Positions 1 to 41,473 of a stretch of DNA of 41,473 bases are shown here, piece by piece. The notes beneath the pieces are model-generated. The model worked only from the letters and a program-made list of their open reading frames with translations, had not been told where the DNA came from and did not search any database. Numbering within the stretch: position 1 is the first letter of the stretch; every line of letters starts with the position of its first letter. The translations under genes and the position numbers were made by a program. The stretch comes from Spirochaetota bacterium (GTDB taxonomy: Bacteria > Spirochaetota > Brachyspiria > Brachyspirales > JACRPF01). The DNA is taken from contig JBBTBY010000060.1 of the NCBI GenBank assembly GCA_038043445.1, positions 1 to 41,473 of the forward strand. Reading direction: 5' to 3'.

Positions 1-626
1 TCCGTGATTGGATACACGGCTTTATGACCACGCTTCTGCGGGACTATCCTGTCGACGGTATTATCTGGGATGAACCCAAAAGTGAGAATATCATTTCCAC
101 ACATCCGGCAACGATAGAAAAATTCGGCGCTCATCCCTCCCCGGAGCAGATGGAGGACAGCTTCATCGATTTCCTAAACGGGCTTACAGCGCATTGTCTG
201 TCGATACGCCCCGACCTCTGCATCACGCTGTTCAATCAAAGCACTTCATCTTCGCGGTTCACTGCCGCAAGCACGGCGATCAGCGGCATCCGTTATGCCG
301 GATATGACGGTAATCTTTCTCGGCAGAGTTTCTTTCACGAAGAGCCCTCCTGGAAAAAATACCGCATCGAATCCGTCTGGGAACGCACGCAGGCCGAATG
401 CGCTCTGTCATCGAAAGGAACGTTCGCGCTCATTGAGAATATGCTCATCCCGAAGGCCGCGGTACCGGAATACCGTGATAATCTTGATGCCTACCTCTCA
501 CGCTACCGGCCTGACCATCTCTCGCTCTATTATTACGCGCATAACAATGAAGACCCCGAGTCCGTGCATGCGGTCACGAAGGAAATGATGCGGAAATACC
601 TGAACAGCCAGACCGATACAGCATGA
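1..626 (+). CDS. C-terminal part of a TIM-barrel-like glycoside hydrolase/hypothetical protein (5' end outside window)
   Basis: The reading frame is open from base 3 with no start, so the gene begins upstream of the window; about 207 residues are visible, ending in TGA. The visible part contains a beta-strand/turn of the form DGIIWDEPK, which resembles the acidic end of a barrel strand in glycoside-hydrolase-like families, followed by alternating hydrophobic strands (LCITLFNQ, GIRYAGYDG, LSLYYYAHNNED) typical of a TIM barrel. The family cannot be named from this fragment. The following gene is convergent, 104 bp away. That it is a hydrolase is an inference from the barrel-like pattern and the carbohydrate-rich neighbourhood. 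Confidence 0.6.
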   Translation, partial: RDWIHGFMTTLLRDYPVDGIIWDEPKSENIISTHPATIEKFGAHPSPEQMEDSFIDFLNGLTAHCLSIRPDLCITLFNQSTSSSRFTAASTAISGIRYAGYDGNLSRQSFFHEEPSWKKYRIESVWERTQAECALSSKGTFALIENMLIPKAAVPEYRDNLDAYLSRYRPDHLSLYYYAHNNEDPESVHAVTKEMMRKYLNSQTDTA

Positions 627-654
627 TGCCTCGACAGGTTTTTTCGCATGCACC

Positions 655-704
655 CGCCGCAGTTCTTTGAAATAGCGGCGAAATGAACCGGAACATCGTT
701 CCGG
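655..704. terminator. paired hairpins between convergent genes, possible bidirectional terminator
   Basis: Two inverted repeats lie in the 104-bp gap between convergent genes: CGCCGC 655-660 with GCGGCG 675-680, and CCGGAAC 688-694 with GTTCCGG 698-704 (3-nt loop). Neither is followed by a strong T-run, so termination is only likely from position. Confidence 0.35.
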
Positions 705-730
705 CAGGATGGCGCCGATGCAGCGGGAGA

Positions 731-3583
731 TCATCGATTTTTCGAGAGCGCCCGTGCGTAGATCTCAACGGGGTGTACGACGCGCGCTGTCGTCACCGCC
801 TTCAACTGCTCGCGGCACATACCGCAGGGGCTTGCTATCGTCGCCGCACCGAGCGCCGTGAGACGTTCCGACAATTGTGCCGTCAGCGCTGTGTACGCAG
901 GTGCATTTTTTGCCTTCATACCGAAGGTGCCGCCGCTCCCGCAGCAGATATCGTCGATGACGGTGAGCGCAATGCCCGGCGTTGCCTCAAGCCGCTCGCG
1001 ATGACCCGTGCTGTGCGATGCGCGCTCATGACAGGGCGTGAAGTATACGATCGGGAGCTTTTTTAGCTGCATACGGTCAAGCGTACCCGCGATAACATCA
1101 TCAAGCGTGACGAGTTTGGCGGAGAATCGTTTCGCTTCATCGGCCATGCGGCCGTCCGCGTATGCCGGCCACAGTTCGCGTATCATCATGGCGCAGGAAG
1201 GGCAGGGGGTGATTATCTCAAATCCATTCCTGATGAATGGTGCGAACGAGCGTATCGTTCTTTTCATGTTCCTATGGACGATGCGGCTCATCCCCGCCGT
1301 GAACGCCGGCATGCCGCAGCACTCTTGCCTGGGTACGACGACGGCAGCGCCCGCTCGGGTAAGCAGGTCGATGTGAGCACCAACGACATCAGTATCGAAG
1401 GCATAGCCGTGGCAGCCGTGGAATATCGCTATCTTCCGTGCTGCGTTCGTGCTGCCGATGATGCGGCCGTATTTCCATGGGCGCTTCGATGTGAACGCGG
1501 GATATGAGCGCTCTTTGCTTACGCCGATGACGGCGAGCATCGATCGGAACAGCTTCGAGCGAAGGGCGCGGTTGGTGAGCGAGGGGAATATCGCGCCGAG
1601 GCGATTGACCGTTCCCGCGCGTGCGAAGAGCATGTCTTCCCGGTATCCGCCGCGCCGTGAAACGACGTCGTGCTTGAGCGTAAAGGCGTGTAATCCGGCG
1701 GGGATGGCCGCCGGGCATGAGGACTCGCATCGGCGGCAGAAGAGGCAGTCGGTATAGAGCGCGGATGCGAGTTCGCGCCTCTGGTAGAACCTCGTGCCGT
1801 GCGCTGCGGCTTCCGACATCGTTTCGCGTATGAGATCGAGACGCCCGCGCGGGAGCGAGAGCTCATTGCCGCTCACGAACGAGGGACAGAAGGTGCGGCA
1901 TTCACCGCAGCCGCTGCAGCGCTCCGCGTCCGCGCGTACCGCTGCGAGCAGAGCGGGCGAGAGACGCACCGGGAGCGTACGTGCGCGGTAGGACCCATCG
2001 AATCGCATATTTTCGTCTGACAACGGCGGTCTTTCTGCGGCGATGATGCCGGGATTGAACATGTTCTTCGGATCGAACAATGCTTTCACCTCGCGGAACA
2101 CGCCGTACAGCGCACCGAAGCGATGCGAGAGGTATGCAGTGCGCAATCTCCCGTCGCCATGTTCGCCCGTCGCGGTACCGCCGAGCTCTTCGACGAGGGC
2201 ATGCGTTTCACGGAGGAGCTTCTTCATGACCGCACGGTCCTCGGATGAGCGCGGGTCCATGAGCGGACGTACATGGAGATTGCCGTCTCCGGCGTGACCG
2301 AACACGGCGTACGAACCGGAAAGCCCCGCGGCATCGAGCAGCTGGCACAGACGCGATATGAATTCGGGCAGGAGTTCGGGCGCTACCGCTACGTCCTCGA
2401 TGAGGGGTACGGCCATGCGCCCATCCGTGCGGCGGTTCAAAAGCGGTGCTATCGCGTAGCGCAGCCGCCAAAGCGCATTGCATTCGGCGGCATTCACAGC
2501 GGTGCGAGCGCTCGCGGCGAGGCGCGTTCGCTCAACGGCGATATATCGCGCGGTGCGTATCTTGTCGTCGCGTTCTACGGCGCTCTCTTCCTCGAATTCG
2601 ACGAGGAGCGCAGCTTGTGCATCGGCGGGGATACGGATCGTCGACGGAGCGTGACGTGTGACCATGGCAAGGAATGAAGCGTCCATGAATTCGAGCGCGG
2701 ACGGTTCGAGCGCGCGCAATTTCCCCGCAAGCGTAAGGGACTTCTCACGCGAGGTTGAAAAGCAGAGCATGGTGGCGCGGTATCGGGGGAGGGGAGAGAG
2801 CCGGAACGATATCTGCGTGACGGCGGCGAGCGTTCCCTCGCTCCCGACGATGAGCGGTGCGACATCGAATTTTCCGTCCGTGATGATGCGGTCGAGTGCA
2901 TAGCCGGAACTGTTCTTCCCGATGGGTACGGAGAAGCGTTCGATGCGCTCGCTTTCGCGGGTGATGATGCGCGGGAGCGATCGATGTATCTCGCCCCAGA
3001 GCGACGGATTGGCTGCGCCCGCGGCAAGCTCGGGGCTGTCGATGTCAAGCGATGCCGTGGTGACGGGGCTTCCGTCGGAGAGCACGAGCGAGAGCGTTCT
3101 CGTATGCGACCGCGTATCGCCGTATTTCACGCTCCGTGCACCGCTCGCATTATTGCCGATCATGCCGCCGGCCGTTGCATATGCGCTCGATGACGGTGCG
3201 CAGGGCACGCGCATGCCGTATCCTGCAAGATGCGCGTTGAGCCTGTCGAACGGAATGCCGGGCTCGGTGACGACGTATCCGCCTGCGGGATCGACCGCGA
3301 TGACCTTGTTCATATATTTCGTCGTATCGATGATGATGCCGCTGCCGACAGCCTGTCCTGCGGTGGAACTTCCCGCTCCGCGCATGGTTATCGGTATCCT
3401 GTGCTCCCGTGCAAAGAGCACGGTGCTCACGATATCGAACGTATTCCTCGGGACAACAACGGCCTCGGGGCGTACGCGGTACAGGCTCGCATCGGTGGCA
3501 TACACGTCGCGCACGGCGTCGGACAAGAGCACGTCGCCGCCTATCGCCCCCGCGAGCTCGGCAAATCGTTTTTTCGGGAGCAC
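731..3583 (-). CDS. Fused FAD-binding / 4Fe-4S / CCG-domain oxidoreductase (GlcD-GlcF or D-lactate dehydrogenase type)
   Basis: 950 residues. An N-terminal PCMH-type FAD-binding domain (about 38-260; glycine-rich RGAGSSTAG at 69-76 and GGMIGNNASGARS near 139-151) is followed by the FAD-oxidase C-terminal domain with GHAGDGNLH (429-437) and GEHGDGR (473-479). Then comes a ferredoxin-like part with two cysteine groups, CSGCGECRTFC (556-566) and CLFCRRCESSC (613-623). Two CCG-type heterodisulfide-reductase-like domains follow (CCGMP at 755-759, CCGSG at 880-884). This is the architecture of single-chain FAD/Fe-S 2-hydroxyacid dehydrogenases, equivalent to a GlcD-GlcF fusion; the likely role is oxidation of D-lactate, glycolate or a related 2-hydroxyacid, feeding electrons to carriers. 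The substrate cannot be read from sequence. It starts with GTG at 3583, four bases after the stop of the upstream CoA-binding gene, so the pair is almost certainly cotranscribed. Confidence 0.92.
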   Translation of the reverse strand: MLPKKRFAELAGAIGGDVLLSDAVRDVYATDASLYRVRPEAVVVPRNTFDIVSTVLFAREHRIPITMRGAGSSTAGQAVGSGIIIDTTKYMNKVIAVDPAGGYVVTEPGIPFDRLNAHLAGYGMRVPCAPSSSAYATAGGMIGNNASGARSVKYGDTRSHTRTLSLVLSDGSPVTTASLDIDSPELAAGAANPSLWGEIHRSLPRIITRESERIERFSVPIGKNSSGYALDRIITDGKFDVAPLIVGSEGTLAAVTQISFRLSPLPRYRATMLCFSTSREKSLTLAGKLRALEPSALEFMDASFLAMVTRHAPSTIRIPADAQAALLVEFEEESAVERDDKIRTARYIAVERTRLAASARTAVNAAECNALWRLRYAIAPLLNRRTDGRMAVPLIEDVAVAPELLPEFISRLCQLLDAAGLSGSYAVFGHAGDGNLHVRPLMDPRSSEDRAVMKKLLRETHALVEELGGTATGEHGDGRLRTAYLSHRFGALYGVFREVKALFDPKNMFNPGIIAAERPPLSDENMRFDGSYRARTLPVRLSPALLAAVRADAERCSGCGECRTFCPSFVSGNELSLPRGRLDLIRETMSEAAAHGTRFYQRRELASALYTDCLFCRRCESSCPAAIPAGLHAFTLKHDVVSRRGGYREDMLFARAGTVNRLGAIFPSLTNRALRSKLFRSMLAVIGVSKERSYPAFTSKRPWKYGRIIGSTNAARKIAIFHGCHGYAFDTDVVGAHIDLLTRAGAAVVVPRQECCGMPAFTAGMSRIVHRNMKRTIRSFAPFIRNGFEIITPCPSCAMMIRELWPAYADGRMADEAKRFSAKLVTLDDVIAGTLDRMQLKKLPIVYFTPCHERASHSTGHRERLEATPGIALTVIDDICCGSGGTFGMKAKNAPAYTALTAQLSERLTALGAATIASPCGMCREQLKAVTTARVVHPVEIYARALSKNR

Positions 3584-3587
3584 GGCC

Positions 3588-4028
3588 TCAGAATCGCCGG
3601 AAAAGTTTCGCTATGACCGCGTGAATGGAATGCGGGAACGCATGCTCCTTCACGTACATGAAGAGGCATCGCCCGCTGACGAACGAAAGCTCATTGGTCT
3701 TGCAGTACGCCTCGGCCTCATCGCTCTCCGCACCCTGCTGAAGCCAGATATGCTTTATGCCTTTTTTCGCCGCTTCGGTGACGACGGCTAGCGTCTCCGC
3801 CGGCGGAACGACGACGACCGTTGCGGTGACCGCTTTCGGCAGTGCGGCTATGGATGGATAGCATTTATCGCCTTCTACCGTCCCTGCATTGGGGTTCACC
3901 GGATAGACGGTATATCCGTCGTTCTTAAGCTCCCGGTATATCGTATTGCTGAATTTCTTTCCGGAGCGTGAAACGCCGATGACGGCTATGTGCTTCTGGG
4001 CTATGAATTGCTTTATGGACTCTTTCAT
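3588..4028 (-). CDS. CoA-binding domain protein (YccU-like)
   Basis: 146 residues from ATG 4028. The start is chosen because AAGGAGAG (4036-4043, reverse strand) sits 7 nt upstream, and because a TTGACA box lies inside the longer open frame that reaches 4100. The protein is a single Rossmann-like CoA-binding domain: IAVIGVSRSGKKFSN near the N-terminus is the nucleotide loop, followed by YPVNPNAG and GIKHIWLQQGAESDEA, hallmarks of the YccU/CoA_binding_2 family. Family members bind CoA but their cellular role is poorly defined. It is the first gene of a two-gene unit with the FAD/Fe-S oxidase, with a 4-nt gap, which suggests a link to 2-hydroxyacid or acyl metabolism (inference). Confidence 0.88.
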   Translation of the reverse strand: MKESIKQFIAQKHIAVIGVSRSGKKFSNTIYRELKNDGYTVYPVNPNAGTVEGDKCYPSIAALPKAVTATVVVVPPAETLAVVTEAAKKGIKHIWLQQGAESDEAEAYCKTNELSFVSGRCLFMYVKEHAFPHSIHAVIAKLFRRF

Positions 4029-4051
4029 GAACGTGCTCTCCTTGTCGGATA

Positions 4052-4079
4052 ATACTATCAATTCCCGTTCTTTTGTCAA
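4052..4079 (-). promoter_or_regulatory. Promoter of the CoA-binding/FAD-oxidase operon
   Basis: Reading the minus strand, TTGACA (4079-4074) and TAGTAT (4057-4052) are separated by 16 bp; an overlapping TATTAT is spaced 19 bp. It implies a leader of only about 17 nt before ATG 4028. It matches the 16-bp spacing of other promoters in this window. Confidence 0.55.
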
Positions 4080-4167
4080 ATTAAGGAAAGGAGTTTTCAT
4101 TCGTTACCATTGCCGTCTGCCCACGGCGGGCACATACATTTCAGTATAACACACTCACCCATCCCCC

Positions 4168-4222
4168 GCCGCGAAATACGCGGCACCCCCTGTCTCTCAG
4201 GGAAGTGAGAGAGGGAAGGGGG
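4168..4222. terminator. GC-rich stacked hairpins downstream of the glycoside hydrolase gene
   Basis: GCCGCG/CGCGGC (4168-4173 with 4179-4184) and a larger stem with TCTCTCA 4193-4199 pairing TGAGAGA 4206-4212 and flanking C5/G5 runs (4186-4190, 4218-4222). They lie just after the end of the minus-strand hydrolase gene and before the next promoter. There is no T-run; this could be a terminator or a dispersed GC-rich palindrome. Confidence 0.35.
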
Positions 4223-4249
4223 AAGAGAAGATTACATGCAGTATTTTTT

Positions 4250-7200
4250 CTACTCGCTTAATTTTCCGAACAGCGACGGGTCTTTTTTCTCTCCTATCCC
4301 GCCGCCCCATTCGAGCCAGCCCAAGCGGCCGTTCCCGTCATTATCGTTGACCAATACCGAAAAACGCAGGGGCTTGCCGGTCTCAAAGACGAAGGGATAG
4401 AATTCCGTCCAGTCGATATGCACTTTATAGAGCGTGCGTCCATCCTGTCTGTCCACATCGGCGCGGGCGTGTTGCGCGGGATGTCCCGCCGCCGTCCAGT
4501 TCTGCGGAATATTCCCGCCGATGAATGAGGCAAGATGCTTCCATACGACAGGTCCGTCGGGAGTAAGCGCTACCGATATCTCGGTCTGGCTCCCGTCGGC
4601 ACCTGAGGCGTCCGCATCGAGGGCGAACTGCAGCGAGTCGCCGTTATACGCCTGCCCGGGCTTCTCGTTCTGCACATGGACGGTATCGCGCACCTCGACG
4701 AGAAGATCGAGCCCTGCAGTACCGCAATGAACGGCGAAACGCGCCTTAAATCCGTCCGGCCGCGCGGCACCGCGAATACCTTTGAACTGCCAGCCCTCCG
4801 TATTCCACTGCGTATCAGCGTTCGGCGAAACGATCGGCGACGGAGAAAGCGTTCCCCTGACCGCATTCGCATCGCTCGATGCTTTTTTCCGTTCGAGCGG
4901 ATAGAGAAGCGCCGTTGCCGGTACCGAAAGCGATCGAAGCTGAGACTCATCGCATTGTTCAATGAGATACGTCGAGCGTGTGTCGAGCACGCGGTCATTC
5001 CAGGGTTTTCCTTCCCAGCTGACGGCAGTTGATGATGCGGAGATCGTACGCGACAGCCGTGCATCGATCGTCTCCGGCGCTTTCCCTTCATTCCACACGA
5101 CGAGAAGAGGGCCGGCATCTGCTGACAAAAGCACCGCTTTCTGCGTGCCGAGATCGAATTCCTTCGCATACCGCACGCGGCCGCCGATGCGGTCAAGGAA
5201 ATTCCTCATCACGACGGCGGCGATACGCGGCTCCTGATCGGGCCTCTTGCGGAACAATCCGGAGCAGTGCGTAAAAATTCCGTTCGCACGGGCATACTGA
5301 AGCGATTCCATCTCATCAAGGTTCTGCATCTCAAAGATCACGATGCGCTCAACATTGTACTTAAGCTGCAGAAGAAGATCCGTCAGCATGCGGCGCCCAA
5401 GCTCTCGTTCATCGGGGATATTATCCGAGGCAGAGCTTCCGATCAGTATCGCATGCCACTCCGAAGAGCTCCATGGTTTCGGCGTGTGCCCCTGCTGTTT
5501 TTCGAGATCCCAATAAAGCCGCGTCTCCGGAAAGCTCCCGTGCATGGTAAGTGTATCGTAATAAGGGAATCCGCCTGCCTTGAGATATTCCTTATAGAAC
5601 GGGATATAGCCCCGACCTGCCTGTCCGCCGAGCCACACGTTCGCGTTCGGCATAACACCCTTGATCGTATCGTATCCGCTTTTCATGAGCGAAGCGAAAT
5701 TCTCCGTCGTGTCGCGCCAGTACACGCTCCCGGTCGGCAGATGCGGTTCATTCCAAAGCTGCCAGTCGCTCACGCGCTCCTTATACCGGGTCACGAGGTC
5801 GCGGAGGAATACCGTCCATGAAAATAATTCCCTGGGCATCCACGCCGAATAGCGCGGCACGCAGATATCGATGTCCGTGCGCTCCGGGTACGGCGATGCC
5901 CATCGCGGCGTTCCGTACACGGTCACGACATTGCTCTGAAAACCATAGCGGTCGGCAAGCACCATCGCGCGGTCCATGTAGCCCCATTGGTAGACACCCT
6001 TCTCAGGGTTCACGATATTCTCTTTGCGCCAATTATATCCCCAATGCGCCCACAGCCGCATGAAACCCATGCCGGTCATGCGCGCCATCCCCATACATTC
6101 GTCATCATCGAATTCAAGATTGAAGCCGAACTGCGGACGGTTTACATACGCGCGTTTTTTTACCACCGCAACGCCGAAGCGGTCCCGTCCGAAGCGCTTG
6201 ACGGAATCCTTGCCGCGCATCGTGAAGCTCCGCACCATCGGCCGTGTCTGTCCCGCCTCGGTATACGTGAATTCCATCTCATAAAAACCCGGCTGCGGTG
6301 CATGCCATACCCAGCCGTTCGCAATAAGTACATCGCGGCCGATGTTCACCTGTGCCGCAGTGTCCCCAGCCGATGTAAAAACCGTTCCCTGCACTGAGGT
6401 CAGTCCTGCCGGCGGATCTTCGCAGATGAAACGCACCGGCGCATCCTCGAACCAGGCGAAACGCGCTGCCGGGGCAAGGCGGAAATCGTGCCGCGACATG
6501 CCCGCCGCCGCTGTTACATCGTCGATGTACAGCGCACCCTTCGGATCTTTCTGCCCGCGCGTGCCGAAATTGATACGGAAATTGTCGGCATCCTTCGGCA
6601 TTTCGGCGCGCGGCACTTCGAGCGATATGGTCTGCCACGAGCCCTTGCTCACATCGGCAGGGAGATCGCTCCGCGATATGAAGGTGTTCCCTTTATTCCA
6701 GGTGATGAACATCCAGGGGAGCGCATTCATCTCCGCGGACATCTTTATTGCGGCGGACACATGAACGAATTTATATTCGCCGGGAAGCGATACCGCGGCG
6801 GAGGCATATCCGATATAGCCGATCTCCGAGGCATTGATGAAAAGCGACCGCGTACCGGAAGCAGCATCATCCGTTGTCACCCCGAGCTCTTTCGAATCGT
6901 TCTTCGCATTCCACCGCGTGAGCGACCATTGCGACGGCTGCGGATACGGCTTTCCATTCTCGACCGCTTCAAATCCGGAATTCGGCACCAGCGATGCAGC
7001 GGATGCTTTTTGAGCCGCTTCATAACGGACGGAGATATCATCATACATCACGGCGCCGCTGCCGTCGCTGTCCCCCTGCGCTGCAAGACAGAGCATGAAC
7101 GTGTCTGCATCCGCCGCGATCTCCGTACGGTCGATGAGGATACGTACCTCTTTCCATTGCCCGCGCGGGAATGCATCGAGTTCGGCGTTCTTCCTGCCGA

Positions 7201-7570
7201 GATATTTCTGTCCCGCATTCCATGCAATGAACGCCCAGGGCGTATGTTTGACAATATCGTCACTGAGCTTCAGCTGAAAGGTTACCGCCAGGGTTTTCCA
7301 ATTCAGAGGGAGCGCCATCCCGGGCGAAGCAAAGCCGATACCGCCGGCGGCATTCGGCCGTATGGATGCGGCGTATTTCCCCGATGCGCCGGCCTCAAGT
7401 GCGCACACCGCGGATGCGCCAGGCGTCCATTTATGTATCTTCCATGCCGCAGGAACGGTACGGCCGTCCTCCGTCACTGCTGATTCGAATCCCGCGTTCT
7501 CTACCTTCAATTCACCGGGGAAGATGATGTATGATATGAAGAGCAGTATCAGGGCGGATCGGATGAACAT
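4250..7570 (-). CDS. Secreted multimodular clan-A glycoside hydrolase with two N-terminal CBMs and a C-terminal CBM9-like domain
   Basis: 1106 residues with an N-terminal signal peptide (hydrophobic run, residues 5-17). Two repeated carbohydrate-binding-like modules follow (about 22-185 and 195-356); each opens with NAGFE/NSGFE and ends with a MYDDI/YIDDV strand, the pattern of CBM_4_9 jelly rolls. A linker beta domain (360-455) leads to a TIM barrel (about 460-830). In the barrel DWQLWNEPH gives the NEP acid/base Glu608, and SSSEWHA gives Glu704 as the likely nucleophile, both typical of clan GH-A (GH5/GH39-like). The C-terminus (about 930-1106) has the DSLQFALDAD strand typical of CBM9-like domains. 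A retaining beta-glycosidase on plant or algal polysaccharide is likely; the substrate is unknown. RBS CGGAGG is 5 nt upstream of ATG 7570. It is monocistronic with its own promoter. Confidence 0.85.
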   Translation of the reverse strand: MFIRSALILLFISYIIFPGELKVENAGFESAVTEDGRTVPAAWKIHKWTPGASAVCALEAGASGKYAASIRPNAAGGIGFASPGMALPLNWKTLAVTFQLKLSDDIVKHTPWAFIAWNAGQKYLGRKNAELDAFPRGQWKEVRILIDRTEIAADADTFMLCLAAQGDSDGSGAVMYDDISVRYEAAQKASAASLVPNSGFEAVENGKPYPQPSQWSLTRWNAKNDSKELGVTTDDAASGTRSLFINASEIGYIGYASAAVSLPGEYKFVHVSAAIKMSAEMNALPWMFITWNKGNTFISRSDLPADVSKGSWQTISLEVPRAEMPKDADNFRINFGTRGQKDPKGALYIDDVTAAAGMSRHDFRLAPAARFAWFEDAPVRFICEDPPAGLTSVQGTVFTSAGDTAAQVNIGRDVLIANGWVWHAPQPGFYEMEFTYTEAGQTRPMVRSFTMRGKDSVKRFGRDRFGVAVVKKRAYVNRPQFGFNLEFDDDECMGMARMTGMGFMRLWAHWGYNWRKENIVNPEKGVYQWGYMDRAMVLADRYGFQSNVVTVYGTPRWASPYPERTDIDICVPRYSAWMPRELFSWTVFLRDLVTRYKERVSDWQLWNEPHLPTGSVYWRDTTENFASLMKSGYDTIKGVMPNANVWLGGQAGRGYIPFYKEYLKAGGFPYYDTLTMHGSFPETRLYWDLEKQQGHTPKPWSSSEWHAILIGSSASDNIPDERELGRRMLTDLLLQLKYNVERIVIFEMQNLDEMESLQYARANGIFTHCSGLFRKRPDQEPRIAAVVMRNFLDRIGGRVRYAKEFDLGTQKAVLLSADAGPLLVVWNEGKAPETIDARLSRTISASSTAVSWEGKPWNDRVLDTRSTYLIEQCDESQLRSLSVPATALLYPLERKKASSDANAVRGTLSPSPIVSPNADTQWNTEGWQFKGIRGAARPDGFKARFAVHCGTAGLDLLVEVRDTVHVQNEKPGQAYNGDSLQFALDADASGADGSQTEISVALTPDGPVVWKHLASFIGGNIPQNWTAAGHPAQHARADVDRQDGRTLYKVHIDWTEFYPFVFETGKPLRFSVLVNDNDGNGRLGWLEWGGGIGEKKDPSLFGKLSE

Positions 7571-7596
7571 ACGGCCTCCGATGATAGTTGGATATC

Positions 7597-7624
7597 AGTA
7601 TAGTGCCGACATATCATCAGTCAA
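7597..7624 (-). promoter_or_regulatory. Promoter of the glycoside hydrolase gene
   Basis: Minus strand TTGACT (7624-7619), 16-bp spacer, TATACT (7602-7597), then GAT. It is identical in boxes and spacing to the promoter at 13172-13199. It lies in the 151-bp divergent gap between this gene and the P83/100 gene. Confidence 0.7.
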
Positions 7625-7721
7625 GCGCAGGGACGGTTATTTTCATATACTTTTCGGTCTCAATTCCGGCATAGCATCGTGCCGATAATAGAAGGAACAT
7701 CCCCCCGCGCGAGGTCTTTCA

Positions 7722-9452
7722 ATGGAATACCGGTCAACGCTCTTTATTGTCGTGCTCGCGGCCTTGGTCGCCGGCGATACGCACCCCCTCGAGGTCGATA
7801 TCGACGAGTTCAAGAACATCAAGAAGGTAGAATTCGTGAATTACAAAGGGCCGAACAAGCGGGAAGACCCGCTCAATGAGATATTCGGCATCGGACGCAC
7901 GCTCGCAGAGGGCTCGAAGACGCGCTACCAGGAGCCGTTCCGCTATCTGATGAAATATTCCGTTACCCGCGCGGTGTCGAAGGATGAGCCGGAAAAACTG
8001 TCAGCCGATATCATATCGATAGACAAGGATGCGCAGGTCGATCATATCGATAATGTCAGGCGCATTACCGCCGGCTATCTAACCGAGATGTACGGATATA
8101 CCCATAAGCAGGCCTGGGCGCTCGCTGTGTTCATATCGTATTACAATGCCGTGCATCGCGGTGATATGGATTATTTCTCATCCGTGTACAAGAAAGGCGT
8201 CATGAAGAACATTGACGCAAGGAATGCGGGGATATCGACGAAATATTCCGACTGGCCGGGTGCGACGAAAATGCTCGTGCCGCTTACGGAAGCGGCGAAA
8301 CGCGGCGGTATAGACGCCATTGACCCGTTCGCGCTCACCGATGAAAAGACGAAGAAGGAGATACGCAAGGACGACCGGATAACGGAGCGAAAGGACATTG
8401 TCGATCTGAAGGATAAGGCAATTGCGAAGGATAAGGCGCAGCTCGATGCGAAGAAAGGCGATATAGAAAAGAAGAAAGGGGACATAGAGAAGGACAAGAA
8501 GGTTATTGATGATAAGAAAGCCGCCATCGATCGCGAGAAAGAGGACGCGGCGAAGAAGGAAGAAGCCCTCAGGAAGGAGAAGGAAGCGGCAGCACGGATA
8601 ACTGATACGGATAAACGCAAAGAGAAAGAGGATGAGATTGCCAGGAAGGAAAAAGAAGCCGCGGCGGAGAAGGAGAAGATCAGGAAAGACGAGAAAGAGC
8701 TTGGGGAGAAGGAAAAGGCCGTTGAGAAGAAGACCGAAGCGCTCAAGAAGGATGAGAAGGATGCCGCCGTAAAGGAAGATGCGCTCAAGAAGAAAGAGGA
8801 CGCCGTAAAAGAGGAGAAAAAGGAGATAGCGAAGGACGATACGTCCCCGGAAGGGCTTAAGAAGAAAGAAGCGGACCTTGCGAAGAAAGAGACGGAGCTC
8901 GATAAGCGAGAGGATTCGCTTCGCTCGAAAACGACGGATAAGAATATCTATGCGGACAAGCTCTATTATCTCAAGATACGCGAATATCTTGAGGGCGGGC
9001 ATTATAATAACGAGATGTTCCTGATAGACGCCGCCGAGCGGAAGGTGGTGCTCAAGTCTCCGGTGGCGACTATCTGCGGGAGCCGCTACGATGTGTTCTC
9101 CGACGGCATTGTCGTGATAACCCATGCGGGGAGCCATGCTTTCGCACATCACCTTACGCTCATCGACCGCGAGAAGCTGACCGTCAAGATAACCGGTACC
9201 GAGAACGTGTTCTGGCGGAGCTTTGTGGAGATACGGGAGGGTTATATATACGCGATCATCATAAAGGACGGGAAGTACTATCTCGGAAAATTCGATGGAA
9301 CACTCGCGCTTGCAGCGAGTTCCAGGGAGAATATCAGCGAAAACACGTTCCTGAGCTTTTTTGGGGACTACCTCTATATCAATAAAATGGACAGAACGGT
9401 CATTGTCCTCAACAAGAACGACCTTTCCCTCATCGATACGATAAAACCGTGA
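7722..9452 (+). CDS. P83/100-family spirochaetal coiled-coil protein
   Basis: 576 residues. A hydrophobic N-terminus (5-18) suggests export to the periplasm. Residues 21-205 form a conserved domain with EFVNYKGP, GIGRTLAE, KYSVTRAV, ISIDKDAQVDHIDNVRRI and YYNAVHRGDM, which I recognise from the Borrelia/Treponema P83/100 antigen family. Residues 205-408 are an uninterrupted K/E/D/A-rich coiled coil, consistent with a long rod. Residues 409-576 form a beta-rich C-terminal domain with blade-like repeats (MFLIDAAERKVV, LTLIDREKLTV, VIVLNKNDLSLID). The family is restricted, as far as known, to spirochaetes and its biochemical role is unclear; cell-envelope architecture is a guess. RBS GAGG is 7 nt before ATG 7722. 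The long open frame on the opposite strand is a by-product of the biased coiled-coil codons. Confidence 0.88.
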   Translation: MEYRSTLFIVVLAALVAGDTHPLEVDIDEFKNIKKVEFVNYKGPNKREDPLNEIFGIGRTLAEGSKTRYQEPFRYLMKYSVTRAVSKDEPEKLSADIISIDKDAQVDHIDNVRRITAGYLTEMYGYTHKQAWALAVFISYYNAVHRGDMDYFSSVYKKGVMKNIDARNAGISTKYSDWPGATKMLVPLTEAAKRGGIDAIDPFALTDEKTKKEIRKDDRITERKDIVDLKDKAIAKDKAQLDAKKGDIEKKKGDIEKDKKVIDDKKAAIDREKEDAAKKEEALRKEKEAAARITDTDKRKEKEDEIARKEKEAAAEKEKIRKDEKELGEKEKAVEKKTEALKKDEKDAAVKEDALKKKEDAVKEEKKEIAKDDTSPEGLKKKEADLAKKETELDKREDSLRSKTTDKNIYADKLYYLKIREYLEGGHYNNEMFLIDAAERKVVLKSPVATICGSRYDVFSDGIVVITHAGSHAFAHHLTLIDREKLTVKITGTENVFWRSFVEIREGYIYAIIIKDGKYYLGKFDGTLALAASSRENISENTFLSFFGDYLYINKMDRTVIVLNKNDLSLIDTIKP

Positions 9453-9468
9453 CCGAAAACCCCGGCAG

Positions 9469-9497
9469 TTGCATTTTTTGCGATTATAACGCATAAT
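9469..9497 (+). promoter_or_regulatory. Probable promoter of the RRM protein gene
   Basis: TTGCAT (9469-9474), 17-bp spacer, CATAAT (9492-9497). It predicts a start near 9504 and a leader of roughly 137 nt. Confidence 0.45.
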
Positions 9498-9503
9498 AAC
9501 AGC

Positions 9504-9640
9504 GTTACGTTGTATGTTCATCGTTCTTAGGCGACAGGTTTCGTTCGGCTCCTTCGGGATCGTGACGATCGTGCGTTCTAAAACGAACGGCATCAATGCT
9601 ACAAATCACGATATTGGGTATATCCCAAGAGGAGCCAGGA
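9504..9640 (+). promoter_or_regulatory. Structured 5' leader of the RRM protein mRNA
   Basis: CGAACG (9584-9589) can pair either with CGTTCG (9542-9547) or, through GAACG, with the nearer CGTTC (9574-9578), so two exclusive hairpins are possible. GATCGTGACGATC (9558-9570) is a compact inverted repeat. TTGGGTATATCCCAA (9614-9628) forms a 5-bp hairpin whose end touches the AGAGGAG ribosome site. A long leader with alternative structures is usual for cold-inducible RNA-binding proteins; regulation here is inferred. Confidence 0.45.
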
Positions 9641-9946
9641 ATGGCAAAAAAGATCTATGTGGGTAACATGAGTTATACCACCACCAAAGAGCAGGTTCAG
9701 GAGCTCTTTGCACAGTACGGCGCGGTTACAAGCGTTGCACTCATCACCGACCGCGATACCGGCCGGGCAAAAGGTTTCGGCTTCGTCGAAATGGCGACCG
9801 ATGACGCTGCTGCCCAGGCTATCGCAGCGCTTGACGGCAAGGAATATGACGGCCGCAAGCTTAAGGTCAACGAAGCCCGCCCGAAAAGCGACGAAGGTCG
9901 CGGCGGCGGCGGCGGCGGCGGCGGCGGACGCGGACGGCGCTACTAG
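9641..9946 (+). CDS. Glycine-rich RRM RNA-binding protein
   Basis: 101 residues: one RNA-recognition motif (residues 3-80) followed by an Arg/Gly tail. RNP2 is IYVGNM (residues 5-10) and RNP1 is KGFGFVEM (about 43-50). The tail is GRGGGGGGGGGRGRRY, encoded in part by a GGC microsatellite (9901-9926). Such small bacterial RRM proteins bind single-stranded RNA and are often cold-induced RNA chaperones. ATG 9641 is chosen over upstream in-frame ATGs because AGAGGAG is 6 nt upstream and the RRM starts immediately. A strong terminator follows. Confidence 0.93.
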   Translation: MAKKIYVGNMSYTTTKEQVQELFAQYGAVTSVALITDRDTGRAKGFGFVEMATDDAAAQAIAALDGKEYDGRKLKVNEARPKSDEGRGGGGGGGGGRGRRY

Positions 9947-10002
9947 CCGAACTCGTTCACCAGGCACTCCGGTATCCGGATGCCAGTACGAAGGTGAAAA
10001 CC

Positions 10003-10033
10003 AAAAGACCGGGCTTTGCCCGGTCTTTTTTTT
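10003..10033. terminator. Rho-independent terminator, likely bidirectional
   Basis: AAAAGACCGGGC, TTT loop, GCCCGGTC, then a run of eight T. The A-run on the 5' side makes the hairpin usable from the other strand, where the Cys-amidase-like gene ends at 10057. Confidence 0.9.
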
Positions 10034-10056
10034 ATAGTGCGATGGAGCGGTCGTTC

Positions 10057-11208
10057 TTATTTGCCGCGGGTTATACCGAAGAGATAGGTAATGTCATGTT
10101 CGCGGAAATCGCCGGCACGCGCGCGTCCTTCACCGACATAGCCGATGACCATGGCGCTTCGTCTTTCGGCGTCAATCCAGAAGAGGAATATCCCGCTGTG
10201 CCCGATCTCCCCGTAGGTGAGGTTCTTGAACATTATCCAGTCGCCCGGTTTGAGATCATAGGGGTTCGCATACGGTCCGCTCTCCTTTCCGGAGAACACG
10301 CTCTTTCTGTTCTTTTCCGTAAAGCCCGCGTTCTTATACGCGAGATTGATCCAATCCCAGCAGCTCCCGCGAATGATGGTGTTCGCTGCGATGAGCGCAT
10401 GCGCGGCTGCGAGCACTTTGCCCCCCGGCGAATCCTCTTTCCCGTAACGTGCGGTAAGCGCAAGAAGCGCGTCGACTGAGACCGGCGGCGGAGAGAAATC
10501 AGAGCCGTGGTCCGCTGTGGCCATTGAAGAACGAGGTACATCCTTTGAATAGAACGTGCTCCGCTCAATGCGCTCTTTCGGCTCGCCGGGTTTGTCCGCA
10601 TAGCTCTGCGTTTCCCTGCGCGATGACCAGCCGCCGTTGTCGTTATACGCGTCGTAGCTGTATTCGGCCACATGCAGAACGGAACCGTCATCGGCGGAAA
10701 GTACGATGCCGACGGGCAGGCCGCTTTTATCGTAGTGATATTTCTGTATGAACAGAAGCGACTTATCGGCTGCGAACCGTCGGCGTTCGGTAAGCACGCC
10801 GCGTTCATTGTAGCGATAGCCGTAATACCAGAGCTTGTCCCCGTTCGCGCCGAATACCGTTTCGACGCGTTTCTCCGGTCCTTCGTACGCGGTGCTGTAG
10901 AGGAGTTTGCCTGCGCCGTCAAAGACCTGCTTCGCGCGTCCGGCATCCGCGAATTTCATGACGCGGTAGACCTTGTCGTTCTTCACGTAATCCGTGGAGC
11001 GCACCGTCTCGTTGCGTTCATTGTATTCGCGGACTATCGTGCGAATGCCTTTTATCTCATAATAGCCGCCCTGCTCACGCGACCATGCGTAGGAGCTTGC
11101 GTCGCTCCGTACGATAGTGCCGCTTGCCGGCGCTGTCGTGGCGACGGCGAATACGGTCGACGTGACGCACGCGATGATGAGAATGAACGATCCTGTCCTT
11201 GCCCGCAT
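10057..11208 (-). CDS. Exported protein with YD-repeat-like region and C-terminal NlpC/CHAP-like Cys amidase domain
   Basis: 383 residues with a signal peptide (hydrophobic 8-25, AVATTAPASG). Residues 40-210 consist of short Tyr/Asp-rich strands (KVYRVMKFADAG, KLLYSTAYEG, GDKLWYYGYRYNERG) that resemble YD/MORN-like beta repeats. The C-terminal ~130 residues look like a papain-like NlpC/P60 or CHAP fold: GSCWDWINLAY carries the likely catalytic Cys, LKPGDWIMFK is the standard strand before the catalytic His in IGHSGIFLF. A role in peptidoglycan or other amide hydrolysis in the envelope is plausible but unproven. It starts 3 nt after the stop of the SASA esterase gene, so it is the last gene of that operon. 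Confidence 0.7.
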   Translation of the reverse strand: MRARTGSFILIIACVTSTVFAVATTAPASGTIVRSDASSYAWSREQGGYYEIKGIRTIVREYNERNETVRSTDYVKNDKVYRVMKFADAGRAKQVFDGAGKLLYSTAYEGPEKRVETVFGANGDKLWYYGYRYNERGVLTERRRFAADKSLLFIQKYHYDKSGLPVGIVLSADDGSVLHVAEYSYDAYNDNGGWSSRRETQSYADKPGEPKERIERSTFYSKDVPRSSMATADHGSDFSPPPVSVDALLALTARYGKEDSPGGKVLAAAHALIAANTIIRGSCWDWINLAYKNAGFTEKNRKSVFSGKESGPYANPYDLKPGDWIMFKNLTYGEIGHSGIFLFWIDAERRSAMVIGYVGEGRARAGDFREHDITYLFGITRGK

Positions 11209-11211
11209 ACA

Positions 11212-12393
11212 TTACCCCCGTTGTTCTATTGCTGCCGAGAAAGCGCATACCGGCATGTCGGCGGCATCCGTGAGATCGCACACGGGCAGTAGACCGCGCC
11301 CGTAGGAAATGACATCGCCTGCCGCAAGCGGAACGCTCGTTCGTACCGTAATGATATTTCTTTTATTCTCCTGCCGATACGCAACACAAACGCGCGTCCG
11401 AGGATGCGCCGTGCCGTCCGGTGTGTGCACGGAAAAACCGTGAACGGCATTTTGCGGGAGCAGTTCACCCGTAACGCCTGAGAAGGTGATATCCGTTTCC
11501 CCCAATCCGCGGTCATTGATGCGTGGACTCATGCCGCTGAATTTCGGGCCGAGGGGGATATCTTTTCTTTCGCCGGTGAGCTTGAGCGCACAGCGCGCCA
11601 TGCGTTTGCCCAGACGCGTGAGCCCCGGTGCATCGATGTGTATCGTGTCGTTGAGATGAAGATCGATGGCGCTTGTCACCGCGATGACAGACAGGTGCTC
11701 CGGCATGGCGTACTGTATATCGCGTATCTTTTCCCATCCATAGGGATTACGCCCCGCGTCCGCAACACAGCCGAGCTGCACGGTGACGACAGGAAGGTTC
11801 GGCTTCCCCGTATCCGCGCGCACCGCTTGTACCCAGTCGATGAACCGGTCGCGATAGACGGCCGACGATTCCGGCGACGCGTCCGATTCGCCCTGATACC
11901 AGAGAATGCCGGTGAGGCTGCCGCTCGCGAGCTTGATGCGTTCGAGCATGGCGCCGTAGAGGCTGTTAAGCCCTTCGCTTTTTTTGGTATGGCTCCACTG
12001 CGCGAGCGACGTACCGCCGTGTGCGGCGGCAATGAGGCCGACGGGACGCCCCGTTTCGCGCGCGTAGAGACCGCCGAACGCAATGCCAAGCCCCGCGCCG
12101 ATGCCTTTATTGCGGCCCTTCCAATACTCGCGTATCGAGGTATCTCCCTGCGAGGCTATGTCCGGCGGCGTCATCGACTTTCTCAGCTGCCAATCGACAG
12201 GCGCCGTACTCCCGATAAGGTCATGGAGCGGATCCTTCGCTATCGTCCACTCGTGATGCGTTGTAAAGCAGTATACGTTCGGATCGCGTTCAATACGGGA
12301 GATGTATCCGCATCCTTCCATATTCGATTGCCCCGCCAGCACCCACACATCGGCGTTCGCCGGGAGACGTATGTTCGCGTTCGATCGCTTCAT
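11212..12393 (-). CDS. SASA-family (sialate O-acetylesterase-like) carbohydrate esterase
   Basis: 393 residues. [11 protein letters not shown] (17-27) is the block-I motif with nucleophile Ser23. [12 protein letters not shown] is block [12 protein letters not shown] is the conserved QGExD block, and a His/Asp pair appears in the [14 protein letters not shown] region. This is the PF03629/DUF303 SGNH-like family, which removes acetyl groups from sugars such as sialic acid or acetylated polysaccharides. No signal peptide is visible, so it may be cytoplasmic. Its ATG overlaps the stop of the upstream acetyltransferase gene (ATGA, 12390-12393), implying translational coupling. Pairing an acetyltransferase with an acetylesterase in one operon is notable. 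Confidence 0.85.
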
Positions 12394-13136
12394 AGCTCTT
12401 TGCGTGCCTTCCGTTTTGCGCAGTCATTGTTGAGATCGCAGCCGATCTTATCCGCCAGGCAATCGATCTCCGCATCGATGACCTTTATCTTGTCCCACAC
12501 CGGATCGACGAGCGGATTATCGGTGAGTACGGTTTTGCCGTTCTGACGTACGACGCGCGCCGGTACACCTACTACCGTGCAGTCGTCGGGGATGCAACGG
12601 AGCACCACTGAGTTCGCTCCGACTTTCGCATGATTACCGATCGTTATATTGCCGAGTATCTTCGCTCCGGAACCGACGATCACATTATTGCCGAGGGTAG
12701 GGTGGCGCTTGCCGCTTTCCTTGCCGGTGCCGCCGAGTGTAACACCCTGATAGAGCGTTACATCGTCGCCCACTTCCGCCGTCTCGCCGATGACAACGCC
12801 CATGCCGTGGTCGATGAAGAACCGTTTTCCTATCTTCGCTGCGGGGTGTATCTCGATGCCGGTGAGCGAGCGGCCTATCTGGCTGACAAGGCGCGGCAGG
12901 AACGGAATGCTCAATGCATGGAGACCGTGCGCGATGCGGTGTATCACGAGGGCGTGAAAACCGGCATAGGTGAATATCACCTCGAAGAAACCGAAGAATC
13001 CGCGGGCGGCGGGGTCGCGATCGAAGACTGCGCGTATATCGCCGATGAAAATGAGCGCTGCGATAAGCCATATCGCGGCATAGGCGCCGATGAGAATGGC
13101 GATGAACTTGAGAATATCCAAGGCTTCGATGTACAT
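12390..13136 (-). CDS. cysE: Serine O-acetyltransferase (CysE/EpsC type)
   Basis: 248 residues from ATG 13136. AAGGAG lies 11 nt upstream; a TTG start at 13169 would place that RBS inside the gene, so I prefer the ATG. After a hydrophobic segment (residues 10-33) comes the CysE core: [27 protein letters not shown], then the left-handed beta-helix with [63 protein letters not shown] and VVGVPARVV. His in IDHGMG and HP motifs match the active site of serine acetyltransferases, which make O-acetylserine for cysteine synthesis. The N-terminal membrane-like segment is unusual for CysE but seen in EpsC-type relatives. A sugar acetyltransferase role cannot be excluded given the downstream esterase. 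Confidence 0.85.
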
Positions 13137-13171
13137 ACGATATCCCGCTCCTTTGCTTCCGGGTATCAATC

Positions 13172-13199
13172 AGTATATAGAAGCAATGTGATTAGTCAA
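13172..13199 (-). promoter_or_regulatory. Promoter of the cysE-esterase-amidase operon
   Basis: Minus strand TTGACT (13199-13194), 16-bp spacer, TATACT (13177-13172), then GAT. Same boxes, spacing and following triplet as 7597-7624. Confidence 0.7.
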
Positions 13200-13346
13200 A
13201 TAGGGGACTGGCTTTGCGTCGGAGTGTTCGCGTATGCGCTCTCAAACGTAACGGAATGTTTCACGCCGGTATCGGCTTGTATTGATGATCGATAGAACCG
13301 GCGTATACCCTGTTACTGCAAGGCGATCAGTAATCGAGCGAAACGA

Positions 13347-13385
13347 TAAAAAAACGGCGGGACCGTGCATGTACGATCCCGCCGT
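13347..13385 (-). terminator. Rho-independent terminator of the barrel-like protein gene
   Basis: On the minus strand ACGGCGGGA pairs with TCCCGCCGT around a short loop, followed by seven T. It lies 20 bp past the stop codon at 13406. Confidence 0.88.
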
Positions 13386-13405
13386 ATCGATCAGATTGCT
13401 ATTGA

Positions 13406-13975
13406 CTAGAACTCGTAGCCTACCGAAGCGCCGAGCTTAAGCGCGAATGAATTAAATCCAACAGTGAAATATGGTAATGTGAAGGTGAGGACGGTCACGG
13501 CACCGAAATCGACCAGGCTCGCTTCCGCGCCGACGAAAGGCCTGATAAAAAGACCGCCGTCGCTGCCGAACATGAGCTTATAGCCGATATCAGCACGCAA
13601 TCCGATGCCGACACCGAACATCGTTGCAACACCTGCAACCCCGCCCGATAGAAATGTTACAGGAATTGCCAATCCGAGATAAAGGCCGCTTAATTTCGTT
13701 CCGCCTATGCCGAAATACAGATTCGCACCGATATCGGCGGCAAGGCCGAACATGGACGGCACGACCATATACGATACATTGAGACGAAATCCGGCGGTAT
13801 CGCCGAGCTTGCTTTCAAGTCCGAGTCCGAAAGCCGGATAATAGGTACTTGCAGGCGATAGGAACAGGTAGCTGTCATACTGTGCCGCCAGGCTGAAGCC
13901 CGATGATGCGAATACGGACGTAGCGGTCATTGCCGCGATCACTGTCGCCATCACGAATTTCGAGAACTTCCTCAT
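13406..13975 (-). CDS. Small outer-membrane beta-barrel-like protein
   Basis: 189 residues from ATG 13975 (AAGGAGTGAG 6 nt upstream); the open frame extends further upstream but lacks coding character. Signal peptide residues 1-24 (ATVIAAMTATSVFASS). The mature part is a run of amphipathic, Gly-rich strands with alternating hydrophobics (FSLAAQYDSYLFLS, AGFRLNVSYMVVPS, GLFIRPFVGAEASL, FALKLGASVGYEF) ending in a terminal Phe, the usual signature of an outer-membrane barrel. No family is recognised. It is monocistronic, with its own promoter and terminator. Confidence 0.75.
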   Translation of the reverse strand: MRKFSKFVMATVIAAMTATSVFASSGFSLAAQYDSYLFLSPASTYYPAFGLGLESKLGDTAGFRLNVSYMVVPSMFGLAADIGANLYFGIGGTKLSGLYLGLAIPVTFLSGGVAGVATMFGVGIGLRADIGYKLMFGSDGGLFIRPFVGAEASLVDFGAVTVLTFTLPYFTVGFNSFALKLGASVGYEF

Positions 13976-14019
13976 ACTCACTCCTTTGGAACTTGCTTTT
14001 GCAGATTCCCCATTGTAAT

Positions 14020-14047
14020 AGTATACAGACATGCCTGTATGACTGCA
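14020..14047 (-). promoter_or_regulatory. Candidate promoter with palindrome in the spacer, upstream of the barrel protein
   Basis: TATACT on the minus strand (14025-14020), weak TGCAGT 16 bp upstream (14047-14042). The spacer holds ACAGACATGCCTGT (14025-14038), a 14-bp inverted repeat with one mismatched pair, which could be an operator. Confidence 0.4.
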
Positions 14048-14116
14048 TGACACCACATGCCGTTTATTTTTGCAACCGTTTTGCATACCGTTATTTGAAT
14101 AAGGAGGATCGATGCG

Positions 14117-14146
14117 TTGACAATGCGCGGCAGCGTCTCATATACC
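14117..14146 (+). promoter_or_regulatory. Candidate promoter of the MDR dehydrogenase gene; 13976-14335 otherwise shows no gene
   Basis: TTGACA (14117-14122), 18-bp spacer, TATACC (14141-14146), giving a leader of about 180 nt. The 360-bp gap between divergent genes contains this box set and the palindromic promoter region at 14020-14047; I see no convincing small gene in it. Confidence 0.4.
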
Positions 14147-14335
14147 GAGATAGAGACAACGGCATCTGGACTATCGGCTATTACTCGAAACGCACGTGGC
14201 AGAAGAAAAGCGGTCTCATCAGTTGGTCCGCCGATGTGTGATCGTGATCGGCGCATGCACGTACATGAAAACCGTATTCCCAGACATACCCTTTCCCCGC
14301 AAAAACCGCATCTTTGTCCCAGGGAGTACACAACC

Positions 14336-15343
14336 ATGAAGTCAAAAAAGGTAGTATTTGCTGCACCGTGGAAGGTAGAGGTACAGGATGAGGAATTCGA
14401 TGCAAAAAATCTTCCCGCCGAAACGGCAGCATTGAAGCGCATCTATTCATTGATAAGCGCGGGTACCGAGCTTGCCTGTCTTTCCGGCGGCGAATCGTGG
14501 TTCAAGCTCCCCGGTGTGCACGGCTACACCGCGATAAGCGAAGTGACAGCGGTCGGGAGCGACGTTAAGAAGTTCTCCGTCGGCGATAAGGTATATCATT
14601 TCGGGAAACATTGTCTGTATTCCATCGCATCGCAGAACGACATTGTCATCAAGATACCCGATGGTATTGAAGAAAAATATGTGCCGTTCACCCGCATGGC
14701 GACGATCGCGATGACCGCTTTGCGTACGAGCGAGATAGAACTCGGGGACTACGCTGCGGTGACCGGTCTCGGCCTTGTCGGGAATTTCGCCATGCAGCTT
14801 GCGAGGCTTCAGGGCGCGAATGTCATCGCCATCGATCCGTCAAAACGCCGGCGCGAATTAGCGAGTGCTTGCGGCGCACGGCATACTATCGATCCGCTCT
14901 CGGAGAATTCGAAAGAGCGCGTACTCGCTATGACCGATACGAACGGCGTGAACACGTTCATTGAAGCGAGCGGCGTGCCGAAAGTGTTCATCGATAATAT
15001 CGGTCTTGTGGGAAAACAGGGCGAAGCGATATTGCTCGGGAGTCCGCGCGGGGACTGCATTGCGAATGTGACCGATCTGCTCAACATGTCGCATCTCTGG
15101 GGGAACGGCTGCGTGACGATAAAAGGCGCGCATGAATGGCGCTATCCGGTCGCGAACGATCAATTCGTCAAGCATTCCATCGAACGCAATTCGCGTATTG
15201 TGATGGACCTTATCGCATCGAAAAAGCTCATGGTGGAGCCGCTCCATACGCATACGGTCACGCCGGATACGGCGGCGAAGGCGTACGAGGGCCTTCGCAA
15301 TGAAAAGGACACCTACATCGGCGTCGTCATCGACTGGCGATAG
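14336..15343 (+). CDS. Zinc-type MDR-superfamily alcohol/polyol dehydrogenase
   Basis: 335 residues from ATG 14336 (AGGGAG 9 nt upstream); the frame upstream is open but non-coding in character. The protein has the MDR layout: an N-terminal GroES-like domain (RIYSLISAGTELACLSG, HGYTAISEVTAVGSDVKKFSVGDKV) and a Rossmann domain with VTGLGLVGNFAMQLARLQGANVIAIDPS, where GLGLVG is the dinucleotide loop. The structural-zinc Cys cluster of classical ADHs is absent, as in sugar-oxidising relatives such as those acting on inositol- or bacteriochlorophyllide-type substrates. It neighbours an AraC regulator and an FAD oxidoreductase, suggesting a small sugar/polyol catabolic locus. The substrate is unknown. 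Confidence 0.85.
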   Translation: MKSKKVVFAAPWKVEVQDEEFDAKNLPAETAALKRIYSLISAGTELACLSGGESWFKLPGVHGYTAISEVTAVGSDVKKFSVGDKVYHFGKHCLYSIASQNDIVIKIPDGIEEKYVPFTRMATIAMTALRTSEIELGDYAAVTGLGLVGNFAMQLARLQGANVIAIDPSKRRRELASACGARHTIDPLSENSKERVLAMTDTNGVNTFIEASGVPKVFIDNIGLVGKQGEAILLGSPRGDCIANVTDLLNMSHLWGNGCVTIKGAHEWRYPVANDQFVKHSIERNSRIVMDLIASKKLMVEPLHTHTVTPDTAAKAYEGLRNEKDTYIGVVIDWR

Positions 15344-15349
15344 TATTCG

Positions 15350-16294
15350 TCAACCGTGCGCCCCATTGCTGCGGTTCTTCATCCGATAATCGGTCGGCGA
15401 TACGCCTTTCTTTTTTCTGAACATACGACAGAAGTATCCGATATCGGTCATGCCGATCGCGTGTGCGATCTCATTGATCTGCTGATTGGTGTCCGAGAGC
15501 AGGGCGCAGGCGAAAGATATTTTTTTATCGATTATCATCTGCCCGAGCGGGAGTTGATGCCGGTCTTTCAGGAGCGTATTGATCCGATTGAGACTTAACC
15601 CGACATAACGGCTTATTTCGATGGGGCGGATGTGACGGTGCATGTTGTCGTGAATAGAGAAGTTTATTGCCTCAACGATGTTCCGCGAATCATCGTTGCG
15701 CGGCGTCGTTCGGTCGTTGACGCCGGCCGATGGCGTCTGCTCCGGAACGAGCGTTTTAAAAAGTTCCAGATACGACTCCCGTGAAAGGCAAAGTACCGTT
15801 TCATCGAGATACGGCGGTCTTTCGCGCACGGCGGAAATGATCCGATCGATCACCCCGCCGGTCGACGGGTTTCGGCCGAGAAAATAGTTCCTGCGAACAG
15901 TGTTCTCCCGGAACGTGTCCGCGCCGCCGCCGCGATGCGAAATAAAAAGCATGAAACCGAATACGACGGCGAATTGCCCCGATACCGACCATCCGTGGCG
16001 CATATCCGCAGGGATGATGATCCCGTCGCCGGGACCGCACACGATGTCGCAACCGCCTGCGTGATAGGTCATACCACCGTCGAGCACGACCGAAAATTCG
16101 AATGTCCGGTGCGCGTGCAGAGCGCTTGTGCGCTGGTTCCCTGTAAGTCGATTGACATGTATTATCTGCGGTTGTATCGTATACCCGCCGATGACGAACA
16201 TCTCGCGGAAGCGCCGCATCGACCGCAGTGCGGTATTGATCGAGTCGCAATCGCCGGTCGAGAGGGATGTCGCCCTGTTTTTCTTGTTTTTCAT
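15350..16294 (-). CDS. AraC-family transcriptional regulator
   Basis: 314 residues. The N-terminal half is a cupin-like sensor domain (HAHRTFEFSVVLDGGMTYHAGG with HxH and later GDGIIIPADMRHGW). The C-terminal ~100 residues hold the two helix-turn-helix units: RPIEISRYVGLSLNRINTLLK and INEIAHAIGMTDIGYFCRMFRKKKGVSPTDYR. This layout is that of sugar-responsive AraC activators. It is convergent with the MDR dehydrogenase (6-bp gap, no visible terminator) and divergent from the FAD oxidoreductase, so it probably controls one or both. RBS before ATG 16294 is weak; ATG at residue 26 is an alternative start. Confidence 0.9.
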   Translation of the reverse strand: MKNKKNRATSLSTGDCDSINTALRSMRRFREMFVIGGYTIQPQIIHVNRLTGNQRTSALHAHRTFEFSVVLDGGMTYHAGGCDIVCGPGDGIIIPADMRHGWSVSGQFAVVFGFMLFISHRGGGADTFRENTVRRNYFLGRNPSTGGVIDRIISAVRERPPYLDETVLCLSRESYLELFKTLVPEQTPSAGVNDRTTPRNDDSRNIVEAINFSIHDNMHRHIRPIEISRYVGLSLNRINTLLKDRHQLPLGQMIIDKKISFACALLSDTNQQINEIAHAIGMTDIGYFCRMFRKKKGVSPTDYRMKNRSNGAHG

Positions 16295-16298
16295 CGAT

Positions 16299-16374
16299 CG
16301 GTATCTTACCGTACGGATGATGAAAAGTCCAGTTTATTTTGATTTTGTCATATAGACGATCTTTCCGATCGGAA
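16299..16374. promoter_or_regulatory. Divergent control region of the AraC and FAD-oxidoreductase genes
   Basis: CGGTATCTTACCG (16299-16311) is a 5-bp-arm inverted repeat next to the AraC start, and TTCCGATCGGAA (16363-16374) is a perfect 12-bp palindrome 47 bp before the FAD gene. Either may be an operator; no clear -10/-35 pair stands out. Confidence 0.35.
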
Positions 16375-16420
16375 TTAGATTACACCGGCAGGGATCGCAC
16401 TACACTACAAGGACATGACC

Positions 16421-17869
16421 ATGGTAAAAACAGGCGAACGGATGAATGTTACCGTACTGATGGATGTGGCCGAGGGCGCCGATGTCGTGGTCGCCGGCGG
16501 CGGAACGGCAGGGGTCGTCGCCGCCATAGCCGCCGCGCGCAGCGGAGCGAAGACCATGCTCATCGAACGCTCCGGATATCTCGGCGGCATGCTCACCGCG
16601 GGCAACGCCGGGATCACGATGTTCACTAAATTCTCGGGGAATCCGGAGGAGCACACGCTCGATCTGAAAACGCTCGCCGAACATCCTGAGGAACTTCAGA
16701 TCGCCGGCGGGATCACCATGGAAATGACCGAACGGCTTTTAAAGACCGGCGCGGGCATCGGGAACGATAACACGGCGGGTAGTTATATCTTCACTTCGAG
16801 CGAAGACTTCAAGCGTATGCTCTTCGAGATGATGGAGGAGGCGAATGTGCGCCTGCGCCTGCACTCATGGGTTGTCGACTGTATCCGTGAAGGCGATACG
16901 ATCACCGGCGTTGTCGTGGAATCAAAATCGGGTCGGCAGGTGATACCGGCGCGCATGATCATCGATGCCACCGGCGACGGAGATGTGGCGGTCCGGGCAG
17001 GCGCGCCCTTTGATGTCGGCGTAACGAAAGATGATCTGTGCGTCAAAGAAGGCGCGACGATAGGCGTGATGCAGACGATGGGCGTGATGTTCAAGATGGG
17101 GAACGTCGATCTTACGAAGACGTTCGATTGGCTGAAGCTCCACCCGGAATACTTCGGCAAACAGCCGTTCGCGCGCTTTTCGCTCGAGGAGGCGCGTGAG
17201 CGATTCGAAAAAAATGAAAATGCGACGATTAACATCATACGAAAAAATAAGACACCCGGGTGGTTTCAGGTGTATAATCTGCCGACGCCGGGGGTGGTCA
17301 CGCTCTGTTGTCCGAGCGTAGAGGGTATGGACGGCTGCAATGTCGACGATCTGAGCCGCGCGGAAGTACTTATTGCGCGGATGGTGGGACACTGGAGCGA
17401 GGGACTGCGCGAGATCCCCGGGTTTGAAAGATCGTTCCTCCTGCACGTCCCGGAAATGGGCGTCCGCGAGACACGGCACATACGAGGCGATTATGTCCTT
17501 AACCTCGAGGATATCTATCATCAAAGGAAATTCGACGACTGCATCGGCTTCGGCGCTCATCCGATCGATTCATATCCGAGACCGAAATGGATCAGCGATC
17601 CCGAAACCGCCTACCCCCCGCGCTGGTATTTTCAGATACCGTTCCGAAGCCTAATCGTACAGGGATCGAACAATCTTCTTGTCGCAGGGCGATGCATTTC
17701 GGCTACGCATGAGGCGTTCGGCTGCATACGCCCGACAGTGCAGTGCATGATCACCGGCGAGGCGGCGGGCAACGCGGCAGCGCTCTGCTGCAAGAATAAT
17801 ATCGCCGTGAGACAATTGAAACACGATGTACTTCGCCGGCATTTGATCGACCAGGGAGTGAAATGCTGA
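16421..17869 (+). CDS. FAD-dependent oxidoreductase (FAD_oxidored family)
   Basis: 482 residues from ATG 16421, chosen because AAGGA (16409-16413) is 7 nt upstream; ATG 16415 would leave a single base. Near the N-terminus VVVAGGGTAGVVAAIAAARSG is the Rossmann FAD/ADP-binding fold, followed by MLIERSGYLGGMLTAGNAG. The strand MIIDATGDGDVAVRAGAPF and the C-terminal NNLLVAGRCISATHEAFGC and QCMITGEAAGNAAAL segments are hallmarks of PF12831 proteins. These enzymes are frequent in sugar/polyol degradation loci of Planctomycetes, Lentisphaerae and Spirochaetes, but substrates are mostly unassigned. It is divergent from the AraC regulator; the 124 bp after its stop hold no gene I can support. Confidence 0.88.
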   Translation: MVKTGERMNVTVLMDVAEGADVVVAGGGTAGVVAAIAAARSGAKTMLIERSGYLGGMLTAGNAGITMFTKFSGNPEEHTLDLKTLAEHPEELQIAGGITMEMTERLLKTGAGIGNDNTAGSYIFTSSEDFKRMLFEMMEEANVRLRLHSWVVDCIREGDTITGVVVESKSGRQVIPARMIIDATGDGDVAVRAGAPFDVGVTKDDLCVKEGATIGVMQTMGVMFKMGNVDLTKTFDWLKLHPEYFGKQPFARFSLEEARERFEKNENATINIIRKNKTPGWFQVYNLPTPGVVTLCCPSVEGMDGCNVDDLSRAEVLIARMVGHWSEGLREIPGFERSFLLHVPEMGVRETRHIRGDYVLNLEDIYHQRKFDDCIGFGAHPIDSYPRPKWISDPETAYPPRWYFQIPFRSLIVQGSNNLLVAGRCISATHEAFGCIRPTVQCMITGEAAGNAAALCCKNNIAVRQLKHDVLRRHLIDQGVKC

Positions 17870-17993
17870 GGAGCCAATATCGGTCACCAATCGGGCGGCG
17901 AATACGACGGAGCGCATGAAGGTGCTTCTCTCATGGTATGAAAAGAACGAGAAGCCGCGCTGGACGGGGAAGTAGCGCCGTAAGCGAATTCGG

Positions 17994-20127
17994 CTACCGG
18001 CTCTGCAGTCGGCTGCAGTGAAGAAGGCCGATAAGGCAGGTGATATCCTTCGGCACAAGCGCGCGGGGGAACTTTGCCGCGGGCGGGAGAGAGATGCGCC
18101 CAGAGGAAGCGAGACAGCGGCGCCATTCGCTGACCGCTGCACCCGCTGTCGTATCCGGCAATTCAGCGATAAGCTCGGAAAATGCCGCGGGCGGGTCGTC
18201 GCGTTCTGCGGTGAAGAGCTCGATCATGCGTACTTTATCGCCGAGCATTTCCGCGAGCACGATGAACACGGTGCGCATCCATGACGGACTCTGGGAGATG
18301 GACATCTCGTATTCGAGGGCTTCCCACATGAGGTCAAGGCGTTCTGAAGCGAGAAGTCCCCAGAGCATGTCAAGGCGATGGCTTGTCTCCCTGATCGAAC
18401 GATAACAGCGAAAAAACCGAATACGGCTGATCGGCTCATGATGACGCAGAAGTCCTTTGTATGCTCGTGCACGGATGTTCGGGTCTGTATCTTTTGCCAG
18501 CGAGCGGAGTGCCGCTGCTGCCGCGGGTATTCGCAGGAAGCCGAGCGCATTGACAGCGTCGCCGCGGAGCGGGGAGTCGCGGTCCTCGGATTCCGCAATG
18601 ATGAACGTTACGGAAGAGGGCAGGGGATTCTCGAACAATGCGCGATATGCCGCGGCGCGGTGACGTGTCTCAGGGTGACGAAGCGCATCGAGGATGAGAC
18701 GTTCCCCCGCCGGGACATGGGATGCAAGCACATTCTCATAGACCCGCACTTCCCCGGGGCGGCTCGATGCATGCACGGTCATATCGTGGGCGCGGAACAC
18801 GGTGAGGAGATTCGCGGGAAGTACCTGTTCGATGTCGTGCGCAAGCAGCCCCAGTTTCCCTTTTACCATCACGATCGAAAAGATACAGACGCCGAGCGAC
18901 AGCACGGTCCAGAGCAGGAATGCATGGCTGTATGAATGCATTCCCTGAGGACGTATCGCGGCGGGGATAGCACCGAGTCCCATGACGGCGGCGATGCCGA
19001 GAATGGCGGCGACGACACCGGCGAGCTGATAAATGACCGAGTACGATACCGCGTTCTTCCGCGGCAGTCGTTCATTGGAGAGTGCAACGAGAACGATGCC
19101 GGAGACGGCAAGAAAAAGCGTGCCGAGCACGAACAGTGTTCCCGCGATGAAGCCGCGGAGCTCTGCCGGGAAAAGATGTATCCACGTCCATGCTGAACCG
19201 AGGAGTAAAAGCACGATATGCGATCCGAGGAGGAGCGGCCGCACGGGTATGCGCGCGCCGATAAGCACGAGCGCGCGGGCGCCCACCACCGATACGACAA
19301 GGCCGATCACCGTAAGCGCGGTTATCGCTTCCGAGGTATATCCCAGATCGCTCTTCAATGCGTTGACCTGAAATGCCGCGGCGATGGCCATGGGAACCTG
19401 CAGAAGCACGACTATCACTACCTCGCGATAGGAGCGCTGTCGCATCATATCGCGCGCTGCCTCGCGCAAAGCGCGGAGCGACCCGCCGGCGATGCTGCCG
19501 GTAAGCGGCAATCCTGAAAGGCGCTGCGATGCTATGAGATTGAAAATGAAGCCGACGGCGAAAAGCGAGATGAAAGCGGTCTCCTCGCCGATGCGCGCAC
19601 CCATTGACAACACGCCCCAGGCAAGGAGCGCCGTGATAAGGCAGCCGAAATACCAGCGCAGCTGCGTTTCCGCGTTCATCGTCGTCAGCTCGCGGTGTCC
19701 GGATATGGCGCGCAGTACCGACGGGATCGTGCTCACACCGACGGCGCGTATCGAAAGGAATATGAAAAGGATGATGATAAGGAGCCATGCTTTCAGTGCG
19801 GGGTCGGGAATGAGCGGCAAGAGAAGGATGCCGCCCGCCAGCACGGAACGTATCCACCATGAGCGAGAACTTACCCGGCTTGCATCCATGCCCTGAAAAA
19901 AAGCGGGCGCAAGGACGGCGAACACCCCGGCGAGATAGATCGACGCGAAGAGAATGCCCATCTGCAGATTGTTCGCGCCGTAATGGAGCGCAAGGAGCGC
20001 GCTGATAGGGCCTATCGTAAGGCTTGCGCCCAGGGGATTGAACAGGGCATAGTTCAGATAGCGGCGCTGTGCCTTCAGCTGCTCCGGCCGCGACAGGCTC
20101 GGGGGGGGTAATGGCGGTAGTGCTCAT
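17994..20127 (-). CDS. MFS transporter with C-terminal HEAT-like repeats, frame broken in a C8 tract
   Basis: From ATG 19961 downstream the frame encodes 655 residues: membrane segments to about residue 410 (MFS-like), then soluble helical HEAT-like repeats (AGERLILDALRHPETRHRAAAYRALF, PLRGDAVNALGFLRIPAAAAALRSLA, DPNIRARAYKGLLRH). The same frame continues upstream without a start as RPEQLKAQRRYLNYALFN and GASLTIGPISALLALHYGA, clearly the cytosolic N-terminus and first helix of the transporter. It is joined to ATG 20127 (MSTTAITPP) only if the C8 run at 20101-20108 is read as seven. The intact protein would be 710 residues. As written, the gene is off, or initiates internally without helix 1. 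A promoter sits at 20142-20169. The likely cargo is a breakdown product from the adjacent operon (inference). Confidence 0.8.
20101..20108 (-). repeat. C8 homopolymer at the frameshift, 7 codons after the start
   Basis: Eight G on the plus strand (C8 in the gene). One base fewer restores a continuous 710-residue frame. Candidate slipped-strand switch or a sequence error. Confidence 0.75.
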
Positions 20128-20141
20128 CGTTCTTCGGCTTC

Positions 20142-20169
20142 AGTATACAGCAGGGCGCATGCAAAGCAA
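20142..20169 (-). promoter_or_regulatory. Promoter of the MFS-HEAT transporter gene
   Basis: Minus strand TTGCTT (20169-20164), 16-bp spacer, TATACT (20147-20142). The predicted start is only about 8 nt before ATG 20127, giving a near-leaderless mRNA, which supports 20127 as the original start. Confidence 0.55.
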
Positions 20170-20184
20170 ACGCGGGTCAGGCGC

Positions 20185-22095
20185 TTATGTCGGGAACCCC
20201 GGGAGCGCAGGATCGAATTCGCCTGCCGCCGTCACCGGGATGCGTTCGGAAAGATGCGTCGTGATGTCGGGTATATCGAAGCGGGTGAGGATGTCCGGTA
20301 GAATGCCCGAAAGCGGGAATCGGTACGCACGTGCGTTCATTATCGATGCGAACGACGATGGCATATCGACAGCATCGACACGCGTGACCGCATTCGAGAA
20401 CACTGCCGCAGAAAGGGCGATGAGACCGCCGGTGCCGTAACCGGCAAGCGAGAATTCCCTGTATCTGTTCGCGGAAAGGAATTTCAGCACGGCAAGCACA
20501 TCGTACACGCGGCGTCCGAAGAGACTGAAGTCAGCCATGTGAGCGAATGAGGAATACATGAAATCCGCGCCGTACGGCGAGAAGTACGTGCTGCCGATAT
20601 CGGCGGTGCCGGACATCGATTCGCCGATGCCGCGCACATCGAGGATGAAGAACGAAGCGTCATCGTTCTCTGCGAATACCGGCGCCGCCTCGGGGAGCAT
20701 CATCTCCGTTTCGAAATGTTCCTGCGGCAGAAAGATGCGGGCCGACTTCTTTTTCGGCAGGGAATACGCGCATTCTCCGGCAGGATTCCTGTATTTCAAT
20801 AATGCGAAAACGCTTTCTTCGGTCGGTATGGCGAACCGTGAATACGTTCTCTCCGAATACCGGTACGGTCGGAGCACTCGGAAATCGCGTATGGCAGGTA
20901 TGACAGGGAGCGAAAGCAGTTTTCGGAACACGGCCGGTGTGAAGCCTTTCCGCGTGCGCGCGAACGTATCAGCGAGGTCCTTCGCGAATTCGCCTATCGA
21001 ACGCGAGCCCTCCTCGTGGACATTACCGGTGCGGGTCACCTGCAGTTGTACCGGTGTATGCGTTACGACGGGTATATCCGCCTTCACTGACGGGAGGCCG
21101 GCGTGTGTGCAGAAGAACCGGAAGAGCTCGTGTTGCGATACTTCATCGATGGAATGATCGCCCGGGGTCGCTACAAGTTCGATATCCTTTCCGCACCCGA
21201 GCATCTGATAGACCTTCTTCAGATGAGCATACGCCTCATGCGAGCCTCGGTTGTCGAAGAAGTCGTTCTGCTTCGAGAGTATCATCACCGGCTTGGGCGC
21301 GAACGCGGTGATATGATCGAACATTTCGTGACCCATCGTGAGGACACCGCGCGGGATCTGCTCCGAATCGCTCGGGAGCTCGTTCGTAAGATTGCGCCGA
21401 TACGTGGTGATGAAGCATGACGGCGCCGCCATGGTGTACCGGTCATCGACGGACATTATCACCGACGTCATCGTCCCGCCGCCGGACTGTCCGACGAGAC
21501 CGATATGTTTTTTATCTATCGGTGCCGATTCGAGGAGGCAGTCAAGCGCACGTACGCCGTCCCATGCGCGATACGTGGAGAACTCTTCGCCGACAAGGAG
21601 GAGCTTCTTTGCCGCGAGTATATGTTCATGCACGCAGCCGAGTCCTTCGAATTCGATACGCTCACCCTGTGCGATCGGATCGAAAATGATGACGGCGAAC
21701 CCGCGTACTGCGAGCCCTGCGGATAATTTCTGATATAAGGGGCATGTCTTTCCTTCGAGCGCGTGGCCGCAGGGGATGACGACGCCGGGGAACGGCCCTT
21801 TCCCGTTCGGTACATAGATATTCGCGGTGACGAAATAGTTCGGGCGGCTTTCGAATATCACTTTGCGGATCTCGTATCGATCTTCCTGTATGACGCCGGT
21901 GACCTTTGCATTGAGCGGACATTTCTCCTTCGGGAGCGCGTATATCTTCTTGAAGTCACGCCGGCATTGAGCGGCATGTTTCTCCATGGCAGCCCTTGTC
22001 TTTATTGCGGCAAAACGCGCCTGCCGCTTTTCATCAAGCGCGTTGAACACCCGTTCGGTGTATTCCTGAAGCATGCGGGGAAATGTGATCAGCAT
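20185..22095 (-). CDS. Tandem alpha/beta-hydrolase, acetylxylan-esterase-like; second domain lacks the nucleophile
   Basis: 636 residues, no signal peptide. Domain 1 (about 70-345) is an intact alpha/beta-hydrolase: GQSGGG (202-207) with Ser204, an Asp in KQNDFFD (about 278), and His314 in GDHS. Strand order and VVIPCGHALEG / GFAVIIFDPIAQGER resemble acetylxylan-esterase/prolyl-oligopeptidase-like bacterial families. Domain 2 (about 430-636) again shows FILDVRGIGES and LAGYGTGG (550-557), but the Gly-x-Ser-x-Gly serine is replaced, so it is probably non-catalytic. Role: deacylation of oligosaccharides (inference from operon). RBS AAAGGAG is 8 nt before ATG 22095. The gene starts 4 nt after the stop of the upstream beta-helix gene. 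Confidence 0.82.
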   Translation of the reverse strand: MLITFPRMLQEYTERVFNALDEKRQARFAAIKTRAAMEKHAAQCRRDFKKIYALPKEKCPLNAKVTGVIQEDRYEIRKVIFESRPNYFVTANIYVPNGKGPFPGVVIPCGHALEGKTCPLYQKLSAGLAVRGFAVIIFDPIAQGERIEFEGLGCVHEHILAAKKLLLVGEEFSTYRAWDGVRALDCLLESAPIDKKHIGLVGQSGGGTMTSVIMSVDDRYTMAAPSCFITTYRRNLTNELPSDSEQIPRGVLTMGHEMFDHITAFAPKPVMILSKQNDFFDNRGSHEAYAHLKKVYQMLGCGKDIELVATPGDHSIDEVSQHELFRFFCTHAGLPSVKADIPVVTHTPVQLQVTRTGNVHEEGSRSIGEFAKDLADTFARTRKGFTPAVFRKLLSLPVIPAIRDFRVLRPYRYSERTYSRFAIPTEESVFALLKYRNPAGECAYSLPKKKSARIFLPQEHFETEMMLPEAAPVFAENDDASFFILDVRGIGESMSGTADIGSTYFSPYGADFMYSSFAHMADFSLFGRRVYDVLAVLKFLSANRYREFSLAGYGTGGLIALSAAVFSNAVTRVDAVDMPSSFASIMNARAYRFPLSGILPDILTRFDIPDITTHLSERIPVTAAGEFDPALPGFPT

Positions 22096-22099
22096 GGAT

Positions 22100-24184
22100 T
22101 CACTCCTTTGTACTATCGAATGCCGTTGCTGCGCTGAAGATCGCTATCGCATCGATGAGAAGTCCGTCTTCCCGGCTCATGAGTGAAAGCGTGTGCGTGC
22201 CCTTGCCGAGCGTGAACGTAACGAATGAACCGATATCCACTTTCCCGTCGATGCGGTCACGCACGCGGTCCCAGGCGAACGATGAGGATGCCTTTATGTC
22301 GGAAAGCTTTTTTGGCGCTCCGTCCATGCTTACGAATATCGAATCATCGTCGCTCGTTGCGGCTATCGTCCGGAGCCACACGTGATAGTCACCCGGGTCG
22401 GTCACTTCAAAACGGTACTGCGCCGATCCCTTCTCAAGACCGGTGCCCTGCGGAACGACGATGCATTTCCCGCCGCGTGCCGACACATCGGTGCGGACCA
22501 TCATCGGTGCCGAAAGTTCACCGGCTTCCGCTTCAATGAAGATGCCGCTTTTCATCGTCTGTGCCGATGTGAGCTCGGGATGGTCCGATCGTATATAACG
22601 TGCCGGGGGCATCTCCTTCGGTACAAAACCGTCACCGCTCATGGTCACGTGTATCGTTCTCGGCGTACAGCCGTTCGTGCCGCGGACGGAGAGCAGCATC
22701 GGGGTCGTTTCGATGCGATAGGCTCCCGCGGCGAAATTCTCAGCGATAACGGACAGCCCGTCGTTTACGAGGCGCAACGAGGCATGATGGAACGGTGCGC
22801 CGTCCCTGAAGAACCGTATGCCGGCAAGGGATAGAGCGTCGACGGGATAATTGAACGTAAGGCGCACGGCACCCGGTTTCGTGTCGTGTGCGACACAGGT
22901 AAATCCTTTACCGGTCAACTCACCGGAAAAATATCGCGTAACGAGATCGCGCATATACGGCGAGAGCGATGCACCGCGTTTCATGTCATCGGACGCATCC
23001 TTCGCGGGAATGAACGTACTGTCTATTATGCTCACCGTACCGCTCGCGCTCACCGCTGCCGGCGAAAGCGGTTTTCTCGAGCCGTCGATGAGCGTTGCGC
23101 CTGCTATCGATATTCTTGAAGATCTATTTGCCCATAGCGAGAACGCATTGGTATTGACCGGGTCGAAATAGAACACGCTGTTGGAGAACATGAGGTTTCC
23201 GTTGGTCCCGCCCTCCCATTTCAGGTTCTTGAACGCGCGTGTCGAATGGATATAGCAGTCCTCGAAGGAATCGTACCCGTCGCCGTAGCACATGATATCG
23301 ACGTCATACGAATCGGCGATGAGCGTACCCGTATGACGGGATGCTGACCAGTCGATATTGACCACGCCGCAATTGTTGCCTATCATGACGGCATTGCTCA
23401 TGAAATACTCGCAGCGGTCATGCGCGCTTATTCCTTCATCGAAATTCCAGTCCGCACGCACATCGATGAAAGAGATATCCCGCGTGCCTTCACCCGGGCC
23501 GACACCGGTGCGGTTGCAGTGCAGATTGATCCCGTCGTTGTACACGAATTTGATGTTCACGTTCGAGACGATGATGTTCTCGCTCGGACGCGCCGTGAAC
23601 GCGAACGCGGTATCCCGCGCCGCACGTTCGATGCGGTATTCACGGAGCGCGAACCCCGGGTGTATGCATACGTAGAGGTCATTGCCGTCGATGGTCCACT
23701 CATCGGGCTTAAGATTCTTGACCGCGGGGAGCGGCCGCGTCTGATATAATCGCGCGCGCCCCATGCGCTGCATCATGCCGTTGATGACAAGAAAAAAATT
23801 CTCCTTCGGAAGACGCTTGAAATGTCCCGGCGCGATATAGATATCACCTTCGAACTGACGCCATTCGTTCGTCGGTATCTCCTCGCTCCCGATCACCCAA
23901 TTCCCGCCGCCGTCGATGACCAGCGGCGCATCCTTCATGCATTTCCTGCCGTTTATGACGAACATATCGCGGTACGGCAGCGGCGAAGGATTCAGCCGTA
24001 TCGTATCGCCGCCGACCGCGCGGCCCATGGCGTTCGAGAACGAACGAAGCGGCATTTCGGCCGATCTTCCGTCGTTCTCATCATCGCCGCGGACATTGTC
24101 GATATAGATCGTCCCTCCGGAGAGCACCGATGCGGTGATACACACGAGAACGCAGAAACGAACGATAATGAGACGCATCTTCAT
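22100..24184 (-). CDS. Secreted right-handed beta-helix protein with C-terminal CBM6/35-like module
   Basis: 694 residues with a signal peptide (about 1-22, VLVCITASVLSGG). GTIYIDNVRGDDENDG followed by a gap and APLVIDGGG is the classic opening of pectate-lyase-like beta-helix enzymes. The middle (about 190-400) is a ladder of short Asn/Asp-rich strands (IIVSNVNIKFVYNDGINLHC, NCGVVNIDWSASRHTGTLIADS, DSFEDCYIHSTRAFKNLKWEG). The C-terminus (about 545-690) starts with GIFIEAEAGE and contains DYHVWLRTIA and HTLSLMSREDGLLIDAI, as in CBM6/35-type modules. A polysaccharide lyase or hydrolase is likely; catalytic residues cannot be assigned by eye. It follows the other beta-helix gene by 3 nt. Confidence 0.8.
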   Translation of the reverse strand: MKMRLIIVRFCVLVCITASVLSGGTIYIDNVRGDDENDGRSAEMPLRSFSNAMGRAVGGDTIRLNPSPLPYRDMFVINGRKCMKDAPLVIDGGGNWVIGSEEIPTNEWRQFEGDIYIAPGHFKRLPKENFFLVINGMMQRMGRARLYQTRPLPAVKNLKPDEWTIDGNDLYVCIHPGFALREYRIERAARDTAFAFTARPSENIIVSNVNIKFVYNDGINLHCNRTGVGPGEGTRDISFIDVRADWNFDEGISAHDRCEYFMSNAVMIGNNCGVVNIDWSASRHTGTLIADSYDVDIMCYGDGYDSFEDCYIHSTRAFKNLKWEGGTNGNLMFSNSVFYFDPVNTNAFSLWANRSSRISIAGATLIDGSRKPLSPAAVSASGTVSIIDSTFIPAKDASDDMKRGASLSPYMRDLVTRYFSGELTGKGFTCVAHDTKPGAVRLTFNYPVDALSLAGIRFFRDGAPFHHASLRLVNDGLSVIAENFAAGAYRIETTPMLLSVRGTNGCTPRTIHVTMSGDGFVPKEMPPARYIRSDHPELTSAQTMKSGIFIEAEAGELSAPMMVRTDVSARGGKCIVVPQGTGLEKGSAQYRFEVTDPGDYHVWLRTIAATSDDDSIFVSMDGAPKKLSDIKASSSFAWDRVRDRIDGKVDIGSFVTFTLGKGTHTLSLMSREDGLLIDAIAIFSAATAFDSTKE

Positions 24185-24187
24185 GGA

Positions 24188-25912
24188 TCATTTCACTCCC
24201 GCACCGCGTATCTCTCCGGCGCAGAAAGCGCCCGGGTCTTTGAACTGATTCCCTTCCACGCGCACATCGACCGAGTTCTGCACTTCGACCGCATATACCG
24301 CCGTCAGCCCATATTTCGAACCCGTCGTACGGCAATCCCCGTTGTTCGAACGCTTGATACGGTTGCCGCGTATGATGACATCGCGCGCCGCATTGATATG
24401 GATAGCGCTTGCCGTCGAGCCGTCGATGAGATTGCTTTCTATCGTGATGCTCCGTATCGCGGAGGGAAAAAGACCTGCCTTTTCCGGTCGATACCCGAGC
24501 GAAATGGCGCCCGGACTGAAATAGTCGCTCATGAGCGCAAAGCGTCCCCAGCCGTTGTCGCGGAGCGTATTGCCGCGTATCACGACATTATCGGGCCAGC
24601 CCGCTTCACGCCAGTATTCGTACTCCGGACCGAGCGCTATCGCGCTCTGACTGATGCGCTCGATGATATTGTTCTCTATTATGCCTTTGGACGCCATGAT
24701 TCGAAGTCCGCGTCCGCGGTGGTCGCGGAATCGGCAGTTTCGGATGATGAAGTTCTCTGCAGCCACCGCCGGCACATCGAAGAACGCCGCATCGTCCATT
24801 GCGATATCCTTATCCGCGGTTATGCGCATGAACGCATATTTCGAATCCGGCATAGACGGCCAGAACACCTTCACCTCCTCGCGGGTGAACTCACGTACCT
24901 GCGGCGCATGCGCTATCGAAACAATATGTGCCTCATCAAGAATATCGAAATTCTCGCGGCGCAGCATGCGAAGGCGGTCACCGGCACGAATGATGTTCGT
25001 AAGCCCGATGAGATCGCGCCGAAACAGGGCGATGAACGAACGGGCATCATCCTTCTGAAAGACCGGGAATGTCACTCCGTGCAGGTTCACCGAGTCGTCG
25101 CCCATGAATTCGAATTCGCAGTTCTCAAGCACCGGCCCGCGGCGGCTGTACGCATAATTGAACGCATCGGCCCCGGTGGACAGAAGCCTGTCCTCGCTGG
25201 CCCCGGCGGGCCGCGTTCCGCGCAGCACGTTGAAGCGGAAATAATTATCCTCACCCGCGGGGAAACGCACGATGACGGCGATCGAAGGCGCGGTGTATAT
25301 CGTCACATCCTCGATACGAAGGCCGTTCGCCCAGTACGCGTTGATCGCCGCCCCTGCCCGCGTGGTGAATGCGATGAGATCTCCCACAGTGACGTTCGGC
25401 TCCGCAGTCCCGAGCACGATGCGCCCCGTCCGAGGCGTTAACGCTTTCGCTTCGCGCGGGTAGAGGTCGGCTACGCCCGTTTTCCAGCGCCGTGTTTTCG
25501 CGTCGAATATATATGCACGCTTAACGATGAACAGTCCCGCATAATCCGGATATCCGTCATGTATCCTGAAATCGATAGACTTCCCGTCGTCGGACATCGC
25601 GGTGATCGTACCCTGCGTGAATGGGAGCGGATCATAGTCGATGGAGAAATTCTTCAATCGTATATTCTCCGAATTGTCGATCTTGAATCCCTGTTTGTTA
25701 AGATCGGCGAGCGAGAACACTATTGTCGAGCCCTGTCCATCCACAGTGATGTTTTTCGCGCCGCGGATATTCACCGTATCGGTGACGATATGGCGTCCGG
25801 CAGGCAATGTTATGGCCAGCATTCCGTTCGATACGGCGTCTTCAATGGCGTTCTTCACATCGAAGCCTGCAAGCATCGATGCCGTCAGTGCGACAAAAAT
25901 GAATGTTCTCAT
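24188..25912 (-). CDS. Secreted right-handed beta-helix enzyme, possibly GH110-like
   Basis: 574 residues with a short signal peptide (1-16, FIFVALTASMLAG). It opens with DAVSNGMLAITLPAGRH and TVNIRGAKNITVDGQGS, a standard beta-helix cap. Repeating coils run through the whole protein (NSENIRLKNFSIDYDPL, ENFIIRNCRFRDHRGRGLRI, GIIENNIIERISQSAIALG, RSITIESNLIDGSTASAIHI). The segment FEFMGDDSVNLHG resembles the acidic active-site coil of GH110 alpha-galactosidase-type beta-helices, which is suggestive only. RBS AAAAGGAGAG is 4 nt from ATG 25912. It is central in the LacI-led operon. Confidence 0.8.
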   Translation of the reverse strand: MRTFIFVALTASMLAGFDVKNAIEDAVSNGMLAITLPAGRHIVTDTVNIRGAKNITVDGQGSTIVFSLADLNKQGFKIDNSENIRLKNFSIDYDPLPFTQGTITAMSDDGKSIDFRIHDGYPDYAGLFIVKRAYIFDAKTRRWKTGVADLYPREAKALTPRTGRIVLGTAEPNVTVGDLIAFTTRAGAAINAYWANGLRIEDVTIYTAPSIAVIVRFPAGEDNYFRFNVLRGTRPAGASEDRLLSTGADAFNYAYSRRGPVLENCEFEFMGDDSVNLHGVTFPVFQKDDARSFIALFRRDLIGLTNIIRAGDRLRMLRRENFDILDEAHIVSIAHAPQVREFTREEVKVFWPSMPDSKYAFMRITADKDIAMDDAAFFDVPAVAAENFIIRNCRFRDHRGRGLRIMASKGIIENNIIERISQSAIALGPEYEYWREAGWPDNVVIRGNTLRDNGWGRFALMSDYFSPGAISLGYRPEKAGLFPSAIRSITIESNLIDGSTASAIHINAARDVIIRGNRIKRSNNGDCRTTGSKYGLTAVYAVEVQNSVDVRVEGNQFKDPGAFCAGEIRGAGVK

Positions 25913-25924
25913 TGACTCTCCTTT

Positions 25925-27214
25925 TTACTTAAGACCGAGCAATTCCGGTATCGATATCGGACGTTTTTCCTTCGCGGAACGCCAGAGCGCCTCGCCCATG
26001 GCGACAGCCTGCGCGCCGGCAAGCGAGTTGGACATTATCTCGTAGCCGCGGGCAGGGTCCGGCCCGATGAAAAGGTCTTCGCGAAGTATCGGGTCAGCGC
26101 CGCCGTGGCTTCCCGCGCCCTTAAGCACATCGATGCGCTCACGCCCGCCGTGAAAGAGCGGCATATAATCGAGCGTGGATTCCGCATCGACGGTGAACGG
26201 CATGCGCGATGCGGCACCGTAGAACGTCCATTCGATGCGCCCTTTCGTGCCGTTTATCGCAAGCCGGAAGCCTTCGTACGGTGTGGAGAAATTCACGCTG
26301 TACGAGAAGAGTGCGCCTTTGTCGTAGCGTATCGACGCGACATAGGTGTCCTCGATATCGATGCATGGATCGAAGATACAGCGGTCGGGATGATAATCCG
26401 TATACGCTATCTTCACCGTGCCGAGGTGATCGTCCGCAGGCTGAGCAGCACCCTCGCTCCGTCCATGCCAGCGCATATAGTAGGCGCAGGATGTGCGCAC
26501 ATCGCAGGTGGCGCAGCGGCGTCCGTCGGCCTTTTTTGGATTGAGCTCGCCGTCCGCGCCGTAATAATTGCGCGCGCCGTAGGAGAACACCTCGAGGGGG
26601 TTCTGTCCGACGAACCAGTTGACCATATCCAGGTGATGCGTCGATTTGTGTATCGAAAGACCGCCGGAATTCTTCCGCTCGCGGTTCCATCGCTGGAAAT
26701 AGCTTGAGCCGTGATGCGTATCGATATACCAATTAAGATCGACTTGCGTAATGCGCCCGATCTTGCCCGCGAGTATCATTTCCTTTATCGCGCGGCATTC
26801 GGCGATGTAACGTACATTGAAGGTGACCGTCACGTTCCCTTTGCTCTTTTTCTCGGCATCAAGCACACGCCGACAGTCCTCGGATGTCGTCACCATCGGC
26901 TTTTCCGAGATGACATGCAGATCCTTTGCGAGCGCTTTGAGTATGTAGGTCACATGCGTTCGGTCTATGCCGCAGACGATGACCGTGTCGGGCTTCGTCG
27001 ATGACACCATGGCATCGAATGCATCCTCGCCGGTGAATGTCGGTATGCCTTTCGCCTCCGGATACATCTCCGTGCATACGGCGAAACGCTTTTCATCGAT
27101 ATCAAGAAGGCCGACTATCTCGCCGTGTTCACTGAATTCCCTGAGCAGGGGACCGATGAACATGTTCAATCCGCGATTGCTCACACCGCATACCGCATAT
27201 CGTTTCTTCGCCAT
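25925..27214 (-). CDS. Gfo/Idh/MocA-family NAD(P)-dependent oxidoreductase (first paralogue)
   Basis: 429 residues from ATG 27214, 6 nt after GAGGAG; the ATG at 27220 would abut the RBS. N-terminal Rossmann fold (CGVSNRG, residues 9-15), the EKP motif at 104-106, and the HHLDMVNWF block that carries the catalytic-type His/Asp of the family. It contains a Cys cluster (CATCDVRTSC) in a mid-protein insertion that its neighbour lacks. Family members oxidise or isomerise sugars and inositols. About half of its residues appear alignable with the next upstream gene, so the two are tandem paralogues acting probably on successive or alternative sugar substrates. Confidence 0.9.
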   Translation of the reverse strand: MAKKRYAVCGVSNRGLNMFIGPLLREFSEHGEIVGLLDIDEKRFAVCTEMYPEAKGIPTFTGEDAFDAMVSSTKPDTVIVCGIDRTHVTYILKALAKDLHVISEKPMVTTSEDCRRVLDAEKKSKGNVTVTFNVRYIAECRAIKEMILAGKIGRITQVDLNWYIDTHHGSSYFQRWNRERKNSGGLSIHKSTHHLDMVNWFVGQNPLEVFSYGARNYYGADGELNPKKADGRRCATCDVRTSCAYYMRWHGRSEGAAQPADDHLGTVKIAYTDYHPDRCIFDPCIDIEDTYVASIRYDKGALFSYSVNFSTPYEGFRLAINGTKGRIEWTFYGAASRMPFTVDAESTLDYMPLFHGGRERIDVLKGAGSHGGADPILREDLFIGPDPARGYEIMSNSLAGAQAVAMGEALWRSAKEKRPISIPELLGLK

Positions 27215-27236
27215 GGGCATCTCCTCTTCCTATACG

Positions 27237-28520
27237 TCAGAATTTCACAAGATCGTCGACTTTCACCGGAAGCCCTGTACGCAGCGAGCGATTGCCCGCA
27301 ATGCCGGTGAGTATCGACATGGCGCCGTCAACATGGCTCGCCGCGCGATTGAACGGATCATGCGCCGGTACGCCGAAAATATCATTGAGCAGCACCGGAT
27401 CGCCGCCGCCGTGACCGCCCTCGCCGGTGGGGATATCCACCGTATACGGTTCGCCGTGCATCGGGAATACGTATATGTGCTTGTTCTCAACAGCGCCTTC
27501 CTTCGCTTTGTCGCCGCCGGAATTGATGTATGATGTTTCGTACACAGCCACTTCCAGCCGGCCTTTGGAGCCGTTGAAGTTCACGCGATAGCCCTCCCAC
27601 GGCATGTACGCATTGAGCGAGTAGGTGAGGAGCGCCTTGTTCTTGTAGCGCACCATCACGCCCATCGTATCCTCGATGCTGATGTTGTCGCCGAACACGT
27701 TCTGGTCGCGGACATAGCCGTCGTCCTTCTCGGCATTGAGATAAAGATCGCGCAGGTGCTCGTTTTTCGACATGTCGAGTGTAAATGGATCGTTCGGGTC
27801 ACCCGCGCCGGTGGTGCGGTACGGGAATTTCATCATGCCGCGGCGCTCGGCGTTCGCGCGTCCGTAGAACATGAGGTCGCCCATGGCGAACACGGTATCG
27901 GGCTTCGTGTTAAGCCAGAAATTCACAAGGTCGAAGTGATGCGTGGATTTATGCACGAGCAGCCCGCCGGAATTGCGCTTGTCGCGATGCCAGCGGCGGA
28001 AATAGTCGGCGCCGTGCTTGGTATTGAGAAGCCACTCGAAATGAACGGAGTATATCTCGCCGATGGTGTCCGCTGCAATTATCTCGCGTATCTTCGTGTT
28101 ATGCGGCGCATAGCGGTAATTGAACGTAACGCGGAGCTTTTTGCCGGTGCGCTTGACCGCATCAAGTATCTCCTGGCATTTCTCCTCATCTATGGTCATG
28201 GGCTTTTCGCTCACCACATCGCAGCCGAGTTCCATTGCGCGAATGATGTAGTGATGATGCGTACGGTCTATTGACGTTACGATGACGCAGTCGGGTTTTT
28301 CGGTCTTTATCATCTCATCAAAGCGGTCGGCGGTGTATGTCTTCACCGGCTTTGCGCCGAATTTCTCGCCGATGAGGCGGTTGGCGTAATCAAGCCGTGT
28401 CTGATTGATGTCACAGAACGCGGTTATCTCTGACGTGTCCTTGTACGTGCTGAATATCGCGAAATAGAAGAACTGTGCGCGGCCCCCCAATCCCACCTGA
28501 ACGTATTTTTTCTTACCCAT
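27237..28520 (-). CDS. Gfo/Idh/MocA-family NAD(P)-dependent oxidoreductase (second paralogue)
   Basis: 427 residues from ATG 28520, where AAGGAGC lies 6 nt upstream; the TTG at 28538 would overlap the LacI stop and lacks an RBS. Rossmann loop VGLGGRAQ (9-16), EKP at 105-107, and HKSTHHFDLVNFW matching the catalytic block of the adjacent paralogue. The C-terminal part has GEGGHGGGDP in the same place as GAGSHGGADP next door. The gap to the LacI gene is 14 nt and to the next enzyme 22 nt, so all are one transcription unit. Confidence 0.9.
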   Translation of the reverse strand: MGKKKYVQVGLGGRAQFFYFAIFSTYKDTSEITAFCDINQTRLDYANRLIGEKFGAKPVKTYTADRFDEMIKTEKPDCVIVTSIDRTHHHYIIRAMELGCDVVSEKPMTIDEEKCQEILDAVKRTGKKLRVTFNYRYAPHNTKIREIIAADTIGEIYSVHFEWLLNTKHGADYFRRWHRDKRNSGGLLVHKSTHHFDLVNFWLNTKPDTVFAMGDLMFYGRANAERRGMMKFPYRTTGAGDPNDPFTLDMSKNEHLRDLYLNAEKDDGYVRDQNVFGDNISIEDTMGVMVRYKNKALLTYSLNAYMPWEGYRVNFNGSKGRLEVAVYETSYINSGGDKAKEGAVENKHIYVFPMHGEPYTVDIPTGEGGHGGGDPVLLNDIFGVPAHDPFNRAASHVDGAMSILTGIAGNRSLRTGLPVKVDDLVKF

Positions 28521-28534
28521 CGGAAGCTCCTTCG

Positions 28535-29503
28535 TCAATTATTTTTTCGGGTGTTGCCCGTTGATTCCCGTGCAATGAACGATGTCTTTACCGTGCGGGT
28601 CGCCGCTTCCTCGCCGTTCATGCGGAGCGTGAGCACTGCGACCGCTTCGTCAGCGAGTTCACCTGTCGGCTGCGTGACCGTGGACAGCGACTTATACGCA
28701 AAGCGCGGATATTCATCATCGTCAAAACCGATGACGCCGATGTCCTCCGGGATGCGTGCCGTGAGCTCATAGAGACGTTTGAGGAGGCCGACGGCGGTCT
28801 TGTCGCTGTAGCATACGACGAGGGTACGCTGCATGCCGGAGATATCATCCCCCGCGCTGTATCCGCCGGGAAGTCCTGACTCGGCGGTGACGATGATGCG
28901 TTTCTCGACGGAGCCGAGGGCATCAACGCTTGTGTCGAATGCAGCCCTGCGGTCCTCGGCGTCATCGGCGTTCGGTGTGAGGAACACATAACGTTCATAT
29001 TTTCCGCGGAGGGAATCGCAGGCTTGAACGACGCCCGCCTTGCGATCGATGAATACGGACGGATATTCCGTGCGGCGGGTATCGACAAGCACGAAGGGGA
29101 TATCCATTGTGCAGAGGGATGTATCGGACGGTGAATAGCCGGCGAAAACAATACCGTCGCAGAATTGAGAGAAATCCTCTATGAACTGATCGATGCGCCC
29201 GGCGACGCCGTACGTGAGGCCGAGCGTGGTGCGGTATCCCGCTCTGCTTAACGCGGTACATATCGACGATATCTTGCGCGACATGACCTCGGTATCAAGC
29301 GAACTCGATATGACGCCTATCATCATGGTCCGTCGCGTTTTCAGCGCGCGTGCGAGCATGTTCGGGCGGTATCCGAGTTGAGCGACGGTCTTTCTCACAA
29401 GGGCGCGCTTGTCCGCGGATACATGGGGATGGTCCTGCAGCACTCGGGCCACCGTCCGTATCGAAACGCCTGCTTTTTCAGCTATATCTTTCAAATTTGC
29501 CAT
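28535..29503 (-). CDS. LacI-family repressor of the carbohydrate operon
   Basis: 322 residues. The N-terminal helix-turn-helix is canonical (LKDIAEKAGVSIRTVARVLQ, residues 4-23), followed by the hinge helix region (YRPNMLARALKTRRTMMIGV) and a periplasmic-binding-protein-like sensor domain with IGVIGFDDDEYPRFAYKSLSTVTQP near the end. Such repressors release DNA on binding a sugar. It is the first gene of a six-gene minus-strand operon, and a palindrome with a central CG lies right at its predicted transcription start, so it most likely represses itself and the operon together. Confidence 0.93.
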   Translation of the reverse strand: MANLKDIAEKAGVSIRTVARVLQDHPHVSADKRALVRKTVAQLGYRPNMLARALKTRRTMMIGVISSSLDTEVMSRKISSICTALSRAGYRTTLGLTYGVAGRIDQFIEDFSQFCDGIVFAGYSPSDTSLCTMDIPFVLVDTRRTEYPSVFIDRKAGVVQACDSLRGKYERYVFLTPNADDAEDRRAAFDTSVDALGSVEKRIIVTAESGLPGGYSAGDDISGMQRTLVVCYSDKTAVGLLKRLYELTARIPEDIGVIGFDDDEYPRFAYKSLSTVTQPTGELADEAVAVLTLRMNGEEAATRTVKTSFIARESTGNTRKNN

Positions 29504-29513
29504 ATTCTCAATA

Positions 29514-29529
29514 TTGCCATCGTTGGCAA
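29514..29529. promoter_or_regulatory. Putative LacI-type operator
   Basis: TTGCCATCGTTGGCAA: 6-bp arms TTGCCA/TGGCAA around tCGt, i.e. an even palindrome with central CG as usual for LacI-family sites. It covers the predicted transcription start (about 29530) of the repressor operon. Confidence 0.65.
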
Positions 29530-29536
29530 CTCGATA

Positions 29537-29564
29537 AATATAATCACGAATACCTGAAAGTCAA
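29537..29564 (-). promoter_or_regulatory. Promoter of the LacI-led operon
   Basis: Minus strand TTGACT (29564-29559), 16-bp spacer, TATATT (29542-29537). Same spacing as the other promoters of the window. Confidence 0.65.
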
Positions 29565-29679
29565 GAACATGATTGGTCTCCCTAGTTCAGAGCGGGACCA
29601 AGCCGACTTCAGAACGGATCAGGAACGGAGCTGAAACGAAGGTGATACGAGGGTGATGTACATCCAAAGCGAAGCAAAG

Positions 29680-29735
29680 GCGGCCGATATATGGCAACGA
29701 TACCCGTCAGTCGACGGTACCAGGGCATTGGCCGC
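29680..29735. terminator. Long imperfect hairpin after the MFS gene
   Basis: GCGGCC 29680-29685 pairs with GGCCGC 29730-29735, enclosing a partly complementary arm pair. It begins 3 nt past the stop of the MFS gene on the minus strand. The downstream stretch is only moderately T-rich. The remaining part of 29565-29679 shows nothing recognisable. Confidence 0.4.
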
Positions 29736-29738
29736 TTT

Positions 29739-30887
29739 TCATCTATGGGCGGGCTTTTTCATCGCGGGCCGGAGGATATAGTATAAGAACGCAGCGAGAA
29801 ATATCACGCCGACAAACACTGCCACCGCCGTAAAAGCAGCTGAATAATTCACCGCAGTGGCGATGCCGCCCATGCCGAACGGCGCGAGTATGCCGCTTAT
29901 CCCGACAAGCGATTCATTGATGCTGACATTGCGCAGCGAATGCTTCGTATCAGCGAGCGAATAATAGATGGCATAGAAGAACGCAAGCGCACCGAATACG
30001 CCGGCAAGGATGAACGCCGGGACAAGGAGCGGGAGCGAGCGTGCAAATCCTATCAATACGAATGCGCCGACCGCAATGATCGTGACCGGCAGAAGAAGCC
30101 GGTGTTTTTCGATGAATGTATACCAGTACCGCATCCCGAACGATACTGCGGCCTGCACGCCGAGGAATACGAGCACGAGCGCCCCGGCGGTGAATTCACC
30201 GAGCCCGAGCTTAAGACCATGATCGGGGAACATGACGCGGAGGAATGTCCCCGACGACGCCCCGATGAGTATGAGCGCCCATCCGAGTATCAGCATGTTC
30301 GGCGTTACCCTCGTCCGGTCGGGCTTATCGCAGCCGGAACGGATCTCCTTGAGGCGGCTCTTCTTTACCACCGCGAGGAGCACGAGCACGCCTGCGCCGC
30401 AGAGAAGAATGAAGAGAAAGGGGACTGATGCCCCGAGCCGGTATACCGACCCCGATATGAACGGGCCGACACCGAGGCCTAAACTCCAGGAAATATTGTA
30501 ATTACTGACATTGCAGTACAGCGGCTGATCCTTCGAAACAGCGTCCATGAGCACCTGAAATGAGACGAAATAAAGCGCGCAGACGATGCCGAGAACGAAT
30601 GCATAGATGAAGAATAGATGCGGCAGCGGGAAGACGAATGCCGCCGCGGCGACCGCCATGATGACGGCGATCGTGACACGCAGGATACGGAAGCTCGTCG
30701 ATCGGTCAACACGCAGCCGAGAAAGGAGCACCGATGTGCCGAGATAGCAGATGCTGAAAATGACCGGATATCCGGCGATGTAGAGCGGTGATGCGCCCGC
30801 ATTGGACGCTATCACCGGCATCGTGAAGAGGAAGATACCGACACACACATCGGCGAGGAACGGGAGCAGATAGATCAAGAACGTCAT
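29739..30887 (-). CDS. MFS transporter
   Basis: 382 residues with about 11-12 hydrophobic segments throughout (FLIYLLPFLADVCVGIFLF, ILRVTIAVIMAVAAAAFVF, FILAGVFGALAFFYAIYYSL and others) and the short cytosolic loop after helix 2 (LSRLRVDRS). No soluble extension. The layout is that of a Major Facilitator importer or exporter; substrate unknown. The RBS is poor and its GGCGG lies in a hairpin (30892-30907 on the minus strand) directly before ATG 30887. It is not part of the LacI operon because it lies upstream of that promoter with its own promoter and terminator. Confidence 0.85.
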   Translation of the reverse strand: MTFLIYLLPFLADVCVGIFLFTMPVIASNAGASPLYIAGYPVIFSICYLGTSVLLSRLRVDRSTSFRILRVTIAVIMAVAAAAFVFPLPHLFFIYAFVLGIVCALYFVSFQVLMDAVSKDQPLYCNVSNYNISWSLGLGVGPFISGSVYRLGASVPFLFILLCGAGVLVLLAVVKKSRLKEIRSGCDKPDRTRVTPNMLILGWALILIGASSGTFLRVMFPDHGLKLGLGEFTAGALVLVFLGVQAAVSFGMRYWYTFIEKHRLLLPVTIIAVGAFVLIGFARSLPLLVPAFILAGVFGALAFFYAIYYSLADTKHSLRNVSINESLVGISGILAPFGMGGIATAVNYSAAFTAVAVFVGVIFLAAFLYYILRPAMKKPAHR

Positions 30888-30908
30888 TGTTTACCGCCGG
30901 AAGGCGGC

Positions 30909-30937
30909 ATTGTATCACAGCGCGGAGTTGTCCGCAA
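30909..30937 (-). promoter_or_regulatory. Promoter of the MFS transporter gene
   Basis: Minus strand TTGCGG (30937-30932), 17-bp spacer, TACAAT (30914-30909) preceded by TGA. A CCGCC/GGCGG hairpin follows in the leader. Confidence 0.5.
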
Positions 30938-30960
30938 CCGAAATACACAGCCGAAAGTAT

Positions 30961-31100
30961 CACGCAAAGAACACCACAAAGGCTCCAAGACACAAAAAAT
31001 CCCAGAAATTAACTCTTGTAAACGAAATTGCACGATAACTAAAAAGGGTGATCCTTTGAGCAATTTTCCTTGGTGCCCTTCGTGACTTCGTGGTTGCTTT
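30961..31100. repeat. Dispersed-type inverted repeat element (arms about 35 bp)
   Basis: The left arm (30961-30995), read on the minus strand as TGTCTTGGAGCCTTTGTGG, resembles the right arm (31066-31100), CCTTGGTGCCCTTCGTGAC on the plus strand. Between them lie 70 bp of A+T-rich sequence. The arm motif belongs to the widespread non-coding TGTG/CTTGG-type interspersed repeats seen in many bacterial genomes; it has no coding content. Confidence 0.55.
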
Positions 31101-31138
31101 TACCTTAAAGTGAGGATTCGGGCACGGACAAAATATCA

Positions 31139-31615
31139 TCAGCCGAAATGGATGACGTATAGCCTCAGGCCGAATTCATGCCCGAGCGTAAAGGACTGCA
31201 GCACATTGAAGTTCATGGCGTAATAGAACGTAAGGAGTCCGCCGATAGAGAGGCCGGCTTCCGGGGCAAGGCGCAGGATGAATTTCTGCATATCGGTCCC
31301 GATAGGCGTGCTTATCCCGAACGTCGGCCCCACCGAGCCGGCGAAGAAGCTGAGATACGGTCTGCCGTAGAGGCCCTTGCCGCTGTATTCGACAATGACG
31401 CCGCGGTTAATGCCTATGGGATCGGCCGATTTCACTAAAAGGTCGCGCCAATTATACCCGAGGGAGAACCCCAGGGCGTTCTGGCTTATGAGGCCGAAAA
31501 TAAGGCCGTGGCTCGATTTTCCCATCGCTTGGGCCGTTGAATCCTGGCTGTACAATGCCGGTGACGATAAGGCCGATACGACCGCGATAGCCATACCGAT
31601 AAAGTGTCTTCTCAT
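31139..31615 (-). CDS. Small exported barrel-like protein
   Basis: 158 residues from ATG 31615, where GGGAGG is 6 nt upstream; an in-frame ATG at 31633 has no RBS. Signal peptide through LSSPALYS (about residue 22). The mature chain is Gly/aromatic rich with alternating strands (GLIFGLISQNALGFSLGYNW, RGVIVEYSGKG, YLSFFAGSVGPTFGIST, FILRLAPEAGLSIGGLLTFYYAM) and ends in YVIHFG, consistent with a small outer-membrane beta-barrel. No family recognised. A weak TTGTCA/TACTAT pair (15-bp spacer) lies just upstream. Confidence 0.7.
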   Translation of the reverse strand: MRRHFIGMAIAVVSALSSPALYSQDSTAQAMGKSSHGLIFGLISQNALGFSLGYNWRDLLVKSADPIGINRGVIVEYSGKGLYGRPYLSFFAGSVGPTFGISTPIGTDMQKFILRLAPEAGLSIGGLLTFYYAMNFNVLQSFTLGHEFGLRLYVIHFG

Positions 31616-31819
31616 AGCCGTCCTCCCGTTCATAGGGTACGCTCAGGATAGTACAGGGGAGGGGATACTGACAAGACAAAAAAAGACAGGGAGGGACTTA
31701 CCGGAACGGATATTGAATAACCCCTAATCCTTCCCGCAGCGGCAAAGCTACGGTTGGGAAGCGGTCGGGGGACAATGCAGTTAGTTTAGAAAGAAAATCA
31801 GCCACCCGCTTCGCTAGAG

Positions 31820-31887
31820 GCACAGAGACACGGAGAACTGATTGGTTTTCTTGCTTTTTCCCTTGTTTTTTCTCTGTGTCTTTGTGC
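31820..31887. repeat. Dispersed-type inverted repeat with 18-bp arms
   Basis: GCACAGAGACACGGAGAA (31820-31837) against TTCTCTGTGTCTTTGTGC (31870-31887): 16 of 18 positions pair, around a pyrimidine-rich 32-bp loop. It belongs to the same general class of interspersed repeat as 30961-31100. The rest of 31616-31893 holds no supportable gene. Confidence 0.7.
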
Positions 31888-31893
31888 TGTGGC

Positions 31894-32100
31894 TTACTTG
31901 AATTTCTTCGCCCTGAGCGTACAGGCAAGCGCCGAGCAGAAGAGAAGGATGAGCGTGCTTATCGGCATAAAACTGCAATGGGACTTATACCCGATGAGAT
32001 TCGCCTTGCTTGCGGCCACCACGGGTATCACGGTGGATATCGCCGCAAGGGTGAAGAGGATGGTGAGGACGAGAAGCGCGATGTAGACTTTCTTTTTCAT
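31894..32100 (-). CDS. Small two-helix membrane protein
   Basis: 68 residues: MKKKV then a hydrophobic helix (residues 6-30, IALLVLTILFTLAAISTVIPVV) and a second one (about 45-60, MPISTLILLFCSALAC), ending in basic RAKKFK. AAAGGA is 6 nt before ATG 32100. It lies 20 bp after the kelch-like gene on the same strand and is probably the last gene of that operon. No family recognised. Only two predicted helices and good RBS support it. Confidence 0.6.
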   Translation of the reverse strand: MKKKVYIALLVLTILFTLAAISTVIPVVAASKANLIGYKSHCSFMPISTLILLFCSALACTLRAKKFK

Positions 32101-32120
32101 GCTGTATCCTTTTATATTTT

Positions 32121-33119
32121 TTATTCCGAATACCAGATATCGTTCGTATACACTGTACCGCCGTCACTCACCTGTCCGCCAATGAGCCACACACTGCCGT
32201 TGAACGATACCGCGGTATGCTCAAGTCGCGGTGGGAATTGAGCTCCCGCGGTCGCGACCGTCCATGTCGAGCCGCCCGATGTATACCACACATCATTCGT
32301 CGGCCCGGTGCCGTTATAGCTCCCGCCGATTATCATGATGCGGTTGTTGTGAACCGGCGCCGTATGCCAGCAATGCTGCCCGAATTCCGGGGCGGTTATC
32401 TGTGTCCAATTGATGCCGTTGGATGAATACCATATATCGTTGCGCGGCGTCGTTCCGTTGAAGCCGCCGACTATCCACAGTCTGTCATCGAATACCGAAA
32501 CGGTATGATCGTACCGCGCCTGAAATCCGCCGTTCGCGGTCTGCCGTGTCCACGTTATGCCGTCCGCTGAAGACCATACGTCATTTGTCTGCTCAACGAT
32601 ATCCAATCCGCCGACTATCCACATTCTATTCTTGAATACCGCAATATTGCCGAAGCGCATACGCCGAGGCGGCGGCGATGTCGGCGCCATATTCACCCAC
32701 GTGTCACCGTCAGAAGAGGACCAGACATCGTTCGAATACTGTCCTTCTGCGTTGCCGCATACCACCCACAGCTTGTCGTTAAATACCGTACAGCCGAAAT
32801 CCATACGCGCATGGAACGGGGGGTTCACTTTCAGCTGCACCCAATTCGTCCCGTTACCGGAATACCAGACATCGTTTGTCCAGCCATACGGATTCTGCGT
32901 AACACCGCCGATGACCCAGAGCTTGTTCTTGAATACGGCACAGCCGTGGGAATATCTGCAGGCGAACGGGGCGGATGCGACCGCATTATGCCACGTTGTC
33001 CCCGCGGTAAATATCGCGTTCGGGTCATACGGGTTCTCATGACCTTTCAGAGACGGAAGGCAGGATATCCCTGCGAGCGCAGCTATTGATAGTGCAATGA
33101 GTGTTCCGATTTTTTTCAT
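32121..33119 (-). CDS. Kelch-like repeat lipoprotein (second of tandem pair)
   Basis: 332 residues from ATG 33119 (ATG 33131 abuts the RBS AAGGA). Lipoprotein-type signal: hydrophobic run ending in LAGISC. After CLPSLKGHENPYDPN come about six ~50-residue repeats, each with an FxxKLWVIGG-like strand (KNKLWVIGGV, NDKLWVVCGN, KNRMWIVGGL, DDRLWIVGGF, NNRIMIIGGS, NGSVWLIGGQ) and a TNDVWYS.DG..W turn. This is a kelch-type beta-propeller. Such propellers bind ligands or proteins on the cell surface. It is a tandem duplicate of the upstream gene, 26 bp away. Confidence 0.85.
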   Translation of the reverse strand: MKKIGTLIALSIAALAGISCLPSLKGHENPYDPNAIFTAGTTWHNAVASAPFACRYSHGCAVFKNKLWVIGGVTQNPYGWTNDVWYSGNGTNWVQLKVNPPFHARMDFGCTVFNDKLWVVCGNAEGQYSNDVWSSSDGDTWVNMAPTSPPPRRMRFGNIAVFKNRMWIVGGLDIVEQTNDVWSSADGITWTRQTANGGFQARYDHTVSVFDDRLWIVGGFNGTTPRNDIWYSSNGINWTQITAPEFGQHCWHTAPVHNNRIMIIGGSYNGTGPTNDVWYTSGGSTWTVATAGAQFPPRLEHTAVSFNGSVWLIGGQVSDGGTVYTNDIWYSE

Positions 33120-33145
33120 TTTTTTGTGCATTCCTTGCAGAGCAT

Positions 33146-34138
33146 TTATTTTGAATACCAAACATCGTTCGCTTCGAAGTTATTATTGTTCTTCCCGGCG
33201 ATGACCCACAGGACGTCATGGAAAGACAGCGCGCAATGCAGCCTGCGCTGAAGGAATTCCGCACGGTCGGTCTGTTGCGTCCAATCCGTGCCGTTCGCCG
33301 AATACCATACATCGTTCGTTTGTATCGCGGTCGCTTTTGCCTGACCTGCAATGAGAACAAGCCGGTTCTTATGAAGTACGAACCCGAACTGGTCTCGCGG
33401 CAGAAAGTCGGGGGCTACTATCTGCGACCAGTTGGTGCCGTCAGACGTGTACCAGATATCGTTCTTGGGAACATAATTATAACTGCCGCCGACAAGCCAC
33501 ATCTTATTATCGAATACGACGACATTTTGCCAGCAGCGGTCACTGAATGGTGCATTCACGGTTACCGGGTACCAGGAAACGCCATCAGCCGATCTCCAGA
33601 CATCATTGCTTGGGCTTGCAGGGCTTTGTCCGCCAGCAATGACCCAAAGCTGATCGTTGAACGCGCACATGGAGTGCCGTGCTCGCTGCCCGAACGCGGC
33701 ATTCGCTGTTGCTGCCGTCCATAGATCTCCATCGGATGAAGACCATACGTCGCTGACATAGCTGCCGGCAGAGTTCACTCCGCCGGACACCCACATCTTA
33801 TCGTTAAAAACGGCAACAGCATGACCGTTTCGTGTTGAGAACGCCGCCGAAGTCGTCGTAGATATCCAATTTGTGCCGTTCGATGTATACCAAACGTCAT
33901 TGTAAAACGTTCCGCCGGTATAGCCGGCGATGATCCACATTTTACTCTTGTATACGAGCGTACCGAAAGACCATCGTACCGAAAAAGCGGCTGAAGGAGT
34001 TGCCTGCTCCCATGTTTTTCCCGCAGTGAATGCCACTGTTCCCGCAGGGTCGTATGGATTGTCGCGTGACTTGAGCGCGGGAATGCAGGCGGTAAACAGA
34101 ACCATTCCTGCAGCGATGATGATAAGCGGGAATTTCAT
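33146..34138 (-). CDS. Kelch-like repeat lipoprotein (first of tandem pair)
   Basis: 330 residues; AAGGA is 7 nt before ATG 34138. A signal sequence ends in VLFTAC, a plausible lipobox, then IPALKSRDNPYDPAG, closely matching LPSLKGHENPYDPN in the neighbour. About six propeller blades repeat KSKMWIIAGY, NDKMWVSGGV, NDQLWVIAGG, DNKMWLVGGS, KNRLVLIAGQ, HDVLWVIAGK with NDVWYTSNGTNW-type turns. Outer-surface lipoprotein is the likely location. It starts 27 bp after the end of the truncated LpoB-like gene, so the two tandem lipoproteins have lost their natural operon promoter. Confidence 0.85.
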   Translation of the reverse strand: MKFPLIIIAAGMVLFTACIPALKSRDNPYDPAGTVAFTAGKTWEQATPSAAFSVRWSFGTLVYKSKMWIIAGYTGGTFYNDVWYTSNGTNWISTTTSAAFSTRNGHAVAVFNDKMWVSGGVNSAGSYVSDVWSSSDGDLWTAATANAAFGQRARHSMCAFNDQLWVIAGGQSPASPSNDVWRSADGVSWYPVTVNAPFSDRCWQNVVVFDNKMWLVGGSYNYVPKNDIWYTSDGTNWSQIVAPDFLPRDQFGFVLHKNRLVLIAGQAKATAIQTNDVWYSANGTDWTQQTDRAEFLQRRLHCALSFHDVLWVIAGKNNNNFEANDVWYSK

Positions 34139-34165
34139 ACGTGATCCTTGGAACGCGTTGCCGCG

Positions 34166-34852
34166 TTACCAGCTCATCGAGAACGACACCGCTGCGCCGT
34201 CGAGTTTCGGCGATCCGTCGGCGAAGGAGAATACCGGCGATACGCTCGGGACAAGCGCGGTCTTTCCGGCCTTGCTTCGTACGGGGATGTCCGGCGTAAG
34301 GAACCACCATACGGCGAGGCCTGCGGTAATACCGTAGAGCGACCAGCCGATGATGTATTCGATAGTGCTGGCGGTTATCTGCCCCTGATAATTGGAATAC
34401 TTCGTGGATATTGCGGCGGGTGTTCCCGTTTCCGTCATGTAGACCGTATTGAAATAATCGTTCGCCCAGCTGCTCTGAAGCACGCCGAGCACGTTGAGCG
34501 TGCCGGCCGCGGCGAGCGTGGTCAGCCCGGAAATGAAGAGCGTCGTCTTGAGCGGGCTCCATTCCATGCGAAGCGAGCCCTGCAGCACTTCCTTCATCCG
34601 CTGTATCGCGGTGGTGGTCATCTTCGGCGTGATATCGACGATCTTGTCGAACCCGTCGACGTTCTCTTTCTGGGACACGATGATGGACCCTTTCTCAACA
34701 TCGACGATGTCTATCGTAAGGATGTACCGTGAACCGAGCTTGGCCACATTGCCGAGTATCATGAACTGCATATTGAGCAGCTGGCCGATCTTTACCGCGC
34801 ATGAAGCGTCGGTACAGCCGGTCTGCTGCAATTCCTGTTCTCCATGGTAAAT
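34166..34852 (-). pseudogene. LpoB/CsgG-like envelope protein, 5' end missing at the element boundary
   Basis: The frame is open only from 34852; an in-frame TGA lies at 34855-34853 and there is no ATG, the first usable start being TTG 34831. The visible 221+ residues begin inside a conserved block, EQELQQTGCTDASCAVKIGQLL, typical of the C-terminal half of spirochaetal LpoB/CsgG-like proteins, followed by MQFMILGNVAKLGSRYILTIDIVDVEKGSIIVS. About 100 N-terminal residues (secretion signal and first half of the domain) are absent. The C-terminus has two hydrophobic segments and ends AAVSFSMSW. Downstream genes continue at short spacing (27 bp). The best explanation is disruption by the element that starts here; a minor alternative is an unusual short gene with a TTG start. 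Confidence 0.7.
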
Positions 34853-34868
34853 TCATAGAGAACTGCTC

Positions 34869-34913
34869 TGTTCCAGAAAGTAAATTATACAAGAATTCAT
34901 GTTTGTTCCAGAA
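34869..34913. repeat. Direct repeat TGTTCCAGAA at the element edge
   Basis: TGTTCCAGAA occurs at 34869-34878 and 34904-34913, 35 bp apart. The first copy also lies in an inverted arrangement GAAC-TGCTCT-GTTC (34860-34873). Plausible recombinase arm/core sites, given the position between the truncated gene and the integrase. Confidence 0.45.
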
Positions 34914-34921
34914 GAATCGGA

Positions 34922-35000
34922 GCCCCAAAAGGGCGACCCTTATATATCCTTATAATTTTGCCTATAGGTATGAGGAATTAACCCTCAAAAGGAGCTACCT
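34922..35000 (+). promoter_or_regulatory. Upstream region of the integrase gene
   Basis: GCCCCAAAAGGGC hairpin (34922-34934), TATAAT (34951-34956) without a clear -35, CCTATAGG palindrome (34961-34968) and AAAGGAG 7 nt before ATG 35001. A weak promoter is plausible. Confidence 0.35.
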
Positions 35001-35996
35001 ATGGCAACGTGCATCGAAACGAAACGGATTAAGGGGGGCATAGACATGTCGTTATTAACACAATTCTATGCCGTCACCCACGCAGAAAGAAGCAGGGGAA
35101 CCGCCGAAGTATACCTGAGAGATGCGGAAGCGTTCATCGAATTCATCGGCGGGGAGGAGAAGCTTTACGGCGCTAAATCGGACGATGTTCTTGAGATCGT
35201 CTGCTCATTACAGGTAGGGTGGAATAAGTCGGGGGTATCCAACAAATACATTCGCCGACGCCTTAGCGGCATAAAGTCATTTCTCAGATTTGCACAACGC
35301 CGATGCGGTTTTTCCGCTGCAGCGATCTTTGAAGATGTTCGGCTTCCGCGAATCGAAGAAAAGATTCCCAACGTGTTGACGCCGGAACAATCCATACGCG
35401 TCGTTGAATGTGCCAAGTTTTACGGAACAACGATACACATGCTGTTCCGAATTATGTACGAATGCGGGCTACGCAATGCCGAAGCGCGCAGCCTCTGCAT
35501 ACAAAACGTCGACCTGATTAACGAGGCAATAATAGTTCGCCGCGGCAAGGGCGGAAAGGATCGTATTGTCCCAATCGTATGCATTTCGGAAATCGAAGCA
35601 TACCTTCTCTATCGCCGCACCATTAACCCGAACGGTGACGGCGATTTTCTTTTTCTTACAAAACGTGGAAAGAAATTTGTCGAGCAGGACGTCGCGTATT
35701 ACGCGAAGGCTATCCGGGTGAAAACCGGGGTTACGTTCACACCGCATACGCTTCGACATTCGTATGCCACACATTTGTATCAAAACGGTACGGATATCAG
35801 GGACTTGAAGGAACTGCTCGGGCATACAAACATTGCAACAACGGCTTTGTACACGCATACCTCATGTGATCGATTGCGTGAGAAAGTGAAGACGCTGCAT
35901 CCATATGCGATCGTCGGCAATAAAAGCACAGAAAGCAAGGATGCAGGTAAAGAAAACGACCAAGCCACGGAAGCCAATACAAAGAGGGGCAACTAG
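35001..35996 (+). CDS. Tyrosine recombinase/integrase, catalytically complete
   Basis: 331 residues. N-terminal SAM-like core-binding domain (about 16-112; TAEVYLRDAEAFIEFIGG, YIRRRLSGIKSFLRFAQRR) followed by the catalytic domain. All six catalytic positions are present: Arg158 (GLRNAEARSL), Lys183 (RGKGGKDRIVP), His249 and Arg252 (HTLRHSYATHL), His275 (LLGHTN) and Tyr284 (ALYTH). This is a XerC/D-like integrase that would catalyse insertion and excision of the element. AAAGGAG is 7 nt upstream. The basic-acidic tail of about 30 residues is not seen in minimal Xer proteins. It is followed at once by a second recombinase-like gene. Confidence 0.93.
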   Translation: MATCIETKRIKGGIDMSLLTQFYAVTHAERSRGTAEVYLRDAEAFIEFIGGEEKLYGAKSDDVLEIVCSLQVGWNKSGVSNKYIRRRLSGIKSFLRFAQRRCGFSAAAIFEDVRLPRIEEKIPNVLTPEQSIRVVECAKFYGTTIHMLFRIMYECGLRNAEARSLCIQNVDLINEAIIVRRGKGGKDRIVPIVCISEIEAYLLYRRTINPNGDGDFLFLTKRGKKFVEQDVAYYAKAIRVKTGVTFTPHTLRHSYATHLYQNGTDIRDLKELLGHTNIATTALYTHTSCDRLREKVKTLHPYAIVGNKSTESKDAGKENDQATEANTKRGN

Positions 35997-35997
35997 C

Positions 35998-36615
35998 ATG
36001 AGAAACAGAGTAAAAAGCAAAAACCGAAAAACGACACGTCCTGATCATTATTCCGAGCAGGAGGTCATGATCATACTGGATTGTGCGCGAAAAGAAAGTC
36101 CACTCGCGTATTCGATTACCCATTTCATGTATGCTGCCGGGCTTCGTCTGAGAGAAATATGCAATCTCAAGGTTGGTGAGATCGATTTGGGAAAGGAGGT
36201 CGTTTATGTTCATGATGATTGCACTCTGCGCTCCCGGGTAGTGCCGCTTCTCATCCCATCGGTGAGCAGGGACTATCTTGAAAGTCATTCGGCGAGACGG
36301 GGCAAGGCTGATCGATTTTTTGTTACAGAAAATATGAAAGCGATAACGAAAAACACCGTTCGTTCCCTCTTCAAGTCGGTTGGAAAGAAGGCAGGAATAC
36401 AAATCAGCAGCCACAAACTGCGGCGCAGCGTCGCCATACATTTGTACGATCATGGCGCTCAGATTGAGCGCATCAGAGCCATCCTTGGCTGCAATCAGTC
36501 GCGATTGATTCAATGGAGCCTTCCGCTTTCGGTTGATCAATTACGAAACTGCATGAATGAATACCATCCGCTCGCGATAGCACACCGCCTGGGCGTGAAT
36601 GGGCAAATGAAATGA
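35998..36615 (+). CDS. Degenerate tyrosine recombinase (catalytic domain only, nucleophile lost)
   Basis: 205 residues from ATG 35998 (GAGGGG about 9 nt upstream, 2 nt after the preceding stop); the frame upstream overlaps the integrase and is not needed. It aligns with the catalytic half of the neighbour: Arg50 (AAGLRLREICNL) and His139-x-x-Arg142 (SHKLRRSVAIHL) are kept. But the GKG lysine is replaced by DCT (about 74-76), the second His by Cys165 (ILGCNQ), and the nucleophilic Tyr by Ser174 or Trp173. The core-binding domain is missing. The frame is otherwise intact and well conserved in secondary structure, so this may be a functional non-catalytic partner or accessory factor rather than simple decay. 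Confidence 0.85.
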   Translation: MRNRVKSKNRKTTRPDHYSEQEVMIILDCARKESPLAYSITHFMYAAGLRLREICNLKVGEIDLGKEVVYVHDDCTLRSRVVPLLIPSVSRDYLESHSARRGKADRFFVTENMKAITKNTVRSLFKSVGKKAGIQISSHKLRRSVAIHLYDHGAQIERIRAILGCNQSRLIQWSLPLSVDQLRNCMNEYHPLAIAHRLGVNGQMK

Positions 36616-36770
36616 AAATCGTCGACTATTTCATTGAAACCGGTGTATCCGCCGGCGATCTTTCGGAAAAAGTGAGAGAAGACATAGCCGATGGATGGCA
36701 GCCATATGGCGAACCGTTTATCGATATCAGGAGGGAAGGATATTGTCAAGCGTTGATGAAATATGAATAA
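36612..36770 (+). CDS. DUF1737-type small protein
   Basis: 52 residues, overlapping the previous stop by ATGA. The sequence pattern, a short N-terminal strand (KIVDYFIETG), a helix with LSEKVREDIADGWQPYGEPF and ending QALMKYE, is that of the DUF1737 family (single strand-helix-strand unit, GWQPYG core). Function unknown; family members are small proteins often found beside phage or plasmid genes. Translational coupling to the degenerate recombinase suggests coexpression. Confidence 0.8.
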   Translation: MKIVDYFIETGVSAGDLSEKVREDIADGWQPYGEPFIDIRREGYCQALMKYE

Positions 36771-36775
36771 GCGCG

Positions 36776-36955
36776 ATTGTCGCAGGGTCGATTAGATCTT
36801 GACCGGTGGTGTCCTTAGGTAGGCCGAAGCGGGGTTCGATTCCCCACAAGGACAATGGCATGTCGGTAGCATGCCGTGTTTGTGTACCAGCGTTCGCGCA
36901 ATCGGTGGCGGGTGGCAACTCCCTCTCCACACCCGCCACCTGCGCACGCTGATAC
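36776..36955. ncRNA. Structured noncoding region with tRNA T-arm-like hairpin and a 25-bp imperfect hairpin
   Basis: The gap 36771-36984 has no gene. TGTCCTT (36810-36816) pairs with AAGGACA (36848-36854), closing a GGGGTTCGATTCCCC arm (36831-36845), exactly the sequence of a tRNA T-stem-loop with its TTCGATT loop. However, only 14 nt lie between acceptor strand and T-arm, so there is no normal anticodon arm. GGCATG/CATGCC follows (36857-36875). Then GGTGGCGGGTG (36904-36914) pairs perfectly with CACCCGCCACC (36930-36940), extended by GCGCA/TGCGC and CAGCGT/ACGCTG to about 25 pairs (36884-36955). It may be an RNA, a decayed tRNA-type attachment site, or a single-strand folded recombination or replication site; the strand is undecided. 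Confidence 0.55.
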
Positions 36956-36984
36956 CACAAATAATAAAATGCAACGGAGGTGCT

Positions 36985-37302
36985 ATGGGACGACATGTAT
37001 ACGAAATAGTTGCGAAACGATTTCAAGGACATGATTGGACACGGAATGGGGATTACATCTGCGGTTCAACTTCTAAGTTTGCCGAGCGATTCATTGTTTG
37101 GGAGGCATTGGATACGGATGGATGCGGCGATTTTTTCACAACACATGAAGACATCGTGTCGGCTGCTTGGGAAACCCGGCACGATGCGGAATCAAAAGAT
37201 GATATCCATTCAATGTTTTCATGGATTCGGAAAAGGCTCAAGAAAGAACGGAAGCAATACGCTGAGTGCGCGAAAGAATATATCAGATTCAATATTTGTT
37301 GA
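36985..37302 (+). CDS. Hypothetical element protein
   Basis: 105 residues from ATG 36985; GGAGG lies 4 nt upstream. The sequence is soluble and mixed, with a helical C-terminus (IHSMFSWIRKRLKKERKQYAECAKEYIRF) and an N-terminal part rich in aromatic residues (GHDWTRNGDYICG). No family recognised. It is the first of a run of closely spaced genes before the replication module. Confidence 0.65.
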   Translation: MGRHVYEIVAKRFQGHDWTRNGDYICGSTSKFAERFIVWEALDTDGCGDFFTTHEDIVSAAWETRHDAESKDDIHSMFSWIRKRLKKERKQYAECAKEYIRFNIC

Positions 37303-37312
37303 GGAGGTGTTT

Positions 37313-37489
37313 ATGACTGGTACATTCCGATTACAGATCGAACTTGGCAATGATGCGATGCAAAGTCGCAACGATATCCTTGTCGCCCTTAAGAACGTCG
37401 CCATCAGAATAATCGGCGGTGAGGATGATGGAAAGATCATGGATGAAAACGGCAACACCGTCGGCAATTTCAAGATCACGGAGGATTGA
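37313..37489 (+). CDS. Small phage-type protein
   Basis: 58 residues; GAGGAGG is 5 nt before ATG 37313. It has the layout MTGTFRLQIELGNDAMQ.., ILVALKNVAIRI, then a turn with DENGNTVGNFKITED, similar in shape to small proteins common in phage early regions (N-terminal strand, helix, GxVG hairpin). Function unknown. It overlaps nothing and is followed directly by the next start (1-nt gap). Confidence 0.65.
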   Translation: MTGTFRLQIELGNDAMQSRNDILVALKNVAIRIIGGEDDGKIMDENGNTVGNFKITED

Positions 37490-37490
37490 G

Positions 37491-37898
37491 ATGAGCGCAT
37501 ACATTGTGAACGATAGCGTTATCAACCGCATCGCAGCACTATTGAGCGATGATGAATTTGGACCCGAAAGAATAATTTCAGATTCGATCAAGAAGCTTGG
37601 ATATTCCGCGTTCGATCATCCTGAACAATTAGCGCGGCACATGCACAACCTTAATCGATTCGCCATGAATGAACGATACGGCAGAAAGTTGCCGTATACG
37701 CATCGATATAAAGCGGTACTGGCACGTGATACATATCAAATACTTAAAGACATCCAATGCTTCATGTATCAGTGCAGCGAAGGCAGGGCTACGAAAACGC
37801 GCTTGTTCAAAGCGTTTGAAAATGTCGAGAACGATCTTGCACATGAATTAGTCCGGATGACGGAAGAATATAAGAATGCAAAATGGGACAAGGAGTAA
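37491..37898 (+). CDS. Hypothetical element protein
   Basis: 135 residues from ATG 37491; GGAGG is 6 nt upstream. All-helical, charged soluble protein (SVINRIAALLSDDEFGPERIISDSIKKLG, LKDIQCFMYQCSEGRATKTRLFKAFENVENDLAHELVRM). No motif recognised; the position just before the SSB genes suggests an early-region role. Confidence 0.65.
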   Translation: MSAYIVNDSVINRIAALLSDDEFGPERIISDSIKKLGYSAFDHPEQLARHMHNLNRFAMNERYGRKLPYTHRYKAVLARDTYQILKDIQCFMYQCSEGRATKTRLFKAFENVENDLAHELVRMTEEYKNAKWDKE

Positions 37899-37905
37899 TT
37901 TACAG

Positions 37906-38259
37906 ATGAATGCTCAAACAAACATTATTGTTATTGAAGGGCGACTTACATCGAAACCGCTATTAAAGCGAACAAAGAGCGGTAAATCCGTGTGCAGGTT
38001 CACGATCTCCAACAATCGATACTACTTCCAAAATAAAAATATCATCGATGATGTGAGCTTCTTCAAGATCGCGGCATGGGGCGCGCTCGCCGAGCGATCG
38101 GCAGAAACACTATCCAAAGGCTCGCTTGTCCTCGTAAGCGGAACACTTTCTTCAAAGTCAATTGCCGGCTCAAATGAACAGCGCGACGATGTGAAGATAA
38201 CCGCAGCGAATATCAAATTCCTGTCAAGGAGAAATGCAACAAGCCAACCTTGCAACTGA
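37906..38259 (+). CDS. Single-stranded DNA-binding protein without acidic C-terminal tip
   Basis: 117 residues from ATG 37906. OB-fold signature: NIIVIEGRLTSKPLLKRTKSGKSVCRFTIS, then VSFFKIAAWGALAERSAETLSKGSLVLVSGTL, as in bacterial/phage SSBs (the WGxLAE strand and GSLVLVSG). It ends in SRRNATSQPCN, i.e. without the acidic DDDxPF tip that recruits partner proteins. A second SSB with the tip lies 1 kb downstream. Likely roles: ssDNA coating during recombination. Confidence 0.85.
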   Translation: MNAQTNIIVIEGRLTSKPLLKRTKSGKSVCRFTISNNRYYFQNKNIIDDVSFFKIAAWGALAERSAETLSKGSLVLVSGTLSSKSIAGSNEQRDDVKITAANIKFLSRRNATSQPCN

Positions 38260-38292
38260 AAACAGAACATGAAAAGAATAAGGAGGACATGG

Positions 38293-39279
38293 ATGCAATT
38301 TAAGAGAGCAATTAAAAGCTTCGTTAAACTCTTGTGCGCAATTTTCGGCACGTCGGGTGCGGGGAAATCGTACACAATGCTTCGTATCGCCACCGGCATA
38401 GGAGGCAGGATTGCGGCTATCGATACCGAACACGGGTCGTTATCAAAGTACGCTGACCGCTTCGTATTCGATGTGCTCGATCTTATCGACACCTCAATCG
38501 ATTCATATATCGAGGCGATAAACGAGGCGGCACGGGCCGGATACGACATTCTCATTATCGATTCGCTTTCGCATGCATGGCAGATACTTCTTGAGAAAGT
38601 TAATAAAATCGCAAATGTGAAATACAAGGGAAATACCTTCGCGGCATGGAGCGAAGGTACTCCTGAACAACGGAAGTTCATCAAAGCGATAGTAAGTTTC
38701 CCCGGACATGTGCTTGTCACAATTCGCTCAAAAACTGAATGGAGCATCGAGGATGCGGGTAACGGGAAGAAAGCGCCTGTACGGGTAGGACTTGCGCCTG
38801 AGCAGGGAAAAGGCATCGAATACGAATTCGACCTCCTGCTTGAAATATCTCCCGACCATATTTGCAGGGTGATAAAAGATCGCACCGGAAAATATCAAGA
38901 CAAGATGATCGAAAAGCCGGGCGAAGATTTCGGTCGTGAATTGAAAGCATGGCTTTCCGAGGGCGCACTTCCGCCTGAACCCAATTATGAAATTGCCCCC
39001 ATCGGCAAGAATGCCGGGAAATCATGGTTTGACCATACCGAGGAAGCGCTTCTCAAAGCGAAAGAATATTACATCGCCCGCCCGAATGATCGGACCGCAT
39101 CTGGATACCTTCTTGAGATTGAGCGGGCACTTTCCGTTGGCAAGGTGAATCATCCGGCAACGCTTTCGGATACGGTTATCACTATTTCCGGCGGCCCTGA
39201 ATCGAAACCGGAGATAGCACAAAAGCAAACGGCCAAGTCGGTCATTATTTATGGAAATACGCCAAGGAGGAATAACTGA
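38293..39279 (+). CDS. Sak4-type RecA-like ATPase (AAA_24)
   Basis: 328 residues from ATG 38293: AAGGAGG lies 6 nt upstream, whereas ATG 38269 would place the RBS inside the gene. The N-terminus MQFKRAIKSF..KLLCAIFGTSGAGKS is the typical start of phage Sak4/RadA-like ATPases. Walker A is GTSGAGKS (19-26), Walker B DILIIDS (85-91), and TIRSKTEW a sensor-like strand. The C-terminal third is less conserved. Sak4 proteins drive single-strand annealing or recombination together with the phage SSB. Flanked by two ssb genes, and its stop overlaps the next start by one base. Confidence 0.88.
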   Translation: MQFKRAIKSFVKLLCAIFGTSGAGKSYTMLRIATGIGGRIAAIDTEHGSLSKYADRFVFDVLDLIDTSIDSYIEAINEAARAGYDILIIDSLSHAWQILLEKVNKIANVKYKGNTFAAWSEGTPEQRKFIKAIVSFPGHVLVTIRSKTEWSIEDAGNGKKAPVRVGLAPEQGKGIEYEFDLLLEISPDHICRVIKDRTGKYQDKMIEKPGEDFGRELKAWLSEGALPPEPNYEIAPIGKNAGKSWFDHTEEALLKAKEYYIARPNDRTASGYLLEIERALSVGKVNHPATLSDTVITISGGPESKPEIAQKQTAKSVIIYGNTPRRNN

Positions 39280-39779
39280 TGGCAAATGATACGAATGTGG
39301 TGATTATGACTGGCCGCCCGACACGGCAGGCTGAACTCCAAACCTCAAAAAACGGGAGATCGTTCTGCAAATTCGCGCTCGCAGTGAATCTGTACAACGG
39401 TGTCGAAACATCGGCTCATTACTTTAACTGGATTGCCTGGGGAAAGACGGCGGAATATTTTACGAGCTTCATCAACAAGGGCGACCTTGTGATCGTTGAA
39501 GGTGAAGCGCGGCAGAATATCTGGACGGATAAGGAGGGTGTGACGCATTATGAAGTCGAGTTCTTCGCAAGCAATGTGAAACTCATGCGCCGAAAAGCCG
39601 TTGTCGATAGCCTTCAACCGGCCGTTAATGAGAAGTCACCGGTGCTTGCATCATCAGCGGCAAATGGTAACGGCCACGATCAATCACATAGCGAGGCATC
39701 GCTGCCGCTCGATGAAAAACAGCCCGAATCAAATTACGTTCTCGATGACGGATACAACGACGACGAAGTGCCGTTTTAA
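39279..39779 (+). CDS. ssb: Single-stranded DNA-binding protein with DDEVPF tip
   Basis: 166 residues. N-terminal OB fold (VVIMTGRPTRQAELQTSKNGRSFCKFALAV, HYFNWIAWGKTAEYFTSFINKGDLVIVEG, ARQNIWTDKEGVTHYEVEFFASNVKLM), a low-complexity linker, and the canonical acidic C-terminal tip DDGYNDDEVPF. This form should recruit partner enzymes such as primases or nucleases. The ATG overlaps the preceding TGA, so it is translationally coupled to the ATPase gene. Confidence 0.93.
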   Translation: MANDTNVVIMTGRPTRQAELQTSKNGRSFCKFALAVNLYNGVETSAHYFNWIAWGKTAEYFTSFINKGDLVIVEGEARQNIWTDKEGVTHYEVEFFASNVKLMRRKAVVDSLQPAVNEKSPVLASSAANGNGHDQSHSEASLPLDEKQPESNYVLDDGYNDDEVPF

Positions 39780-39799
39780 TAAAAACAAAGGATAAAAGC

Positions 39800-40723
39800 A
39801 TGCAGTACACAAACATCAACAATCTCCCCGGAATTCTTGTCCGCGCACTTATGGCTGATGGGTATTCAAAGAACTCAAAATACAGCATGACACAGCTCAT
39901 AAAGAGCCCGCAGTCCGTCGTGCTCGAACAACGCCATCGCAATGAGATCACAACCGATGTGTCGGAAAGCCTCTGGCGATTCCTCGGTAGCGCCGTTCAC
40001 GACTTCCTCCAGAAAGGCGAGGGCGCATCGGATATCACCGAGGAACGCCTCATGTATCTGACGCCCTCGGGGATATCCGTTTCCGGCCAATTCGATTGCT
40101 TCGACGGCGAGGAAGGCATTCTATACGACTTCAAGGTTACAAGCGTGTATCGGGTTATGCATGCAGATTTCGAAGACTTCCGGACGCAGCTCCTTGCGTA
40201 TGCCTGGCTCCTTAATCGCATCGGATTTGAAGTTAAGCATATTAGAAACATTCTCATCCTTCGCGACTGGAACAATTCGCATTCAGCAACCGCTCAATGC
40301 CCGCTGCTTGTTCTTGACCACGATCTCGGCACCACGATCGAAGGACTTCCGATATCCGACTGGATAAATACCAAGGTCGAAGCGATAGAACGGGCCGCCG
40401 GTCTTCCCAACGAGGAACTCCCCGAATGCAGTGAGAAGTTTCGCTGGGCGCAAGCGGATGAATACAAAGTGTATTGGAACGAATCGACGGCAAAGACACT
40501 TCGGTCGATGAAGAACTTCACCGATGGCACCGAAGCCGTCGAATACGCACGGTATATGGAGCGTGAGTCGAAAGGCAAGAAAACGTTCCGTGTGGATCTC
40601 GTAGAAGGCAATAAATTCAAGCGCTGCGAATACTGCAAGGCCGCTCCGTTCTGCGCCCAGTACCGCCCGGCACGTGAAGCACGCATGATGCATACAGAGG
40701 CTCAATCGGGAGTAGTCGGATGA
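39800..40723 (+). CDS. PD-(D/E)XK nuclease, RecB/Cas4-like
   Basis: 307 residues; AAAGGA is 7 nt before ATG 39800. The nuclease core reads: His67 in FLGSAVHDFL, Asp99 in SGQFDCFD, the Asp110-x-Lys112 of ILYDFKVTS, and Gln130-xxx-Tyr134 in RTQLLAYAWL, exactly the RecB-type motif set. A C-terminal Cys group (CEYCKAAPFC) resembles part of the Cas4/AddB iron-sulfur site, but the N-terminal Cys is not obvious, so cluster binding is uncertain. It likely processes DNA ends for the Sak4/SSB recombination system. The stop overlaps the next start (ATGA). Confidence 0.9.
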   Translation: MQYTNINNLPGILVRALMADGYSKNSKYSMTQLIKSPQSVVLEQRHRNEITTDVSESLWRFLGSAVHDFLQKGEGASDITEERLMYLTPSGISVSGQFDCFDGEEGILYDFKVTSVYRVMHADFEDFRTQLLAYAWLLNRIGFEVKHIRNILILRDWNNSHSATAQCPLLVLDHDLGTTIEGLPISDWINTKVEAIERAAGLPNEELPECSEKFRWAQADEYKVYWNESTAKTLRSMKNFTDGTEAVEYARYMERESKGKKTFRVDLVEGNKFKRCEYCKAAPFCAQYRPAREARMMHTEAQSGVVG

Positions 40724-41473
40724 AATACTCGATATTTATTAACCAGAAAGCGATTGCAACGCACTTTGAGGCTGGAAAACTCGACCTTGTGGACATGGCG
40801 ATCTTCGACTATAGCCGCGATATCATCACATCCCCGAACGCAAAGCTCCTACGGATCATGCATGATGGCAAACCATATACATGGATCGATTACAAGCATC
40901 TGATCGATTGCATGCCGCTGCTGGGTATAAAGACGAACGATGTAATACGGCGACGCATGAACACGCTCGTTACGGAGAAACTCCTCTGCCGGCATATCGT
41001 CAGGTCAATGGCGTATTTCACGCTCGGCGAAAAGGCTGATCTTCTTTACTTTGATACAGACACAACGGAAACTCCCCCCGCCCCGGCACCAGAGAATACG
41101 CCTCAGAAGCAAAAGGAAGCGCAAGACGAGGTTCCAGAAGTCCAACCCGAGGAAACACATCAGCTCGATCTTAGCGCTTCAAATGAGGCCGAAAACGATG
41201 CGTATACGGGCAATGAGGACGCATCTGAGAGCGATACCCTGCCCAACCCAGAAGTTGAGCCCAACTTTTCAGATGGGGTAGCCCAACCAAAAAGTGGGGC
41301 ACTGCCCAACTTTAAAGATGGGCTGAGCCCAACTGAAAAGAGGGGCTATTATAATACTAACATTAACCAATCAGATCAGGAATTTAAAATTAGGGGGAAA
41401 GAGGACACGCCCCCACACCCCAGCCCCCCTCAAATATCAGCCCTTGAGATCGTATTTTACAAACTCTGGGAGC
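40720..41473 (+). CDS. Replication-initiator-like protein, lambda O-like, with origin inside the gene (3' end outside window)
   Basis: At least 251 residues, open to the window end; the start overlaps the nuclease stop (ATGA). Residues 1-115 are a compact mixed domain with helices that could form a winged helix (AIFDYSRDIITSPNAKLLRIM, VIRRRMNTLVTEKLLCRHIV). Residues 118-170 are a Pro/Glu/Gln-rich linker. Residues 173-210 are encoded by GCCCAAC repeats and are rich in PN/QP. This order, DNA-binding domain, then linker containing repeats, then more sequence, parallels lambda O, in which the origin lies inside the gene. The product identity is inferred; sequence homology to O is not evident by eye. 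Confidence 0.6.
   Translation, partial: MKYSIFINQKAIATHFEAGKLDLVDMAIFDYSRDIITSPNAKLLRIMHDGKPYTWIDYKHLIDCMPLLGIKTNDVIRRRMNTLVTEKLLCRHIVRSMAYFTLGEKADLLYFDTDTTETPPAPAPENTPQKQKEAQDEVPEVQPEETHQLDLSASNEAENDAYTGNEDASESDTLPNPEVEPNFSDGVAQPKSGALPNFKDGLSPTEKRGYYNTNINQSDQEFKIRGKEDTPPHPSPPQISALEIVFYKLWE
41241..41392. other. Putative replication origin: five GCCCAAC iterons followed by an A+T-rich stretch
   Basis: GCCCAAC occurs at 41241, 41259, 41281, 41304 and 41327, with the last four spaced 22-23 bp (about two helical turns). Each of those four opens a 20-bp imperfect palindrome ending GGGG or GGGC; the copy at 41304-41323, GCCCAACTTTAAAGATGGGC, pairs in all but one position per arm. An A+T-rich run follows at once (41347-41392, TATTATAATACTAACATTAA...). 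This is the layout of phage lambda ori. Confidence 0.65.

Follow-up and report, generated by a model that had tools for sequence, protein, structure and literature searches.

In bacteriophage lambda, the replication origin occupies a central position in the initiator gene and is built from imperfect palindromic units, and the mechanism of initiation is established (PMC5043065, PMC7466680). The SPP1 origin oriL is likewise located inside an initiator gene, that of gp38, and comprises direct repeats together with an A+T-rich unwinding element; the phage has a dedicated helicase loader, gp39 (PMC6316719). Plasmid pSK41 encodes a Rep protein which binds four Rep boxes placed centrally within the rep gene, the matching region of the protein being a dispensable linker, and the chimaeric plasmid pPR9, with its exchange of domain plus origin, provides a precedent for a swap (PMC5703833). 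A lambda-like putative origin has also been proposed in a Phg_2220_C gene of Francisella phage KIRK (PMC7924643). The layout itself is therefore already known, as lambda, SPP1 and RepA_N plasmids all have nested origins; more novel, as far as the open-access literature goes, are the breadth of the family described below and the evidence for joint transfer of nested origins and their DNA-binding domains.

The window analysed here (the whole stretch of DNA, 41,473 bases) contains an integrated element which starts about 35 kb into it. Its last gene, on the plus strand (40720..41473; 251 codons seen), is initiator-like and runs past the contig end; judged from its sequence, 41241-41396 very likely serves this phage-like element as its replication origin and sits in the part of the initiator gene that codes for the linker. 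Close to where the element starts, two tyrosine recombinase genes lie next to each other and overlap (35001..36615, the second from 35905; PF00589, E 6e-36 and 7e-23). They are followed, also on the plus strand, by genes for a single-strand binding protein (SSB; 37876..38259; PF00436, E 2e-22), a Sak4-like AAA_24 ATPase (38269..39279; PF13479, E 4e-27; phrog_1366, E 3e-75; the Sak4-like phrog_124, E 2e-11), a second SSB (39279..39779; PF00436, E 8e-21) and a PD-(D/E)XK exonuclease (39800..40723; phrog_2139), the last of which overlaps the start of the initiator gene by 4 bp. The element had been called spirochaetal beforehand, and rightly so, since genomes of the same phylum carry family genes identical to Spirochaetota and Spirochaetia ones and a gene for a Borrelia_P83-family protein lies in the left flank; the host is thus a spirochaete. 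The gene of this Borrelia P83/100-family protein (7722-9452; PF05262, E 8e-69) is Glu/Lys-rich in its middle, with a strong purine skew. Anywhere in the 5.13-Mb draft genome, GpA terminase and Phage_portal had zero matches; in the same draft, the contig end of the window had no second match elsewhere and contig starts gave no strong, linkable match to a phage-type DnaC-like loader. A plasmid collection held no relative of the initiator-like gene. The element is mobile and probably viral.

The heptamer GCCCAAC occurs at 41241, 41259, 41281, 41304 and 41327, that is, five times within 93 bp (41241-41333) at spacings of 18, 22, 23 and 23 bp, with zero further copies on either strand of the window. 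Every copy makes up the left arm of an imperfect palindrome of 20 bp, with the symmetric consensus GCCCAACTTnnAAGTTGGGC. On the plus strand, the units read GCCCAACCCAGAAGTTGAGC (41241..41260, overlapping its neighbour by 2 bp), GCCCAACTTTTCAGATGGGG (41259..41278), GCCCAACCAAAAAGTGGGGC (41281..41300), GCCCAACTTTAAAGATGGGC (41304..41323) and GCCCAACTGAAAAGAGGGGC (41327..41346), and 12, 12, 12, 18 and 12 of their 20 positions, respectively, agree with the reverse complement. The five units, the palindromic character and the 22-23-bp period of units 2-5 had all been pointed out in the preliminary description and hold. A period of 22-23 bp does not keep to codon triplets, and the unit therefore falls in all three reading frames; the codon phase of its G is 2, 2, 0, 2 and 1, and the encoded residues are PN, PN, AQP, PN and SPT. 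No 7-mer was found five times when the gene was shuffled, 2000 times by synonymous codons and 2000 times by codon order (maximum 4 in both), and 3′ of the region encoding the N-terminal (N) domain 15 repeated 8-mers were observed where synonymous shuffling leads one to expect 3.9 (a count reached in 0 of 1000 shuffles); in the region encoding the N domain itself, repeated 8-mers were not significantly in excess of synonymous shuffles. The three codon frames and the excess over the synonymous null make the repeat a property of the DNA, not a protein repeat. Directly 3′ of the last unit, 50 bp with 74% A+T (41347..41396), compared with 51% for the gene and 45% for the whole window, constitute a candidate unwinding element and correspond to the strongly A+T-rich stretch reported earlier; only 0.04% of the 50-mers of the window are equally A+T-rich or more. 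The linker-coding part with the candidate origin is placed at 41056..41396 (plus strand), with a tentative right limit; the label "linker" is carried over from the relatives, in which a low-complexity linker follows the N domain, because the window gene is cut off by the end of the contig and its C-terminal part is unseen.

Scans of Pfam, NCBIfam and PHROG returned no meaningful match for the window protein, and tblastn found Elizabethkingia phage TCUEAP2 (E 4e-11) and, weakly, RepO genes of Campylobacter phages. An AlphaFold2 model built with 29 sequences predicts a winged-helix DNA-binding domain for amino acids 1-112, the N domain (40720..41055, plus strand; pLDDT 90.4, pTM 0.83); in a Foldseek comparison with viral models, its neighbours are replisome organizers and replication initiators. 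The top-ranked solved structures, all weak matches, are 4pql, 5kbj and 4pt7 (E 4e-3 to 4e-2, TM ~0.6); the structure table labels them only "initiator", "DNA binding protein" or "Rep-DNA complex", and they are N-terminal domains of the staphylococcal RepA_N proteins. Winged helices are a common fold, and with E 4e-3 and TM ~0.6 the N domain resembles RepA_N weakly; the RepA_N model (PF06970) is absent from the Pfam matches of 24 family members at E 0.01, and the family profile, when compared with the PDB by sequence, matches weak winged-helix regulators only. Of the lambda O-like fold for which a check had been suggested, a confident winged helix with initiator-like neighbours was recovered, but the nearest solved fold is RepA_N, weakly matched, and not lambda O. 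There was no match between the family profile and lambda O in hhalign, in line with the earlier remark that similarity to lambda is not evident in sequence, nor between lambda O and the PDB by sequence; two relatives (L005, 4e-15; L026, 2e-10) share with lambda O (1.7e-35) the profile phrog_678, "replication initiation O-like". As modelled, the encoded N domain is a DNA-binding domain of initiator type with a predicted winged helix, and the window protein probably works like an O protein, by which O-type descent is not implied.

Profile searches added some 30 relatives, from IMG/VR contigs and from genomes of Spirochaetota, WOR-3, Thiotrichales, Flavobacteriales, Prevotella and Eubacterium, and relatives of the window protein match PHROG replication-initiation profiles; some genes from same-phylum genomes are identical to genes of Spirochaetota and Spirochaetia (L022 = L039, L021 = L040). 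Repeated 8-mers, direct or reverse complement, were compared with synonymous-codon shuffles at a cut-off of P < 0.01: 3′ of the N domain the null was exceeded in 23 of 32 linker-bearing family genes (window included), and in the N-domain control in one of 34 genes. By this test, L008, L024, L030, L033-L035 and L038 have no significant repeat excess. Nearly every relative has a unit of its own, such as CCCCTAAACGAAAGTTTAGGGG, TTGGGACAAAATGTCCCAA or CGTTAACCGTGGCTAACG; as a rule these units are palindromic and recur every 20-24 bp, often in mixed frames; in nearly all, the 50 bp after the units are richer in A+T than the gene. Lambda O, put through the same analysis, yields spacings of 20, 24 and 23, phases 0, 2, 2 and 1, and 72% A+T after the last iteron. 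The proposed lambda ori layout, with iterons and an unwinding-type region inside an initiator-like gene, therefore recurs in relatives, the repeats being found in the same place despite codon freedom; so far as such patterns identify it, the nested layout is not rare but present in most relatives. When the window iterons were compared with the relatives' linkers, only L003 (same phylum) came out above chance (13/16, P ~0.01, uncorrected, in 30-odd comparisons), and no match is claimed. A DnaC-like helicase loader is encoded by the next gene after the initiator in L026 (same phylum), L018 and L034, which we count in favour of an origin; the window contig ends before that position. L040 is a phage or prophage, as a GpA terminase is encoded shortly downstream.

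The A+T-rich stretch of L026 (from ~1976) contains AAGACTCTTCTACTAGA twice, in two reading frames, and similar A/T-rich repeats (ACTCTTCTA, ATACAACCATCAAG) lie 3′ of the iterons in L003, L022, L041, L016 and L017; possibly, they are a second, unwinding-specific repeat.

A scan with L009 revealed phage contigs whose C-terminal modules (C-modules) are close to that of L009 but whose N domains differ; they were grouped by N domain into types A, A2, B, C, D and E. Among types A-D the C-modules reach 95-99% identity with N domains averaging 13-22%, and between A2 and E the C-modules are up to 98% alike with N domains 24% identical; the N domains of all types are divergent rather than proven unrelated, since all match PHROG replication-initiation profiles. 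The chimaeric initiator genes (L010/L056/L057, L050/L059, L009/L053, L011/L045) combine near-identical C-modules with divergent N domains and iterons of their own; in L010 and L056, for example, the C-modules are 98% identical in DNA and the N domains 22% identical. Pairwise DNA alignments break off close to the start codon or farther 5′ and restart just 3′ of the A+T-rich stretch; homology stops at 4016 and resumes at 4467 for L010/L056, at 3997 and 4450 for L010/L057, and at 3609 and 4507 for L011/L045. A conserved protein with freely varying units was the case thought to speak against an origin, and the test of it came out in favour of one, because the iterons follow the N domain: they match at 14.3-16 of 16 positions inside one N-domain type, at 12-13 of 16 between A and A2, a pair whose N domains are 53% identical but whose C-modules are only 46% identical, and at 9.0-10.8 of 16 between other types, sharers of a C-module included, where the shuffled null is 9.8. 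Iteron identity tracks the DNA-binding domain, not the C-module, and domain, iterons and A+T-rich stretch move as one unit between phages. In the type D chimaeras (L057, L058, L066-L068), which share the C-module, linker iterons are weak or absent and the origin may be elsewhere. For the C-terminal module of the Bacteroidetes-type relatives the model is modest (pLDDT 75) and no PDB fold was matched.

The case for an origin at 41241-41396 is made by the units, which stand in three phases and beyond the nulls, by the A+T-rich stretch, the predicted winged helix and the replication and recombination genes around them; by the 23 of 32 genes which repeat the layout and by proven lambda O, which gives the same picture; and by iterons that track the DNA-binding domain, with homology breaks that bracket domain, iterons and A+T-rich stretch. 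If, instead, the repeats were a low-complexity linker at the level of the protein, their likeness in DNA would be a by-product of tandem duplication; the linker is low-complexity, and the units of L016, L017 and L029 consist of 21- or 33-bp tandem copies that keep the frame, with the protein repeated too, but for the window the frame shifts refute this, as one unit encodes different residues in three frames, and repeats beyond the synonymous null together with mixed phases in many relatives and in lambda O make it most improbable. To a structured mRNA with hairpins in the transcript we likewise give very little credence: the region does fold as RNA better than shuffles (z -5.6), but lambda ori, a proven DNA site, folds more strongly (z -8.7), and as that palindromic array gives the same signal, no RNA role is needed to account for it; further, the region has no Rfam match, and the iterons of relatives track the DNA-binding domain.

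It is also conceivable, albeit unlikely, that the units are operators for regulation of their own operon, or copy-number or incompatibility sites, rather than an origin. Plasmid iterons often serve control as well, and a winged-helix protein sitting on repeats in its own gene could be a roadblock or a titrator; however, mid-gene is not a promoter position, and the phased array, the A+T-rich stretch and the replication genes are more in keeping with an origin. In lambda, pSK41 and SPP1, the proven examples of a nested layout, the site is an origin (PMC5043065, PMC5703833, PMC6316719), and such control would be compatible with an origin, not exclusive of it.

From the observed anatomy of the window we infer binding, melting, helicase loading and origin activity as follows. 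The winged-helix N domain would bind the iterons at 22-23 bp, about two helical turns, probably as dimers since the iterons are palindromic; the complex of initiator and iterons would help to melt the A+T-rich stretch next to it. The replicative helicase would then be delivered by the C-terminal part (unseen) together with a helicase loader. A scheme of melting and helicase recruitment is established for lambda (PMC5043065, PMC7466680) and SPP1 (PMC6316719). As origin and DNA-binding domain would form one contiguous block, recombination would move both and keep them matched. The nested origin would thereby make DNA-binding domain, cognate origin and unwinding stretch one exchangeable specificity cassette, which phages of distant bacterial groups would repeatedly swap in front of a conserved C-module, escaping interference among co-resident relatives with the match of initiator and origin kept, and the window would be the spirochaetal member of a largely undescribed family; this proposal could as well fail as hold, the exchange being seen in Bacteroidetes-type phage contigs only and escape from interference being the purpose we infer. 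For the spirochaetal mobile element, a likely replication origin is now located, and its relatives supply a sequence rule, namely palindromic repeats in the linker-coding part of the initiator gene, in several frames and beyond the synonymous null, by which origins could be located in many phages not yet characterised. With C-modules whose DNA is up to 98% identical, N domains at about 20% identity and iterons of their own, the natural chimaeras make the reason for nesting testable.

Compared with the described systems, the window has the features of the class formed by lambda ori/O, pSK41 and SPP1 oriL, that is, putative initiator-binding-type repeats within the gene and, adjoining them, an A+T-rich stretch of unwinding type. 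RepA_N initiators such as pSK41 Rep provide the closest solved fold of the N domain, weakly matched; however, of 24 family members none hit the Pfam model of RepA_N at E 0.01, and the context of the window is phage-like, not plasmid. TCUEAP2 and PC22 (RepO) encode detectable homologues of the N domain (that of PC22 weak) with linkers that carry iterons and an A+T-rich stretch; candidate in-gene origins are found at L005:4001-4867 (Campylobacter phage PC22 repO) and L004:4001-4927 (TCUEAP2 homologue), neither record has an origin annotated, and the iterons, like those of KIRK, differ from those of the window. SPP1 oriL/gp38 shares with the window repeats and an A+T-rich stretch within the initiator gene, a likeness of layout. 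With respect to lambda, the unit sequence differs, the direct comparison with the O profile is negative and the link to O consists in phrog_678 only, through L005 and L026; the C-terminal part and a P-like partner lie outside the seen part of the window, and "lambda-like" means layout, not demonstrated descent. As in phage lambda and lambdoid phages, the candidate origin is mid-gene, its units stand in mixed frames with an A+T-rich stretch straight after, and they are similar in kind to the ~19-bp imperfect palindromes that lambda has at 20-24-bp spacing.
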